In this document: piece by piece, positions 1-60,989 of the stretch
Layout: every line of letters begins with the position of its first letter
Numbering within the stretch: position 1 is the first letter of the stretch
Source: an uncultured Oscillospiraceae bacterium
GTDB taxonomy: Bacteria; Bacillota; Clostridia; Oscillospirales; Oscillospiraceae
Direction: 5' to 3'
DNA length: 60,989 nt
Assembly: GCA_947628805.1 (NCBI GenBank)
Contig: CANRBG010000007.1
Span: 1 to 60,989 of the forward strand
The notes under the pieces: model-generated
What the model saw: the letters and a program-made list of their open reading frames with translations, nothing else
What the model was told of the DNA's origin: nothing
The model's database searches: none
Position numbers and translations under genes: made by a program

Positions 1-23
1 TGAAATTTGCTGCGATGAACTTG

Positions 24-149
24 AAAAAGCTGGCGGTATGGAGTTGGGGGAAGCCCTGCTTTTCCCATGTCTTCTGGCTATTTCACGCCTTTATCCAAAA
101 ACGAGCCGTTCTTGTTCCTTGAAAACGGCTCGTTCTTTGACAGACTGAA
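24..149 (+). repeat. Dispersed repeat copy 1 with internal hairpin
   Basis: About 126 bases that recur, inverted and slightly diverged, at 39918-40043. Shared blocks include TGGCGGTATGGAGTT, GCTTTTCCCAT and TTTGACAGACTGAA. The copy contains an 11-bp hairpin (arms 100-110 and 124-134). A reading frame open at the left edge of the window (from base 2) runs through the repeat and stops at 146-148; it encodes residues such as GGMELGEALLF and SLKTARSLTD. The other copy has a matching frame, so this may be the coding tail of an element gene cut by the window edge. The repeat ends just before a terminator-like hairpin at 155-173. Confidence 0.8.
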
Positions 150-154
150 CAATA

Positions 155-184
155 CCCCTCCGGCAGGACGGGGATGCTTTTATC
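155..184. terminator. Hairpin terminator near the yfhO end
   Basis: CCCCTCC and GGACGGGG form an imperfect stem (155-173). On the plus strand it is followed by a T-rich stretch; on the minus strand it lies just beyond the stop of the YfhO gene. It may stop transcription in either direction; the minus-strand U-tract is weak. Confidence 0.4.
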
Positions 185-190
185 TTTACT

Positions 191-2761
191 TTACGCCTTT
201 TCACCGCTCCGGCGGCGGGCCCGGCCCGGCAGACTCAGGGCTGCCACAAGCACCAGCGCGGCGGTGGAGACGATCCCGCCAGGGATCAGGCCGGGCGGGA
301 CATAGCGCATGTCCAGGGTATGGCCGCCGGGGGACACCGCCAGGGCCGTCAGGCAGTCCTGGACCTCTGCGGCTTCGATCTTCTCTCCATCCAGGGCGAT
401 GCGCCAGCCCGGGTCGGCGGGAATGGTCAGCACCAGCAGCTCGTCGCCCTGACCGGCGGTGAACGAGCCGGTGAAGTGGGCGTCGGACAGCTTTGTCAGC
501 GGGCAGCCTCCGTCGGCCAGAGCGTCCCGGTAGGCGGCCAAGGCTTCGGCGTGCTCCGTGGCGAACGCCGCGCCGTTCACGGTCAGATCCGTGGCAGCCT
601 GGATGCGGACCTCTACCCGGTCGCCGGCGGCGAACTGGCCCAGATACAACGTTCCGTTGGTCTGGCCGGTGGCGTAATAGGCGGCATAGGCCCCGTCCAC
701 GAACACCATCACCCCGGGCCAGCCAACAATGTCCACGAAACCGTACAGAGGGCCGTCCGCCTTCACATCAACGGTGTAGATCAGGTTGCCGGAGGGGGCA
801 TCCGCCGACAGGGTATAGTTTCCTCCGCCATTGTCCACGATGCCCTCGGTCACAGGAGCGGGGGCCTCCGCAAAGGTATAGATGTCCTCGCCCACCTCCG
901 GAGCTGCGGCGTCGTAAAGGGCCTGGGTGTAGGAGAAGGGGTCCTCCGCGTCCACGGGTTCGGCGAAGGTGCCGTCCGCCGTCCAGCCAACGGGCAGGGC
1001 ATAGGGATTTTCATAGGCGGCATAGGCTCCGTCGCCACCCAGGAGGGTATAGGGCTTTTGTGTGTCCGCCGCCGCCAGGTACTTCACGCCCAGCAGGCTG
1101 TCCGCGCCGGCGGTCACGTCTGGGCCGTACAGGGTGAACAGTTCCTTGTAGACGGGCACGCCCAGCCGGCGGAGGAATTCCAGGTTTTTCAGCGGCAGAG
1201 TGGAGCCGTAGTGGGACAGCCCGTCGTAACCGAAGAGCATGCTCTCGCACCGGTTCTGATCGAAAAGCTCCGGGCTCTCCACCCGGACGTAGGCGTCCCC
1301 GGTGTCGATCAGGTCCAGAGCGGCGGCTTTTTCCACGCTGTACGCCGCCCACTTGGCCGGGTCGGAAGAGATGGCGGTGAGCTGATCGAAGGAGAGCTTG
1401 GCGTTGGCCCCCAGATCGGCCATGTGCAAGACCAGCACCGCCGCGCCAAGGCCGGCCGCCAGCCGTTTGCTCCCGCCGGGCCGGCCCAGCACATAGAGCC
1501 CGCCGCACAGCCCGGCCGTGGCGGCCACAGCCCACGCTCCGGCCTGCCAGCTCACCAGATCCCGCCCCGGTCCCAGCAGGGCCAGCGCGGCCACGGCCAC
1601 CGACGCAGCCAGCGGCCAGAGCAGCTGCCGGGGCCCATAGTCCGCCGGGCCCAGCGACAGGGTCCTGTCCGCCGCGGCGATGACCACGAAGCTGAAAAGG
1701 AAGCTGTAGCGGTAGTTATACCATGCCGGCACGTTGAGGCCGTGCCAGATAAGGTCCAGAGCCGATACCCAGAAGGACAGCGTGAAAAAACCCAGCAGGC
1801 ACGCCGTGGCCAGCCGCCGCTTCCGGGGCAGCCGTCCGTCGGCAAAGTACAGCGCGGCAAAGGCCGCCGTGATCGTGCCGCAGAAGATGTTGGGCAGACC
1901 CACAGGGGTCAGTTCGTCGTAGTTGAACGAGCCTACCAGCAGCTTGGCAAAAAGCGCCGGGAAGGAGAATTTGCCCGTCAAGGTCAGATCGGCGGGGGCG
2001 GCCTTGCCGCCCATGAGGACCAGGGCGGTGGGGACCAGCACCACGGCCGCCAGGGCCCCGGCCAGAAGGCTGGTCAGCGCGAAGGTGAGTACGCGCCGGC
2101 CCCGCCGGCCCGCCGGGCCGGTGAGAAGGCTATAGAGGAAAAACAGCGCCGCCGCCAGGCACAGCATATAGCCGATATAGAAATTCAGGATCAGCGCCGC
2201 GCCCAGACTCAGGGCATAGAGCCGCCAGCCCCGGCCCTCCGTCAGCCGGGCGATGCCCAGAGCGATGACCGGCAGCAGTATCACGCCGTCCTGCCACTGA
2301 TAATTGATGCTGTAGGCCGTCAGAAAGGCCATGAAGCCATAGGCCAGACCCGGCCCCAATACCCGCCAGCTCCAGCCGTGCCGCTCTCCGGCGTACAGGG
2401 CCATGGTCATGCTGGCCAGCCCCACCCGCAGGATGTAAAGAAGACTTACCGCCGTCAGCAGGTTTTCCCGGGAAAACAGACAGCACAGCAGATTCAGCGG
2501 GCTCATGAGATAATAGGCGAGCACCCCCGCCATATTCCCGCCCAGGGCCAGACCCGGCAGATACAGGAAGCTGGCCTGGCCGGACAGCAATTGCCGCAGA
2601 AAGCCCAAAAACGAGAGGTATTGGCTGGACATATCCAGCACGCCCAGGCTCCTGTCCCCAAAAGGTGCCAGACCGCAAAGGGCGAACACCGCCCCCATCA
2701 GGGCCATGGGCAGCAACAGGCTCACAAGCACAATAGGAAGCTTTGATGTTGTTTTTTTCAT
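191..2761 (-). CDS. YfhO-family multi-pass membrane protein
   Basis: Predicted 856-residue integral membrane protein. The N-terminal half is a run of about a dozen hydrophobic helices, beginning with the early loop motif DMSSQYLSFLGFL typical of YfhO proteins. A long soluble, probably extracytoplasmic region follows (about residues 460-810), then one final helix and a basic tail (GRARRRSGEKA). YfhO relatives are GT-C-like enzymes that transfer sugars from undecaprenyl-phosphate carriers to cell-wall polymers; that role here is inferred from family. The start at 2761 is chosen because GGAGGGAGCC lies directly upstream; an upstream in-frame ATG at 2794 has no such site. The gene has its own promoter and is divergent from the lipoprotein gene. 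A second YfhO protein begins the glycan operon at 21834. Confidence 0.85.
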   Translation of the reverse strand: MKKTTSKLPIVLVSLLLPMALMGAVFALCGLAPFGDRSLGVLDMSSQYLSFLGFLRQLLSGQASFLYLPGLALGGNMAGVLAYYLMSPLNLLCCLFSRENLLTAVSLLYILRVGLASMTMALYAGERHGWSWRVLGPGLAYGFMAFLTAYSINYQWQDGVILLPVIALGIARLTEGRGWRLYALSLGAALILNFYIGYMLCLAAALFFLYSLLTGPAGRRGRRVLTFALTSLLAGALAAVVLVPTALVLMGGKAAPADLTLTGKFSFPALFAKLLVGSFNYDELTPVGLPNIFCGTITAAFAALYFADGRLPRKRRLATACLLGFFTLSFWVSALDLIWHGLNVPAWYNYRYSFLFSFVVIAAADRTLSLGPADYGPRQLLWPLAASVAVAALALLGPGRDLVSWQAGAWAVAATAGLCGGLYVLGRPGGSKRLAAGLGAAVLVLHMADLGANAKLSFDQLTAISSDPAKWAAYSVEKAAALDLIDTGDAYVRVESPELFDQNRCESMLFGYDGLSHYGSTLPLKNLEFLRRLGVPVYKELFTLYGPDVTAGADSLLGVKYLAAADTQKPYTLLGGDGAYAAYENPYALPVGWTADGTFAEPVDAEDPFSYTQALYDAAAPEVGEDIYTFAEAPAPVTEGIVDNGGGNYTLSADAPSGNLIYTVDVKADGPLYGFVDIVGWPGVMVFVDGAYAAYYATGQTNGTLYLGQFAAGDRVEVRIQAATDLTVNGAAFATEHAEALAAYRDALADGGCPLTKLSDAHFTGSFTAGQGDELLVLTIPADPGWRIALDGEKIEAAEVQDCLTALAVSPGGHTLDMRYVPPGLIPGGIVSTAALVLVAALSLPGRARRRSGEKA

Positions 2762-2805
2762 GGGCTCCCTCCGATGAACGATCGCTCCGATCAAGATATA
2801 GGCCC

Positions 2806-2834
2806 ATTATAGCACAGGTCCCGCCGGCGGACAA
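2806..2834 (-). promoter_or_regulatory. Promoter of the first yfhO gene
   Basis: On the minus strand, TTGTCC (2829-2834), a 17-base spacer, then TATAAT (2806-2811). It lies 45 bases before the start codon and back to back with the lipoprotein promoter. Confidence 0.7.
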
Positions 2835-2840
2835 GGAGGC

Positions 2841-2869
2841 TTGACAGGGGTATGGACATTGAGTATAAT
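2841..2869 (+). promoter_or_regulatory. Perfect consensus sigma-A promoter
   Basis: TTGACA (2841-2846), a 17-base spacer, TATAAT (2864-2869). Both hexamers and the spacing match the consensus exactly, so expression of the lipoprotein is expected to be strong unless repressed. The in-frame ATG at 2852 lies inside this promoter and cannot be the start. Confidence 0.9.
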
Positions 2870-2932
2870 GTACCAGTTGCCGCCGGAAGGCGGCCGGATA
2901 ACAGAGAACATACCTTTGAAAGGAGATATACC

Positions 2933-3373
2933 ATGAAAAAGACTTGGATCGTCCTGCTGACGCTTGTGATGGCCCTGACTATCTTCTGCTCTGCCTGCGG
3001 CGGGAATGATAACGCCTCCTCCACCCAGGCTGTCTCGCCCACGCAGCTTCCCACCGCCACGAAGCCCCCCGAGGGAGCGAAAGACGCGGACGGCATGCTG
3101 GCTTCCGACGATAACAGCGCCCCGGAGCACAGAGACCGCGCGTCTGATCTGGCCAAAATGAGCCCGGACCAGCGCAAGGTGGAGGAAGAGCTGATCGGCG
3201 CCACGGTGGAGGATCTTTACAAAGCCATCGGCGAGCCCAAGAGCGCCACCTATAACACCAGCTGCCTGGTGGAGAATGGCCAGGACGGTATTTTGCAGTA
3301 TGACGGCTTTATCGTGTCCACCACCATCTTCCCCAATGGCGACGAGCGGGTCATGGGAACGGAATTTGACTGA
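2933..3373 (+). CDS. Small secreted lipoprotein, unknown function
   Basis: Predicted 146-residue protein starting at 2933, chosen because AAAGGAGATATACC precedes it. The N-terminus MKKTWIVLLTLVMAL is a signal peptide ending in a cysteine-containing lipobox region (IFCSACGG), so it is probably lipid-anchored outside the cell. A Ser/Thr/Pro-rich linker follows. The C-terminal 60 residues (GATVEDLYKAIGEP onward) resemble small SmpA/BamE-like folds in pattern only; no function is assigned. It is monocistronic, driven by a perfect consensus promoter and closed by the hairpin at 3400-3432. Confidence 0.8.
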   Translation: MKKTWIVLLTLVMALTIFCSACGGNDNASSTQAVSPTQLPTATKPPEGAKDADGMLASDDNSAPEHRDRASDLAKMSPDQRKVEEELIGATVEDLYKAIGEPKSATYNTSCLVENGQDGILQYDGFIVSTTIFPNGDERVMGTEFD

Positions 3374-3399
3374 TCCGGAAAAGAAATAATAAACGCCAG

Positions 3400-3432
3400 C
3401 GCCGGCCCTGTTCAGAACGGACAGGGCCGGCG
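3400..3432. terminator. Bidirectional terminator
   Basis: A 12-bp GC-rich stem (3400-3411 with 3421-3432) sits between the convergent lipoprotein gene and the last glycosyltransferase of the glycan operon, and overlaps the 3' end of the latter. The plus-strand exit is TTCGTTATTGTTTTTT; the minus-strand exit is also T-rich. Confidence 0.8.
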
Positions 3433-4464
3433 TTCGTTATTGTTTTTTGGGGCCCGGTCAAACACCCACAGCCGCGCCCGGTAGATCAGGGCGGCCGGTG
3501 TGTAGGCCCTATGCCGGAGCAGGGCCACAAACAGCCTGATATAGGCCGGCAGCGCGGCTGTATCCAGAGCCCTGGCCAGCTCTGTCTCGTTCAGGCCCGC
3601 GCCGATATGCCGGGCGGCCTGCCGGACGCCCCGGCCGTACCGGAATTCCTGTAGCAGCGCCCGCAGGATCTTGCTGGCTATAAAAGCGTCCACCTGGGAG
3701 GCCAGCTCCGGGCCCTGCCGGACCAGGTGCGACATAAGATAGTCCCGGCACAGCTTCAGCTGTCGAAATTCGCCGGGGTCGTACTGCCGCAGGGCGGAGC
3801 CCTCCCGAAGCCGGTAGACATACAGCTTCTCCGGGCACACATAGAAAGACGAGGCGTTGTAAAGACACTCGTACAGCGCGGCCACGTCCTCGTAAAGGGC
3901 GATGGAACTGTCCTGCAGACCGTGAGCCAGGATCAGCTCCCGCCGGAGAACCTTGGACCACTGGTAGCCGGGTACCGGCTGGGTAAAAAAGGGCTGCCGC
4001 CGATCCCAGATCATGTAGGGGTAGATATCTTTCTCCAAGCTGGCCTTATCATAGAAGCCCGGCCGGGCCAGAAGGGGCTGTCCAGGGGAGCCGTCGCTGG
4101 TGACGAAGTCGAAGATCAGCATGTCCGCCCCGCCGTCCTCCCCGAGACAGCGGCGGATCGTCTCCAGCCAATTCTCCATCACCCAGTCGTCCCCGTCCAC
4201 AAAGCAGACGTACTGGCCCCGGGCTGCCGCCAGCGCCGCCTGCCGGGCCGCGGCAACGCCTTGGTTGGGCTGGTGGATCACCTTGACGCGGCTATCCTGA
4301 GCGGCGTATTGATCACACAGGGCGCCGGACCCGTCCGGGGAGCCGTCGTCCACCAAAAGGAGCTCAAAGTCGGCAAAGGTCTGGGAAAGGATGCTGTCCA
4401 CGCAGGCGGGCAGGTATTTCTCCACGTTATAGACCGGTGTCACGATCGAAAAAAAGGGCTCCAT
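3412..4464 (-). CDS. GT2-family glycosyltransferase (paralogue A)
   Basis: 350 residues, GT-A fold. The nucleotide-sugar binding N-terminus reads FFSIVTPVYNVEKYLPACVD, with VDDGSPDGSG near residue 40 and the metal-binding FVDGDDW near residue 92. The C-terminal third is a helical extension. GGGAGGCTGAACG precedes the start. It is the last gene of the glycan operon, three bases beyond paralogue B, with which it shares long identical stretches of protein. Donor and acceptor are unknown. These cytosolic enzymes add single sugars to a lipid-linked repeat unit. Alternative: an acceptor modification such as glycerol or ribitol transfer cannot be excluded. Confidence 0.9.
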   Translation of the reverse strand: MEPFFSIVTPVYNVEKYLPACVDSILSQTFADFELLLVDDGSPDGSGALCDQYAAQDSRVKVIHQPNQGVAAARQAALAAARGQYVCFVDGDDWVMENWLETIRRCLGEDGGADMLIFDFVTSDGSPGQPLLARPGFYDKASLEKDIYPYMIWDRRQPFFTQPVPGYQWSKVLRRELILAHGLQDSSIALYEDVAALYECLYNASSFYVCPEKLYVYRLREGSALRQYDPGEFRQLKLCRDYLMSHLVRQGPELASQVDAFIASKILRALLQEFRYGRGVRQAARHIGAGLNETELARALDTAALPAYIRLFVALLRHRAYTPAALIYRARLWVFDRAPKNNNERRPCPF

Positions 4465-4467
4465 CGT

Positions 4468-5517
4468 TCAGCCTCCCGTCCTCTCTTCCCGCCCGGTGCC
4501 GGGCCGGTGGACGAAAAGCCACAGCCTGGTCCGGTAGACCAGCACCGCCAGAGCGTAGGCCCTGCGCCGGAGCAGAGACATGAAAAACCGGATCTGTACC
4601 GGCAGCGCCGCCGTGTCCAGGGCCCTGGCAAGGCCCGTCTCGTCCAGAGCGCCGCCGATGTTCCCGGCGGCTTTTTGGAGGGAAAAGCCGTACTCCTGCT
4701 GGGCGTAGACCGCGTGCATGATCTTGCTGGCCATGAAAGCGTCCACCTGGGGGGCGAGCTCCGGGCCCTGCCGGACCAGGTGCGACATCAGATAGTCCCG
4801 GCACAGCTTCAGCTGGTCCAGCTCGCCGGGGGCATACTGCCGCAGGGCGGATCCCTCTCGGAGCCGGTAGACGTACAGCTTCTCCGGGCAAACATAGAAG
4901 GACGAGGCGTTATAAAGGCATTCGTACAGCGCGGCCACATCCTCGTAAAGGGAGATGGAGCCGTCCTGCAGGCCGTGGGCCAGGATCAGCTCCCGCCGGA
5001 GGACCTTGGACCACTGGTAGCCGGGGATCAGCGAGCCCATAAAGGGCCGCCGCCGGTCCCAGAGCATGTAAGGGTAGATATCTTTCTCCAGATCGGCCTT
5101 ATCATAAAAGCCCGGCCGGGCCAGAAGCGGCTGATCCGGCGAGCCGTCGCTGGTGACGAAGTCGAAGATCAGCATGTCCGCCCCGCCGTCCTCCCCGAGA
5201 CAGCGGTGGACCGTCTCCAGCCAATTCTCCATCACCCAGTCGTCCCCGTCCACGAAGCAGACGTACTGGCCCCGGGCGGCCTCCAGGGCCGCCTGCCGGG
5301 CCGCGACAACGCCTTGGTTGGGCTGGTGGATCACCTTGACGCGGCTATTCTGAGCGGCGTATTGATCGCACAGGGCGCCGGACCCGTCCGGGGAGCCGTC
5401 GTCCACCAAAAGGAGCTCAAAGTCGGCAAAGGTCTGGGAGAGGATGCTGTCCACGCACGGGGCCAGGAATCTCTCCACGTTGTAGACCGGCGTCACGATC
5501 GAGAAAAAGGGCTCCAT
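4468..5517 (-). CDS. GT2-family glycosyltransferase (paralogue B)
   Basis: 349 residues with the same layout as its downstream neighbour: FFSIVTPVYNVERFLAPCVD, VDDGSPDGSG and FVDGDDW. The two proteins are near-identical for most of the first 270 residues and differ mainly at the C-terminus, where this one carries QQEYGFSLQKAAGNIGG. GGAGGATTGACCT, which overlaps the stop of the preceding gene, serves as ribosome binding site, so translation is probably coupled. This pattern points to a recent tandem duplication with specificity-determining divergence in the tail. Confidence 0.9.
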   Translation of the reverse strand: MEPFFSIVTPVYNVERFLAPCVDSILSQTFADFELLLVDDGSPDGSGALCDQYAAQNSRVKVIHQPNQGVVAARQAALEAARGQYVCFVDGDDWVMENWLETVHRCLGEDGGADMLIFDFVTSDGSPDQPLLARPGFYDKADLEKDIYPYMLWDRRRPFMGSLIPGYQWSKVLRRELILAHGLQDGSISLYEDVAALYECLYNASSFYVCPEKLYVYRLREGSALRQYAPGELDQLKLCRDYLMSHLVRQGPELAPQVDAFMASKIMHAVYAQQEYGFSLQKAAGNIGGALDETGLARALDTAALPVQIRFFMSLLRRRAYALAVLVYRTRLWLFVHRPGTGREERTGG

Positions 5518-5520
5518 AGG

Positions 5521-6588
5521 TCAATCCTCCGCCGCGTCCGCCCGGGAAGTGAGCTGTCGGAAAAGGGCCGCGGGCCGGTGGTAATACAGCCACACCCGGC
5601 CCCGGTGCACCAGCACCGCCGTAAGATAGGCCCTGTGCCGGAGCAGGGCCAGAAACAGCCGCATCCGGCCCGGCAGCTCCCGGGGCGAGATCGCCCGGGC
5701 CAGCCCCGTCTCGTCCAGATCCGCGCCGATACGCCGGGCGGCCTGGCGCAGGCTGCCCGCGTGATGCTCGGCCAAGGTCATGGCCCGCATGAGCTTGTCC
5801 ATGAAAAACGCGTCCACCTGGGGCAGAAGCTCCGGGGCCTGGCGGATGAGGTGATCCATCAGATAGTCACGGCAGACCTTCATATTCTGAATATCTTTGG
5901 GGGCGTAGCTGAGGACGGCGGAGCCCTCCCGGTAGCGGTACACATACAGCGCCTGCTGGCAAACGTACAGGCCCCGGGCGTGATACAGGCACTCATACAC
6001 CATGGCCGCGTCCTCGTAGATGGTGATGGAGCGGTCTTGGATGAAGTGCCCCTGCAGCAGCTCCCGCCGGTAGGCCTTGGACCACAGAAAACCCGGGATG
6101 AGCTGGATCAAAAAGGGCTGCCGCCGGTCCCAGATCATGTAGGGATAGATCTCCTTCTCCATGCGGGCCTTGTCGTAATAGCCCTCCCGGGCTGTCAGAG
6201 GCGGGTCCGAGTGATCGTCGCTCATGGTCATGCGAAAGGCGACCATATCGGCGCCGGGATTCTCTAAAAAGAGGCTGTGGATCGTCTCCAGCCAGTTTTC
6301 CATCACCCAGTCGTCCCCGTCCACGAAGCAGACGTACGCGCCCCGGGCCCGATCCAGAGCGGCCTGCCGGGCCGCCGTCACCCCTTGGTTGGGCTGGTGG
6401 ATGACCGTGACGCGTCCATCCCGGGCGGCGTAGGCGTCGCACAGGGCGCCGGAGCCGTCCGGGGAGCCGTCGTCCACCAAAAGGAGCTCAAAGTCGGCAA
6501 AGGTCTGGGAAAGGATGCTGTCCACGCACTGGGCCAGGTATGGCTCCACGTTGCAGACCGGTACGATCACAGAAAAAAACGGCGTCAT
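5521..6588 (-). CDS. GT2-family glycosyltransferase (paralogue C)
   Basis: 355 residues from the ATG at 6588. An upstream in-frame ATG at 6633 would overlap the previous gene and lacks a better site; GGGAGAGACAGTTT precedes 6588. Motifs: FFSVIVPVCNVEPYLAQ, VDDGSPDGSG, FVDGDDW. It is clearly the same lineage as A and B but more diverged, which implies an older duplication in the same array. Role: sugar transfer during assembly of the surface glycan repeat; substrate unknown. Confidence 0.9.
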   Translation of the reverse strand: MTPFFSVIVPVCNVEPYLAQCVDSILSQTFADFELLLVDDGSPDGSGALCDAYAARDGRVTVIHQPNQGVTAARQAALDRARGAYVCFVDGDDWVMENWLETIHSLFLENPGADMVAFRMTMSDDHSDPPLTAREGYYDKARMEKEIYPYMIWDRRQPFLIQLIPGFLWSKAYRRELLQGHFIQDRSITIYEDAAMVYECLYHARGLYVCQQALYVYRYREGSAVLSYAPKDIQNMKVCRDYLMDHLIRQAPELLPQVDAFFMDKLMRAMTLAEHHAGSLRQAARRIGADLDETGLARAISPRELPGRMRLFLALLRHRAYLTAVLVHRGRVWLYYHRPAALFRQLTSRADAAED

Positions 6589-6610
6589 AAACTGTCTCTC
6601 CCAAGGGCTG

Positions 6611-7651
6611 TCAAGTGTCTTTCGGCCGGGCAAAGAGCGCGCTCATCCACACGCAGGGGGCCGCCACCCGGGCCCGGAGCAGCCGGCAGAAGACCGTCAC
6701 CGGCAGACTGCCCCGCTGCCGGGCGTATCGGTCCAGGGCCTCCGGCCGGACAAGCTCTGCCACCTGCAGGGCATAGCGGCGTTTCTGCCGGAACGGGATA
6801 TCCCGCCGGGCGGCGTTGTTGACCACGGCGGCGTAGGCGATCCGGCCCGTATACGGCAAAAAGGGCTCCCGCTCCAGACCCTTTTCCGTGACCACGCGCT
6901 CCAGAGCCCCCAGAAAGGCCAGCTCATTTTTGGCCCAACGGTCGGTGAACAAAAGCTTGGAGTCGTCATGGGAGGCGGAGTCGGAGCGGATCAGGTAATG
7001 GTACCGCCCCACGCCGCCGGCCAGGGCGACCTTTTCACAGTCGGCCAGGATCGCCGTGTTCATCAGCGTATCCTCCCCGTGCCAGAGAGCCTCGTCAAAG
7101 TAGGGCAGATTCGCCGTGAGCAGCTCTCGCCGGTATAGCTTGTCGCATTTCCACGGCACGTCCATGGCGGGGGGCGTATCGGAGAAAAACGTGCGGAAAA
7201 AGGGATACAGCAGCTTTCGGCCCCCCTCCGGGCCGCCGTAGACCACCGTGGCCTCCCGGACGTGGGGTCTGTCCCCCGTGGGCATGTGCTGGATCACCTC
7301 CGCCGCCGCCACGTCCGCGCCCGTATCCTGTATGGTGCGGTAAAGATCCTCGTAGTAGGTGGGGTCGATCCAGTCGTCGCTGTCCACAAAGCCCACATAG
7401 GGCGCGCCGGCGGCACGGATACCCGCGTTGACGGCGGACATGACACCGCCGTTTTCCTTGTGGAGGACCCGTACCCGGCTGTCCTGGGCCGCATATTGAT
7501 CGCAGAGGGCGCCGGAGCCGTCCGGGGAGCCGTCGTCCACAAAAATGAGCTCAAAGTCCCGAAGGGTCTGGGCCAGGATGCTGTCCGCGCACCGGCAAAG
7601 CCAGGGCTCCGTCTTATAGACCGGGACCACGATGGAGATGAGAGGGTCCAT
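6611..7651 (-). CDS. GT2-family glycosyltransferase
   Basis: 346 residues. It begins PLISIVVPVYKTEPWLCRCA, has VDDGSPDGSG near residue 40 and the DxD-type motif FVDSDDW near residue 90, and has a helical C-terminus. AAGGAGCTTGC precedes the ATG. It keeps the array's PDGSGALCDQYAAQDSRV block, but the catalytic tail is unrelated in detail to paralogues A-C, so it probably uses a different donor. It lies between the flippase gene and the paralogue array. Confidence 0.9.
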   Translation of the reverse strand: MDPLISIVVPVYKTEPWLCRCADSILAQTLRDFELIFVDDGSPDGSGALCDQYAAQDSRVRVLHKENGGVMSAVNAGIRAAGAPYVGFVDSDDWIDPTYYEDLYRTIQDTGADVAAAEVIQHMPTGDRPHVREATVVYGGPEGGRKLLYPFFRTFFSDTPPAMDVPWKCDKLYRRELLTANLPYFDEALWHGEDTLMNTAILADCEKVALAGGVGRYHYLIRSDSASHDDSKLLFTDRWAKNELAFLGALERVVTEKGLEREPFLPYTGRIAYAAVVNNAARRDIPFRQKRRYALQVAELVRPEALDRYARQRGSLPVTVFCRLLRARVAAPCVWMSALFARPKDT

Positions 7652-7664
7652 GCAAGCTCCTTTG

Positions 7665-9254
7665 TCAGTTATCGTCCCCGCCGGCGGTCTTTCTGCCGGG
7701 GAGCAGGCTCTTCACGGTGTCCAGCAGGAAATGGAATTCCTCCGTCCGGCAAAAGCATGCCGCGTAAAAGGCGCTGGGCACGGCCACGCACACGCAGCCC
7801 CGGACGATGAAGCCGGGTACGCCGCCCAGAGCGATGCGGCCGCAGATGTACCAGCACACGAGCCCCGCGGCGATCGTCACCGCCTTATAGGCAAGGTTGC
7901 GCAGGTAATAGCCCCGGGGAGAGGTGTGCAGGATCCGCCGCCAGAGGACCCAGGGGTCCACCGTCAGGAAGGTGCCGCCGTGGGCGATGATGGTGCTGAC
8001 CACGCACCCGGCGATGCCGATCCGGGGCACCAGCCAGATGGAGAGGGCCAGGTTGGCCACGATGGTGACGATGGGCCGGATGCGGATATAGCGGAAGGCG
8101 GCGGTGACCTCCCGGAAGATCATTAGGTACATCCCCTGCCCGGCGATATAAAACTCTATACCGATCAAAAGGGCCAGGGGCGTGCGCACGGTCACGCCGG
8201 CGGCGGTGGTCCAACTGGTCACCACGAACCCCGGCCCGGCCCACAGGGTGATGAACTCGTCCAGCAGCAGCGCCAAGCCGATGGAGCTGACGCCAAAAAG
8301 CCAGACCGTAAAGAAATTGACCACCTGGAATGCCGAGCGGGACCACTCCAGATTGCCGGTGGAATACAGGCTTCCCAGGGACGCCTGCAGGGAAGAGACG
8401 AACTTGAACAGCAGGGAATTGATCTGGTTTTTCACCATCAGATACTGGGAATACAGCCCCACGCTCTGCAGCCCGGACATGACGGACAGGACGATGATGT
8501 CGGAGCTGTTGACTACCGTGCCGCAGACCCGGTGGAGCAGCAGCACGGAGCAGTCTTTAAAAAGCCCTTTCACCTCGTCCCGGCTGATGCGGCCGGCCAC
8601 CTTTTCCCGCAGATAGGGGTGCCGCCGGTCGCAGATATAGGCGTTGAGCAGGTTCTGGGCGATGGTAAAGCCGATCTGCACCAGCAGGTAATAGACGAAA
8701 TTATGGGTCTGGGTCAGGACCAGGATCTGGCACAGGCTGTTGGCCATAGAGACGAAATAGCCCGCTACCGTCAGCACATATATCTTTTGCGTGGCGCCGA
8801 TGAAGGCGTTTTTGTAGGCGAAAAACCAGTAGGATGAGACGGTATTGAAAAGGTAGATGAGGAAGATGAACGCCCCGTTCAGACCCAGCGAAGCCAGCCG
8901 GTCGTAGTCCTTTGCCAGCTGGGGCAGAAAGGGGATCAGGCACAGCCCCATGGCGGCGATGACGCAGCCGATGATGAAATAGACCTGCCGGTACAGCTTC
9001 ATGAGCAGCTGGATGCGCTGCCGGTCGCCCTCCTCGATGGGCTTGTAGAGTTTATAGCCGATGGCGCTGTCAAAGCCCAGGTTTGCCAGGTCCAGCACGG
9101 TCAGGATATTGGAAAAAACACCCTCCAGACCCAGATAGTCCGTGCCCAGGGTGCGGATAAAGACCGTACGGGTGATGAAGTTGAGCGCGATGAGCAGCAG
9201 CGAGGACCCGAAGCCGGTGACCATATTGTAAAAGGAGTTCTGGGTGCGGGTCAT
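7665..9254 (-). CDS. Wzx-like oligosaccharide flippase
   Basis: 529-residue membrane protein of the MOP/polysaccharide-biosynthesis type with 12-14 predicted helices. The N-terminus NMVTGFGSSLLLIALNFITR and the block LGLEGVFSNILTVLDLA are characteristic of Firmicutes polysaccharide flippases. It would move lipid-linked repeat units to the outer face of the membrane. GGAGGCTCTTT precedes the ATG. No Wzy polymerase or WaaL-type ligase is evident in the operon, so polymerisation or attachment must be done by one of the large membrane proteins here or by genes elsewhere. Confidence 0.9.
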   Translation of the reverse strand: MTRTQNSFYNMVTGFGSSLLLIALNFITRTVFIRTLGTDYLGLEGVFSNILTVLDLANLGFDSAIGYKLYKPIEEGDRQRIQLLMKLYRQVYFIIGCVIAAMGLCLIPFLPQLAKDYDRLASLGLNGAFIFLIYLFNTVSSYWFFAYKNAFIGATQKIYVLTVAGYFVSMANSLCQILVLTQTHNFVYYLLVQIGFTIAQNLLNAYICDRRHPYLREKVAGRISRDEVKGLFKDCSVLLLHRVCGTVVNSSDIIVLSVMSGLQSVGLYSQYLMVKNQINSLLFKFVSSLQASLGSLYSTGNLEWSRSAFQVVNFFTVWLFGVSSIGLALLLDEFITLWAGPGFVVTSWTTAAGVTVRTPLALLIGIEFYIAGQGMYLMIFREVTAAFRYIRIRPIVTIVANLALSIWLVPRIGIAGCVVSTIIAHGGTFLTVDPWVLWRRILHTSPRGYYLRNLAYKAVTIAAGLVCWYICGRIALGGVPGFIVRGCVCVAVPSAFYAACFCRTEEFHFLLDTVKSLLPGRKTAGGDDN

Positions 9255-9287
9255 AAAGAGCCTCCGAAAAGGATGAGAATGTGCCCG

Positions 9288-10286
9288 TCAGCGGCGGGTC
9301 AGACGGACGGCGGCGAAAAAAAGCGGCGGGCTCATCATGAGAAGCCTGCACAAAAGCTTTGTCTTGATGTCCAGCCGGCCCGTGGAGCAGGCGGCGGACC
9401 AGTGCTCCCGCATAAGAGGGACCAGATCCGCGCAGATCCCGCGAAACGGTCCGTAGGGCAGGTCCGCCGCGTGATAGGCCGTCACATAGCAGGCCCGGCA
9501 GACCTTGTGGGACCCGGCCGCCAGCACGGCGGGCGGCGCGCCCTCCGATCGGAAGGCGTCCATCATGTCCTTCACCGCGTCGATCAGGTCCATATGCCGG
9601 GGCTCGAACCGCTTGTGCTGGGTGCTGTCCACCCGGAGCCAGTAGTAATATACCGCCTCCGGCACGCAAACCAGCCGGCCGCAGTCCGCCACCTGCCGCC
9701 AGACGGAGAAGGAGTCCTCGAAAAGCCGTCCCTGTGGAAAGGGGTGGGCCAGCATATTCTCCCGGCGGGTCAGCTTGCCGCAGAGAAAGCCGCTGACGCC
9801 GCTGTCAGCCTCCAGACACACCGCCTCCAGGGCCTGGTCCCGCTCCATCACCAGCGGCTCCGGCACCCGATAAAACTGCTGGGATACGGTCCCGTCGGGC
9901 CGGGGCGTCTCGGTGCAGATCCGGGCGGCGGCCATACCGGCCCCGGCCCGCTCCGCCGCGCCGTACAGGGCAGACAGGTAGTTGGGCGAGACCCGGTCAT
10001 CCGCGTCCACAAAGGCGATGAACGCGGCGTCGGACCGGGCCACGGCACGGTTGCGGGCGGTGGCCTGGCCGGTGTTTTCCTGGTGGATCACCCGGACCCG
10101 GTCCGGGAGGGACGCGGCGTACGTGTCGCAGATGGCGCCGCTGCCGTCGGTGGAGCCGTCGTCCACCAGGGTGATCACAAAATCCGAAAAGTCCTGCCCC
10201 AGCAGGCTGTCCACGCATCTTTTCAGATATGGCTCCACATTGTATACCGCCACGATCACATCAACGAGCGGCCCATGTTCACCCAT
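9288..10286 (-). CDS. GT2-family glycosyltransferase
   Basis: 332 residues from the ATG at 10286, preceded by GGGAGGGATATCC; the longer frame to 10322 would extend further into the upstream gene. Motifs: VDVIVAVYNVEPYLKRCVD, VDDGSTDGSG and FVDADDR. It belongs to the glycan operon and its start overlaps the end of the GT4 gene by 8 bases, so the two are translationally coupled. Substrate unknown. Confidence 0.9.
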   Translation of the reverse strand: MGEHGPLVDVIVAVYNVEPYLKRCVDSLLGQDFSDFVITLVDDGSTDGSGAICDTYAASLPDRVRVIHQENTGQATARNRAVARSDAAFIAFVDADDRVSPNYLSALYGAAERAGAGMAAARICTETPRPDGTVSQQFYRVPEPLVMERDQALEAVCLEADSGVSGFLCGKLTRRENMLAHPFPQGRLFEDSFSVWRQVADCGRLVCVPEAVYYYWLRVDSTQHKRFEPRHMDLIDAVKDMMDAFRSEGAPPAVLAAGSHKVCRACYVTAYHAADLPYGPFRGICADLVPLMREHWSAACSTGRLDIKTKLLCRLLMMSPPLFFAAVRLTRR

Positions 10287-11535
10287 GGATATCCCTCCCC
10301 AGCGCGGCCAGCTCGCCGGCAAAGGCGGTATAGTTGGCGTCGGCGTCGTAGTGGTCCCGCCAGAAGGCCCGGGCCCGGGTCCGGAGAGCCTGATAGTCCC
10401 CGTCCGCCATGGCCGCGACGGCCCGGATGGCCTCCGCCAGCCGCTCCGGGGACAGGTCCGCCGGCAGCAAAACGCCGGTCTTGCCGTCCAGCACCAGCTC
10501 CCCCGTGCCGCCCACGTCCGTGGCGGCGGCGGGGATGGAAAAGCTCATGGCCTCCATGATGGACACGGGGATGCCCTCGGAGGAGCTCACATTTATAAAC
10601 AGATGGTAGGGCGTGCGGGCGTATTCCGCCAGCAGGGCTGTGTTATCTATATGTCCTTTCAGTTCCCAGGATACATTTTCCGGCAAAGTCCGACACAGTG
10701 CCTCGATCTCCCCTCGGAGAGGACCGTCCCCGTAATGGGTCCAGCGGACAGGCAGATCGGTGAGCAGGCCCAGGGCCCGGACGATCAGCTCCACCCGCTT
10801 CTGGGGCAGCAGCGTGGAGCAGCTCACCAGCCGCAGAGGCGCCCGCTCCGCCGGCGCGGGACAGGTCCCATGGTCCTCCGTGCCCAGCCGGGAGACGGTG
10901 AGCCGGTCCGCCCAGGCGGGGTATTTTTCCGCCAGATACCGCCGGCCGTCCTCCGCGATCAGCACGATCCGGTCCAGCTTTTCCAGCAGCAGGGGCCGCA
11001 GAGGGATATAGCCGTTGGATCGGGCGTCCTCATACAGGTCATAGCGGTGGCCCCGGGCCAGGATCACGCTGTTGGGCAGATACTTTTTCTTCAAAAGCAG
11101 CGCCACGTAGGGCTGATAATCGAACCGGTAGCTATACAGTACCACCCGCTCCGCTGTCCCGGCCAGACCGGCCTTTCGCAGATACCGGCCGATGACCGCC
11201 GCCTCGTGGTAGGACCGGCTCATGTAGAAAAACAGCCAGGCCAGCCGTGACAGGGAAAAGGCATGCGCTTTGAAAAGCCGCCGGAACTCCCCGTAAAACT
11301 CCCGGCTCACCAGCGCCCGGAAGCAGCCGGGGATACAGGCCGCCAGGGAAAAGGGCACGGGGCACACATGAAACCTCTCCGAGGGCAGCGGCCGGACCCG
11401 GTCACGGTGCTCCCGGCGCAGCTGCATGGCGCAGACGTGTATCTGGTCGAAATCCCGGTAATACTTGACCTCCGTCTCCAAAAAAGGCTCCCACGGTCCG
11501 TATGGGAATCCGTTGGCCAGCAGGATAAGCTTCAT
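10279..11535 (-). CDS. GT4-family glycosyltransferase
   Basis: 418 residues, GT-B fold. The N-terminus MKLILLANGFPYGPWEPF is a Rossmann strand with a glycine-rich loop. The C-terminal half has the GT4 signature, including the nucleotide-binding region SSSEGIPVSIMEAMSFSIP with its conserved E-x7-E pattern, then VGGTGELV. A retaining mechanism is expected for the family. AAAGGACGCCTGAC precedes the ATG. It is the only GT-B enzyme in the operon. Confidence 0.9.
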   Translation of the reverse strand: MKLILLANGFPYGPWEPFLETEVKYYRDFDQIHVCAMQLRREHRDRVRPLPSERFHVCPVPFSLAACIPGCFRALVSREFYGEFRRLFKAHAFSLSRLAWLFFYMSRSYHEAAVIGRYLRKAGLAGTAERVVLYSYRFDYQPYVALLLKKKYLPNSVILARGHRYDLYEDARSNGYIPLRPLLLEKLDRIVLIAEDGRRYLAEKYPAWADRLTVSRLGTEDHGTCPAPAERAPLRLVSCSTLLPQKRVELIVRALGLLTDLPVRWTHYGDGPLRGEIEALCRTLPENVSWELKGHIDNTALLAEYARTPYHLFINVSSSEGIPVSIMEAMSFSIPAAATDVGGTGELVLDGKTGVLLPADLSPERLAEAIRAVAAMADGDYQALRTRARAFWRDHYDADANYTAFAGELAALGRDIHG

Positions 11536-11562
11536 GTCAGGCGTCCTTTCCGATGGGCGATA

Positions 11563-12648
11563 TTACCGCCGTCCGAATACCTCCGTCAGGACCTGGTCGG
11601 TCATGTCCCCGAAGGTGGGGCCGTCCGTCTCCTGATTCTGTCCGGGCAGGGCGTTGAATTCGATGAGGACCGGCTCGGCGTCCGGGTCCACGGCGATGTC
11701 CCAGCCGATGATCTTGAAATGGGCCATCCGGGCGGCGTGGGACGTGACCGCCGCCAGGACCTTGTCGTAGCCGGGCACCGTCACGTCCGCGAAGGGGATG
11801 CCAGTGGCGGGATGGATGGAGAAATACTCCCACTTGCCGGTGGCGTGGCTCATGGCCTTGCCGAACAGCCGGCCGTCCGGGCCCACGTTGCACTGATAGC
11901 CCCCCTGGGACAGGTTATCCAGCTCGCTGCCGGCGCCGCCGACGCGCAGTACGGACGACAGCACATGCACCTGTCCCCCGTGCAGGAAAGTGATGACGCG
12001 CAGGGTGTTCAGGCTGTCGGGGTTCATCCGGGCCAGGACCGGGTGCTGGGAGAGCTTTTTCTGCATGATGAAGTTCTTGCCGAAACGGGCGAACACGCCC
12101 CGTATCTCGTCGTCGGACATAGAACCAATGTCGCAAAACAGGATCCCCATGCCGCCGCCGCTGCCCACGGAGGGCTTGACGATGACCCGGCCCGCGCCGT
12201 GACAGCGGGATACGGCCTGCTCCTCCGTCAACGGCTCCAGCCCGTCGTCGCAGAACACGCCGGCCATGCGCTTGACCACCGTCTCCGGACGGCGCATGTC
12301 GGCAAACAGGAGATTATAGGCGCACTTGTCCTGCCAGGCCTTGGCCAGGATGGTGTTGCTGTAATAGGGCAGGATCCGGCCGAACCACAGGTCGGAGGGG
12401 ATATACTTGGGACTGAAAGACTTGTTTTCGTTGGCCAGGAGGGTGAACCAGAACTTCGAAGGCGGCTTCACCTTGAATTGCCGCCAATAGGGGCGGATGA
12501 CCGTGCGGTATTCCCGCTCCACCCGGGGATTGGCGGGCATGGCCCTGGCGGCCTTATGGTCGCTGCGGTAGTCCTTGGCCGCGTTGACCTGGCTCTCTAT
12601 GGTCACGTAAAGCTTGTCGAACAGCGGTCTGAGCGGATTGTTTCCCAT
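11563..12648 (-). CDS. Sugar-transfer-associated ATP-grasp protein
   Basis: 361 residues. It matches the ATP-grasp family found next to glycosyltransferases. The core includes RVIVKPSVGSGGGMGI (ATP-binding lysine and glycine loop, near residue 165), SLNTLRVITF and the acidic metal-binding C-terminus PVLIEFNALPGQNQ. Family members are thought to ligate a carboxylate to an amine, perhaps an amino acid or hydroxy acid onto a sugar; the actual reaction is not known. AGGAGAGATACGGTAA precedes the start. With the WecE-type aminotransferase upstream it could acylate an amino sugar (inference). Confidence 0.85.
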   Translation of the reverse strand: MGNNPLRPLFDKLYVTIESQVNAAKDYRSDHKAARAMPANPRVEREYRTVIRPYWRQFKVKPPSKFWFTLLANENKSFSPKYIPSDLWFGRILPYYSNTILAKAWQDKCAYNLLFADMRRPETVVKRMAGVFCDDGLEPLTEEQAVSRCHGAGRVIVKPSVGSGGGMGILFCDIGSMSDDEIRGVFARFGKNFIMQKKLSQHPVLARMNPDSLNTLRVITFLHGGQVHVLSSVLRVGGAGSELDNLSQGGYQCNVGPDGRLFGKAMSHATGKWEYFSIHPATGIPFADVTVPGYDKVLAAVTSHAARMAHFKIIGWDIAVDPDAEPVLIEFNALPGQNQETDGPTFGDMTDQVLTEVFGRR

Positions 12649-12668
12649 TTACCGTATCTCTCCTGATG

Positions 12669-13625
12669 TTATTTCCGCCCCGCGTCTTTGTCTCCGCCGG
12701 CGTTGATGATCCGGCGGATCTCATACTGAGGCATGTTGCTGACGGTCATATAGATGCGCCCGATATACTCCCCGCACAGCCCCAGCAGCATCATGATAAC
12801 GCCGCCGATGCCCAGCTGCAGGGCGATGGAGGTGGTGAAGCCCGCGGCGATGTCGGGATTGATGAGCTTGCGGATGACCACCACCGCCGCGGAGAGGAAG
12901 CCCACGGCGGCAAAGAGCGTGCCCACGAACACGGCGGCCCGCAGGGGCACGGTGGAAAAATTGGTGAAGCCGGTGATCCAAAGAGCCATCATCTTGCCCA
13001 GGGTGTAGTTGGAATGGCCGGCGATCCGGTCCCGGTGCTCCATGTCCACGTTGGCGTAACGCTGGACCACGTGGGTCAGATACCCCCCCATGGAGGGGAA
13101 AGGACTTTTATACCGCTTTAAAGCCTCCACCGCGATCCGGTCCATGGCGAAGTAGCTGGAGATGACGATGCCCCGGGGCTTTGTGCCGTTCAGCTCCAGG
13201 ACCCGGCTGTTGAGCCAGCTGGTGAAACGCTTGAAGGCGTTATGGTGCTTGTGGGAGAACCGGGCGTAGACCAGGTCGTATCCCTCCCGGACCTTCTCCA
13301 CCAGCCGGAAGATCTGGTCCGCCGGGTGCTGGCCGTCGTCGTCCATGAACACCAGCACGTCCCCTTTCACATAGGGCAGCGAGGCCATTTTGGCGGTGGT
13401 GGAGCCAAAGTTGCGGGTCAGCTCCACGCCGACGATCTTGGGGTCGGCCACGCAGAGCTCCTCGATCTTGTCGGAGGTGGCGTCGTCCCCCGGCGAGTCG
13501 TTCACCAGTATGATCTGGTAGTCATATTCCGGCCGTCCGGCGAACACCTGGCGCAGCTCGTCCACGACAGGGCCGATGGTATTGGCGGATTTGTAACAGG
13601 GAATGGCAATGGAAACGGTGGTCAT
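12669..13625 (-). CDS. GtrB/DPM-like polyprenyl-phosphate glycosyltransferase
   Basis: 318 residues from 13625, preceded by AGGAGGTTTGGGAAT. The N-terminal GT2 domain starts TTVSIAIPCYKSANTIGPVV and has VFMDDDGQHP. Two C-terminal membrane helices follow (about residues 230-290). This layout is that of GtrB, CsbB and ArnC, which charge undecaprenyl phosphate with one sugar on the inner face. The product would feed extracytoplasmic GT-C enzymes, and the YfhO proteins and the 754-residue membrane protein in this window are candidates. Which sugar is transferred cannot be told. Confidence 0.88.
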   Translation of the reverse strand: MTTVSIAIPCYKSANTIGPVVDELRQVFAGRPEYDYQIILVNDSPGDDATSDKIEELCVADPKIVGVELTRNFGSTTAKMASLPYVKGDVLVFMDDDGQHPADQIFRLVEKVREGYDLVYARFSHKHHNAFKRFTSWLNSRVLELNGTKPRGIVISSYFAMDRIAVEALKRYKSPFPSMGGYLTHVVQRYANVDMEHRDRIAGHSNYTLGKMMALWITGFTNFSTVPLRAAVFVGTLFAAVGFLSAAVVVIRKLINPDIAAGFTTSIALQLGIGGVIMMLLGLCGEYIGRIYMTVSNMPQYEIRRIINAGGDKDAGRK

Positions 13626-13653
13626 ATTCCCAAACCTCCTGATCGACAATGGA

Positions 13654-14841
13654 TCATTCTATCTCGATGACGAATTGGGTCTTTATCTCCTCGATGCGCC
13701 GGAAGCAGGCCTCCGGCGTGGGGCCCTGGACGATGATCTGGCCCAGGCGGTCCTTTGCGTTGGTGAACTTCTCCACCCGGTCGCCCTCTTTCACGATCAC
13801 GGAAAGATCGTATATGCTCCCGTCCCGGACCACGTTGTCGGTGATGCGCCGGACTGTGCCGGACGTCTCCGAGAGCATCATCCGGGAGGCGTTGGCCACA
13901 TGGCCGTCCTCCCGGCGGTCAAAGATAGCCTCCGGGTCGTCTCCGGCGGCCATGGCCGCGATCATCTCATAGTAGTTGAGCCCGTAGTAGATGCTCACCA
14001 GCTCCGGCAGGCAGGTGGCTCCCGCCCGGCCGGTCAGCTCGATCACGTACACCTTGCCGTCCCGCTCCAGAAGGTCGATATTCACCGCGCAGTTATCCAG
14101 CCCCAGGGCCCGGATGGCCTTTTCCGACTCCCGGACGGCGGCGTCTATGACCTCCTGTCCGGCGTCGATGGGCACATAGTGGCCGATGGGCACCGCCGTG
14201 CCGCTCATGTAGGTGTTGTCGCCGTGGGGCAGCACAAACAGGACCCTGCCCCGATAGACGAAGGCCTGAGCGCCAAGCTCCGTGCCCACGATGTACTCCT
14301 CCACGATGCAGTAGTCCTTTTTGGTGGCGGCCATGACCTTTTCGATATTGGCAAAGGCGTCCTCCGCCGTGGGGCAGATGTAGATGCCCTTGCTGCCCTG
14401 CAGGTCCACGGCCTTTATGATCACCGGCAGCTCCAATGTCTCCAGAGCCTCGGCCAGGGAGTCCCGGCCTGTGACCTTGCGGAACCGGGCGGTGTTCACC
14501 CCCGCGTCCATGAAGGCGTTTTTCATGCTCCACTTGTCCGCGCAGCGGGCCGCGGCCCGCTCGCTGAGACCGGGCAGACCCAGCTTCTCGCAGGCGTAGC
14601 CCAACGCCCGCACGCCGGTGTCCAGGCAGCAGGTGGCGATGCCGTCCGCGTGGAACTTTTTCGCCGCCGCCAGCACCGCCTCCGGATCGGAGATGTCGGC
14701 ATAGGCCGCCTCATCCGCGGCGGCGAAGCCCGGGTAATCGCCCGGGATGGAGCACACCACGGTCTTGTAGCCCAGGCCCTTAGCGGCCCGGATGAGCTGT
14801 ACCTGGGGCGCGCTGGCGCCCAGGACCATGAGGGTTTTCAT
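13654..14841 (-). CDS. ATP-grasp carboxylate-amine ligase-like protein
   Basis: 395 residues, with the carbamoyl-phosphate-synthase-like ATP-grasp layout. It has an N-terminal Rossmann-like preATP domain (MKTLMVLGASAPQVQLIRAA), central ATP-grasp strands (ELPVIIKAVDLQGSKGI, then YCIVEEYIVG near residue 200) and metal ligands in DGKVYVIELTGRAG near 275. Relatives join amino acids or peptides to acceptors and occur in surface-glycan and natural-product clusters. AAGGAGGTACAACG precedes the start. It differs in family from the ATP-grasp protein two genes downstream, so the operon encodes two distinct ligase chemistries. Confidence 0.85.
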   Translation of the reverse strand: MKTLMVLGASAPQVQLIRAAKGLGYKTVVCSIPGDYPGFAAADEAAYADISDPEAVLAAAKKFHADGIATCCLDTGVRALGYACEKLGLPGLSERAAARCADKWSMKNAFMDAGVNTARFRKVTGRDSLAEALETLELPVIIKAVDLQGSKGIYICPTAEDAFANIEKVMAATKKDYCIVEEYIVGTELGAQAFVYRGRVLFVLPHGDNTYMSGTAVPIGHYVPIDAGQEVIDAAVRESEKAIRALGLDNCAVNIDLLERDGKVYVIELTGRAGATCLPELVSIYYGLNYYEMIAAMAAGDDPEAIFDRREDGHVANASRMMLSETSGTVRRITDNVVRDGSIYDLSVIVKEGDRVEKFTNAKDRLGQIIVQGPTPEACFRRIEEIKTQFVIEIE

Positions 14842-14866
14842 CGTTGTACCTCCTTGCGATGGCGGC

Positions 14867-15562
14867 TCAGGAAAAGCACTTCATGTATTTCGGCGCGTCC
14901 GGTCCGGTCATGAAAAGCAGGTCCAGAATGCTCACATTATGGGTAAAATCCCCGTGCAGCTGGGGGTATTCCGGATAGCCCGCATAGTCCATATAGGCCA
15001 GCTCTATACCGGCGTCCGCGAATACCTGGTCCACGATATAGTCCTTGGCGGCGGGGCCGGACAGGTAATAGTCCCCGCCGGCGGATTTCACCAGCGCGGC
15101 CAGCCGCTCCGTCTTCCCCTCCGCCAGCGTATAGTCACTGGACCAGGTGATCCTGGTGGTGATGCCAAGCTCGGCGCATATCTCCGTCAGGAACATATGG
15201 TTGATCTGACTGAGCATCTGCATCTGGCCCGCCCGCTCGTACAGGGAGGCCAGCATGGGCTCGTACCGCTTGAAATAGGGGGCCTTGGCGTAGCTGAAGC
15301 GGATGGCCTTCCAGTGGTCGGCGGCCCACTGGCCGCCGGTGACACGGGTCTCGTTGATCTTCTGGTAGAACTTCCCCTTGCTGTCCACGGGGATGGTGAG
15401 CCACTGCAGACCGTTGGCCGTCTTGATCTGGTTGCGGTTGCGCCAGTCCCGGCGGGTGTACTGCATGTCGTCGTAGAGGATGAACTCATCCACCAGGCCA
15501 ATGATGTCGAAATAGCCTTTCCAGGGGATATAGTTGGATTGCAGGATCGCGACTTTTTTCAC
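14867..15562 (-). CDS. WbqC-like protein
   Basis: 231 residues, a full-length match to the WbqC-like family by its opening (AILQSNYIPWKGYFDIIG), the middle block DDMQYTRRDWRNRNQIK and the tail SILDLLFMTG. The start codon is GTG, with GGGAG 13 bases upstream. WbqC genes accompany WecE-type aminotransferases in O-antigen and capsule clusters, as here. The biochemical function is not established; involvement in making or attaching an N-acyl group on a 4-amino sugar is a reasonable guess only. Confidence 0.9.
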   Translation of the reverse strand: MKKVAILQSNYIPWKGYFDIIGLVDEFILYDDMQYTRRDWRNRNQIKTANGLQWLTIPVDSKGKFYQKINETRVTGGQWAADHWKAIRFSYAKAPYFKRYEPMLASLYERAGQMQMLSQINHMFLTEICAELGITTRITWSSDYTLAEGKTERLAALVKSAGGDYYLSGPAAKDYIVDQVFADAGIELAYMDYAGYPEYPQLHGDFTHNVSILDLLFMTGPDAPKYMKCFS

Positions 15563-15592
15563 GGATTCACACTTTCTCCCGGGGCGAGAAGG

Positions 15593-17857
15593 TCACGCCG
15601 CCGGGTCTACGAGGCTGTATGCGGTGGTGAAATAGACCAGCCCTTCGTCGCTGGGCCCGGCGGAAAACTCGCTCTGGGCTCCCACGGGGGCAAAGGTGTA
15701 TTCCTTGCCGTCTATGGTCTGCGGCCCGGTCAGGGGCAGGCCGTCCTGGAAATAGTAGGTCAGGCCGTTTTGCTCGTACCAGCCGGTATAGCCCGGCTCC
15801 GCAGGCAGGATCTGGGACAGGCGAAAGACGTAGAAGCTGCCGCCGACCCGATCCTCCACGGCGGCCTGCACGGGCCCCCAGTTCAGGGTCAGATACTGCA
15901 TCAGCAGCACCGCGCTGGCCGGGTTGTCGCTGATAAGACGCACATCCTCCCGGAAGAAGGCGTCGGCATAGACGCGGTCAGTGGAAGCGGTGTGGCCGGT
16001 GCCGCCCCAGCGGGAGATGTTGGACGGATAACCGACGGCGCTGTGGAAGGGATCCAGGTTGTTGGAGATCATGTTGGTGTAGAAAGTGACGTCAGGCCGG
16101 TCGCAGACGTACTGCTCCATGGCCTGCTGCTCTCCGGCCACATTCTGGCGGGATACGCTCTGGCGGGCATAGGGGACGTAGCTGGCGGTCAGCACGGCCA
16201 GACAGCACAGCCCGGCCACAACGGCCGCGCTCAGCGCTATGCCGGCCCGGCGGGTCCTGGGAGGCGCCTCCCGGAGTGGACGGTCCGCCGCCAGCAGCAG
16301 CATGATAACGGCGGCGGGGATCGTCGGGACCAGAAATACCCGGAACAGGAACCGGCCGAGCCGGATAAGGTGCAGCCACATCAGCGCCGCGCCGCCCGCG
16401 GCGCACAGCCCGAACAGGACCTCCGGCCACCCGGCCCGTCCGTACACCAGCAGCCGCAGCAGCATCAGCAGCGCCAGCGTGCCCACGGCGGCCGCCAGCA
16501 GCTTCATGCAGGCCAGATGCCCCGTCGTCTCGCTGGCAAGGGCGGTTTGAAGCTGTCCGGCAAAGACGGCGAGAGACCACGTCTTGGCATCCGCGGCGCC
16601 GTCCTGAGCGGCAGGGTCCACGGTGGAGGGGTCCGCGGCAGCGGGATCGTGGGTCGCGTGATACAGCTGGGAGATTTGGATGAACGTATCGGTGTTGATG
16701 CGCGGATCCATGAAAAACCACGCCCGCAGCAAGGTGGACAGCTCCGGTGGGAGCCCCACCTGGGTCAGCTCCTCGTTGGTCATCTGCCCCAGCAGATAGT
16801 CCATGACCTCGGAGCGGCATCTCTCCGCGAAAGAGTAGCTGTACGGGACCGGAGCAGCCGGATCCGGGGCCGGCTCCGGCTGCTCCGCGGCGGCCGGCTC
16901 CTGTCCGGTCAGGTCCTCCAGCGTCAGCGAGGTCACAGCGAACAGACACAGCACCGTCGCCGCCGCCAGGGCGGCCAGCGCTCCCAGCGTCCGCCAGCGG
17001 ACAGGCCGGCCGGCCAGAAGGCATTTGACCGCCTGATAGCCGACAGCCAGCGCCCAGAAGCACACCAGAGCCGTGCCGGTCTCCTCCCGCTGCAGACAGC
17101 AAAGCAGCAGCGGCAGGCTGGCTCCGCCGGCCAGGATCCGGCCCGTCCGGCCTTTTGTCTCGTCCAGGCAGAGGACCAGCGCCACGGCGGCCGTGCCCGC
17201 GACGGCGGGGGTGACGGTGAAGGACAGCTCCGCCACCGTCGGGAAAAACAGGCCCACGCACACGATCATGTGCAGGGCGGGCCCCGTCATGACCGGCCAG
17301 TTATGCCGCCGGAGCTTCAGATAAAGGCACCGGCCCACCACGGTGAGGCAGACGACTATGGCCGCCAGCTGGTACCAGGCGTACCAGTAGCCGTCGGGGC
17401 ACAGGCGGTAGAGCGCGCCCAGAAGGGCGGAAAAAACGATGTGGGAAAAGCCGCTGCCGGCCACGGCGAGCCCCTGTTCCGGGATCGCCCCGATGGTCTG
17501 CATGAGGGCGGTGTCGTCGTTGGTCATGAACTGGATCGCGGTGACCCGACAGGCCCAGAGGAAGAACAGCCCTGTGACTGCCCCGGAGACCAGCCAGCAA
17601 TACCGGTCCTTTTGCAGCGCGGCGCGAAGCTTTGCCCCCAGGGCCCGGCCCCGCTCTGTCAGGGCCAGGGCCAGGCAGAGGACCGGCGCGGCGGCCAGCC
17701 GCGCCATCCGTCCGGGCAGGAACAAGCCGTCCTGAAAAGGCAGGAACACGTCCAAGCCCATGCGGCGGGCCACGCCGCTCTCCACGAGCCCCGCCAGCAG
17801 CACGGCGGCCAGCAGGGCCTCCGCGACGCTGATCCGCCGGGCGGAGCGGTCCGTCAT
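15593..17857 (-). CDS. Large GT-C-like membrane protein
   Basis: 754 residues. The N-terminal two thirds consist of about ten to twelve hydrophobic helices. The first periplasm-facing loop contains the acidic motif FMTNDDTALM, the sort of D-D pair that acts as catalytic base in GT-C transferases. A Pro/Ala-rich loop near residues 318-335 and a soluble C-terminal domain (from about 545) follow. No family is recognised with confidence. Position and architecture suggest an extracytoplasmic sugar transferase or polymerase using undecaprenyl-linked donors. The start overlaps the stop of the WecE gene by 4 bases, with GGAGGCCCGCTC upstream. Confidence 0.7.
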   Translation of the reverse strand: MTDRSARRISVAEALLAAVLLAGLVESGVARRMGLDVFLPFQDGLFLPGRMARLAAAPVLCLALALTERGRALGAKLRAALQKDRYCWLVSGAVTGLFFLWACRVTAIQFMTNDDTALMQTIGAIPEQGLAVAGSGFSHIVFSALLGALYRLCPDGYWYAWYQLAAIVVCLTVVGRCLYLKLRRHNWPVMTGPALHMIVCVGLFFPTVAELSFTVTPAVAGTAAVALVLCLDETKGRTGRILAGGASLPLLLCCLQREETGTALVCFWALAVGYQAVKCLLAGRPVRWRTLGALAALAAATVLCLFAVTSLTLEDLTGQEPAAAEQPEPAPDPAAPVPYSYSFAERCRSEVMDYLLGQMTNEELTQVGLPPELSTLLRAWFFMDPRINTDTFIQISQLYHATHDPAAADPSTVDPAAQDGAADAKTWSLAVFAGQLQTALASETTGHLACMKLLAAAVGTLALLMLLRLLVYGRAGWPEVLFGLCAAGGAALMWLHLIRLGRFLFRVFLVPTIPAAVIMLLLAADRPLREAPPRTRRAGIALSAAVVAGLCCLAVLTASYVPYARQSVSRQNVAGEQQAMEQYVCDRPDVTFYTNMISNNLDPFHSAVGYPSNISRWGGTGHTASTDRVYADAFFREDVRLISDNPASAVLLMQYLTLNWGPVQAAVEDRVGGSFYVFRLSQILPAEPGYTGWYEQNGLTYYFQDGLPLTGPQTIDGKEYTFAPVGAQSEFSAGPSDEGLVYFTTAYSLVDPAA

Positions 17858-18987
17858 GAGCGGGCCTCCTTGTAGAAGGCGATGACCGCGTTGGCGGCTG
17901 TCTCCACCTCCGCGTCCGTCAGGCCGTAATACATGGGCAGCCGCAGCAGCCGCTCGCTCTCCCGGGTGGTGTACCGGTCCTCCCCGTGGAACCGGCCAAA
18001 GCGCAGCCCCGCCACGGCGGAGTGCAAGGGCACATAGTGGAACACGCTGCCCACCCCGTGGGCTTTCAGCCAGGCGATCAGGTCCGTGCGCTCGGCCAGG
18101 TCTTTCGCCTTGATGTAGAACATATGGGCGTTATGCACGCACCCCTCCGGGATATGGGGCAGCTCGATCTGTCCCGCCTCCGCCAGGGGCGTGAGCATCT
18201 GCCGGTAGAGCTCCCAGCAATGGAGCCGGGCGGCGTTGATGTCCTCCGCCATCTCCAGCTGGCCGTAGAGATACGCGGCGTTCAGCTCGCTGGGCAGATA
18301 GCTGGAGCCCAGATCCTCCCAGGTGTACTTGTCCACCTGGCCCCGAAGGAACCTGGCCCGGTTGGTGCCCTTTTCCCGGATGATCTCGGCCCGGGGATCG
18401 TCCTCCCGCAGCAGAAGAGCGCCGCCCTCGCCCATGGAGTAGTTTTTCGACTCATGGAAGCTGTAGCAGCCGTAGTCGCCGATGGCGCCCAGGGCCTTGC
18501 CCTTATAGGTAGCCATGACGCCCTGGGCGGCATCCTCCACCACTTTCAGGCCGTGGCGGCGGGCGATGTCCAAAATGGCGTCCATCTCACAGGCCACGCC
18601 GGCGTAGTGCATGGCGCAGATCACCCGGGTCCTGGGGGTGATGGCGTCCTCGATAAGAGTCTCATCGATGTTCATGGTGTCCGGCCGGATATCCACGAAC
18701 ACCGGCACGGCCCCGGCCAGCACGAAAGCGTTGGCTGTGGAGGAGAAAGTATACGAGGGCAGGATGACCTCGTCCCCCGGCTCCAGCCGGCACAGCAGCG
18801 CGGACATATCCAGCGCGTGGGTGCAGCTGGTAGTCAGCAGGGCCCGGGCTGCGCCGGTGCGCTCCGTGAGCCACGCGTGGCATTTCTTCGTGAAAGCCCC
18901 GTCGCCGCTTATCTTGTGGGAATGGATGGCTTCCAGGACGTATTCGTCCTCTTTGCCGCAGTAGGGGGGCACGTTGAAAGGGATCAT
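17854..18987 (-). CDS. wecE: dTDP-4-amino-4,6-dideoxygalactose transaminase-like
   Basis: 377 residues, the usual WecE/RffA length (about 376). It is a DegT/DnrJ/EryC1 PLP enzyme: the N-terminus IPFNVPPYCGKEDEYVLEAI, the substrate loop SGDGAFTKKCHAWL and the PLP-lysine block SFHESKNYSMGEGGA near residue 180 all fit. It would convert dTDP-4-keto-6-deoxy-glucose to the 4-amino sugar using glutamate. The start at 18987 is favoured over 19002 because GGAGGAGCTTTCT precedes it. No rmlAB genes lie here, so the dTDP-keto sugar must come from elsewhere. The product is a likely substrate for WbqC and the ATP-grasp enzymes (inference). Confidence 0.9.
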   Translation of the reverse strand: MIPFNVPPYCGKEDEYVLEAIHSHKISGDGAFTKKCHAWLTERTGAARALLTTSCTHALDMSALLCRLEPGDEVILPSYTFSSTANAFVLAGAVPVFVDIRPDTMNIDETLIEDAITPRTRVICAMHYAGVACEMDAILDIARRHGLKVVEDAAQGVMATYKGKALGAIGDYGCYSFHESKNYSMGEGGALLLREDDPRAEIIREKGTNRARFLRGQVDKYTWEDLGSSYLPSELNAAYLYGQLEMAEDINAARLHCWELYRQMLTPLAEAGQIELPHIPEGCVHNAHMFYIKAKDLAERTDLIAWLKAHGVGSVFHYVPLHSAVAGLRFGRFHGEDRYTTRESERLLRLPMYYGLTDAEVETAANAVIAFYKEARS

Positions 18988-19038
18988 AGAAAGCTCCTCC
19001 AAAAAGGAATTTATCTGTAGCCGGAAAAACGGTATCTG

Positions 19039-21834
19039 TCAGAACCAGATGATCTTGCCGTCGCGTATGAGGGACACGGTGGGTGCGACATAGAGGAAAC
19101 CGATCACCACCGCCGCCACGACCAGGAAAGCGGCCTGGGTCAGACCGCCCAGCAGCCGGGGCATAGGCCGGGCCCGCCGCCGCAGCAGGGGATTGGCCGC
19201 CGCCCACAGCACGGCCAGCGCGAGACAGGTCCTGCGCAGAACCGTGTTGACGTCAAGCGTTTGCGCCGGGGCGATGGAGACCTCCTGCTCGCCGTCATCG
19301 GCGGTGGAGGCGTAGGCCCCCTCCGGGACCGCGCCCCGGAATACATACACCGTGTTCTCCCCTTTCTGGAGAGGGACCGCGACCATCGAGCTCAGAAAGG
19401 CGTCAAAGCCCGTGTACACGCCGTTGACGGTGCAGGTCCACCAGCCGGACAGGGGCAGGAACAGATACTGGCCGGGCTTGTCCACGGTAATGGTGATGTG
19501 GAAGCCGGTCGATAGACGCTCCACCGTCATGCCCGGGTCCAGGTTCCCGTCCTCGTAAAAGGCGTCCAGCGCCTGTCTGTCCAGAGCCGTCAACTCTATG
19601 TCCCCTTCCGTCAGGTCCATGGCGGAGGTGAAGCGGACGTCCGTCCGGCCCGCCGGGAACAGCCCCAGAGAGAGCAGGTTGGAGTTGAACGCGGCGGGAT
19701 AGACCCGGTTGTCCAGATTGAGGTAGGAGGGCACCGCTATGTCCCGTCCGTTGGCGGTGATGTTCATAGCCATGCCGTCCAGGCGCATGTACAAAAATGC
19801 AGGCCTGTCCAGCGTCACGGTCAGGGTATAGGTCCGCATGCCGCCGCCCTCCGCGGTCATCTCCGTTTCCGGGCTCGCGGCAAGGGTCCCGTTGTCCGAA
19901 TCAGTGAAGGCCCGGTACAGGACGTTGAGCCGGTCCGCCAGGGTGGTCTGATCGTAATATGTCTCCATGGCGTCGGGGTCGAACGTAAGCCCGATCACGC
20001 CGGGATAGCGGCAGGCGCCGATCTGTACGCCGGCCACCGTATCGCCGGGGGCATACAGGTCCGGGTCCAGCTCGCTTTCCGACAGGACCCGGTCCACTCC
20101 CAGGAGCATATCCGTGAACACCGTCCCGCCCGTATCCAGGATGCGGAAGTAGTTGACGGTGTAGCCCAGCTGCCGGAATGCGCTGAGCCGGGCGGAGGAG
20201 TTGTCGGAGTTGATGCTGGAAAGGGCGCTGGTCCCGGCAATGTCGGGGTAACTGGCGCTGAGGCAGCCGTCCACATTCTTGCTCCGGGACAGGGGGGAGA
20301 TGTCCTGGGCGGAGAAGTAATCGTACAACCGCTCCGACACGCCGATGTACGCGGGGTCGTATTCATGGGTGATGGTGTGGTCGTCGCTGGGGGCGATCAG
20401 GCCGGAGGCGTTGACGGCGAGCTGCGCCGTGATGAGCCCGACCATCGCCCAGGCGGCGACCCGCCGGCGGGAGGCCCGCAGGATCAGGTAGTACAGGCAG
20501 ATGGTCCCGGCGCCGGCCAGGACCAGCGCGGCAAAGTAGAGCAGATACCGGGTCCGGCCCATAGAGGCCAGAAAACACGCGCCGTATTCCCGGAACGCGC
20601 TGATGATGACAGGCTCCGTCAGCACCAGCACCACCGCCGCGATACAGCCGGCGGCGGCAGCACGGCGGCGGGGCGGAGCCGGCAGGGTCTCGGCCAAGTC
20701 CCGGTCCTCCAGCGCCGCCCCGGCAAAGCCGATAACGGTGGCGCAGAGCATATAGCCGTAGCGCATGGGGAAGAAGTTGTACTGGCCGAAGTGCCAGGCG
20801 GTATCGATGTTGGTGAAGACCATAGGCAGGGCGAACACCCCGGCCATGTACAGGAAAAACCGCTGTCCCAGCCGGCGGCGTTCCCGCTGCGCCGGCGTCC
20901 CCAGTTCCCGGGTGCGGCGGGCCAGAAGCAGCGCCGCGAAGCACAGCCCCAGCCCCAAAAGCATCAGGAACGTATGGCGGGTATTGGTCAGGTTCCAGGT
21001 GGTCATGCCCGTCTCCAGGCCGGTCTCGACATTCTCCTGAAACCGGGCCGTTTGGGCAATGGAGGCGGCGCCGGACTGCCAGTAGGTGATGGTGGTCCCG
21101 TAGGCCAGGGCCGTGCACAGCCCCAGGTTGAAAAGCCGGCTGCCACGCTGCCGCTTCGGCAGGACCAGATAGCACCAGCCCAGAGAGTACAGCACGATGA
21201 ACGCCGTCAGCATATAGGAGTAATACACGCCCTGATGCAGGAAATAGATATAGCCAAGCGTATAAAGGCCGGGCTTTCCCTCCCGCAGAAGACGGTCCAG
21301 GCCCAGCAGCATCAGAGGAAAGACGGCGACCACGTTCAGCCACATGAAATTGGAATAATACTGCAGCGTATATCCGCAGAAAGTATACACCAGCGCCAGC
21401 GCCGTCCGGCAGGGGACGTCCAGCCTGGGAAACCGGGCGCTGACGGCGATGGCGGCGATCAGGTCGATGATCACCAGATGGATCGCCAGATACAGGCTCA
21501 GCCCCTCCAGCACATGGCCCCGATCCACCAGCATGAACGCCCAGTTGTACGGATACCGCAGCTCCGTCATGGAATAGTTGTATCCCTCCGCCAGACCGGA
21601 ATACCAGGTCGGGCCCCAGGAGGCTCCCCCGTGCAGGGCGTCCCACATGCGGTAATACCCAGGCGTATAAAACTGCGCCGTGTCCATATAGGCCACATTG
21701 TCCTGGCCAAAAGGCCATATGCCCCGCAGAGCGTATACCACCGCCAGAATCGCCGCCGTGAGCCCCGCGGAGAGCAGGCACGTCTCCAGCCCGGCCAGTA
21801 TTCGCTTTTTCCAGCTCTGGGAAGTTATGCTCAT
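19039..21834 (-). CDS. YfhO-family membrane protein, first gene of glycan operon
   Basis: 931 residues. It has multi-pass N-terminal hydrophobic helices, including ALRGIWPFGQDNVAYMDTAQ with the acidic loop residue typical of YfhO. A long extracytoplasmic region spans about residues 470-870, with beta-rich segments, and a final helix lies near the C-terminus. It is distinct from the YfhO protein at 191-2761. It is promoter-proximal in an operon that also holds a GtrB-like transferase, fitting a flippase-independent decoration module in which GtrB charges the lipid and YfhO transfers outside (established for CsbB/YfhO-type systems, inferred here). Confidence 0.85.
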   Translation of the reverse strand: MSITSQSWKKRILAGLETCLLSAGLTAAILAVVYALRGIWPFGQDNVAYMDTAQFYTPGYYRMWDALHGGASWGPTWYSGLAEGYNYSMTELRYPYNWAFMLVDRGHVLEGLSLYLAIHLVIIDLIAAIAVSARFPRLDVPCRTALALVYTFCGYTLQYYSNFMWLNVVAVFPLMLLGLDRLLREGKPGLYTLGYIYFLHQGVYYSYMLTAFIVLYSLGWCYLVLPKRQRGSRLFNLGLCTALAYGTTITYWQSGAASIAQTARFQENVETGLETGMTTWNLTNTRHTFLMLLGLGLCFAALLLARRTRELGTPAQRERRRLGQRFFLYMAGVFALPMVFTNIDTAWHFGQYNFFPMRYGYMLCATVIGFAGAALEDRDLAETLPAPPRRRAAAAGCIAAVVLVLTEPVIISAFREYGACFLASMGRTRYLLYFAALVLAGAGTICLYYLILRASRRRVAAWAMVGLITAQLAVNASGLIAPSDDHTITHEYDPAYIGVSERLYDYFSAQDISPLSRSKNVDGCLSASYPDIAGTSALSSINSDNSSARLSAFRQLGYTVNYFRILDTGGTVFTDMLLGVDRVLSESELDPDLYAPGDTVAGVQIGACRYPGVIGLTFDPDAMETYYDQTTLADRLNVLYRAFTDSDNGTLAASPETEMTAEGGGMRTYTLTVTLDRPAFLYMRLDGMAMNITANGRDIAVPSYLNLDNRVYPAAFNSNLLSLGLFPAGRTDVRFTSAMDLTEGDIELTALDRQALDAFYEDGNLDPGMTVERLSTGFHITITVDKPGQYLFLPLSGWWTCTVNGVYTGFDAFLSSMVAVPLQKGENTVYVFRGAVPEGAYASTADDGEQEVSIAPAQTLDVNTVLRRTCLALAVLWAAANPLLRRRARPMPRLLGGLTQAAFLVVAAVVIGFLYVAPTVSLIRDGKIIWF

Positions 21835-21901
21835 ACGCGCCTCACAGTACCGGACGGTCCGTCAACGCATAAACCGCCATACTAATTATTAACAAATATC
21901 C

Positions 21902-21929
21902 ATTATAGCACGTTATTTCCAAAACGCAA
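21902..21929 (-). promoter_or_regulatory. Promoter of the glycan operon
   Basis: On the minus strand, TTGCGT (21924-21929), a 16-base spacer, TATAAT (21902-21907). The leader before the start codon at 21834 is about 60 bases and AT-rich. No other strong promoter was seen inside the downstream run of closely spaced genes. Confidence 0.7.
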
Positions 21930-21931
21930 CA

Positions 21932-21955
21932 GGGGCCTTGCCGGGCTCAGGCCCC
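21932..21955 (-). terminator. Possible terminator of chromate transporter genes
   Basis: GGGGCCT (21932-21938) pairs with AGGCCCC (21949-21955) across the stop codon of the last chromate transporter gene. The downstream U-tract is weak and runs into the glycan promoter, so some read-through is plausible. Confidence 0.4.
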
Positions 21956-22522
21956 GGCGAACCGGAACACCGCCCCGGCCACGGCCCCGATGAGGATGAG
22001 AAACGCCGGGTGGAGCTTTTTGAACTTCACGCTGACCAGATACACCGCCGCCGCCAGAAGCGCCGCTTTCCAGTCCAGCACGGTCCAGAACCGGTCCCAG
22101 CCCTCCCAGGCGTCCAGATGCAGCAGCACGCCCACGGCCACCCCCAGGCCCGCCGCGGCGATGAGCCCCGTGGAGGCGGGCCGGATGCCGTAAAAGGCCC
22201 CGTTCACATAGCGGTTGTCCCGAAAGGCCCGCAAAAACGCCGCGATGATCACGATGACGATGATGCTGGGGGTCACGATCCCCACGATGGCGCACAGACT
22301 GCCCCAGATCCCCGCGGTGGTATAGCCGGTGTATACCGCCATGTTGATGCCGATGGGGCCGGGGGTGGACTCGCTGACCGCCAGCATATCCGCCACCTGG
22401 TGGGCGGTGAACCAGCCGGTGCGCTCGCCCATGTCGTACAGAAACGGCAGCGTGGCCAGACCCCCGCCCACGGCGAACAGGCCCGTTTGGAAAAACTCCC
22501 AGAAAAGCTGTAAATAGATCAT
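21947..22522 (-). CDS. Chromate transporter, half-size subunit
   Basis: 191 residues with one CHR domain: LFWEFFQTGLFAVGGGLATL near the start and SESTPGPIGINMAVYTGY near residue 60 are family signatures. About six helices. Half-size ChrA proteins work as pairs of opposite topology; the partner is the adjacent upstream gene, overlapping by 4 bases (ATGA). The family exports chromate in exchange or with protons, but in gut Firmicutes the physiological anion is often unknown. Confidence 0.92.
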   Translation of the reverse strand: MIYLQLFWEFFQTGLFAVGGGLATLPFLYDMGERTGWFTAHQVADMLAVSESTPGPIGINMAVYTGYTTAGIWGSLCAIVGIVTPSIIVIVIIAAFLRAFRDNRYVNGAFYGIRPASTGLIAAAGLGVAVGVLLHLDAWEGWDRFWTVLDWKAALLAAAVYLVSVKFKKLHPAFLILIGAVAGAVFRFAGA

Positions 22523-23061
22523 TTCCGGGCCTCCTTTCCCACTCGTACCGCTATGCCCGCGGCGGCCGCCGCCACTACGAACAGCACCGGCGACACGTCC
22601 AGAAAATAGGCCAGCAGGCCCACCGCGATGAACACCGCCAACGTCAGCTTGTCGATCACCGAGGTCTTATAGAGCTTGCACACCGCGTTGAAGATCAGCA
22701 CCGCCACCGCCACCCGGATGCCGGCGAAGGCGTTTTGCACCACCGCGTACTCCGCGAAATTCTGCAACAGCGCGGCGATGATGACGATGATGACGAAGCT
22801 GGGCGCCACCACCCCGTAGGTGGCCAGCAGCGCCCCGGCCACGCCCTTGAGCTTGAAGCCGATGAAGGTGGCCGTGTTCACGGCAATGATGCCGGGGGTG
22901 CACTGGCCGATGGCGTAATAGTCCGTCAGCTCCTCGTTGGTGCACCAGCCCCGGGCGTCCACCACCTCCCGCTGCAAAATGGGCAGCATGGCGTAGCCGC
23001 CCCCGAAGGTGATGGCCCCCATGCGGAAAAACACAGAAAAAAGCTCCCAATATATCTTCAT
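22519..23061 (-). CDS. Chromate transporter, half-size subunit
   Basis: 180 residues from 23061, with IYWELFSVFFRMGAITFGGG at the N-terminus and GQCTPGIIAVNTATFIGF near residue 60. It pairs with the downstream half-transporter. The longer open frame to 23346 reads back over the divergent kinase gene and is not credible. GGGAGGCCCGGTC precedes this ATG, and the start overlaps the stop of a 22-codon leader ORF (TCATGA), so translation is probably coupled to that ORF. Confidence 0.9.
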   Translation of the reverse strand: MKIYWELFSVFFRMGAITFGGGYAMLPILQREVVDARGWCTNEELTDYYAIGQCTPGIIAVNTATFIGFKLKGVAGALLATYGVVAPSFVIIVIIAALLQNFAEYAVVQNAFAGIRVAVAVLIFNAVCKLYKTSVIDKLTLAVFIAVGLLAYFLDVSPVLFVVAAAAAGIAVRVGKEARK

Positions 23062-23126
23062 GACCGGGCCTCCCGCTGTCCCGCCCCGGTCTCCGGAGCG
23101 GAAAAACCATCTTTTTCCAAATTCAT
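23058..23126 (-). CDS. 22-codon leader ORF coupled to chrA
   Basis: A short frame encoding MNLEKDGFSAPETGAGQREA plus two more residues. AAGGGGGATACGGCA is an excellent ribosome binding site for its ATG. Its stop overlaps the chromate transporter start by TCATGA. The peptide has no recognisable function; the arrangement resembles a leader or coupling cistron. It could also be chance, since only 22 codons are involved. Confidence 0.5.
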   Translation of the reverse strand: MNLEKDGFSAPETGAGQREARS

Positions 23127-23139
23127 TGCCGTATCCCCC

Positions 23140-23167
23140 TTGCAAATAGAAAGAATTCTGGTAGAAT
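23140..23167 (+). promoter_or_regulatory. Promoter of pfkB-family kinase gene
   Basis: TTGCAA (23140-23145), a 16-base spacer, TAGAAT (23162-23167). The predicted transcription start falls on or next to the ATG at 23174, implying a leaderless or nearly leaderless message. It overlaps the regulatory region of the divergent chromate transporter genes. Confidence 0.6.
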
Positions 23168-23173
23168 AATACC

Positions 23174-24061
23174 ATGGATATGGAAAAAAAGAAAGTCGCC
23201 GTGATCGGCGCGCTGAATGTGGATATCGGAGGCCGGTCCTCCGGCCCCCTGGCCCCCGGGGACTCCATCCCCGGCAAGGTAGGCGTGACCCTGGGCGGGG
23301 TGGGATGGAACATCGCCCGCAACTGCGCCCTGCTGGGGGCGGACACGTCGTTTTACTCCCTCTTGGGCCGGGACGAGCACGAGAGCACCATCCGGGCCGA
23401 GAGCGAGCGGTACTGTGTCAATATCGACGGCTGCCGCTGGGAGGACGAGCCCAATAACCGGTATCTGTATATCTGCGATGAAAACGGCGACGTGGCCGCC
23501 GCCGTGAACGACATGGCCCTGTGCGGCCGGATGGACGCGGCCTTTGCCGGCCGGTGCGTGAGCGGGCTGGAAAGCGCCGGCGCGGTGGTGGTGGACGCGA
23601 ATCTGCCCCCGGCGACTCTGACCTGGCTGGGGGAGAACCTGACCGTGCCCCTGGTGGCGGACGGGGTCTCCGTTGGCAAGATCGTGCGCCTGCGGCCCAT
23701 CCTGGGCCGGCTGCACACCCTGAAAGCCAACCTGCAGGAGGCCGAGGCCATCACAGGCCGCACCGGAGCGGAGGGCTGCATCCGGGCCCTGCTGGACGCG
23801 GGAGTGAAGCGAGTTGTGCTGTCCATGGGCCCTGGCGGCGTGGTCTGCGGCGATGAGGCCGGCACGTTCCCCGTCCCCTCCGTCCACACGGACGTGGTGG
23901 ATGCCACCGGCGCGGGGGACAGCATGACCGCCGCGCTCACCATGGGACTCGTTCGCGGGATGGATTTTTCCGACTGCGCGGCCCTGGGCGTCACCGCCGC
24001 GGGCATCACCGTGGCCAATCCCGGCGCGGTGACCGCCGCCCTGGCGGTGCTGAGGCCATAA
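23174..24061 (+). CDS. PfkB-family carbohydrate kinase, PsuK-like
   Basis: 295 residues, ribokinase/PfkB fold. VAVIGALNVDIGG opens the N-terminal strand, GGVGWNIARNCALLGAD is the first PfkB signature (near residue 40) and VDATGAGDSMTAAL (near 245) carries the anion hole and catalytic aspartate. The opening and lid resemble pseudouridine kinase, but no psuG neighbour is present, so substrate (pseudouridine, ribose, fructose-type sugar) is undecided. No ribosome binding site precedes the ATG. The gene ends at the hairpin at 24087-24116. Confidence 0.85.
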   Translation: MDMEKKKVAVIGALNVDIGGRSSGPLAPGDSIPGKVGVTLGGVGWNIARNCALLGADTSFYSLLGRDEHESTIRAESERYCVNIDGCRWEDEPNNRYLYICDENGDVAAAVNDMALCGRMDAAFAGRCVSGLESAGAVVVDANLPPATLTWLGENLTVPLVADGVSVGKIVRLRPILGRLHTLKANLQEAEAITGRTGAEGCIRALLDAGVKRVVLSMGPGGVVCGDEAGTFPVPSVHTDVVDATGAGDSMTAALTMGLVRGMDFSDCAALGVTAAGITVANPGAVTAALAVLRP

Positions 24062-24086
24062 AAGCCTCGCGGGGATCAAGGTAACG

Positions 24087-24116
24087 AAAAACGGACTGCC
24101 GAAGCAGTCCGTTTTT
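24087..24116. terminator. Bidirectional intrinsic terminator
   Basis: A 13-bp stem, AAAAACGGACTGC pairing with GCAGTCCGTTTTT around a CGAA/TTCG tetraloop. The A and T runs give a U-tract in both directions. It closes the PfkB kinase gene on the plus strand and the putative small RNA on the minus strand. Confidence 0.92.
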
Positions 24117-24279
24117 CATTTTATAAAAGCCACACCCCTGTGCGCTTTGAGGTCGGAAAGGAGTTTCCTGTATGAGAAAGCATCAAGAGGAGAAAGGGGA
24201 GTTACATAAAGGGCCCATGTTACAGGGGCGTGGCCGGCGGCTGTTTCATGGGCGGAAAGGAAGGTGCTTCCGCTCCTGT
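24087..24279 (-). ncRNA. Putative structured small RNA, about 193 nt
   Basis: No protein gene lies here, yet a strong minus-strand promoter (24285-24313) and an intrinsic terminator (24087-24116) frame a transcript of about 193 nt. Predicted helices in the transcript: GCGGAA/UUCCGC (24252-24257 with 24268-24273); GCCCAUG/CAUGGGC (24247-24253 with 24213-24219) extended by ACAG/CUGU; and a 13-bp long-range helix between 24222-24234 and 24129-24141 with one G-U pair. The last two overlap, so they are alternatives or form a pseudoknot. Length suits 6S-type RNA, but I cannot place it in a family. A 65-codon frame from a TTG at 24313 overlaps it but starts inside the -35 box and is rejected. Confidence 0.6.
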
Positions 24280-24284
24280 ACTTA

Positions 24285-24313
24285 ATATAACCATATTTTT
24301 TCCAGCTCGTCAA
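24285..24313 (-). promoter_or_regulatory. Orphan sigma-A promoter driving the small RNA
   Basis: On the minus strand, TTGACG (24308-24313), a 17-base spacer, TTATAT (24285-24290). It points away from the DHH gene toward the terminator at 24087, with no protein gene between. Confidence 0.75.
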
Positions 24314-24533
24314 GTGCTTTTTGCAAAAAAATGGAAATTATCCTGCAATTGGCCCCGCTGGAAGGAATATTCTCCCTTTACAAACACGCACACCGCCATT
24401 TTTTACCGGCCATCCCCCGCTCCGTTCGAGCTGTCACATGGCGAAGGGCTTTTCGCCGGGATTCTGCGGGTCGAAAGGTGGAACGGGCGCTTGAACAGGT
24501 GGTTCAGGGCCAGCGGCAGCCCCTCCGCCGGTC
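24314..24533. other. Intergenic stretch without recognised feature
   Basis: 220 bases between the orphan promoter and the stop of the DHH phosphoesterase gene. I see no convincing ORF, tRNA or strong terminator here. The part near 24320-24400 is AT-richer than the surroundings, which fits upstream promoter DNA. Confidence 0.5.
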
Positions 24534-25481
24534 TTACAGCGTATCTTCAAGGGCTCTCAGCACGGCGGCCTCGATCCGCTCCGGCGGCCCGTCCGTCACG
24601 GCTCCCGCCGCGTCCGCGTGGCCGCCACCTCCGATGACGCGCAGCGCCTGCCCCGCGTGGACGCGCCCGTCGGTGCGCAGGGAGACCTTCCAGGTCCCGT
24701 CGGGGAGCTGGCGCAGCAGCAGCCCCGCCCAGGTGCCCGCCGGAACGGTGGTCAAAAGGGACAGCTTGTCCATATCGTCCTCCGCCGCCCCGCAGGCGGC
24801 CACGGTCCCCCCGTCCAGGACCATGACGCATACCCCAGGCCGGGGAAAGCGCATGGTCTGGTAGAGAGCCGCCTCCAGTCGGAGCCGGGCGGGAGTCTTT
24901 GTCTCAAACAGCCGCTTCGTCAGTCCCGCTCCGTCAAAGCCGGTGTCCCGCAGGGCCCCGGCGATGGTCAGGGTCCGGCCGGTGGTCCCGGGGGTGCGGA
25001 AGCAGTTGGTGTCCGTGGCCAGGGCCGCGTACAACGCCTCGCCCATCTTTGCGGTGAGCGTCACGCCGAGCTTTTTCAGAAGCAGATAGACAAGCTCCCC
25101 CGTGGCCGCGCTGTCCGCCTCCAGATAGGTAGCCCGGGCATAGCCGCTGTTGGTGCCGTGGTGGTCCACGGCCAGGTCTGTGCGCTCCGCCAGGTGTTCC
25201 CAGCCTGTGGGGAACTGGCCTGGTCCCGGGGTGTCCACCGCCGCCACGAAGCGGGGCGCAAAATCCGCCGGGGCGAAGTAAGGCGTCATATAGGGCTCGT
25301 ACCGGGCCATGGAGGGCGGGTTCGCCGCCAGATACGCCCGCTTGCCCAGGGCCCGCAGACCCAGGCACAGGCCGCAGCCGCTGCCCGCCGCGTCTCCGTC
25401 GGGCCGGATGTGGGTGATGATGAGCACGTCCTCCGCCGCCGCCAGCAGCCCGGCGGCGCCGGCCAGATCCACTGTGTACAT
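24534..25481 (-). CDS. DHH-family phosphoesterase (NrnA-like)
   Basis: 315 residues. DHH/DHHA1 architecture: the metal ligands H24, D28 and D30 lie in IITHIRPDGDAAGS, the DHH motif in LAVDHHGTN near residue 105, and the DHHA1 substrate loop RVIGGGGHADAAGA near 280. NrnA-type enzymes degrade short oligoribonucleotides and dephosphorylate pAp; others act on cyclic dinucleotides, so the exact substrate is open. GAAAGGAGCGGCCT precedes the ATG. It is divergent from csoR. Confidence 0.88.
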   Translation of the reverse strand: MYTVDLAGAAGLLAAAEDVLIITHIRPDGDAAGSGCGLCLGLRALGKRAYLAANPPSMARYEPYMTPYFAPADFAPRFVAAVDTPGPGQFPTGWEHLAERTDLAVDHHGTNSGYARATYLEADSAATGELVYLLLKKLGVTLTAKMGEALYAALATDTNCFRTPGTTGRTLTIAGALRDTGFDGAGLTKRLFETKTPARLRLEAALYQTMRFPRPGVCVMVLDGGTVAACGAAEDDMDKLSLLTTVPAGTWAGLLLRQLPDGTWKVSLRTDGRVHAGQALRVIGGGGHADAAGAVTDGPPERIEAAVLRALEDTL

Positions 25482-25565
25482 AGGCCGCTCCTTTCGTGGG
25501 ATGCTATCAGATGATCATTATCATAGCACACCGGCCCGGGCCCGCGCAAGAAAAGGAAAAAAGGA

Positions 25566-25615
25566 TTGACATATACCCCCACAGGGTATATGATATGGAT
25601 ACCCCACAGGGGTAT
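25566..25615 (+). promoter_or_regulatory. csoR-copA promoter with two CsoR-type operators
   Basis: TTGACA (25566-25571), a 17-base spacer, TATGAT (25589-25594). Palindrome 1, ATATACCC-CCACA-GGGTATAT (25571-25591), lies in the spacer. Palindrome 2, ATACCCC-ACA-GGGGTAT (25599-25615), covers the transcription start. Both match the G/C-tract TAxCCCC-GGGGxTA pattern bound by CsoR. Copper-free CsoR would block RNA polymerase at both positions. Confidence 0.88.
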
Positions 25616-25635
25616 ATTGCAAAGGAGGCGTTTTT

Positions 25636-25941
25636 GTGGACGAGGAAAAATGCTGCTGCGGCGAGCGGATGACGGAGCGGTCGGCGGCGGAGCGGAAGAA
25701 GCTGATCCACCGGCTCAACCGGATCGAGGGACAGATCCGGGGCATCCGGGGCATGATAGAAAAGGACGCCTACTGCACGGACATACTGGTCCAGTCCGCG
25801 GCGGTGAACGCGGCGGTGAACGCCTTCAACCGGGACCTGATCGCCAGCCACATGCGGGGCTGCGTGGTCCGGGATCTGCGGGACGGGGACGAGAGCGTGA
25901 TCGACGAGCTGGTGGTCACGCTGCAAAAGCTGATGAAATGA
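25636..25941 (+). CDS. csoR: Copper-sensing repressor CsoR
   Basis: 101 residues, all-helical DUF156 fold, starting at a GTG preceded by AAAGGAGGCG. The Cu(I) ligand triad is complete: C47 (DAYCTD), H72 and C76 (SHMRGC). The DNA-contact region KKLIHRLNRIEGQIRGIRGM is intact. The N-terminus also carries a CCC cluster (residues 6-8), unusual but found in some Clostridia. It controls its own operon through the two palindromes upstream and is followed after 16 bases by the copper ATPase. Confidence 0.95.
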   Translation: MDEEKCCCGERMTERSAAERKKLIHRLNRIEGQIRGIRGMIEKDAYCTDILVQSAAVNAAVNAFNRDLIASHMRGCVVRDLRDGDESVIDELVVTLQKLMK

Positions 25942-25957
25942 CGAGGTGAGCGGATAG

Positions 25958-28495
25958 ATGGAACAGTACGCTGTCACGGGCATGAGCTGCGCCGCCTGCA
26001 GCGCCCGGGTGGAAAAGGCGGTCCGGGCGGTGCCCGGGGTGAAGGAGTGCGCGGTGAGCCTGCTGACCAACTCCATGGGCGTGGAGGGCACCGCGTCGCC
26101 GGCGGACATCGTGGCGGCTGTGGAAAAGGCCGGCTATGGCGCGGCCTTGAAGGGCCAGCCCGCTGCCGGGGAGAGCGCCGCTCCCGCAGCCGGGGAGGAC
26201 GCCCTGGCGGATAAGGAGACCCCCAAGCTAATCCGCCGGCTCATCGCCAGCGCGGCTATATTGCTGCCGCTGATGTACGTGTCCATGGGCCACATGATGT
26301 GGGGCTGGCCGGTACCGAAGTTTCTGGCCGGCAACATCGTCTCCGTGGGCATCTACGAGCTGGTGCTGACGGCGGCGGTGATGGTGATCAACAACCGGTT
26401 TTTCGTCTCCGGCTTCAAGGCCCTGGTCCGGCGGGCCCCCAACATGGACTCGCTGGTGGCCCTGGGGGCCGCGGCGGCCTTTGGTTACAGCCTGTGGGCC
26501 CTGTTCGCGGCCAGCGCCGCCATGATGGAGGGCGGGCACATGGCCGCCATGGCCTATATGGACGAATACTACTTCGAGAGCGCGGCCATGATCCTGACCC
26601 TGATCACCGTGGGCAAGACCCTGGAGGCCCGCAGCAAGGGCCGGACCACCGACGCCCTGAAAAGTCTCATGCGCCTGGCGCCCAAGACCGCCTCGGTGCT
26701 CCGGGACGGGACGGAGGTCCAGGTGCCCGTGGAGCAGGTCCGGCTGGGGGATGAATTTGTGGTCCGGCCGGGGGAGAACATCCCGGTGGACGGCGTGGTG
26801 ATCGCCGGGGGCGGGGCGGTGGATGAATCCACCCTGACCGGGGAGAGCATCCCGGTGGACAAGGCGGAGGGCGATCCGGTCTCGGCGGGCACCGCCAACC
26901 GGTCCGGCTTCCTCCACTGCCGGGCCACCCGGGTGGGACAGGACACCACCCTGGCCCAGATCATCCGCATGGTCAGCGACGCGGCGGCCACCAAGGCCCC
27001 CATCGCCAAGCTGGCCGACAAGGTCTCCGGCATATTCGTGCCCACGGTGATCTCCATCGCCCTGGTGACGGCGGCCGGGTGGCTGCTGGCCGGGCAGACG
27101 CCTGGGTTCGCCCTGGCCCGGGGCATCTCCGTGCTGGTGATCAGCTGTCCCTGCGCGCTGGGCCTTGCCACGCCGGTGGCGGTGATGGTGGGCAGCGGCG
27201 TGGGGGCCCGAAACGGCGTGCTCTTCAAGACCGCCGCCTCCCTGGAGGAGACCGGCAAGGCCCGGATCGTGGCCCTGGACAAGACCGGCACCATCACCCA
27301 GGGGGCGCCCCAGGCCACGGACATCCTGCCGGCGGAGGGGATCACGGAAGAAGAGCTCATGCAGGCCGCCTGCTCCCTGGAGCAGGGCAGCGAGCATCCT
27401 CTGGCCCGGGCCGTGCTGGACCGGGCGGCGGCGGAGGGCGTGACGCCGGAGCCGGTGACGGATTTCAAGGCCCTGCCCGGCAACGGCCTCACCGCCAAAC
27501 TGGCGGGCCGGACCCTGGTGGGGGGCAGCCAGAGCTTTATCGGCGGCCAGATCCAGGTGCCCGCCCCGGTCCGGGACAGCGCGGAAAAGCTGGCGGAGGC
27601 CGGCAAGACGCCCCTGTTCTTCGCCCGGGACGGGAAACTTCTGGGCGTGATCGCCGTGGCGGACGTGATCCGTCCGGACAGCCCCGCCGCCGTGGCGGCC
27701 TTGCAAAATATGGGCCTGCACGTGGTGATGATCACCGGCGACAACCAGCGCACCGCCCGGGCCATCGGGGCCCAGGCCGGGGTGGACGAGGTGATCGCCG
27801 GGGTGCTGCCGGAGGGCAAGGAGAGCGTGATCCGCCGGCTTAAGGAAAAGGGCAAGGTGATCATGGTGGGCGACGGGGTCAACGACGCCCCGGCCCTCAC
27901 CGCCGCGGACATCGGCATGGCGGTAGGCGCGGGCACGGACGTGGCTATCGACGCGGCGGACGTGGTGCTGATGAAAAGCGCCCTGGCGGACGTACCGGCG
28001 GCCATCCGGCTCAGCCGGGCCACCCTGCGCAACATCCGGGAGAACCTATTCTGGGCCTTTATCTATAACTCCCTGGGCATCCCCCTGGCGGCGGGGCTGT
28101 TCATCGGGCTGCTGGGCTGGCAGATGAACCCCATGTTCGGGGCGGCGGCCATGAGCCTGTCCAGCTTCTGTGTGGTGACCAACGCTCTGCGGTTGAACTT
28201 TTTCAAACTTTACGACGATAAGCGTGACCGCAGGGCCAGGCATAAAAACGAAATGACAATAACGATGGAAAAGGAGAACGAGACAATGGAAAAGACCATG
28301 AAGATCGAGGGCATGATGTGCGGCCACTGCGAGGCCCGGGTGAAGAAGGCCCTGGAGGCCGTGCCCGGCGTGACCGGCGCGGAGGTGAGCCACGAAAAGG
28401 GCACCGCCGTGGTGACCGTCGCCACCAATGTGGGTGACGAGGCCCTGAAAAAGGCCGTGGAGGACCAGGACTACAAGGTCCTGTCCATCGCCTGA
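25958..28495 (+). CDS. copA: Copper-exporting P1B-type ATPase with C-terminal HMA domain
   Basis: 845 residues. An N-terminal HMA domain has GMSCAAC (residues 8-14). Membrane helices follow; TGES lies in the actuator domain, SCPCALGLATPVAV is the CPC metal-binding helix, DKTGTITQG the phosphorylation site, SEHPLA the HP motif and GDGVNDAPAL the hinge. After the last helices a linker rich in basic and acidic residues leads to a second HMA domain (MMCGHC, residues about 777-845). Most CopA proteins lack a C-terminal HMA; here it looks like a fused CopZ chaperone. It exports Cu(I) and is co-transcribed with csoR. Confidence 0.95.
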   Translation: MEQYAVTGMSCAACSARVEKAVRAVPGVKECAVSLLTNSMGVEGTASPADIVAAVEKAGYGAALKGQPAAGESAAPAAGEDALADKETPKLIRRLIASAAILLPLMYVSMGHMMWGWPVPKFLAGNIVSVGIYELVLTAAVMVINNRFFVSGFKALVRRAPNMDSLVALGAAAAFGYSLWALFAASAAMMEGGHMAAMAYMDEYYFESAAMILTLITVGKTLEARSKGRTTDALKSLMRLAPKTASVLRDGTEVQVPVEQVRLGDEFVVRPGENIPVDGVVIAGGGAVDESTLTGESIPVDKAEGDPVSAGTANRSGFLHCRATRVGQDTTLAQIIRMVSDAAATKAPIAKLADKVSGIFVPTVISIALVTAAGWLLAGQTPGFALARGISVLVISCPCALGLATPVAVMVGSGVGARNGVLFKTAASLEETGKARIVALDKTGTITQGAPQATDILPAEGITEEELMQAACSLEQGSEHPLARAVLDRAAAEGVTPEPVTDFKALPGNGLTAKLAGRTLVGGSQSFIGGQIQVPAPVRDSAEKLAEAGKTPLFFARDGKLLGVIAVADVIRPDSPAAVAALQNMGLHVVMITGDNQRTARAIGAQAGVDEVIAGVLPEGKESVIRRLKEKGKVIMVGDGVNDAPALTAADIGMAVGAGTDVAIDAADVVLMKSALADVPAAIRLSRATLRNIRENLFWAFIYNSLGIPLAAGLFIGLLGWQMNPMFGAAAMSLSSFCVVTNALRLNFFKLYDDKRDRRARHKNEMTITMEKENETMEKTMKIEGMMCGHCEARVKKALEAVPGVTGAEVSHEKGTAVVTVATNVGDEALKKAVEDQDYKVLSIA
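28286..28495 (+). CDS. Possible internal start giving free CopZ-like chaperone
   Basis: The ATG at 28286 is in frame with copA and is preceded by GGAAAAGGAGAACGAGACA, a plausible ribosome binding site. Initiation here would give a 69-residue protein that is a complete HMA domain with MMCGHC, the size of a stand-alone CopZ. Whether it is used is not known; the frame is fully continuous with copA. Confidence 0.35.
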   Translation: MEKTMKIEGMMCGHCEARVKKALEAVPGVTGAEVSHEKGTAVVTVATNVGDEALKKAVEDQDYKVLSIA

Positions 28496-28510
28496 GAGGG
28501 TCAAAACGCA

Positions 28511-28547
28511 ATGAGGGGCGTCCCCGCATACCGGGGACGCCCCTCAT
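28511..28547. terminator. Bidirectional terminator after copA
   Basis: A 16-bp GC-rich stem (28511-28526 with 28532-28547) between the convergent copA and ABC exporter genes. TTTTGTGTTTTT follows on the plus strand and TTGCGTTTTGA on the minus strand. Confidence 0.85.
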
Positions 28548-28562
28548 TTTGTGTTTTTCCGA

Positions 28563-30314
28563 TCAGGAGGACAATGCCAGGTCCTGGGCGTTCCAGAGCC
28601 GGGCGAAAGCCCCGTTGCGGGCCAGAAGCTCCTCCCGGGGGCCCAGCTCCACGATGCGCTCGTCCTCCACCACCGCCACCAGGTCCGCGTTTTTCACCGT
28701 AGAGAGCCGGTGGGCGATGATGATGCTGGTGCGGCCCTTGGCAAGCTCGTCCAAAGACGCCTGGATGCGCTGCTCCGTCACGCTGTCCAGGGCGCTGGTG
28801 GCCTCGTCCAGGATCAGCACCGGCGGGTTTTTCAAAAAGACCCGGGCGATGGAAAGCCGCTGCTTCTGGCCCCCGGAGAGCATCACGCCCCGCTCCCCCA
28901 CAAAGGTGTCGTACCCGTCGGGCATGGCCAGGATCTCCTCGTGGATCTCCGCCCGGACGGCGGCCTGGATGATCTCCTCGTCCGTGGCATCCGGCCGGCC
29001 GTAGCGGATGTTCTCCCGGATGGTGTCGGCGAACACGAACACGTCCTGTTGGATGATGCCGATGGCCCGGTGCAGGCTCCGCTGGGTCACGTCCCGCACG
29101 TCGGCACCGTCGATGGTCACCGACCCGCCCGTCACGTCGTAGAACCGGGGAAGAAGTTGACATAACGTTGTCTTCCCGCCCCCGGAGGGGCCCACCACCG
29201 CCAGGCACTTCCCGTGGGGCAGGGTGAAGCTCACGTGCTCCAGCACGGGGACCCCGTCGGTGTAGGAAAAGGACACGTCCTTGTATTCCACGTCGCCCTT
29301 TACGTCCCGCAAGTCCTTGGCGTCCGGCTTATCCACGATGTCAGGCTGGGTGTTCATGACCTCCCGGAACCGTTTGAAGCCGGTCATGCCGTCGGTAAAG
29401 ACCTCAATGAAATCCGCCAGCTGGGTGATGGGCCGCACGAAGGTGGAGACGTAGAGGGAAAAAGTTATGAGGTCTACATAATCCATCTTGCCTCGCATGA
29501 TGAAGAACCCGCCGGCGGCGATGGTGAGCACCTGCATCAGGCTCATGGTGGAGTCGATGCCGGCGTGGTAGATGCCCATGGTCTTGTACCAGGTCTTTTT
29601 TGCGTTTTTGAACTGGTCGTTGGCGGAGCGAAACTTGTCCGCCTCCGCGTCCTCGTTGGCGAAGGCCTTGGCGGTGCGGATGCCGGAGATGCCGGACTCG
29701 ATGGAGGCGTTGATCTCCCCCAGGGACTTTTTCACCTCCGCGTTGGCCTGGTCCATCTTGCCGTTCCAGCGGACGGTGAAGACGATGAACAATGGCACCA
29801 CCGCCAGGATGATCAGGGCCAGGGGCCAGCAGATGGTGCACAGGATGGCAAAGGCCCCCAGAATGGTCACCAGGCTGGTCATCAGGTTTTCCGGCCCGTG
29901 GTGAGAAAGCTCCGTGATGGCGAACAGGTCGTTGGTGATCCGGCTCATGAGCACGCCGGTCCGGTTCCGGTCGAAAAAGGAGAAGGACAGGGTCTGGATG
30001 TGGGTCAGGATGTCCGTGCGCATGTCCGCCTCCAGCCGGACCCCCATCAGGTGGCCCAGGTATGTGATGATGTACTTGCAAAACGCCTTGACAATGTAGG
30101 CCGCCGCCATGACCGCCATGACGGCGAAAAACAGGCTGAACAGCCGGTCCGGCAGCAGGGTGTTGAGGGTATAGCGAGTCACGTAGGGGAACGTCAGGTC
30201 CGCCGCGCAGGCCAGCAGCGCGCAGGCCATGTCCAGCAAAAACAGCCGCATATGAGGCTTGTAGTAACTGGCGAACAGCCGCACGGGATGGGCGGAAAAG
30301 TCTTTTTCTTTCAT
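28563..30314 (-). CDS. ABC exporter, fused permease-ATPase
   Basis: 583 residues. An N-terminal ABC membrane domain with six helices (about 25-310) is followed by the nucleotide-binding domain: GPSGGGKTTLCQLL (Walker A), MLSGGQKQR (signature), VLILDEATSALD (Walker B) and IIAHRLST (switch histidine). It is a half-transporter that would homodimerise, or pair with a partner elsewhere since none is adjacent. Lipid, peptide or drug export are all possible. The gene is monocistronic and convergent with copA. Confidence 0.9.
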   Translation of the reverse strand: MKEKDFSAHPVRLFASYYKPHMRLFLLDMACALLACAADLTFPYVTRYTLNTLLPDRLFSLFFAVMAVMAAAYIVKAFCKYIITYLGHLMGVRLEADMRTDILTHIQTLSFSFFDRNRTGVLMSRITNDLFAITELSHHGPENLMTSLVTILGAFAILCTICWPLALIILAVVPLFIVFTVRWNGKMDQANAEVKKSLGEINASIESGISGIRTAKAFANEDAEADKFRSANDQFKNAKKTWYKTMGIYHAGIDSTMSLMQVLTIAAGGFFIMRGKMDYVDLITFSLYVSTFVRPITQLADFIEVFTDGMTGFKRFREVMNTQPDIVDKPDAKDLRDVKGDVEYKDVSFSYTDGVPVLEHVSFTLPHGKCLAVVGPSGGGKTTLCQLLPRFYDVTGGSVTIDGADVRDVTQRSLHRAIGIIQQDVFVFADTIRENIRYGRPDATDEEIIQAAVRAEIHEEILAMPDGYDTFVGERGVMLSGGQKQRLSIARVFLKNPPVLILDEATSALDSVTEQRIQASLDELAKGRTSIIIAHRLSTVKNADLVAVVEDERIVELGPREELLARNGAFARLWNAQDLALSS

Positions 30315-30345
30315 GTATGTACGCTCTTTCTGATTTAGAAATGGC

Positions 30346-30365
30346 GGGCCAGAATGATCTGGCCC
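30346..30365 (-). terminator. Terminator after the clpE-like gene
   Basis: GGGCCAGA (30346-30353) pairs with TCTGGCCC (30358-30365) around ATGA. It follows the clpE-like stop on the minus strand, with a short T-containing tail. Confidence 0.6.
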
Positions 30366-30398
30366 ACAATAGCCTCGCTCCTGTTCAGAGCAGATATT

Positions 30399-32729
<2,331 letters not shown>

Positions 32730-32748
32730 GAAACGCTCCTTACACGAT

Positions 32749-33492
32749 TCAGAGGGTTATGTAGTTAGCCAGCAGATTCAGGTTCATGATATAGTCGGCC
32801 AGGCCCGTGGCCCGAAGGGTATCCTCGCTGAGAAGGATGCCCACGAACTGGCAGGCCCAAATCAGCAGCGAGCAGAACAGCAGGCCCGTGAAAACGCCCA
32901 CGGCCGCGCCGCCGATGTCGTTGACGATGCCCACGTAGGGTATCTTGAAGCTCAGGTTGGGGATATTCACCAGCACAATGAGGATGGCGAACAGGATGAT
33001 GAACGCCAGTATGAACCCGGCGTACCAGGTAACGGCCTGACAGGTGATGTTGACGATGGCGGAGCTCAAAGACGAGTCGTTCTCCGCCACGTAAGCCGTG
33101 GTGCGGTCGGTTAGGGTCTGGGCCATGCTGTCGTAAAGGCCGAGGGTCTTGAAGGTCTGATAGGCCACCTCCGGCTCCTTATCCGGCTGCTCCACCAGCA
33201 GGTCCGTCATGGACCGGTTGGTGTTCCAGTTGCCCTTGCTGTCCGCCTCGAAGCCAAAGACCTCATAGGTGGTCTTCTCCGCCTGGGCCTCCATGTAGCC
33301 GCTGACGAAGGGCTTCAGCACAGGGATCACCTCATAGGAGTAGGTATCGGACAGCAGCTGGGCCCCGTATAGAGATAGTATTATCACCAGCACCTCGATA
33401 ATTCCCATGATGATGCCCTTTTTATAGCCCTGCCAGGCGCAGATGACCAGGATGGCAATCAGAACGATATTGATGACGGAATTGACAGTCAT
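32749..33492 (-). CDS. CvpA-family membrane protein
   Basis: 247 residues from the ATG at 33492; the longer frame to 33651 runs into the upstream gene. It starts VNSVINIVLIAILVICAWQG, then KKGIIMGIIEVLVIILSLYG, the paired helices of CvpA/colicin V production proteins. A soluble insertion (about 60-150) and two more helices follow. The function of the family in Firmicutes is unknown; a link to envelope or purine-related regulation has been proposed. It lies 19 bases upstream of the clpE-like gene. Confidence 0.8.
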   Translation of the reverse strand: MTVNSVINIVLIAILVICAWQGYKKGIIMGIIEVLVIILSLYGAQLLSDTYSYEVIPVLKPFVSGYMEAQAEKTTYEVFGFEADSKGNWNTNRSMTDLLVEQPDKEPEVAYQTFKTLGLYDSMAQTLTDRTTAYVAENDSSLSSAIVNITCQAVTWYAGFILAFIILFAILIVLVNIPNLSFKIPYVGIVNDIGGAAVGVFTGLLFCSLLIWACQFVGILLSEDTLRATGLADYIMNLNLLANYITL

Positions 33493-33541
33493 AGCGGATA
33501 CCTCTCGCAAAATGAAGTGGGAAACGGGGGGAGAAAAGATC

Positions 33542-34951
33542 TCAGAACGTGTAGACCTCCGCGTAGTTGGAGGCGATGAGCAATGCCTCGCCCCGGGAGC
33601 GGAGCAGACCGTACTTGAAGCCGGGCAGACCGTTGAGCCGGCCCTTTTCACCCAGGGCGCTGGTGTACAGCACCGCCCCGTCCGAGCACAGGACCATGAT
33701 CTCCAGGTTGGAGGCGGTCAAGCATACAAGCTCGCTGTTCACCTGGGCGGTGCCCAGCACCGCGCCGGTGGAGTCCAGGGATACAAGCGTGGCGGTGGTG
33801 CCGGTCCGGTAGGGGCTCAAAGCCAGGGCCACGCAGTTGCTGGTGTCGAAGGTATAACCGATCAGATACCGGCCGTCGAAGGCGTATGTATTTTGCCACT
33901 CGCCGTCGGCGTTAAAAAACAGCGCCTGCTCGCTGGACAGGGCGCACAGCCGGTTGGCGGAGAACCAGTGCAGGTCCAGCAGCACGGTATCCTCCACGGA
34001 GAAAGCGGCCTGCTGTTCCTCCCGGGACAGGGCGAAGATACGCACCTCGCTGCCGCTGGCCGTATAGCTGAGCACCGCCAGCTTCCGGCCGTCCGGGGAG
34101 ACGGAGCCGCTGATGACCCAGGCCGAGGAGGAGTACCACTCGTACACCGGGTCCAGGTTGGGATCGTACACCCGCACCAGCGCCCGATAGCCGGTCTGCC
34201 TGGTGGTCACCACGGTGTACCCGCTCTCGGAGACGGTGGCGGAGATGATGTCCCCGTCGATGGACAGCTCCTCCACGGTGCTGTCGAACCGGGCCACGGC
34301 CAGCCGCCGGCCCCCCAGGTCATAGAACACGGCAAAATCGCTGCAGCCGGCGGCCGCGGGGTTCTCCATCTGCATGACCATGCTGGTGACGGCGGTGCCC
34401 TCTCCATCCAACAGCTCAAAGCCGGAGGCGTTGGCTACGGCCAGACCCTGTCCGGCGGCGGCGAAGGCCTGCCCGGAGCCCGCGTCGAAGACGTATTCCT
34501 CCCGGGCCACCGCTGTGTTGTCCGCGGAGAGGATCATCCCGTCGGGGGAGAAGCTGTCCCGATAGATCCAGACCACCAGCGTCGCCGCGAAGAGCACCGC
34601 CGCCGCCACCAGGGAGATCACCGCGCCCACCATGTCCCGGTGGGACAGCAGGGGCTTTTTCTCGTCCGGCGTCTTCTGCGCGCGGTCCCGGCGAAAGACG
34701 ACCTGTTTGCTTTTTTTGACCTTTTTCTCCGGCTGGCCGCCGTCCGTCCTCGCCTGGGCCTCCGCCGCGCCGGCCACCTCCTTGATGGCGTCCAGCAGGG
34801 CGGCTTGGGCCGCCGGGGTCAGGGGAAGAGGCTCCTCCGGCGGCTGGGCGTCGGCCTGGGGCGGGCGCTTTTCCGGCTTGCCGCCCTCCGGCGGCGTGCC
34901 CTTGGCCGGCTTAGGGGTCTTGTTGGATTTTTTCAGGTGCTTGTTTGCCAT
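33542..34951 (-). CDS. DUF5711-like membrane-anchored beta-propeller protein
   Basis: 469 residues. A basic, Lys/Pro-rich cytosolic N-terminus (1-95), one helix (AVISLVAAAVLFAATLVVWI, about 129-148) and a large external domain of repeating beta blades. Blades end in hydrophobic-aspartate patterns such as ISGSVSPDGRKLAVLSYTAS, typical of WD/PQQ-like propellers. It resembles the DUF5711 family near cvpA in Clostridia. Function unknown; a scaffold or envelope sensor is plausible. Confidence 0.7.
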   Translation of the reverse strand: MANKHLKKSNKTPKPAKGTPPEGGKPEKRPPQADAQPPEEPLPLTPAAQAALLDAIKEVAGAAEAQARTDGGQPEKKVKKSKQVVFRRDRAQKTPDEKKPLLSHRDMVGAVISLVAAAVLFAATLVVWIYRDSFSPDGMILSADNTAVAREEYVFDAGSGQAFAAAGQGLAVANASGFELLDGEGTAVTSMVMQMENPAAAGCSDFAVFYDLGGRRLAVARFDSTVEELSIDGDIISATVSESGYTVVTTRQTGYRALVRVYDPNLDPVYEWYSSSAWVISGSVSPDGRKLAVLSYTASGSEVRIFALSREEQQAAFSVEDTVLLDLHWFSANRLCALSSEQALFFNADGEWQNTYAFDGRYLIGYTFDTSNCVALALSPYRTGTTATLVSLDSTGAVLGTAQVNSELVCLTASNLEIMVLCSDGAVLYTSALGEKGRLNGLPGFKYGLLRSRGEALLIASNYAEVYTF

Positions 34952-35006
34952 GGGCCGTCCCCTTGGTTTAGCCTATTATTGCAAATATATATTGTAGCAC
35001 ATGCGG

Positions 35007-35789
35007 TCAAGATTTGTCTATGGCAGTCTCTTCCATCATTTTGCCGACTTCTCCGGCATACCACACCCGGCGCATGTAGAGCCCCTGGGGCGGCATGGTG
35101 GGGCCGGCCAGCCGCCGGTCCCCGGCCTCCAGCAGGGCCGGGATATCCGCCGGGGCCAGCTTGCCGTCGGAGGCGTACACCAGCGTGCCCACGATGGCCC
35201 GGACCATGTTGTACAAAAACCCGTCGGCACACACGGCCACGGTGATCATGTCCCCGCGCCGCTCCGCCCGGCACCAGTGAACGGTCCGGACCGTGGTCTT
35301 CGTCTCGGTGCCCACGCTGCGCACGGCGGCAAAGTCGTGCCTGCCCACGAAGGCGGCCGCCGCCGCGTCCATCCGGTCCACGTCCAGGGGCGCGGGCCAG
35401 AAGCAGGCCCGGCAGTCCAAAAACGGGTCCCGGATGCGGCTGTTGTGGATCTTGTAGACGTACTCCTTTTGGATGCAGGAGCCGATGGCGTTGAAGTCCT
35501 CCGCCGCCTCCACCGCGGCGGACACGGCGATGTCCGCCGGCAGGCGGCTGTTGAGGGCCAGGGGGACCCGGTCGATGGGAATGCCGCAGTCCGTGCGGAA
35601 GTTGGCGCAGTAGCTGAGCGCGTGGACCCCCGCGTCGGTACGGCCGCAGCCGGTCACGTGGGTCGGGTGCTGTACGGTCTTTTCCACGGCCCGCTCCAGA
35701 GTCCGCTGGACCGTGGGCAGCCCGGCCTGGGTCTGCCAGCCATGGTAGGCGGTGCCGTCATAGGCCAGACGGATGGCGATGTTCCTCAT
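35007..35789 (-). CDS. truA: tRNA pseudouridine synthase A
   Basis: 260 residues from 35789, close to the usual TruA length. The catalytic aspartate sits in TGCGRTDAGVHAL near residue 52; the N-terminus NIAIRLAYDGTAYHGWQTQ and the C-terminal block FLYNMVRAIVGTLV are conserved. It modifies U38-U40 of tRNA anticodon stems. The start overlaps the ecfT stop by 4 bases (ATGA). The ecfA1-ecfA2-ecfT-truA order is common in Firmicutes. Confidence 0.96.
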   Translation of the reverse strand: MRNIAIRLAYDGTAYHGWQTQAGLPTVQRTLERAVEKTVQHPTHVTGCGRTDAGVHALSYCANFRTDCGIPIDRVPLALNSRLPADIAVSAAVEAAEDFNAIGSCIQKEYVYKIHNSRIRDPFLDCRACFWPAPLDVDRMDAAAAAFVGRHDFAAVRSVGTETKTTVRTVHWCRAERRGDMITVAVCADGFLYNMVRAIVGTLVYASDGKLAPADIPALLEAGDRRLAGPTMPPQGLYMRRVWYAGEVGKMMEETAIDKS

Positions 35790-36592
35790 ATCCCCAGCCT
35801 CCGCAGCAGCAGGATCCCGGCCATCAGCGCCCCGCCCAGACAGAACGCCACCGCGTCCCGGCCGGCCATGTGCAGCTGTTTCATCCGGGTGCGGCCCTCG
35901 CCGCCATTGTAACAACGGCACTCCATGGCCAGAGCCAGCTCGTCCGCCCGCCGGAAGCTGGACACGAACAGGGGGATCAGCAGGGGCATCAGCGCCCGGG
36001 CCCGCTCCGGCAGCGTGCCCGTTTCCAGATCGGCCCCACGGGCCTTCTGGGCGGACATGATCCGGTCCGTCTCCTCGATGAGCAGCGGGATGAACCGCAG
36101 GGCGATGCACATCATCAGGCTCAGCTCATATACCGGCACATGGAGCTTTTTCAGGGGGCTCAAAAGCCGCTCCAGCCCGTCCGTGATGGCCAGCGGAGAG
36201 GTGGTGTAGGTCAGCAGGAACGTGCCCGACACCAAAAGCAGGATCCGCAGGACCATGGCCGCGGCCCGCTCCAGACCGGCGTAGCTGATCTTGATGGACC
36301 GCCAGCGGAAGAGATAATCGTCTCCCGTGGTGAAAAACAGGTTGAGGGCCGCCGTGAACACGATGATGAACACCAGGGGCTTCAGGCCCCGCAGCAGAGC
36401 GCCGGGCCGGATGTGGCTGACGGTCATCACCGCGCCCAGGGCGGCGATGCACAGGGCGTATCCGCCCCAGGAGCCCACCGTGAACAGTGCGATGATATAA
36501 AACACGGTCAGCAGCAGTTTGGTCCGGGGGTCCAGCCGGTGTACGGGGGTGTCGCCGGGGAAGTACTGGCCCAGGGTGATGTCCTTCAGCAT
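35786..36592 (-). CDS. ecfT: ECF transporter transmembrane subunit EcfT
   Basis: 268 residues with five or six helices. The N-terminal FPGDTPVHRLDPRTKLLLTV and the coupling-helix motif AQKARGADLETG (Ala-Arg-Gly) contact the two EcfA ATPases. The second motif is degenerate (ECRCYNGG). It forms the energising module for several vitamin-binding S components, none of which is encoded in this window. Confidence 0.95.
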   Translation of the reverse strand: MLKDITLGQYFPGDTPVHRLDPRTKLLLTVFYIIALFTVGSWGGYALCIAALGAVMTVSHIRPGALLRGLKPLVFIIVFTAALNLFFTTGDDYLFRWRSIKISYAGLERAAAMVLRILLLVSGTFLLTYTTSPLAITDGLERLLSPLKKLHVPVYELSLMMCIALRFIPLLIEETDRIMSAQKARGADLETGTLPERARALMPLLIPLFVSSFRRADELALAMECRCYNGGEGRTRMKQLHMAGRDAVAFCLGGALMAGILLLRRLGI

Positions 36593-37452
36593 GGGACGCC
36601 CCCCTTCCCCTGCCAGAGGGCCAGAACGGCCTCATAGAGTTGGTCCTCTGTGTAGATACCGGCGGGGACGTCCAGGCCCTTTTCCCGCAGCAGCCGGGCG
36701 ATATGCGCGGCGGGGGGCAGGTCCAGGCCGATGGACAGCAGCTTGCCGCTTTGGGCGAAGACCTCCGCCGGGGTCCCGTCCAGCACGATCCGGCCCGCCT
36801 CCATCACCACCAGCCGGTCGCACAGGCCGGCGATGGTCATGTCGTGGGTCACCAGCAGCACCGTGGCGTTCCGGGCCCGCTTCCAGGCGAAGAGCTTTTC
36901 CAAAAGGTCCGCCCGGCCCGCCGGGTCCAGTCCCGCCGTGGGCTCGTCCAGCACCAGCAGCTCCGGCTCCATAGCCAGCACCCCGGCGATGGCCGTGCGC
37001 CGCTTCTGGCCGCCGGACAGCTCCAGGGGGGACCGGTCAAAATACCCCTCGTCCAGGCCCACGAAAGCGGCGGCCTGGCGGACCCGGCGGTCTATCTCGC
37101 TCTTGTCCAGTTTTAGGTTTTTCGGCCCGTAGGCGATGTCCGCGAACACCGTCTCCTCGAAAAGCTGGTATTCCGGGTACTGGAACACCACCCCCACCCG
37201 GAACCGGGCGGCGCGGATGGCGGCCTTGGAGGCGAAGATGTCCTCCCCGTCCAGCAGCACCGTACCGGCGGTGGGCTTTAAAAGGGCGTTCAGGTGGCTG
37301 ATCAGCGTGGACTTGCCGCTGCCCGTGTGGCCGATGAGCCCCACCGTCATGCCCGCCTGGATGGCCAGATCCAGGCTGTCGATGGCGGTCTTTTCAAAGG
37401 GCGTGCCCCGGCTGTAGACATGGGTCAGGCCCCGTACTTCTATGTTCTTCAT
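36586..37452 (-). CDS. ecfA2: ECF transporter ATPase EcfA2
   Basis: 288 residues starting at 37452 (a longer frame to 38529 merely reads through ecfA1 out of frame). Walker A GHTGSGKSTLISHL, Q-loop VFQYPEYQLFEETV, signature LSGGQKRRTAIAG, Walker B LLVLDEPTAGLD. The C-terminal extension is typical of EcfA. It overlaps ecfA1 by 4 bases upstream and ecfT by 7 bases downstream, so the three proteins are translationally coupled. Confidence 0.95.
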   Translation of the reverse strand: MKNIEVRGLTHVYSRGTPFEKTAIDSLDLAIQAGMTVGLIGHTGSGKSTLISHLNALLKPTAGTVLLDGEDIFASKAAIRAARFRVGVVFQYPEYQLFEETVFADIAYGPKNLKLDKSEIDRRVRQAAAFVGLDEGYFDRSPLELSGGQKRRTAIAGVLAMEPELLVLDEPTAGLDPAGRADLLEKLFAWKRARNATVLLVTHDMTIAGLCDRLVVMEAGRIVLDGTPAEVFAQSGKLLSIGLDLPPAAHIARLLREKGLDVPAGIYTEDQLYEAVLALWQGKGGVPC

Positions 37453-38282
37453 GCCAGCGCCTCCCCAATGGCGGCGGCGCAGGCCTCCACCGTCAGCGCC
37501 CCGGTGGGCAGGGCCATCCCGGCGGCGTTCAGGCGCAGGATAAGGTCCGTGGTCTCCGGCACGGTCAGGTCCAGGGCCCGCAGCCGGTCTGCCTGGGGAA
37601 AGACCTCCGCCGGGGTCCCGTCCAGGGCCACCCGGCCCCGGTCCATGACGATCACCCGGTCCGCCCGGGCGGCCTCGTCCATGTGGTGGGTGATCAGGAT
37701 CACCGTGATGCCCCGGTCCCGGCACAGGGCCTCCACCGTGGAGACCACCTCTCGGCGGCCCTTGGGGTCTAGCATGGCGGTGGGCTCGTCCAGTACCAGC
37801 ACCTCCGGCTCCATAGCCAGCACCCCGGCGATGGCCACCCGCTGCTTCTGGCCGCCTGACAGCAGATGGGGCGCGTGCAGGCGAAAATCGTACATCCCCA
37901 CCTGCTTCAAGGCCCCGTCCACCCGGCGGCGGATCTCCGCCGGCTCCACGCCCATGTTCTCCGGAGCGAAGGCCACATCGTCCTCCACCACGTTGGCGAC
38001 GATCTGGTTGTCCGGGTTCTGGAACACCATCCCCACCCGGCGGCGGATAGCCAGCAAATCGTCCTCCTTGGCGGTGTCCAGCTCGTCCACCAGCACCCGC
38101 CCGGCGGCGGGCAGCAAAATGGCGTTCAGATGCTTGGCAAAGGTGGATTTGCCGCTGCCGTTGGAGCCCAGTACGGCCACGAAAGAGCCCCGGGCCACGT
38201 CCAGCGTCACCCCGTCCAGGGCGGGCCGGTCGCTGTCCGGGTAGGAGTAGGTCACATTTTCCACGCGGATAACAGGGTCCAT
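37449..38282 (-). CDS. ecfA1: ECF transporter ATPase EcfA1
   Basis: 277 residues. Walker A GSNGSGKSTFAKHL, Q-loop VFQNPDNQIVANVV, signature LSGGQKQRVAIAG, Walker B VLVLDEPTAMLD. The PDNQ Q-loop marks the EcfA1 type. GAGGCTTTTATAT precedes the ATG. It follows the methyltransferase gene after 21 bases and is likely co-transcribed with it. Confidence 0.95.
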   Translation of the reverse strand: MDPVIRVENVTYSYPDSDRPALDGVTLDVARGSFVAVLGSNGSGKSTFAKHLNAILLPAAGRVLVDELDTAKEDDLLAIRRRVGMVFQNPDNQIVANVVEDDVAFAPENMGVEPAEIRRRVDGALKQVGMYDFRLHAPHLLSGGQKQRVAIAGVLAMEPEVLVLDEPTAMLDPKGRREVVSTVEALCRDRGITVILITHHMDEAARADRVIVMDRGRVALDGTPAEVFPQADRLRALDLTVPETTDLILRLNAAGMALPTGALTVEACAAAIGEALA

Positions 38283-38303
38283 ATATAAAAGCCTCGCAGA
38301 GCA

Positions 38304-39164
38304 TTACTTTTCCCAGCGGCAGGATGCGCCGCAGGGGAGGATAAGTCCGGAGTCCGTGGCCCGCAGGCCCAACTCCTGGGCGTCGCTGGCACCGCCGTAG
38401 CTTTTGGTGAACAGGCTGTCGGCGATATAGGTCAGCACCGAGGCCGACAGGCCCGTGGTGTAGGAGTTGATGAGCACGAAAAGGGGATCGTCGGACAGAA
38501 GCGCCCGGACCGTGGATACCAGATCCCACAGGTTGTCCTCCAGCCGCCAGACCTCCCCGCCAGGCCCCCGGCCGTAGGAGGGCGGGTCCATGATCACCGC
38601 GTCATAGCGGCGGCCCCGGCGGATCTCCCGCTGGCAGAACTTCACGCAGTCGTCCACGATCCAGCGGACTGGCCTGTCCAGCACCCCGGAGCAGGCGGCG
38701 TTTTCCTTGGCCCAGGCCACCATGCCCTTGGCCGCGTCCACGTGGCAGACCTCCGCCCCGGCGGCCAGGCAGGCCACCGTGGCCGCGCCGGTGTAGGCGA
38801 ACAGGTTCAGCACCCGGACCGGCCGCCCCGCGGCGCGTATCTTTTCCATGGCCCAGTCCCAGTTGACGGCCTGTTCCGGGAACAGGCCTGTGTGCTTGAA
38901 GCTCATGGGCTTGACCTGAAAGGTCAGCGCCCCGTATCCTACCCGCCAGCTGGCGGGCAGGGTGTTCTTCTCCCAGGCCCCGCCCCCGGAGCTGGACCGG
39001 CGGTACGCCGCGTCCGGCCTCTTCCACCGAGGGTCCGTCCGGTCCGTGCGCCAGATGGCCTGGGGATCGGGACGCAGCAGGATATGGCCGCCCCAGCGCT
39101 CCAGCTTCTCCCCGCCGGAGGCGTCCAGCAGCTCATAGTCCTTCCACTTGTCTGCTACCCACAT
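38304..39164 (-). CDS. Class I SAM-dependent methyltransferase (RlmI/RlmK-related)
   Basis: 286 residues from the ATG at 39164, where GGGAGCGGGCT gives a good site; a GTG at 39182 is an alternative. SAM-binding motif I is VLNLFAYTGAATVACLAAG near residue 118, the acidic residue follows in VDAAKGM, and MDPPSYGRGP is the catalytic DPPxY motif of base methyltransferases acting on RNA. It lacks the PUA domain of the RlmI-like protein at 49841. Target unknown, probably rRNA. Confidence 0.88.
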   Translation of the reverse strand: MWVADKWKDYELLDASGGEKLERWGGHILLRPDPQAIWRTDRTDPRWKRPDAAYRRSSSGGGAWEKNTLPASWRVGYGALTFQVKPMSFKHTGLFPEQAVNWDWAMEKIRAAGRPVRVLNLFAYTGAATVACLAAGAEVCHVDAAKGMVAWAKENAACSGVLDRPVRWIVDDCVKFCQREIRRGRRYDAVIMDPPSYGRGPGGEVWRLEDNLWDLVSTVRALLSDDPLFVLINSYTTGLSASVLTYIADSLFTKSYGGASDAQELGLRATDSGLILPCGASCRWEK

Positions 39165-39197
39165 AGCCCGCTCCCAGATCACAATTTATCAGTCTAT

Positions 39198-39226
39198 GTT
39201 ATACATCTTTTTTATACGGATGTCAA
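39198..39226 (-). promoter_or_regulatory. Promoter of the methyltransferase-ecf-truA run
   Basis: On the minus strand, TTGACA (39221-39226), a 17-base spacer, TATAAC (39198-39203), with a leader of about 28 bases to the ATG at 39164. It may drive the whole downstream series to the clpE-like gene. Confidence 0.8.
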
Positions 39227-39323
39227 TTTGCGGCGAACCTCCCGGCCGCCTCACCAAAAGGGAGCAAAGGGCATATCCTGCAATATACGGACAAAACTGT
39301 TCGGATGTTGGAGGAACATATTT

Positions 39324-39875
39324 TTGCATATTTTGGAACAACTTTTACTGGTGCTGGGGCTGGCCATGGACGGCTTCGCGGCGTCGGTGTGTATGGGCAT
39401 GGCGGCGGGCAGGCGTGTCTGGCCCATCGTGTGTCTGGTGAGCGGCTTCCATGTGGTCATGCTGCTGACGGGCTATGGCCTGGGAGCCAGTCTGCCGGAC
39501 AGTCTGGCGGCGGTCTATCCCTGGGCGGCGGCCGCGCTGCTGCTGGGCATGGGCGCCAACATGATCCGGGAGGCCCGCATGCCGGAGAGCGAGCCCTGCG
39601 CCGGGGCCCGGCTGGCGGGCATGGCGGCCCTGGCCCTGGCTACCAGTCTGGACGCCATGACCGTGGGGGTGGCCTTCGCGCTGATCGAGGTGTCCCCCTG
39701 GTTCGCCGGGGGGCTCATGGGCGCGGTGATGGTAACGCTGAGCCTGGTGGGCAGTCTTTTCGGCAGTCATATCGGCCGGAACCGCCGCCGGGCCGCCCGG
39801 ACGGCGGGTGGCGCGATATTGTGCCTGCTGGGCGGGAAGCTGCTTTTGAACGCCATGGGCGTCGTCAGCTTCTGA
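39324..39875 (+). CDS. mntP: Manganese efflux pump MntP
   Basis: 183 residues from a TTG start at 39324, preceded by GGAGG with 9-base spacing. This start puts the transport aspartate of GLAMDGFAASV at residue 16, as in known MntP proteins. The second acidic motif is in TSLDAMTVGVAFAL. Six helices in two pseudo-repeats. It exports Mn(II). No clear Mn-riboswitch was found in the 140 bases upstream. A hairpin terminator follows directly. Confidence 0.93.
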   Translation: MHILEQLLLVLGLAMDGFAASVCMGMAAGRRVWPIVCLVSGFHVVMLLTGYGLGASLPDSLAAVYPWAAAALLLGMGANMIREARMPESEPCAGARLAGMAALALATSLDAMTVGVAFALIEVSPWFAGGLMGAVMVTLSLVGSLFGSHIGRNRRRAARTAGGAILCLLGGKLLLNAMGVVSF

Positions 39876-39885
39876 AAATGTACAC

Positions 39886-39919
39886 AAACGCCCGGAGAGC
39901 GATGGCTCTCCGGGCGTTT
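39886..39919 (+). terminator. mntP terminator
   Basis: AAACGCCCGGAGAGC (39886-39900) pairs perfectly with GCTCTCCGGGCGTTT (39905-39919) around GATG. It abuts the second copy of the dispersed repeat. Confidence 0.88.
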
Positions 39920-40043
39920 CAGTCTGTCAAAGAACGAGCCGTTTTCAAGGAACAAGAACGGCCCGTTTTTGCATAAAGGCAGGAAATAACCAGAAGATAT
40001 GGGAAAAGCAAGGCTTTCCCTAACTCCATACCGCCATCTTTTT
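39918..40043 (-). repeat. Dispersed repeat copy 2 with internal hairpin
   Basis: Inverted relative to the copy at 24-149. The internal hairpin is kept (39933-39943 with 39957-39967) although one arm differs, because the change gives a G-U pair. As at the other copy, the TTTGACAGACTGAA end touches a terminator hairpin of a neighbouring gene. It lies at the left boundary of the recombinase element remnant. Confidence 0.8.
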
Positions 40044-40053
40044 GAGCGGCCGT

Positions 40054-40106
40054 GTAAGATAAAGTGCATAAGTTACGTCTCCTGTAACTTATGCACTTTA
40101 TCTTAC
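40054..40106. repeat. Perfect 23-bp inverted repeat
   Basis: Arms at 40054-40076 and 40084-40106 are exact complements around a 7-base loop (GTCTCCT). The DNA is AT-rich in a GC-rich region. The stop codon of the second recombinase lies inside the right arm. It could be a terminator, a small mobile-element end or a recombination site. Confidence 0.9.
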
Positions 40107-40951
40107 TACGGCGGCGTTCTCCTTTATGCAGCTCTCCACCAGTCCGGCCACTACCTCCATCTCCTGCCGTACCTGGGTCTGTTCCTTGTCCAGGGCAGAA
40201 CAATCCGCCAGTGCGTTGAGAATCAGCCGGCCATCCTCCAGCAGTGCCTCCCGGTCCGCCAGCAACCGGCTCAGGGCGGAGCTGTGCTCCACATAGTATG
40301 GGGGAACCTCTCCTTCATTCACCGTCATCTTCTTCTGCAGGAAATCCACGGTGAACCGCTTTTGAAGCAGGGCGGAACCCTTGTACTTCTCGTTGCGGAG
40401 GATGCTCTCCACCGTCTGCCGCCGCCAGGTATCCTTTCCCGCTGGAGTGGGGATGGCCTGTCCGGTCAGCCGCTTGGCGATGGCGTTGGTGGACAGGCCG
40501 GAGAGGAACATCCGGTAGATGTCCCGGACGATCTCCGCCTCCTCCGGCACGATCTCCGGAAGCCCATCGGGTCCTTTTTCATACCCAAGAAAATGGCCGT
40601 AGGGCAGGCCGACCTTTCCGTCCGCGAACCGCTTGCGCTGGCCCCAGGTGACGTTCTCGGAGATGCTGCGGCTCTCCTCCTGGGCCAGACTGGACATGAT
40701 GGTGAGCAGCAGCTCGCCCTTGCCGTCGAAGGTGTATATGTTCTCTTTCTCAAAGAAGCACTCGCAGCCGGCGTCCTTGAGCTTGCGGATGATGGTGAGG
40801 CTGTCCACGGTGTTCCTGGCAAAGCGGCTGACGGATCGTCGCTGTCCGTGGACACACGGGCGTACCCGGCAGCACGGCGCTTGGCGGTCGAGGCAAGCGT
40901 TGATTTGGCGTGTATGTGCCTGGTGGCGGGGATGACGGTCACATTAGGCAT
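40098..40951 (-). pseudogene. Large serine recombinase, internally deleted (second of tandem pair)
   Basis: The start (PNVTVIPATRHIHAKS, then RRAAGYARVSTDSD with the start of the resolvase domain) and the rest (SRFARNTVDS, TFDGKGELLLTIMSSLAQEE, recombinase domain TPAGKDTWRRQTVESILRNE and a zinc/coiled-coil tail) are in different frames. A stretch of roughly 75 codons is missing at about 40840. The frames join at ACGATCCGTCAGCC. The remaining 236-residue frame (40098-40808) lacks the catalytic serine region's flank, so it is almost surely inactive. Confidence 0.88.
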
Positions 40952-41666
40952 GGCGGCTGTTCCTTTCTATGGTTTTCCGGCGGACCTGCTCACGCATCTC
41001 GTCCGTCCAGGATTCGGAGCGGGAGCGGTCCTGCCTGCATGGCCTGGTAGACCTCCATGGGAATGATGGCCTCATGGAAGTCCTCCACCTCCGCTTCCTC
41101 CGGGATGATCTTGTACTCGTCATCCCGGAGCCTATACCCCAGCATATTGCCGACCCACGGCATCCCGGCCTCGAAGTTTCGCCGGATGCGCCACAACTGG
41201 TTCTCACTGGCGGAGCGGCTCTCCTCCTGGGCGTAGCTGGCCAGGATCGTCATCATCAGCTCTCCGTCCGCGCTCATGGTGTGGATGTTCTGCTCCTCAA
41301 AGTACACATCCACATCCAGCCTCTTCAGCTCCCGCACCGTCCCCAGCAGCGTGACCGTGTTCCGGGCAAGGCGGGAGATGCTCTTAGTGATGACCATGTC
41401 CACCTCGCCTGCCCGGCAGGCGGCCAGAAGCTGCTGGAAGCCCCCGCGGGCGTCCTTCGTCCCGGTGATGGCCTCGTCCGCGTATACGCCGGCGTACTGC
41501 CAGCCGGGGTGTTTTTGGATCATGTCGCTGTAGTAGCTGACCTAGGCCGAGAGAGAGTGGAGCATGGCGTTCTTGCCGGAGAGGACACCCTAGCGTAAGC
41601 CGCCACCCGCGTAAGCCTAGGCAGCGGTGCCGCCGGGAATTGTATCTGTGCAACTGTGCGCTCCAT
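40944..41666 (-). pseudogene. Serine recombinase, broken (first of tandem pair)
   Basis: It starts at 41666 after AAAGGAGACGCAT with ERTVAQIQF and VAAYARVSS. An inserted base near 41580 shifts the frame, then a TAG at 41542-41544 replaces the expected CAG before VSYYSDMIQKHPGW. The catalytic-domain remainder (TGTKDARGGFQQLLAACRAG, SISRLARNTVTLLG, SYAQEESRSASE) is intact. Near 41085 EEAEVE jumps to DFHEAIIPMEVYQ, losing much of the recombinase domain, and a further frame change precedes the tail RRKTIERNSRHA. Four lesions make it a clear pseudogene. Confidence 0.9.
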
Positions 41667-41724
41667 ATGCGTCTCCTTTGTATCGATTTGGGTCACCACA
41701 TGTTCGCTCTGACAGGCGGGGATA

Positions 41725-41913
41725 TCAAGCGGTCTCGGCAAAAATACTAGCCGAAGATAGGCCGTACTTTTTGTTCAGGATAGCCCGCGCCCAGCGGCAC
41801 TCCCCCTTGGTGAAAACGCCCTCGTCCATCATAGTTCGCAGCATGGCCAGGGAGGCGCGGTAGAGCATGAGGTTGGCGGGCGCGTACTTATCCCGGCTGT
41901 CGGGACGCAACAT
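41725..41913 (-). CDS. SHOCT-like small protein of recombinase element
   Basis: 62 residues from the ATG at 41913 (an alternative at 41943 overlaps the upstream gene further). The block YAPANLMLYRASLAMLRTMM followed by GVFTKGECRWARAILNKKYG is the short helical protein that usually precedes tandem recombinase genes in Clostridial elements. No strong ribosome binding site is visible; translation may be coupled to the upstream gene, which it overlaps. Function unknown. Confidence 0.6.
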   Translation of the reverse strand: MLRPDSRDKYAPANLMLYRASLAMLRTMMDEGVFTKGECRWARAILNKKYGLSSASIFAETA

Positions 41914-42154
41914 AGCAGGCCCGGCAGAGGTCAAACGACACATCGTGGATAAAGTCGTTGTCCAGCTTCACGAAAGACACCAGCTTGTGCCGGTCCACGG
42001 CATATATGGTAAAATCTTTCATGCCGTCTGCGAGGGAGATCGCGCCGTTCTCCGGAACCCAGGCAGCGCCGTCCTCGCTGAAGCTCAGGAACTTGCAGGC
42101 CAGGTCCTCCTCGCTCATTGCAGCCCACACCTTTAAGCGCTTGTCCTCTTCCAT
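41888..42154 (-). CDS. Unrecognised 88-residue element protein
   Basis: It starts at 42154 after GGAGGATCAGAAC, a good site. The protein EEDKRLKVWAAMSEEDLACK... is acidic, with two short Cys-containing segments (LCRACY near the end). No family is recognised. It sits between a similar small gene and the SHOCT-like gene in an apparent minus-strand operon leading to the recombinases. Confidence 0.6.
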   Translation of the reverse strand: MEEDKRLKVWAAMSEEDLACKFLSFSEDGAAWVPENGAISLADGMKDFTIYAVDRHKLVSFVKLDNDFIHDVSFDLCRACYVASRQPG

Positions 42155-42182
42155 GTTCTGATCCTCCATACGATGGTTTTGC

Positions 42183-42422
42183 TCATAGGTACTGGTTGAT
42201 GGGCACCTTGAAGCGGCTGTTGTAGTAGTTGACCATCTCGCCGAAGGTGCCGAAGTAGTGACCGCCGCCCAGGTACTCCACGCACCAGTGGGGGGTGTCC
42301 TTGTCGTTGCAGTACATGATGATGGCGGCGTTGTCCTCATCCTGGGGGATGATCTTGAAAACGGAGCACCGCTCCAGATCCAGCCCCTTCCACAGATACC
42401 GCGACAGATCTTCCTCCTGCAT
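42183..42422 (-). CDS. Unrecognised 79-residue element protein
   Basis: It starts at 42422 after GGGAGGTGAGGAT; the longer frame to 42488 has no better site. The sequence QEEDLSRYLWKGLDLERCSV... ends in VNYYNSRFKVPINQYL. Not recognised; probably a small regulatory or accessory protein of the mobile element. Confidence 0.6.
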   Translation of the reverse strand: MQEEDLSRYLWKGLDLERCSVFKIIPQDEDNAAIIMYCNDKDTPHWCVEYLGGGHYFGTFGEMVNYYNSRFKVPINQYL

Positions 42423-42536
42423 ATCCTCACCTCCCTTCGTCTGTGGATTTGGGCGGCAAATGCGAGGCAGCATCTGCCCCCCTCTCACTATCCATTGGAG
42501 ATCAGGAGGGCCTTTTGACGAAGGGAGAGAGAAACA

Positions 42537-42779
42537 TTAATGTGTAAAGATATCGGGAAACTCGGCAGCGAGCTGCTTTCTCGCTTTTTTCAGGCGGGAG
42601 ATGAACGTGGTCCGCTTGATACCGATGGCCTCGGCAATAGCCGCATCGGACAGGCCGGCTTGCCGGAGCTGGCCAATCTTGATGGCTTCGGGCATGAGCT
42701 CCTCCAGCCGGGCCAGCAGCTTTTCCAGAGCGACCTTGTCACAGAGGGAGCACAGAAGGCCATCGCGGACGATTTTCAC
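42537..42779 (-). CDS. Small HTH protein, sigma-region-4-like
   Basis: About 80 residues if started at the GTG at 42779 (start uncertain; the open frame continues to 42974 across what looks like a rearrangement junction). LEELMPEAIKIGQLRQAGLS then DAAIAEAIGIKRTTFISRLK is a helix-turn-helix of the sigma-70 region 4 type. Such proteins in integrative elements regulate transfer or excision genes. It may be truncated at its N-terminus. Confidence 0.45.
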   Translation of the reverse strand: MKIVRDGLLCSLCDKVALEKLLARLEELMPEAIKIGQLRQAGLSDAAIAEAIGIKRTTFISRLKKARKQLAAEFPDIFTH

Positions 42780-42918
42780 ATCAAAAAGCCCCGTGAGTAT
42801 GGCGAAAAATATATTTGCGAGCTGTGCCCGGCAGGCGTTGATTTTCATGGGATTCAGAGCGAAAATGTCACACGCCAAGGGGCCAAGGGCCCTTGAGTAC
42901 CTGCAAAGAGGAACGCAC

Positions 42919-43518
42919 ATGACTATCCACCTGAACACCCATCCAGACGACCGCAAGGATATGGTCAAGGCCATTTCAGAGCGGACCGGCCTGGACGCCG
43001 CCTACATAGGGCCTCCCTCTTTCGCCTACCAGATCGGCGCGGTGACGGTCAACCGGGACGGCACCATCGACTACGAGCAGGACCCCAGCTAGGCAGTACC
43101 TGATCCGCCGCATGACCGGCAACGATGACCTTTACCTTTCCTCCGCCTTCACCGACGCCATAAGTGCCAAGACCGACCACGAGAGCATCGCGAACATCCA
43201 GGCAGATTTGAAAACCGGCATGGAGCGCGGCGAGGTCGTGGGCGTGAGCCTCGCGGACGACACCTTCATGATGATCTTCCCCTACGATGCACAGGATCCC
43301 GCCCGCTGGGAGGCCATTGGGGCGCTGATGCGCGGGATGATGCGCATGGCCAAGGCGGCCACCCGCGTGAGCCTGGATACCCGAGTCACCGAGGAGAACG
43401 AGAAATATTACGCCCGCTCCTGGCTGGTGCGTATGGGCTACGGCGGGCCGGAGCATAAAGAACTCCGGGCCACGCTTCTGGACCACCTGAAGGGCTACAC
43501 CGCATTCAAGACCCAGGC
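42919..43518 (+). pseudogene. Virulence-associated protein remnant
   Basis: It starts at 42919 after GAGGAACGCAC with a domain (RKDMVKAISERTGLDAAYIG, FAYQIGAVTVNRDGTIDYEQ) like the N-terminus of a virulence-related protein common on Clostridial conjugative elements. A stop at 43090-43092 and a frame change follow. The C-terminal part of the same family resumes (EKYYARSWLVRMGYGGPEHK, then TLLDHLKGYTAFKT). The middle appears deleted. Function in elements is unknown. Confidence 0.6.
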
Positions 43519-43722
43519 GGAGCAGGCCCGCCGGGAGTTCACCGCCAACGTTTCCCATGAGCTGAAGACCCCTCTGCACGTCATCTCTGGCTACGCGGAG
43601 CTGATGCAAAACGGCTTCGAGCGGTTTTACCGGGGCGACAAGAGCCGGAGCAAGGAGATCCCCGGAACGGGGCTGGGGCTTGTCCATCGTCAAGCACGCC
43701 GCCCAGGTCCACGGCGCGGAAA
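43519..43722 (+). pseudogene. Sensor histidine kinase fragment
   Basis: Fused in frame to the preceding remnant. QARREFTANVSHELKTPLHV is the H-box with its phospho-acceptor histidine. It is followed at once by FERFYRGDKSRSKEIPGTGL from the ATPase domain, skipping about 80 residues between the two. An extra base then shifts the frame where LSIVKHAAQVHGA would be expected. It is a small internal fragment with no sensor and no usable ATPase domain. Confidence 0.8.
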
Positions 43723-43969
43723 CTGCTATGACAATGCTATGGCTGAAAACTTCTTCTCCATCCTCAAAACGGAGTGCATTTACAGGCATAAGCCGATAAC
43801 TTTCCGGGAGGCAAATGAACGCATTGACAGCTTCATCCACTTCTATAACCATGAGCGCATCCAGTTAAAGACTGGAGTGGCGCCGCTCTTGCTACGCCAC
43901 TCCGCCTAAATCTTATTTCCTACGCAGGGAGCGTTTCTTTTCCCTGTCCTTTTCTCCTGGGGCAGTTCA
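43718..43969 (+). pseudogene. IS3-family transposase C-terminus and right end
   Basis: GNCYDNAMAENFFSILKTEC to the stop at 43907 is the last 60 or so residues of an IS3/IS150-type integrase-fold transposase, containing the terminal catalytic glutamate region. The left part of the insertion sequence is gone. Downstream, CTCCTGGGGCAGTTCA (43954-43969) reads on the other strand as TGAACTGCCCC, typical of IS3-family inverted-repeat ends, so the right end of the IS probably lies at about 43969. Confidence 0.8.
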
Positions 43970-43998
43970 AAACGGGGTCCCGGCTCTTTTGCGCATTT

Positions 43999-45210
43999 TC
44001 AGGCTGTCTCAAAAAGCCGCCGGTGGATCGCCTTTACGGCCCGGTCCGCGCTGGCGGCGTCGATGACGCAGGAGATCTTGATCTCGCTGGTGGTGATCAT
44101 CTGGATGTTGATATGCTCGTCGCTGAAGGCCTCGAACACCTCCGCCGCGATGTTAGACGAGCTCATCATGCCCGCGCCCACTACGCTGACCTTGGCGATG
44201 TTCTCGTCCATGGAGATGTGGTCGAAGCCGATGGCGTCCCGGCGGGCCATGAGCGCGTCATAGGCCTTACCGGCGTGGTCCTGGGCCACCACGAAGCTGA
44301 TGTCGTTGGCCCCGTCCTTGCCGTTGGCCTGGATGATCATGTCCACGTTGACCCCCGCTTTGGACAGGGTATGCAGCAGCCGGAACGCCACGCCGGGCTT
44401 ATCCGCCACGTCCGCGGCGGTGAGCCGAGCAACGTTCTCGTCCTTGGCGATGCCGGTGATCTTCATCTCTTCCATGGTCCTGGTGACCTCCTTCACTTTC
44501 GTTCCGGGCGCCCTCACCAGAGAGGAGAGCACCTCCAGTTCCACTCCGTACCGCTTGGCCATCTGCACGGAGCGGTTCATGAGCACCTGGGCGCCCATGC
44601 TTGCCAGCTCCAGCATCTCGTCGTATGTGATCTCCTCCAGCTTCCGGGCCCCGGGCACCTTTCGGGGATCGGCGGTATACACGCCCTCCACGTCGGTAAA
44701 GATCTGGCACCGGTCCGCGTGGAGCGCGGCGGCCAGGGCCACGGCGGTGGTATCGCTGCCGCCCCGGCCCAGGGTGGTGTAGTCGTCAAATTTGTTCACG
44801 CCCTGGAACCCGGCCACCAGCACGATCTGCTTTTTGTCCAGCTCCCGGCGCAGCCGCTCCGGATCCACCCGCCGGATCCGGGCGAGGCCGTGGTCGGCGT
44901 TGGTGCGGATGCCCGCCTGCCAGCCGGTGAGGGATACCGCCGGCAGGCCCATGGCCTCCAGACACATGGCCATCAGGGCGATGGACTGCTGTTCCCCGGT
45001 GGCCAGGAGCATATCCAGCTCCCGCTGGGAGGGGGCCGCGTTCAGCTCCGCCGCCTTGTCCAGCAGTTCGTCGGTGGTGTCCCCCTGGGCGGAGAGCACC
45101 ACCACCATGTCGTGGCCGAAGGAGTAATTCTCCGCGATGATGCCCGCCACGTTGCGGATCCGCTCGGCGTTGGCAACGGAGGAACCGCCGAATTTCTGTA
45201 CGATCAGCAT
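43999..45210 (-). CDS. lysC: Aspartate kinase
   Basis: 403 residues, monofunctional. The N-terminal kinase domain opens IVQKFGGSSVANAERI, with GFQGVNKFDDYTTLGRGGSD near residue 152 and FTDVEGVYTADPR near 195. Two C-terminal ACT domains (about 265-403) end in MITTSEIKISCVID, the allosteric amino-acid site. It makes aspartyl-phosphate for lysine, threonine and methionine synthesis. AAGGAGACCTGATCTTTC precedes the ATG. It is the third gene of the pheB-hom-lysC operon. No lysine riboswitch was seen upstream. Confidence 0.96.
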   Translation of the reverse strand: MLIVQKFGGSSVANAERIRNVAGIIAENYSFGHDMVVVLSAQGDTTDELLDKAAELNAAPSQRELDMLLATGEQQSIALMAMCLEAMGLPAVSLTGWQAGIRTNADHGLARIRRVDPERLRRELDKKQIVLVAGFQGVNKFDDYTTLGRGGSDTTAVALAAALHADRCQIFTDVEGVYTADPRKVPGARKLEEITYDEMLELASMGAQVLMNRSVQMAKRYGVELEVLSSLVRAPGTKVKEVTRTMEEMKITGIAKDENVARLTAADVADKPGVAFRLLHTLSKAGVNVDMIIQANGKDGANDISFVVAQDHAGKAYDALMARRDAIGFDHISMDENIAKVSVVGAGMMSSSNIAAEVFEAFSDEHINIQMITTSEIKISCVIDAASADRAVKAIHRRLFETA

Positions 45211-45263
45211 GAAAGATCAGGTCTCCTTACAAATCACTTTGGGCTGCGCCCATGCGCACCATT

Positions 45264-46460
45264 CTATGCCAGCACCCGCCAGGCGGCGCGCCCTCCCAGA
45301 GTGACGAGACGGTTTTGCAGGGTCCGCCGGTCCATGGGACCGGTGATGAAGCCGCATTCCATGGTGGAGCCGTACACCGGCCGGGCGCCGGGGAACACGC
45401 TGGCGACCTCGTCCGGCTGGGCGTCGGCCCGCACGTACCAGGGGGAGATCAGCTCCGCCTCCGGCGCCAGCCGGCCCCCGGGCCGGCCCAGATCCGGGAC
45501 CATGGGCTCGCTCCGGTGCCGGACCGCGTCGGCGATATCCGCGGCCACCGCGCTGGCGGTGGGGTACCGGCCCGCTCCCGCGCCGCAGAAGGTCACGTCC
45601 CCCACCGCGCTGCCCCGGACGGTGCAGGCGTTCATCACCCCGCCGATGGAGGCCAGGGTGTGCTCCAGGGGGATCAGATGGGGCTGGACGAAAGCCCGGC
45701 AGCCGTCCCGGGTCCGCATGGCCCGGCCCAGCAGCTTCACCGTGTAGCCCAACGTCCGGGCCAGCTCCAGATCCGCCGGGGTCAGAGCCGTGATGCCCGT
45801 GGTGGGGATCAGGGCCGGGTCCATGTTGTAGCCAAAGGCCAGGTCCGCCAGGATGGCGGTCTTGCGGCAGGCGTCGATGCCCTCCACGTCCGCGGTGGGG
45901 TCCGCCTCGGCGTAGCCCAGAGACTGGGCCTCCGCCAGCACCTCGGCAAAGTCACGGCCCTGGGCGTCCATGGCCGTGAGGATATAGTTGGTGGTGCCGT
46001 TCAAAATGCCGTACACCTCGTCGAGCCGGTTGGCGGCCAGACACCGGACCATGGGCCGCAGCAGGGGGATGCCCCCGCCCACGCTGCCCTCGAAGAGATA
46101 GCTCACCCCGTGCTCTTTTGCCAGGGCCGCCAGCTCCATGCCGTGGACGGCCACCAGCTCCTTGTTGCTGGAGACCACGCTCTTGCCAGCCAGAATGGCC
46201 CGGCGGGAGTACTCATAGGCCGGACCCACGCCGCCGATGACCTCCGCCACCACCGCCACGTCCGGGTCGTTTTCAATGACGGAAAAGTCCCGGACAAACT
46301 TGTCCGCCCGGGGGCTGTCCGGCATGTCCCGCCGGACCAGGATATAGCCCAGCTGCAAGTCGTCCCCCGCGGCGGCGGACAGCCGGTCACGCTGGTCGTG
46401 CATGACCTCCGCCAGGCCGCCGCCCACGGTGCCGAAGCCCAGGATCGCGTATTTTACCAT
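45264..46460 (-). CDS. hom: Homoserine dehydrogenase, short form
   Basis: 398 residues. The NAD(P)-binding loop is ILGFGTVGGGLAEVM (residues 6-20), the catalytic block KSVVSSNKELVAVHG carries the conserved lysine, and FEGSVGGGIPLL and GRYPTASAVAADI are family signatures. Enzymes with a full regulatory ACT domain are about 430 residues. Here the C-terminal domain is short, so feedback control may be altered or supplied by the ACT protein next door. It reduces aspartate semialdehyde to homoserine. Confidence 0.95.
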   Translation of the reverse strand: MVKYAILGFGTVGGGLAEVMHDQRDRLSAAAGDDLQLGYILVRRDMPDSPRADKFVRDFSVIENDPDVAVVAEVIGGVGPAYEYSRRAILAGKSVVSSNKELVAVHGMELAALAKEHGVSYLFEGSVGGGIPLLRPMVRCLAANRLDEVYGILNGTTNYILTAMDAQGRDFAEVLAEAQSLGYAEADPTADVEGIDACRKTAILADLAFGYNMDPALIPTTGITALTPADLELARTLGYTVKLLGRAMRTRDGCRAFVQPHLIPLEHTLASIGGVMNACTVRGSAVGDVTFCGAGAGRYPTASAVAADIADAVRHRSEPMVPDLGRPGGRLAPEAELISPWYVRADAQPDEVASVFPGARPVYGSTMECGFITGPMDRRTLQNRLVTLGGRAAWRVLA

Positions 46461-46475
46461 AGGGGCAGGCCCCCC

Positions 46476-46922
46476 TCAGCCAGCGGCCACCACGGCCTTA
46501 ATGACCCCGCTGAGCTCACCCAGCCGGTCCAGCAGGGCCTCCGCGGAGGCGTCCAGGGCGGTCATGTCCGCCGTGATGGTCACCGGGGCCGCCCCGTTGG
46601 TGGGGATGCCCTGGTTGATGGTCAGGATGTTGGCGCCGGTGGCGGCGAACACCCCCAGCACCTCGCTGAGATTGCCCGGCTGGTGGCGGAGCATGATCTG
46701 GTACGTGACGATGCGCCCGCCGGCCACGTTCTGGAAGGGCATGACGGAATTTTTGTATTTGTAATAGGCGGAGCGGGAGATGCCCACCCGCTCGGCGGCC
46801 TCGGCCACCGTCTGGGCCAGGCCCGTGTCCAGAAGCTCCTGGGCCTGGGTCACCCGGATGAAGACCTCCGGCAGGGCGTCGCCCTCCACCAGATAAAACT
46901 GTCCGCGTCTGCTGCTAGACAT
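46476..46922 (-). CDS. PheB-like ACT-domain protein
   Basis: 148 residues, UPF0735 type. An N-terminal segment with a helix-turn-helix-like stretch (AQTVAEAAERVGISRSAYYK) is followed by an ACT domain (ILTINQGIPTNG near residue 100). Family members sit next to hom or pheA genes and are presumed amino-acid sensors. It is the first gene of the operon, 15 bases before hom, with AAAGGAGGACATATCGATC as ribosome binding site. Confidence 0.9.
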   Translation of the reverse strand: MSSSRRGQFYLVEGDALPEVFIRVTQAQELLDTGLAQTVAEAAERVGISRSAYYKYKNSVMPFQNVAGGRIVTYQIMLRHQPGNLSEVLGVFAATGANILTINQGIPTNGAAPVTITADMTALDASAEALLDRLGELSGVIKAVVAAG

Positions 46923-46967
46923 GATCGATATGTCCTCCTTTTGGGGTCATTTGTACACACAGAATGT

Positions 46968-46996
46968 ATCTTATCATGAACGACAGAAAGTTACAA
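46968..46996 (-). promoter_or_regulatory. Promoter of the pheB-hom-lysC operon
   Basis: On the minus strand, TTGTAA (46991-46996), a 17-base spacer, TAAGAT (46968-46973). The leader is about 40 bases, too short for a riboswitch or attenuator. Confidence 0.7.
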
Positions 46997-47021
46997 GGCC
47001 GTTCGCTTTAATTCGTTAAAA

Positions 47022-47045
47022 CCCCCGGCTCTCATGAGCCGGGGG
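47022..47045 (-). terminator. hsp20 terminator
   Basis: A 10-bp stem (47022-47031 with 47036-47045) follows the Hsp20 stop on the minus strand and is followed by TTTTAACG. Confidence 0.85.
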
Positions 47046-47072
47046 CGGGTCGGATTGTGATTTTTGCCGATA

Positions 47073-47486
47073 TCACTGGATCTGGATTTGGTGCTGCTCG
47101 GGCACCACCTCGGGCAGCTTGGGCAGGGTGAGCTTCAGCACGCCGTTCACATACTGGGCGGTGATGGCGGCGGCGTCCACGCCGGCCACCTCGAAGCGGC
47201 GCTCCACGGTGGCGTCCGTGCGCTCCCGGCGGATATAGCCCTTGTCGGACTTCTCCCCCTGGTCGTGATGCTCCGCCTTGACGGTGAGCACGCCCTCCTT
47301 TACGCTGACGGCGATCTCGTCCTTGTCATAGCCGGGCAACTCGGTCTCGATGGTGAAGTCCTGGTCGGTCTCCCGGATGTCCGTGGCGGCGGCGTGGGCC
47401 ACCGTGCCGAAGAACTCCTGGAACGGGTCCCAGATCTTGCTGGGCGCGTAGGAACGGCTGCTGGCGAATGGGATCATATCAAACAT
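47073..47486 (-). CDS. Hsp20/alpha-crystallin small heat-shock protein
   Basis: 137 residues. The alpha-crystallin domain runs from about residue 38 (TDIRETDQDFTIETELPGYD) to 127, with GVLTVKAEHHD and VNGVLKLTLPK, the conserved G-x-L core. The short C-terminal tail includes an I-x-I-like QIQIQ used for oligomer assembly. It holds unfolded proteins in an ATP-independent way. A perfect CIRCE element upstream indicates HrcA control. GGAGGTTACCTACA precedes the ATG. Confidence 0.95.
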   Translation of the reverse strand: MFDMIPFASSRSYAPSKIWDPFQEFFGTVAHAAATDIRETDQDFTIETELPGYDKDEIAVSVKEGVLTVKAEHHDQGEKSDKGYIRRERTDATVERRFEVAGVDAAAITAQYVNGVLKLTLPKLPEVVPEQHQIQIQ

Positions 47487-47524
47487 TGTAGGTAACCTCC
47501 ATATCCTTTTGATTTGTCTGCATC

Positions 47525-47557
47525 ATACACATAATTTGTGAACAAATTTATGTGTAT
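47525..47557. repeat. AT-rich inverted repeat upstream of hsp20
   Basis: ATACACATAATTTGT (47525-47539) and ACAAATTTATGTGTAT (47542-47557) are complementary apart from one extra base. It lies between CIRCE and the hsp20 ribosome binding site, so it is a candidate second operator or a leader-RNA hairpin. Confidence 0.7.
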
Positions 47558-47578
47558 TGTGTGAACAGATTGTAAATA

Positions 47579-47605
47579 TTAGCACTCAGATAAACGGAGT
47601 GCTAA
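47579..47605. promoter_or_regulatory. CIRCE operator (HrcA binding site)
   Basis: TTAGCACTC, nine bases, GAGTGCTAA: an exact match to the CIRCE consensus. It lies between the divergent hsp20 and nucleotidyltransferase genes, nearer hsp20's upstream region, and should mediate HrcA repression of hsp20. Confidence 0.96.
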
Positions 47606-47655
47606 ATCCGTGTCTGCTGCCACTATTATTATATCCGCGCCGGCGGTGATGGGCG

Positions 47656-47684
47656 TTGTAAAAAGCCGGGGCGTATGTTAAAAT
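47656..47684 (+). promoter_or_regulatory. Promoter of nucleotidyltransferase gene
   Basis: TTGTAA (47656-47661), a 17-base spacer, TAAAAT (47679-47684), followed by a 31-base leader containing CGGGAGGAAGCG. Confidence 0.65.
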
Positions 47685-47715
47685 AAGGAAAACAAAGCGA
47701 CGGGAGGAAGCGCGT

Positions 47716-48627
47716 ATGAAGCCGATGCTTGTGATCATGGCGGCCGGGATGGGCAGCCGGTTTGGAGGGTTGAAGCAGATGACGCCGGTGGACGGGGCCG
47801 GGCAGGTGATCCTGGACTACTCTGCCTACGACGCGGCCCAAGCGGGTTTTGAGAAGATCGTCTGCGTGATCAAGAAGGAGATCGAGGCGGATTTCCGGGA
47901 GGCCGTCGGCGACCGGATCGGGAAAAAATGCGATCTGCACTACGCCTTTCAGGACCTCCATGACCTGCCGGCGGGCTTTGCCGTGCCGCCGGAGCGGGCC
48001 AAGCCCTGGGGCACCGGCCACGCGGTATACGCGGCCCGGGACCTGATCGACCGGCCTTTCGCGGTGATCAACGCGGACGACTTTTATGGCCGGGGGGCCT
48101 TTATGGCCCTGGCGAAGTTTCTGGCCGAGACCGCCGATGAGCACACCCACGCGCTGGTGACCTACGACTTGAAAAACACCCTGACGGAAAACGGCACGGT
48201 GGCCCGGGGGGTCTGCACAGCGGACCAGGCCGGATACATGACCACGGTGACGGAGCTGACGGCCATCCAGGGCCCGGCGGACAGCCCCTCTTACACCCTG
48301 GACGGGGGCGCGAGCTGGAAGCCCCTGGCCCCGGACACGCCGGTGAGTCTGAACACCTGGGGCTTCCACCAGAGTTTCCTGGGCGCCATCGGGGAGAATT
48401 TGGAGCGGTTTTTGCGGGAGGACATGCCGAAAAACCCCGCCAAGGCGGAATTTTTCCTGCCCAGCGTGGTGAACGCCTGCCTGGCGGCGGGCACGGACCG
48501 GGTGAAGGTGGTGCCCACGGACGAGGTCTGGCACGGGGTCACCTACCGGGACGATCTGCCCGCCCTCCAGCAGGCGCTGGCCGCCATGAAGGCCGCCGGC
48601 AAGTACCCGGATGATCTTTGGGCGTAA
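47716..48627 (+). CDS. Sugar-phosphate nucleotidyltransferase-like protein
   Basis: 303 residues. The N-terminal MLVIMAAGMGSRFGGLKQM is the G-x-G-x-R nucleotide-binding loop with its lysine. PWGTGHAVYAARDLI and FAVINADDFYGRGAF (near residue 120) carry the base-binding and metal-binding parts of the fold. It is an uncommon branch whose sugar is not known. CGGGAGGAAGCGCGT precedes the ATG. It is monocistronic and ends at a strong terminator. It could supply an activated sugar for the surface glycan, but there is no direct link. Confidence 0.85.
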   Translation: MKPMLVIMAAGMGSRFGGLKQMTPVDGAGQVILDYSAYDAAQAGFEKIVCVIKKEIEADFREAVGDRIGKKCDLHYAFQDLHDLPAGFAVPPERAKPWGTGHAVYAARDLIDRPFAVINADDFYGRGAFMALAKFLAETADEHTHALVTYDLKNTLTENGTVARGVCTADQAGYMTTVTELTAIQGPADSPSYTLDGGASWKPLAPDTPVSLNTWGFHQSFLGAIGENLERFLREDMPKNPAKAEFFLPSVVNACLAAGTDRVKVVPTDEVWHGVTYRDDLPALQQALAAMKAAGKYPDDLWA

Positions 48628-48639
48628 AAGCAAAAGGCG

Positions 48640-48665
48640 CTGCCCCGGACGGCCGTCCGGGGCAG
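48640..48665. terminator. Bidirectional terminator
   Basis: CTGCCCCGGAC and GTCCGGGGCAG form an 11-bp stem around GGCC between convergent genes. GTTTTCT follows on the plus strand and GCCTTTTGCTTTTA on the minus strand. Confidence 0.85.
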
Positions 48666-48673
48666 GTTTTCTA

Positions 48674-49654
48674 TTATTTCGTCCGTTTTCGCCCGGACCA
48701 TGCTTCCAGGCCCACGTCCAGCGCGGCGAACAGCACCCCCGCCACGGGCCAGACCAGCCAGGTCCGATCCCAGGCGTTGGTGAGAAAGCTCCACAGCAGG
48801 TACCCGGCGGTGACCACGCACCAGTAGATGGCCGACACATTTCGGATCAGGGCGGTCTTCTTCTCCGGGGCGTAGTCCCCCTCCTGCAACAGCATCTGGT
48901 ACGCGCCCCAGGGGATGGACGCGTTCACGATGAGGTACACCCCCGCCGCCACGATGGCAAGCAGCAGGCCGATGCCGCAGGAGAGCAAAAACTCGTCCGC
49001 CACAGCCATGCACACCAGCATGGGCACTACCGCCCCCACGCACAGGCACACGCCCGCCGTCATCTGGCGGCCGTGGGCCTCCCGGTCCCGGTCCATGGCC
49101 TCCCGGGCCAGGGCCTCCACACCGGGCCCGGCGGAGAACGTCTCTTTCTCAAGGTATTCGTATTTGTCCAGCCGCCCGCCCCAGGTCACGAACAGGGCAA
49201 CCGCCGGCACCACAAAGGCAAAAAGCACCGCCATGCCCGCCGCCACGGCGATCTGCTCCCAGACAGGGCGGACCGCGGACAGCCCGCCCAGCAGGATCAG
49301 GCATATGGGGGACAGGATGCACAGGGCCACGGCCCGTGCCATGGGCTTTGCGCTGGCCCGTTTCAGCGCGAGAAATTCCCGGGCCTCCTCCAGTCCCACC
49401 TGCCGCAGGACCGGCTCCGCCGGCTCCGTGGCCGCCGGCGCGTCTGCCGGCAGGATCATCTCATCTTTGATAAGGCTGTCGCAGCTGACGGAGAAGATCT
49501 CGCTGAGCCGCAGCAGCTTTTCGAGCTCCGGGGCCGCCTGGCCGCCCTCCCACTTGCTCACCGATTGGCGGCTCACGTCCAGCCGCTCCGCCAGCTCGTC
49601 TTGGCTCCAGCCCATCTGCTTGCGCAGGGCCGTTATTTTTTCGCCCAAAGTCAT
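48674..49654 (-). CDS. XRE-type regulator with C-terminal membrane domain
   Basis: 326 residues from 49654, preceded by AAGGAGGCGTTCGTTT; the longer frame to 49762 is not supported. The helix-turn-helix is LGEKITALRKQMGWSQDELA through SRQSVSKWEGGQAAPELEKL (residues 2-60). A linker and four or five hydrophobic helices follow (about 120-325). Membrane-bound XRE proteins of this kind are common in Clostridia. The signal and the targets are unknown. Confidence 0.85.
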   Translation of the reverse strand: MTLGEKITALRKQMGWSQDELAERLDVSRQSVSKWEGGQAAPELEKLLRLSEIFSVSCDSLIKDEMILPADAPAATEPAEPVLRQVGLEEAREFLALKRASAKPMARAVALCILSPICLILLGGLSAVRPVWEQIAVAAGMAVLFAFVVPAVALFVTWGGRLDKYEYLEKETFSAGPGVEALAREAMDRDREAHGRQMTAGVCLCVGAVVPMLVCMAVADEFLLSCGIGLLLAIVAAGVYLIVNASIPWGAYQMLLQEGDYAPEKKTALIRNVSAIYWCVVTAGYLLWSFLTNAWDRTWLVWPVAGVLFAALDVGLEAWSGRKRTK

Positions 49655-49790
49655 AAACGAACGCCTCCTTACGCTTTTGCTGCCGTCAGGATACCGTACA
49701 TCTTGGTTGCAGGCAAGAAATAACCGTTGGAAATTTGTCAACCTGTGGTTGCGGCGGGCCAAACCGGCCCGCAGGAGGGCCGGTATGTCC

Positions 49791-49819
49791 TTGACTGTCC
49801 CGCTCCGGCCGTGTAAAAT
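49791..49819 (+). promoter_or_regulatory. Promoter of rlmI-like/MBL operon
   Basis: TTGACT (49791-49796), a 17-base spacer, TAAAAT (49814-49819), ending about 21 bases before the ATG at 49841. Confidence 0.75.
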
Positions 49820-49840
49820 GCTTGCGAAAGGCGTGATGGC

Positions 49841-51049
49841 ATGGAAAAAGGTATCGTCACTTTAAAAGAGGGCGCGGGCCGGGCCCTGAAAGCCGGCGGG
49901 CCCTGGGTATACGACAATGAGGCCGCTGCCATCGAGGGGGACTTCACCGACGGGGACATCGTGACCGTGCAGGATTTCAAGGGGCGGTTTCTCTGCAGGG
50001 GGTTCGTCAACCGCCGGTCCAAGCTGCTGGTGCGGGTCATGAGCCGGGACGAAAACGCCCTCATCGACCGGGACTTTCTGCGCCGCCGGGTCCGGAACGC
50101 CTGGGAATACCGGAAGCGGACCGTGGACACATCCTCCTGCCGGGTCATCTTCGGCGAGGCGGATTTCCTGCCCGGGCTGGTGGTGGACAAGTTCGCCGAC
50201 GTGCTGGTGGTCCAGTCCCTGGCCTTGGGCATCGACCGGATGAAAGGGGACATCCTGGACCTGCTCCGGGAGATATTGGCGGCGGACGGGATCGCCATCC
50301 GGGGCCTATACGAGCGCAGCGACGCGCCGGTCCGGGAGCGGGAGGGCCTGCCCCGGATAAAGGGCTTCATCGGCCCGGCCTTCGACACCAAGGTGGAGAT
50401 CGTGGAAAACGGCGTCCGGTACCGGGTGGATGTGGCCGAGGGCCAGAAGACCGGGTTTTTCCTGGATCAGAAATACAACCGCCGGGCCATTCGGCCCCTG
50501 TGCGACGGCGCAAGGGTTTTAGACTGCTTCACCCACACCGGCTCCTTCGCCCTGAACGCGGCCCAGGCCGGGGCGGCCAGCGTGCTGGGGGTGGACGCCT
50601 CCGAGCTGGCCCTGGATCAGGCCCGGGAGAACGCCGCTCTGAACGGGCTGGATGACCGGGTGACCTTTCAGTGCGCGGACGCGTTCGAGCTTCTGCCCGC
50701 GCTCATACGGAAAAAGGAAAAATTCGATCTGGTGATCCTGGACCCACCGGCCTTCGCCAAGAGCCGGGGGGCGGTGAAAAACGCCGTGAAGGGCTACAAG
50801 GAGATCAATCTGCGGGCCCTGCAGCTGGTGAGAGACGGGGGGTATCTTGCTACCTGCTCCTGCTCCTGCTCCCACTTCGTGGACGCGGCCCTGCTGGGCC
50901 AGACCGTCCACCAGGCCGCCAACAACGTGCGCAAACGGCTGCGGCAGGTGGAATTTCGCACCCAGGCCCCGGACCACCCCATTTTGTGGGGCGCGGCGGA
51001 TTCGGATTATCTGAAATTCTTCATTTTTCAGGTGTGCAGCGAACACTAA
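49841..51049 (+). CDS. RlmI-like rRNA cytosine methyltransferase
   Basis: 402 residues with the three-part layout of RlmI: an N-terminal PUA domain (about 5-75), a linker (FGEADFLPGLVVDKF), and a C-terminal SAM-binding domain with VLDCFTHTGSFALNAAQAG near residue 225 and LDPPAFAKSRGAV near 300. TCSCSCSHFVD near 343 holds the catalytic cysteine region. RlmI methylates C1962 of 23S rRNA in E. coli. The ribosome binding site is weak. It is co-transcribed with the downstream hydrolase. Confidence 0.9.
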   Translation: MEKGIVTLKEGAGRALKAGGPWVYDNEAAAIEGDFTDGDIVTVQDFKGRFLCRGFVNRRSKLLVRVMSRDENALIDRDFLRRRVRNAWEYRKRTVDTSSCRVIFGEADFLPGLVVDKFADVLVVQSLALGIDRMKGDILDLLREILAADGIAIRGLYERSDAPVREREGLPRIKGFIGPAFDTKVEIVENGVRYRVDVAEGQKTGFFLDQKYNRRAIRPLCDGARVLDCFTHTGSFALNAAQAGAASVLGVDASELALDQARENAALNGLDDRVTFQCADAFELLPALIRKKEKFDLVILDPPAFAKSRGAVKNAVKGYKEINLRALQLVRDGGYLATCSCSCSHFVDAALLGQTVHQAANNVRKRLRQVEFRTQAPDHPILWGAADSDYLKFFIFQVCSEH

Positions 51050-51064
51050 AAGGAGGCGTGTTCC

Positions 51065-51943
51065 ATGTATGAGCTGATCCCGGTCACGGACCGGACCTTT
51101 TACATCCAAAGCCCTGCCAAGATCGGGCTGGTGCGGCTGAACGAGACAGACGTGTGCCTGATCGACAGCGGCAACGACAAGGACGCGGGCCGGAAAGTCC
51201 GCCAGCTGCTGGACGCCAAGGGCTGGCGGCTGACGGCCATCTACAACACCCACTCCCACGCGGACCATATCGGCGGCAATCGGTATCTGCAGGGCCAGAC
51301 CGGGTGCGCCGTCTACGCCCCGGGGGCGGAATGCGCTTTCACCCGGCACACCGTACTGGAGCCGTCGCTGCTGTACGGGGGCTGTCCGCCCAAGGACCTG
51401 CGCCATAAGTTCCTGCTGGCCCAGGAGAGCGACGCCCGGCCCCTGACGCCGGAGGCGCTGCCGGCGGGCTTTTCCCTGATCCCTCTGCCGGGCCACAGTC
51501 TGGACATGGTGGGCTTTCGCACGGCGGACGACGTGGTGTTTTTGGCGGACTGTCTGTCCAGCCGGGAGACCTTGGACAAGTACAAGGTGGGCTTTCTCTA
51601 CGACGTGGGGGCCTATCTGGATACGCTGGAAAAGGTCAAGACCATGAAAGCCGCCCTGTTCGTGCCCGCCCATGCCCCCGCGGCGGAGGATATGGCGGAC
51701 CTGGCACAATATAATATCGACGTGACTCTGTCCGTGGCGGAGGATATTTTGGATATCTGCCGGGAGCCGGTCTGCTTTGAGACCGTGCTGCAAAAGCTGT
51801 TCGCCGCCTATGGGCTCACCATGAATTTTGAGCAATACGCCCTGGTTGGCAGCGCGGTGCGGTCCTATCTGGCCTGGCTGAAGGACACGGGCCGCGTCAG
51901 CGCGGGATTTGAGGACGATCGCCTGCTCTGGGTCCGGACGTGA
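51065..51943 (+). CDS. MBL-fold metallo-hydrolase
   Basis: 292 residues. The zinc motif THSHADHIGGN (near residue 62) and later metal ligands in LPGHSLDMVGF and FLADCLSSRET show an active metallo-beta-lactamase fold. A C-terminal helical domain (about 200-292) resembles winged-helix extensions of glyoxalase-II-like or nuclease-like members. The substrate is unknown. AAAAGGAGGCGTGTTCC is a strong ribosome binding site. It follows the methyltransferase by 15 bases. Confidence 0.88.
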   Translation: MYELIPVTDRTFYIQSPAKIGLVRLNETDVCLIDSGNDKDAGRKVRQLLDAKGWRLTAIYNTHSHADHIGGNRYLQGQTGCAVYAPGAECAFTRHTVLEPSLLYGGCPPKDLRHKFLLAQESDARPLTPEALPAGFSLIPLPGHSLDMVGFRTADDVVFLADCLSSRETLDKYKVGFLYDVGAYLDTLEKVKTMKAALFVPAHAPAAEDMADLAQYNIDVTLSVAEDILDICREPVCFETVLQKLFAAYGLTMNFEQYALVGSAVRSYLAWLKDTGRVSAGFEDDRLLWVRT

Positions 51944-51978
51944 GGGCACGGTCGGGCGGCGTAGTACAGGTCCGAAAA

Positions 51979-52092
51979 CCAGAACCGGAAGTGTCCCTCG
52001 ACCCGCATGGTGTTGAGCGAAGCGAAACTGTGCGGGCGAGGGATACTTTCGGGCTGGTCCCGATACCGAAATAGAGCGTTCTATCTTGGTGT
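51979..52092. repeat. Long imperfect hairpin between convergent genes
   Basis: Left-arm segments CCAG, CCGGAAGT, CCCTCG and CCCGCA (51979-52007) pair in order with TGCGGG, CGAGGG, ACTTTCGG and CTGG (52031-52057), giving about 24 pairs with small bulges around a 23-base loop. A second hairpin spans 52065-52092 and runs into the U32 gene end. On the minus strand TTCTGGTTTTCGG follows, so it may terminate that gene; its size is unusual for a terminator. Confidence 0.7.
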
Positions 52093-53340
52093 CGGAGCCT
52101 GGTCCATTTTGTGGCCGGGTTTGTCCTCGGTCCGGCGGCGGCGCAGGATGGAATGCATCGGCGCGGCGGCAGGCAGCTTCATCCGCAGGACCATTTTTGG
52201 ATGGCTGGCGGCGGATATCCGCTGGCCGGCCTCGTCCAATATTTCCCCGGAAAGAAACCGTACCGGCTTTTCTCCCCCCGGCATGAGAAGCTCCATCTCA
52301 TCGCCGGGGGCAAATTTGTTCCGCTGGGTCAGCGTCGCGTTCCCCGCTGTGTCGCAGCGCTCCACCACCGCCGCCACGTCGTACCGGGAGAAATAGCAGG
52401 CGTCGTCGGTGTATTGGCCCGGCCGGCCGAAGTAAAACCCCGTGGAATAGGGCCGGTGGCTCACCGCGTATACCTCGTCCCGCCAGACCGGGTCCAGGGG
52501 CCGGTTCGCCAGGGCTGCGTCCAGGGCATGGCGGTAGGCGTTGGTCACCGTAGCGGCGTAGTAGGCGGACTTGGTCCGGCCCTCGATCTTTAAGCTGGTC
52601 ACCCCCGCCGCCAGCAGCTCCGGCACATGGTCGATCATGCACATGTCCCGGGAATTGAAAAGGTAGGTGCCCCCGTCCTCCGATATCTCCAAAAATGTCC
52701 CCGGCCGCTTTTCCTCTTCCAGTCGGTACCGCCAGCGGCAGGGCTGGGCGCAGGCGCCCTGGTTGGCGGCCCGGCCTGTCAGATAGTCGGACAGCACGCA
52801 CCGGCCGGAAAAGGATACGCACATGGCCCCGTGGCAGAATGCCTCCAACTCCAACGCCTCCGGGACCCGGGCGCGAAGCTCCCCGATCTGTTCCAGGCTC
52901 ATCTCTCGGGCCAGCACCACCCGGCTGGCCCCCAGATCGTAAAAGGCCCGGGCCGTGGCCGCGTTCATGACCCCCGCCTGGGTGCTGATGTGGAGCCTGG
53001 CCCGGGGCGCGTACTTTCTCGCCAGGGTCATGACCCCCAGGTCCGACAGGATCAGCCCGTCCGCCCCGGCGGCATCCAGGCTTTCCAGATACCCCGGCAG
53101 GGCGTCCATCTGCCCGTCCGTGGGGATGGTGTTCACCGTCACGTAGACCTTCACGTCCCTATCATGGCAATAGCCCACGGCCCAGACCATGTCCGCCGGG
53201 CCGAAGGCGCCCGCCCCGGCCCGCATGCCGTAGCCGGGCCCAGCCAGATAGACCGCGTCCGCCCCATATGTCACCGCCATGATCAGCTTTTCCCGGTCCC
53301 CCGCCGGGGCCAGGATCTCCGGTTTTTTTGTCTTCTCCAT
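52081..53340 (-). CDS. Peptidase U32-family protein (RNA hydroxylation type)
   Basis: 419 residues. The U32 signature is complete: ELEAFCHGAMCVSFSGRCVL near residue 170, followed by NQGACAQPCRWRY, which supplies cysteines for an iron-sulfur cluster. ILAPAGDREKLIMAVTYGAD opens the barrel. Relatives (RlhA, TrhP) hydroxylate rRNA or tRNA using prephenate; protease activity is historical. A TATAAT (53367-53372) lies just upstream on the minus strand. The C-terminal beta domain is present. Confidence 0.92.
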   Translation of the reverse strand: MEKTKKPEILAPAGDREKLIMAVTYGADAVYLAGPGYGMRAGAGAFGPADMVWAVGYCHDRDVKVYVTVNTIPTDGQMDALPGYLESLDAAGADGLILSDLGVMTLARKYAPRARLHISTQAGVMNAATARAFYDLGASRVVLAREMSLEQIGELRARVPEALELEAFCHGAMCVSFSGRCVLSDYLTGRAANQGACAQPCRWRYRLEEEKRPGTFLEISEDGGTYLFNSRDMCMIDHVPELLAAGVTSLKIEGRTKSAYYAATVTNAYRHALDAALANRPLDPVWRDEVYAVSHRPYSTGFYFGRPGQYTDDACYFSRYDVAAVVERCDTAGNATLTQRNKFAPGDEMELLMPGGEKPVRFLSGEILDEAGQRISAASHPKMVLRMKLPAAAPMHSILRRRRTEDKPGHKMDQAPTPR

Positions 53341-53391
53341 CGTCTCACCCGCGCGTGTTTTTCCTCATTATAGCACATAACGGCACAAAAA

Positions 53392-53418
53392 ACCGTCCGG
53401 CTCATGAAGCCGGACGGT
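53392..53418 (-). terminator. Terminator of the minus-strand htrA gene
   Basis: An 11-bp stem (53392-53402 with 53408-53418) is followed on the minus strand by TTTTTTG, a textbook intrinsic terminator. Confidence 0.9.
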
Positions 53419-53436
53419 CCATTTTACCCGATTCTC

Positions 53437-54789
53437 TCAAAATCCCCCGAAAAACTGGCGGAAGAAGTCCTCCATGTCCCCGTAATACTGCCGCTGCTCC
53501 GGCTGGGGGGTGGAGGCGGCCTCCGCCGGCCGCTGGCTCTCCCCAAAGGTCACGGACAGGGTCAAAACCTCGCCGGACCGCCAGACCGTCAGTTCCGCCG
53601 TGTCACCCACGTCGTAGGTGCGCACGATGGCGGTCAGCTCCGTTGACCCGGCGACCTCTTTTCCGTCCACCGCAGTGATCACGTCCTGCTCCCGCAGACC
53701 CGCCTGGTCCGCCGGGCCGCCGGCCTGAACGCTTGTCACATAGGCCCCCGGGGTCAGACCGTACCGGTCCGCAACGGAATCCGGCAGGGTGTAGCTGCTG
53801 ATGCCCATGCTGGCCCGGTCGGTCACATAGCCGTACTGGATCAGCTGCTCCGCGATATGGGCCGCGTCCTCGATGGGGATGGCAAAACCCAGGCCCTCCA
53901 CGCCGGTGGCGCTGGTCTTGGCGGTCACAACGCCGATGACCTCCCCGTCTCCGTCATACACCGGCCCGCCGGAGTTGCCCTCGTTCACCGCCGCGTCGAT
54001 CTGGAACATGTTGATGGGGCCGTTGTCCTGGTCGGTGGTGATGGCCCGGTCCGTGGCGGAGATGATGCCGGTGGTCATGGTGAAGTTCAGCTCGCCCAAA
54101 GGGTTGCCCACCGGATAGATGGTCCGGCCCACCACGATGTCCCCCGCGTCGCCCATGGCGACCGGCGTCAGGTCGGCGGCGTCGATCTTCAGCACCGCGA
54201 TGTCGTTGGCCGTGTCATAGCCCACGATGTCGGCGGTGTATTCCGCGCCGTCATAGGTCAGTACCGACACCTCATAGCCGCCCTGACGGGCGTCGTCGAT
54301 GACGTGGTTGTTGGTCAGGATATAGCCGTCGTCGCTGATGATGAAGCCCGTGCCGGAGACGCTGGCCGCGCTGATCTGGCCGAAGAAATTGGTGTAGGTG
54401 ATCTCAGTGGTCACGCCCACCACCTGCTTGGTGGCCAGGGCGTAGACCTCTTGTCCCGCCGCCGTCTCCGCCGCGGCGGCGGCGTCCGCGCCGGCGTCCT
54501 TCGCCGTGGCCGCCGGGGTGGGCGTGGGCAGCGGCGCGGGGGTAGCCGGGGTCAGCAGGTCCTCCCCGCCAAAGCCGCCCCGCAGGAAGAAATACGTCCC
54601 GCCCGCGCCCAACACCGCCGCCAAAAGCGTGCACACAAGGCAAATGGCGATTACCGCCCCCGGGCCCATGCCTCTGCGGGTCTTGCCCCGGGCGGGCTCG
54701 GGCTGGGCTGGCGTATAGCCGCCATAGCTGGCCCCATAGTGGGAAGAGGCGTCCGACGGGTCATAGCCGTTGTTGTCGTAGTCGTTCAT
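53437..54789 (-). CDS. HtrA/DegP-like membrane-anchored serine protease
   Basis: 450 residues. A cytosolic N-terminus is followed by one helix (AVIAICLVCTLLAAVLGAGG, about 45-65). The protease domain carries the triad: His in ILTNNHVID, Asp in NDIAVLKI, Ser in NEGNSGGPV. A PDZ domain (about 335-420) has GAYVTSVQAGGPADQAGL. It degrades or refolds damaged envelope proteins. AAAAGGAGGACGCACC precedes the ATG. It is divergent from the tetR gene; a paralogue lies at 57127. Confidence 0.94.
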   Translation of the reverse strand: MNDYDNNGYDPSDASSHYGASYGGYTPAQPEPARGKTRRGMGPGAVIAICLVCTLLAAVLGAGGTYFFLRGGFGGEDLLTPATPAPLPTPTPAATAKDAGADAAAAAETAAGQEVYALATKQVVGVTTEITYTNFFGQISAASVSGTGFIISDDGYILTNNHVIDDARQGGYEVSVLTYDGAEYTADIVGYDTANDIAVLKIDAADLTPVAMGDAGDIVVGRTIYPVGNPLGELNFTMTTGIISATDRAITTDQDNGPINMFQIDAAVNEGNSGGPVYDGDGEVIGVVTAKTSATGVEGLGFAIPIEDAAHIAEQLIQYGYVTDRASMGISSYTLPDSVADRYGLTPGAYVTSVQAGGPADQAGLREQDVITAVDGKEVAGSTELTAIVRTYDVGDTAELTVWRSGEVLTLSVTFGESQRPAEAASTPQPEQRQYYGDMEDFFRQFFGGF

Positions 54790-54917
54790 GGTGCGTCCTC
54801 CTTTTGGGAGTTGGCCGGTCTTCGGCCGTACTGGATATAATGTAGCCCGTTTCCGGCCATTTTTCCAGAGAAATCTGTAAATAAATTGTGGATTTTTTAT
54901 GACGGGTCAAAAAAGTC

Positions 54918-54945
54918 TTGACATATCCGGGATGGGGCGTATAAT
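54918..54945 (+). promoter_or_regulatory. Promoter of tetR-ABC operon
   Basis: TTGACA (54918-54923), a 16-base spacer, TATAAT (54940-54945). The AT-rich leader up to the start at 54989 could hold a TetR operator, but no clear palindrome was identified. Confidence 0.85.
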
Positions 54946-54988
54946 AGCAATTGATATATAACGTATGTTGTTTAACAGGAGGATACTT

Positions 54989-55558
54989 ATGCCACCAAAA
55001 GCGAAAGTGACAAGAGAGCAGATCGTGGACGCGGCGCTGGCCCTGGCCCGAAAGGCGGGGCAGGAAGCGGTGAACGCCCGAGCGGTGGCGGCGGCGCTGG
55101 GCTGCTCCACCCAGCCGGTCTTTTCTCATTATGAGACCATGGAGGCCCTGCAGCGGGATGTGCTGGGGGCGGCCCAGGCCGTGGCTCAGAGGTACATGGA
55201 CCCGGCCGGCGAGCCGGGCTGTCCCCCCTACAAGGCCGTGGGCATGGGCTATATCCGCTTCGCCATGGAGGAACCGGCCCTGTTTCGGTGGCTCTACATG
55301 CGGGACCGGTCCGGGGAGCCCCCTGTCGACGACCGGGCCGAGAACGCCGCCGTGATCGGGCTCATCATGGAAAAGACCGGGCTGGACGAGGACGCGGCGT
55401 GGCTTTTCCACCTGGAGATGTGGCTGTTCGTCCACGGGCTGGCGGCCACGGCTGCCACCCGGTATGTGGACTGGGACCGGCCCCTCATCAGCGCCATGCT
55501 CACGGACGTATTCGAGGGCCTGCGGGCCCGGTTCGCGGCGAAGTCCGGGGAGGCGTGA
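54989..55558 (+). CDS. TetR/AcrR-family regulator
   Basis: 189 residues from 54989, preceded by AGGAGGATACTT; the frame to 54965 lies in the leader. The DNA-binding helix-turn-helix is ARAVAAALGCSTQPVFSHYE near residues 27-46. The C-terminal ligand domain (about 75-180) resembles the WHG type. It ends directly before the ABC ATPase gene (TGA then ATG), so it most likely represses this efflux operon. Confidence 0.9.
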   Translation: MPPKAKVTREQIVDAALALARKAGQEAVNARAVAAALGCSTQPVFSHYETMEALQRDVLGAAQAVAQRYMDPAGEPGCPPYKAVGMGYIRFAMEEPALFRWLYMRDRSGEPPVDDRAENAAVIGLIMEKTGLDEDAAWLFHLEMWLFVHGLAATAATRYVDWDRPLISAMLTDVFEGLRARFAAKSGEA

Positions 55559-56290
55559 ATGGAAAACGGTATCGTTATGGACCGGCTCACCAAACGCTTC
55601 CGGGATGTGACGGCGGTGGACGCCCTGTCCCTGACCGTCCCGGCGGGAGAGCGGTTCGCCCTGCTGGGGGTCAACGGGGCCGGCAAGACCACCACGGTGC
55701 GGATGCTTTCGTGCCTGACCCGGCCCACGGCGGGTGACGCGCTGGTGGCCGGCAAAAGCGTGGCCCGGGAGCCGCTGGCTGTGAAAGAGCGCATTGGCCT
55801 CTCCCCCCAGGAGACGGCGGTGGCGATGAACCTGACGGCGGAGGAAAATCTGCTGTTCATGGCGGGGGTCCATGGGCTGGACCGGGCGGCGGCCCGGGCT
55901 AGGACGGCGGAGCTTACGGAGGCGCTTGATCTGGGCCCGGTCCTGCGCCGGCGGGCCAGGACCCTCTCCGGGGGCTGGCAGCGGCGGCTCAGCATCGCCA
56001 TGGCGCTGGTATCCCGGCCCCGGGTCCTGTTTCTGGACGAGCCCACCCTGGGGCTGGACGTGCTGGCCCGGACGGCGCTGTGGGACGTGATCCGCTCGCT
56101 GCGGGGCGTCACCACCGTGCTGACCACCCATTATATGGAGGAGGCGGAGGAATTGGCGGACCGGGTGGGAGTCCTGGCGGCGGGCCGGCTCCTGTGCGCG
56201 GGCACCCCGGCTCAGCTGAAGGATCGGGCCGGGACGGACCGGTTTGAGGACGCCTTCGTGACCATCGTAAAGGAGGCGAGCGCCCTATGA
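55559..56290 (+). CDS. ABC transporter ATP-binding protein (DrrA-type)
   Basis: 243 residues. GVNGAGKTTTVRML (Walker A), LSGGWQRRLSIAMA (signature) and VLFLDEPTLGLDV (Walker B) are intact, and TTHYMEEAEELADRVGVL is the switch region. This sequence type pairs with ABC-2 permeases exporting drugs, lipids or peptides. GGGGAGGCGTGA precedes the ATG. Its stop overlaps the permease start by 4 bases. Confidence 0.94.
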   Translation: MENGIVMDRLTKRFRDVTAVDALSLTVPAGERFALLGVNGAGKTTTVRMLSCLTRPTAGDALVAGKSVAREPLAVKERIGLSPQETAVAMNLTAEENLLFMAGVHGLDRAAARARTAELTEALDLGPVLRRRARTLSGGWQRRLSIAMALVSRPRVLFLDEPTLGLDVLARTALWDVIRSLRGVTTVLTTHYMEEAEELADRVGVLAAGRLLCAGTPAQLKDRAGTDRFEDAFVTIVKEASAL

Positions 56291-57018
56291 AAACGCTGAC
56301 CTTTGCCAGCCGGACCGCCCGGGAGATCTTGCGGGACCCTCTGACGGTCCTCTTTGGACTGGGCTTTCCCCTGGTCCTGCTGGGGCTTCTGACGGCCATC
56401 CAGAAAAACGTGCCGGTGCCTCTGTTCGCCCTGGAGCGCCTGACTCCCGGGGTGGCGGTGTTCGGCCTGGCTTTTTTGACCCTTTTCGCCGCCACGCTGA
56501 TCGCCCGGGACCGGTCCGGCAGCTTTCTGACCCGGCTGTATACCACGCCCCTCACCGCCTGGGACTACATCTTCGGCTACACCCTGCCCCTGATCCCCAT
56601 GGGTCTGGCCCAGGAGGCCGTGTGCTACGGCGCGGCGCTGGCCCTGGGTCTGGCGCCCACGGTCCACATCGGCCGGGCCCTGCTGGCGGGGCTGCCGGCG
56701 GCGCTTTTCTTCATCGGGCTGGGCCTTCTGTGCGGGACGGTGTTCTCGGACAAACAGGTGGGCGGCCTGTGCGGCGCGCTGCTGACCAACCTGACCGCCT
56801 GGCTGTCCGGGACCTGGTTCGACGTATCCCTGGTGGGCGGCTGGTTCAAGCGCCTGGCGGAGGCCCTGCCCTTTTTGCACGCGGTGGAGTTGCAGCGGGC
56901 CGCCCTGAGCGGCGATTCGGCCCAGTGCGGGGCCCATCTGGGGTGGGTCGCCGGGTATATGGCGGCGGCCCTGGTCTTGGCGGCGGCGGTATTCACCGCC
57001 AAAATGCGGAAAAACTGA
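56287..57018 (+). CDS. ABC-2 type permease
   Basis: 243 residues with six predicted helices. The first cytosolic stretch ASRTAREILRDPLTVLFGLG and the later EALPFLHAVELQRAAL match ABC-2 membrane proteins. It is the partner of the ATPase encoded immediately upstream. GGAGGCGAGCGCCCT precedes the ATG. The substrate is unknown; TetR control suggests export of a toxic or signalling molecule. Confidence 0.9.
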   Translation: MKTLTFASRTAREILRDPLTVLFGLGFPLVLLGLLTAIQKNVPVPLFALERLTPGVAVFGLAFLTLFAATLIARDRSGSFLTRLYTTPLTAWDYIFGYTLPLIPMGLAQEAVCYGAALALGLAPTVHIGRALLAGLPAALFFIGLGLLCGTVFSDKQVGGLCGALLTNLTAWLSGTWFDVSLVGGWFKRLAEALPFLHAVELQRAALSGDSAQCGAHLGWVAGYMAAALVLAAAVFTAKMRKN

Positions 57019-57022
57019 CAGA

Positions 57023-57050
57023 GCGGGCGGCCCGGGCCGTCCGCTTTTTT
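57023..57050 (+). terminator. Terminator of tetR-ABC operon
   Basis: GCGGGCGGC (57023-57031) pairs with GCCGTCCGC (57036-57044, one G-T pair), followed by TTTTTT. Confidence 0.9.
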
Positions 57051-57057
57051 CAATCTG

Positions 57058-57086
57058 TTAACATTTCCGACAGGAGAAAGTATTAT
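57058..57086 (+). promoter_or_regulatory. Promoter of second htrA gene
   Basis: TTAACA (57058-57063), a 17-base spacer, TATTAT (57081-57086). The leader to the GTG at 57127 is about 33 bases. Confidence 0.75.
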
Positions 57087-57126
57087 AGTACCCACAGAAA
57101 CAGGTATTTTTGTGGGAGGCCGCACG

Positions 57127-58446
57127 GTGGACAAGGACCGGGACGATCTGCCCCAGAGCGGGCAGGAGCCACAAGAGCATATGGTCCCCCCGGAGGAGGA
57201 GCCCCGCATGGCGTACAGCGACGCCGCTTACCGCTCCGCGCCCCGGGAGGGTCCGGCGTCCTATGGCTATAACCCCGCCCGGTACTACGCCCGGGAGGAG
57301 GAGACCGGCCACCGGGGCCAGTTCGGCATGCGGGCGCTGCTGGCGCTGTGTCTGCTGATGGTGATCGCCTCCGGGGCCCTGGGGGTGGGCAGTCTCTATA
57401 TCCTGAGCCGGGACCGGCGGCAGGACCAGGCCGACGCCCGATCCGCCACCGCCGACTTTTACGCCGAGGCCGTCCAGGAGCAGGACCAGGCCGGGCCTTT
57501 GGCCCTGTGCGGGACCAACGACGCCGCCCCCATGAGCGGGGAGGATATCTACGTGATGGCCTGCGGCCAGGTGGTGGGCGTCACCGCCGGCAACAGCGCC
57601 GGCTCCGGCATCATCGTGAGCGCCGACGGCTATATCCTCACCAACCAGCACGTGATCGCCCAGGCGGCCGCCTGGGGCCAGCCGGTGACCGTGGCGGTCT
57701 TCTCCGGCCAGAAGTACGACGCCCAAGTGTTGGGCGCGGAGGCCGACAGCGACCTGGCGGTGCTGAAGATCGAGGCCGAGGGCCTGACCCCCGCCGTTTT
57801 AGGCAACTCCGACGGCCTGGCCGTGGGCGAGACGGTCTACGCCGTGGGCAATCCCATGGCCGATCTGCCCTACACCATGACCCGGGGGGTGGTGTCCGCC
57901 CGGGACCGGCTCATTGCCACGGGGGAGAACGTGTCCGCCAACATGTTCCAGTTCGACGCCCCCATGAACCGGGGGGGCTCCGGCGGGCCGGTCTATAACG
58001 CCCGGGGCCAGGTGGTGGGCGTGGCTACCGCCAAGTACGCCGCCAGCGGCGTGGAGGGGCTGGGCTTTGCCATCCCCAGCGCGGACGCCTGCCGCATCGC
58101 CAACGAGCTGATCACCAAGGGGTATGTGTCCGGCAAGGCCTATTTGGGCCTGGTGCTGGACGGCACTTACACCCCCGCCGTGGCCCGGTACTACCGGCAG
58201 CAGCCGGGGGCCTATATCCGCTCCGTCCAGCCGGGCAGCGCCGCCGAGACCGCGGGCCTGCTGGCCGGGGACATCGTCACCGCCGTGGACGGAGCCGTCG
58301 TGGCGGACGCGGACAGTCTGGTGGCCCTCATCCGGGGCTACAAGGCCGGGGATACGGCCACGCTCACTGTCTGGCGGGGCGGCGGGACAATGGACCTGTC
58401 CGTCACCTTTGGAGAGGCCGTCCCCGCCGAGACGGCACAGCCTTAA
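57127..58446 (+). CDS. HtrA-like membrane-anchored serine protease, second paralogue
   Basis: 439 residues from a GTG at 57127 with GGGAGG 7 bases upstream; a GTG at 57112 lies before that site and is less likely. One helix (about 65-90, ALLALCLLMVIASGALGVGS) anchors it. Triad: His in ILTNQHVIA, Asp in SDLAVLKIE, Ser in NRGGSGGPV, where Gly replaces the usual Asn before the Ser-Gly-Gly. The PDZ domain contains GAYIRSVQPGSAAETAGL. It is separated by only 81 bases from a sigma factor gene. Confidence 0.92.
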   Translation: MDKDRDDLPQSGQEPQEHMVPPEEEPRMAYSDAAYRSAPREGPASYGYNPARYYAREEETGHRGQFGMRALLALCLLMVIASGALGVGSLYILSRDRRQDQADARSATADFYAEAVQEQDQAGPLALCGTNDAAPMSGEDIYVMACGQVVGVTAGNSAGSGIIVSADGYILTNQHVIAQAAAWGQPVTVAVFSGQKYDAQVLGAEADSDLAVLKIEAEGLTPAVLGNSDGLAVGETVYAVGNPMADLPYTMTRGVVSARDRLIATGENVSANMFQFDAPMNRGGSGGPVYNARGQVVGVATAKYAASGVEGLGFAIPSADACRIANELITKGYVSGKAYLGLVLDGTYTPAVARYYRQQPGAYIRSVQPGSAAETAGLLAGDIVTAVDGAVVADADSLVALIRGYKAGDTATLTVWRGGGTMDLSVTFGEAVPAETAQP

Positions 58447-58527
58447 AAAATTTTCCTATTTTACGCGATCCGATGCAATAAAATCCCTTTCCCGCGCATT
58501 ACTTCTATGACAGGAGATCGGGGCAAG

Positions 58528-59100
58528 ATGGAACAAGCGGCAAAACCTACGGAGGCGTCCTCTCCGGACAGGGCCCGTCTGGAGACGCTGCTGGCCGGTA
58601 TCGCGGCCGGCGACCGGGACGCGCTGGGCCAGCTTTATGCCCAGACCCGGGGCGCGGTCTACGCCATGGCGGTGGGCGTGCTCAAAAACGCCCACGACGC
58701 CCAGGACGTGACCCAGGACGTGTTCGTCCGCATCTGGGAACGCGCCGGACAGTACCGGCCCGGGGGCTCTCCCATGGGATGGGTCCTGACCCTGGCCCGG
58801 AACCTGGCCCTCATGCGCCTGCGGCAGGCCGACCGGGTCCGGACCATGGACGAGGACGCCTGGGACGCGGTCCCGGCGGCGGCCCCGGCCGTCACTACCG
58901 AGGAGCGGGCGGTGCTGCAGACCGCCCTGGGGTCGCTGACGGACCAGGAGCGACAGATCGTACTGCTCCACGCCGCGTCCGGCCTGAAGCACCGGGAGAT
59001 CGGGCAGCTTTTGGACATGCCCACAGCCACGGTCCTGTCAAAATACCACCGCGCACTGAAAAAACTGCGCGTCCAGCTGGAAGGAGATGACGCCATATGA
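58528..59100 (+). CDS. ECF-type RNA polymerase sigma factor
   Basis: 190 residues if started at 58528, with AGGAGA upstream; an ATG at 58507 has no ribosome binding site but stays possible. Region 2 spans about 25-90 (LYAQTRGAVYAMAVGVLKNA, DAQDVTQDVFVRIWERA). Region 4 has LTDQERQIVLLHAASGLKHR then EIGQLLDMPTATVLSKYHRA. It lacks regions 1 and 3, as ECF factors do. It is coupled by a 4-base overlap to its anti-sigma gene. Confidence 0.93.
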   Translation: MEQAAKPTEASSPDRARLETLLAGIAAGDRDALGQLYAQTRGAVYAMAVGVLKNAHDAQDVTQDVFVRIWERAGQYRPGGSPMGWVLTLARNLALMRLRQADRVRTMDEDAWDAVPAAAPAVTTEERAVLQTALGSLTDQERQIVLLHAASGLKHREIGQLLDMPTATVLSKYHRALKKLRVQLEGDDAI

Positions 59101-60569
59101 CCGAACGGGAGCTGAACGAGCGGCTGAAAGCCGCGCTGGATCACGCCGCCCCGGACGATCTGGACGCCGTCCTCTCCCGCTGCGGGACGGGAAAGGGGAA
59201 TGTGATCGACATGAACGAAGTGAAAACCAACACCAACAAGAAGAAAAAGTCCTGGACCCGGGGACTGATCGCCGCGTGCCTGGCGCTGGTGCTGCTGGGC
59301 GGAGGCGGCGGAGTGTTTTACCAGCAGGCATACGCCGTGGCCAGCGTGGTGAGTCTGGACGTGAACCCCAGCATCCAGCTGACTGTGAACCGGAGCGAGA
59401 AGGTGCTGTCCTGCGCCGGCCTGAACGCCGAGGCCCAGACCGTCCTGGCGGATATGGGCGGGGGCCGGGACCTGAAGGGAGCCAAGCTGGACGTGGCGGT
59501 CAACGCCATCGTGGGGGCCTTGGTCCGCAGCGGCTATCTGGACAAACTTGACAGCGCCATCCTCATCTCCGTGGAGGATAAGGATGCCGCCCGGGGTGCC
59601 CGGCTCCAGCAGGAGCTGGTAGCCTCCGTGGACGGGGCTTTGCAGACTGCCGAGAACACCGCTTCCGTGCTGAGCCAGAACGTGACGGCCAGCAAGACCC
59701 TGGAAAACCAGGCCCAGAAAAACAATATCTCCACCGGCAAGGCCTATCTGATCGACCAGATCGTGACCCTGAACCCGGATCTGGACTTTGACGCGCTGGC
59801 GGCCCTGTCCGTGGAGGAGCTGCGGGACCTGCTGCAGGCCGGCGCCCCCGCCATGCCCATCGGCCAGCAGGCCGCGCTGCAGGCCGTGCTGGACTTCGCC
59901 GGGCTGACGGAAAACGACTACACCTTCGCCGAAACGGACCCGGAGCTGGACGAGCGCACGCCCTACTACGACGTGGAGCTTTACGTGGACGGCCGGGAAC
60001 GGGATTACGGCGTGGACGCCTATACCGGCGAGGTGATCCAGGGCGTGAAGACCCCCGCGGTGATGGACCCGGGGCCGGCCCTGTCCCAGTCCGACACACC
60101 GGCCGTGACAGAGGCGGACGCGGAGGAGCTGGCCCTGGCGGACGCGGGGCTCCAGGACGCGGTCTTCTCCGCCACCCGGACCGACTTCGACGACGGACGG
60201 CTGCGCTATGAGGTGGAGTTTTTCGCCGGGGGCTATGAGTACGACTACGAGATCGACGCCGAGACCGGCGACATCCTCAGCTCCGACCGGGAGCGGGACC
60301 CCCGGGCGGCCACCGCGAAGACGACCACCGCCCCCGCGCCCACGGCGGATCCCAACGGCGACATCGGCCAGGACGCGGCCGTCGCCGTGGCCCTGGATCA
60401 CGCCGGGCTGACGGAGGACCAGGTCAGCCGCCTGAAGTGCAAGCGGGACCGGGACGACGGCCGGATCGAGTATGAGATCGAATTCAAGTGCGACGGCTAC
60501 GACTTTGAGTACACGGTGGACGCCGCCTCCGGGGCCATTCTGGACCACGAGCGGGACTGGGACGATTAA
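59097..60569 (+). CDS. RsgI-like anti-sigma factor with three PepSY repeats
   Basis: 490 residues. A short cytosolic N-terminus (1-52) begins TERELNERLKAALDHAAPDD. One helix follows (about 54-75). An external RsgI-type middle domain (about 78-235) is recognisable from ASVVSLDVNPSIQLTVNRSE. Three PepSY-like domains then lie at about 250-317, 335-397 and 418-490, each ending in a Y-x-Y/V-DA-x-(T/S)G motif. A Thr/Pro/Ala-rich linker (TTTAPAPTADPNG) separates the last two. It should hold the ECF sigma factor at the membrane and respond to an envelope signal. Sensing by PepSY repeats is an inference. Confidence 0.85.
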   Translation: MTERELNERLKAALDHAAPDDLDAVLSRCGTGKGNVIDMNEVKTNTNKKKKSWTRGLIAACLALVLLGGGGGVFYQQAYAVASVVSLDVNPSIQLTVNRSEKVLSCAGLNAEAQTVLADMGGGRDLKGAKLDVAVNAIVGALVRSGYLDKLDSAILISVEDKDAARGARLQQELVASVDGALQTAENTASVLSQNVTASKTLENQAQKNNISTGKAYLIDQIVTLNPDLDFDALAALSVEELRDLLQAGAPAMPIGQQAALQAVLDFAGLTENDYTFAETDPELDERTPYYDVELYVDGRERDYGVDAYTGEVIQGVKTPAVMDPGPALSQSDTPAVTEADAEELALADAGLQDAVFSATRTDFDDGRLRYEVEFFAGGYEYDYEIDAETGDILSSDRERDPRAATAKTTTAPAPTADPNGDIGQDAAVAVALDHAGLTEDQVSRLKCKRDRDDGRIEYEIEFKCDGYDFEYTVDAASGAILDHERDWDD

Positions 60570-60590
60570 GTCCCGCCCAGCCTCGCAGAG

Positions 60591-60610
60591 TTTGCGCCTG
60601 CAGGCGCAAA
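60591..60610. repeat. Palindrome after anti-sigma gene
   Basis: TTTGCGCC-TGCA-GGCGCAAA is a perfect 20-base palindrome just after the anti-sigma stop, followed by TAAAGT. It may act as a terminator or operator. A second imperfect hairpin lies at about 60624-60656 (ATGATTTC with GAAATCAT). Confidence 0.6.
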
Positions 60611-60678
60611 TAAAGTGGGATCATGATTTCCGGCGACATGCGCGTCGGAAATCATTCTTCTCAGCCCGCAAACGTGAA

Positions 60679-60703
60679 CGCCCCCGCCTTCCAGGCGGGG
60701 GCG
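60679..60703. terminator. GC-rich hairpin between convergent genes
   Basis: CGCCCCCGCCT (60679-60689) pairs perfectly with AGGCGGGGGCG (60693-60703). The flanking T-tracts are weak on both strands, but position and stability suit termination between the anti-sigma gene and rplA. Confidence 0.6.
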
Positions 60704-60731
60704 CTTTGCGCTGCAGCGGGCTGCAACTCTC

Positions 60732-60758
60732 TCGTTTGAATGCGATGCATTCAAACGA
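60732..60758. terminator. Hairpin just after rplA
   Basis: TCGTTTGAATGC (60732-60743) and GCATTCAAACGA (60747-60758) form a perfect 12-bp stem with a 3-base loop, 7 bases past the rplA stop on the minus strand. It has no U-tract, so it may stabilise the 3' end rather than terminate. Confidence 0.5.
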
Positions 60759-60765
60759 ATTTACA

Positions 60766-60989
60766 TCACATTGCCTTCTGGGCGTTGACCTTGATGCCGG
60801 GGCCCATGGTGGAGGCGGTGACGCAGCTGCGGATGTACTGGCCTTTCGCAGACGCGGGCTTAGCCTTCACGATGGCGCCGATCAGGGCCTCATAGTTCTC
60901 CTGCAGCTTCTCGGGACCGAAGCTCACCTTGCCGATGGGGCAGTGGATGATGTTGGTCTTGTCCAGACGGTACTCGATCTTACCGGCCT
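60766..60989 (-). CDS. rplA: Ribosomal protein L1, C-terminal part
   Basis: The last 73 residues, cut by the window edge. [20 protein letters not shown] and [17 protein letters not shown] are the conserved L1 C-terminus with the TMGPG motif that contacts 23S rRNA. It binds the L1 stalk and, in many bacteria, represses its own operon. The rest of the gene, and probably rplK upstream, lie to the right of the window. Confidence 0.96.

Follow-up and report, generated by a model that had tools for sequence, protein, structure and literature searches.

What is encoded by a promoter and a terminator that enclose about 190 nt without a credible reading frame and stand apart from any gene that they could serve? 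An earlier note described this arrangement on the minus strand of a contig from an uncultured Oscillospiraceae bacterium (CANRBG010000007.1; the whole stretch of 60,989 nucleotides is referred to as the window) and took it for a candidate small RNA, possibly trans-acting, protein-binding or 6S-like. The parts of the locus and its neighbors are listed in Table 1.

Table 1. Positions of the small RNA gene, its predicted elements and the adjacent genes in the window.
Feature	Position	Strand	Details and basis
Promoter	24284..24313	minus	-35 TTGACG 24308-24313; -10 TTATAT 24285-24290 or TATATT 24284-24289
Small RNA gene	24087..24279	minus	about 190 nt; inferred transcription start
5' hairpin of this genome	24250..24276	minus	folding; sequence variable among relatives
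Long-range helix, 5' arm, GGCCACGCCCCUGU	24222..24235	minus	folding, alignment
CU-rich block, main predicted mRNA-pairing region	24172..24203	minus	alignment, accessibility, target matches
Second predicted pairing region, GGAAA-CUCC-UUUCC hairpin	24155..24168	minus	
Long-range helix, 3' arm, ACAGGGGUGUGGCU	24128..24141	minus	folding, alignment
Intrinsic terminator	24086..24117	minus	scan, alignment, folding
Upstream neighbor, DHH/DHHA1 phosphoesterase	24534..25481	minus (same strand as RNA)	syntenic in relatives
PfkB-family kinase neighbor	23174..24061	plus, convergent	

The reported promoter, TTGACG-17-TTATAT at 24313-24285, is present and conserved in relatives. A promoter scan of the minus strand prefers TATATT with an 18-nt spacer, TTATAT with its 17-nt spacer lying one base away, and the relatives in a 30-locus alignment exhibit TTGACG...TATATA/TAGATA. 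The terminator, which had been called strong, indeed has the longest stem among the seven terminator-like sites in 22000-26500 and, since this stem reads both ways, the convergent pfkB gene may use it as well. The latter is the next gene and, being convergent, leaves the RNA with no downstream gene, as had been stated. A chromate-transporter frame with a GTG at 23346 on the minus strand overlaps the pfkB start on the other strand (window 23174-23346); the Pfam match covers this frame from residue 100 onward, and the true start is therefore probably located further in. Among the short loci 25 of 30, and among the longer ones 28 of 31, have the DHH gene upstream in the same orientation. Its upstream distance from the RNA is about 2.7-3.3 kb in L043, L046, L060, L066, L070, and L054 and about 1.1-2 kb elsewhere, and the larger distance indicates an insertion between the two. 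Judged from these elements, the RNA appears to have a gene to itself, with its own signals for transcription start and termination and apart from its predicted target genes.

A DNA search of 99 relatives identified the RNA in the genus of the window, whereas other genera gave nothing beyond short, weak matches (E 0.003-0.01). Within the genus, it is single-copy in 32 of 35 genomes, among them all 13 that are at least 90% complete (core pattern), and the three genomes without a match are 64-82% complete. The loci mostly show conserved synteny. Covariance model R1 matched six of 300 genomes of the family, all of them in the genus, and one of 394 genomes of the order, which was the own genome; the strict filters used in both searches lose weak matches. 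An exact degenerate core pattern retrieved 31 stretches from a species-wide collection, all titled Oscillospiraceae, for which genus placement left out L046, L056, and L066; the isolate names mark many of them as rabbit or red-deer MAGs. The same pattern gave no match against viral contigs. The RNA has thus so far been found in one group of uncultured gut bacteria only, and in none of the other genera searched. Conservation in relatives, on which the earlier proposal had been made to depend, was seen for promoter, helices, and terminator in the genomes examined: across the 30 aligned loci the promoter, both arms of the long-range helix, and the core are retained, with sequence changes in the terminator stem and in the 5' hairpin.

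The predicted minimum free energy (MFE) of the RNA is -68.4 kcal/mol, compared with -48.7 kcal/mol (sd 4.3) in 200 shuffles (z -4.55). The proposed 13-bp helix between 24129-24141 and 24222-24234 was recovered with most pairs invariant: the helix 24128-24141/24222-24235 is part of the MFE structure of 32 of 33 related loci, the exception (L030) being truncated where its contig ends, and in 25 aligned sequences 99.4% of the helix cells are paired. Since its pairs are mostly invariant, the covariation looked for among relatives supports the helix weakly. In alignment A1 (29 of the 30 loci, without the truncated L030), three pairs over all helices changed on both sides, a count reached by 46 of 500 shuffles, and seven cells showed such changes, a count reached by none. 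Alignment A2 (25 of 30 loci, without L010 and L027-L030) contained one pair changed on both sides, with a score reached by 116 of 500 shuffles. One of these pairs may reflect an alignment shift in L025/L026. The hairpin at 24213-24253, which was thought to compete with the helix, can form in the own genome. Its conservation was not found, as 73.3% of its cells pair, 435 of 500 shuffles score as high, and no double change was seen; the idea of conflicting structures is therefore unsupported. The sequence GCCGCCGG directly before the helix and AUGGGCC directly after its 5' arm are almost invariant (24210-24240, minus strand), and GGCCA and UGGGCC could pair as a local alternative hairpin.

Between the helix arms, the 28-nt core of the CU-rich block is predicted to be exposed, with a mean unpaired probability of 0.69 vs. 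0.40 for the rest of the RNA (33 loci). In 29 sequences, 26 of its 28 positions are invariant, in contrast to the drifting sequences of 5' hairpin and terminator stem. Complements of the sRNA core were sought at the 798 called starts of the own genome (about 1.55 Mb). The longest contiguous ones comprise 19 bases at an OppA-type gene (G000:C2) and 16 bases at an FGGY kinase gene (G000:C6), followed by 12 bases each at a TrpX-like gene (G000:C14) and a dihydroxy-acid dehydratase-like gene (G000:C49). Four of the 798 starts thus show at least 12 contiguous complementary bases, compared with one (of 12) for the reversed core and a mean of 0.4 for shuffled cores, none of which exceeded 13. In the OppA-type leader, the 19 contiguous predicted base pairs extend from -8 to +11. 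The sugar-kinase start is complementary to the GGAAA-CUCC-UUUCC hairpin plus its flank (TCGGAAAGGAGTTTCC, 16 nt). Outside of the sRNA gene, GAGAAAGCAT occurs twice in 1.55 Mb, both times at called starts. An RNAduplex energy screen of the 798 starts did not discriminate, with 290 starts at or below -25 kcal/mol vs. 169-316 in 13 controls.

Weak secondary matches from the DNA search of the 99 relatives fell on the CU-rich block, and the nine of them in the genus, read in context, are all antisense to translation starts. A search of the genus genomes with a 76-nt core returned the RNA itself 32 times and, at E<=0.3, 28 secondary matches. Of the latter, 27 are antisense over a start region, and the remaining one is inside a frame (G003:C68). 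By gene, the 28 matches comprise, besides this exception, eight SBP_bac_5 peptide-type binding proteins, eight TrpX-like binding proteins (PF04392), three FeoA proteins (a fourth FeoA site came from a pattern search), two FGGY kinases, and one each of an ammonium transporter, a sulfate binding protein, a (d)CMP kinase, a phosphoglycerate mutase, a PcsB-type protein, and an unassigned protein. The reversed core produced seven matches with a best E of 0.0055, which 13 of the 28 real matches surpass. Of the seven, one falls outside any frame, two are located within frames, and four are close to internal ATG/GTG codons of longer frames, and none was therefore counted as a convincing start; starts were assigned by ORF, Shine-Dalgarno sequence, and eye, and real and control sites alike were judged partly by eye. 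As the sites occupy differing positions and frames in unrelated genes, shared protein sequence does not explain them. A mismatch-tolerant pattern found five sites outside of the sRNA in a first search, all at starts, and 15 in a second, of which eight are OppA-type, four are not at convincing starts, and three were left unread. When sites found by pattern only were examined in context, four of five were not at starts. The antisense matches of the core at translation starts favor the trans-acting role among those originally considered.

Conservation of the sites was followed in orthologous leaders. An OppA-type site is present in eight of the 15 orthologue leaders read, with up to 19-21 contiguous paired bases, and absent from seven (G018, G004, G031, G005, G028, G015, G027); this count leaves out the distant G017 match. 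In TrpX-like leaders, a ATGAGAAA-type block was found in 20 of 28 genomes, 16 of which show at least 10 contiguous complementary bases. The divergent genomes G004, G015, G027, G028, and G031 retain the RNA in a changed form (UUAAUGCUUUCUUAUC), and the block is absent from their OppA-type (5/5) and TrpX-type leaders (4/4; no match for G027). A compensatory change matching the divergent RNA was sought in the OppA- and TrpX-type leaders of these genomes and not found. Their own core gave five secondary matches: one (G004) at the start of a probable exported protein, another at the TrpX-like site of G026, and three not at starts. With the exception of OppA- and TrpX-type leaders in these divergent genomes, the comparison points to a conserved seed, predicted to be accessible, that is complementary to conserved start sites.

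The complementary block of TrpX-like leaders corresponds to ATGAGAAAGC (L203, G000:C14 about 17900-17931; L189-L217). In G000, G002, G008, and G021, it opens a frame of about 10 codons whose TGA overlaps the ATG of the binding-protein gene, and in many other leaders it is in frame with the gene. The block may accordingly represent a short upstream reading frame.

Some of the complementarity amounts to plain anti-Shine-Dalgarno pairing. It could be argued that the RNA is a protein-binding or housekeeping RNA whose core is held by contact with a protein or the ribosome, and that the matches at starts are a by-product of its anti-Shine-Dalgarno likeness. The retention of the core where OppA- and TrpX-type leaders lack a site and the outcome of the energy screen would agree with this explanation. 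We nevertheless consider it unlikely, as the matches reach beyond the Shine-Dalgarno sequence (GAGAAAGCATC, TTTCCTGTATGAG) and 27 of 28 are located at starts vs. none of seven for the compositionally identical reversed core.

The locus is best described as, probably, the gene of a trans-acting antisense sRNA that represses nutrient import and acts like LhrC and GcvB. In this model, the transcript would pair across the Shine-Dalgarno region and the start codon of a target mRNA, ribosomes would be excluded, and the resulting block of initiation would lower the amount of target protein. The importers affected would include peptide-type, TrpX-like, and sulfate binding proteins, FeoA, and the ammonium transporter, in addition to some metabolic enzymes, and the GGAAA-CUCC-UUUCC hairpin would serve as a second pairing site for the FGGY sugar kinase. 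Hfq, whose gene is encoded in the genome, may assist pairing. The same pairing might instead activate its targets, or the target mRNAs might act as sponges for the RNA, given that the sites, and with them the sign of regulation, are read from sequence. This is rather improbable, because the sites cover the Shine-Dalgarno sequence or the start codon, where pairing normally blocks initiation.

Other identities fare less well. Covariance models of Rfam were run on the window and no family reached its gathering threshold, in keeping with the description as a separate, unassigned small RNA gene that has its own signals and is conserved in relatives. At a relaxed threshold, eight matches were obtained, all below the gathering scores and mostly on the terminator palindrome, and these were taken as chance. 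The length of the RNA and its long-range helix would suit a 6S-like RNA that binds RNA polymerase. However, 6S RNA (RF00013) is found at G000:C14:13164-13359 in the own genome (E 2.6e-13), and at the RNA locus this family gave no match at gathering in the window and none at E<=5 in 24050-24540. As RF00013, which was matched in 51 of 60 genomes searched, lies elsewhere and the RNA has a large exposed CU-rich block, the suggestion of a 6S-like RNA is unsupported and very improbable. The 6S RNA and the TrpX-like binding-protein gene (17931) are situated within about 5 kb of each other, and the contigs of several relatives carry both. That the locus is a small-peptide gene, or that promoter and terminator are a dead pair brought together by chance, can hardly be credited either: the 65-aa frame that overlaps the region, its sole minus-strand ORF of at least 40 aa, begins with a TTG inside the promoter, is disfavored by 1-nt indels among relatives and by a stop in the conserved block on either reading, and belongs to a locus whose RNA features are conserved across the genus.

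This RNA was not encountered in literature searches on sRNAs of Oscillospiraceae and related terms (subscription journals and preprints were outside their coverage), and a full-text search found no paper joining Oscillospiraceae, sRNA, and Hfq. Post-transcriptional control in uncultured Oscillospiraceae of the herbivore gut is nearly a blank. If correct, the model would supply a predicted sRNA regulon whose targets can be aligned across some 30 species, and the combination of a plastic target set with an almost fixed seed opens sRNA-target coevolution to testing. More tentatively, the RNA could be a hitherto undescribed, genus-wide master regulator of nutrient import with an origin independent of GcvB and LhrC, whose near-frozen seed meets near-perfect sites gained and lost per species (peptides, aromatic-type amino acids, sulfate, ammonium, ferrous iron, and a sugar kinase), some of them doubling as short upstream reading frames.

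Several known sRNAs act in a comparable manner. RsaE/RoxS of staphylococci and bacilli direct C-rich motifs against the Shine-Dalgarno sequences of metabolic messages; the RNA described here can be likened to them in outline only, with no Rfam match at threshold. GcvB and LhrC each have an Rfam family, and neither covariance model matched at threshold here. Since no Rfam family reached threshold, the likeness to both is one of action and kinship is not claimed. According to passages in PMC5880928, the CU-rich loops and single-stranded regions of LhrC1-5 in Listeria monocytogenes pair with AG-rich Shine-Dalgarno regions, oppA being among the targets, and thereby block initiation. The RNA shares with LhrC the CU-rich single-stranded regions complementary to Shine-Dalgarno regions and an OppA-type target, both predicted here. 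It differs in being present in one copy instead of five, in its long-range helix, in matching no Rfam family at threshold, in the length of pairing in OppA-type leaders noted above, and in its targets, those of LhrC including tcsA, lapB, and haem genes. In enteric bacteria, GcvB is one sRNA that acts on numerous transcripts for the uptake of amino acids and peptides by pairing at or close to their Shine-Dalgarno region (parts of PMC3879156 and PMC11878033); its yifK site lies just 5' of the Shine-Dalgarno motif and is accompanied by an ACA enhancer (part of PMC3879156). For the RNA described here, peptide-type and TrpX-like binding-protein messages are candidate targets predicted by complementarity; its CU-rich block covers the Shine-Dalgarno sequence itself, and it has no Rfam match at threshold. 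If the proposed function is true, this would suggest that the GcvB-like solution, in which one sRNA restrains many importers, arose again in another phylum.
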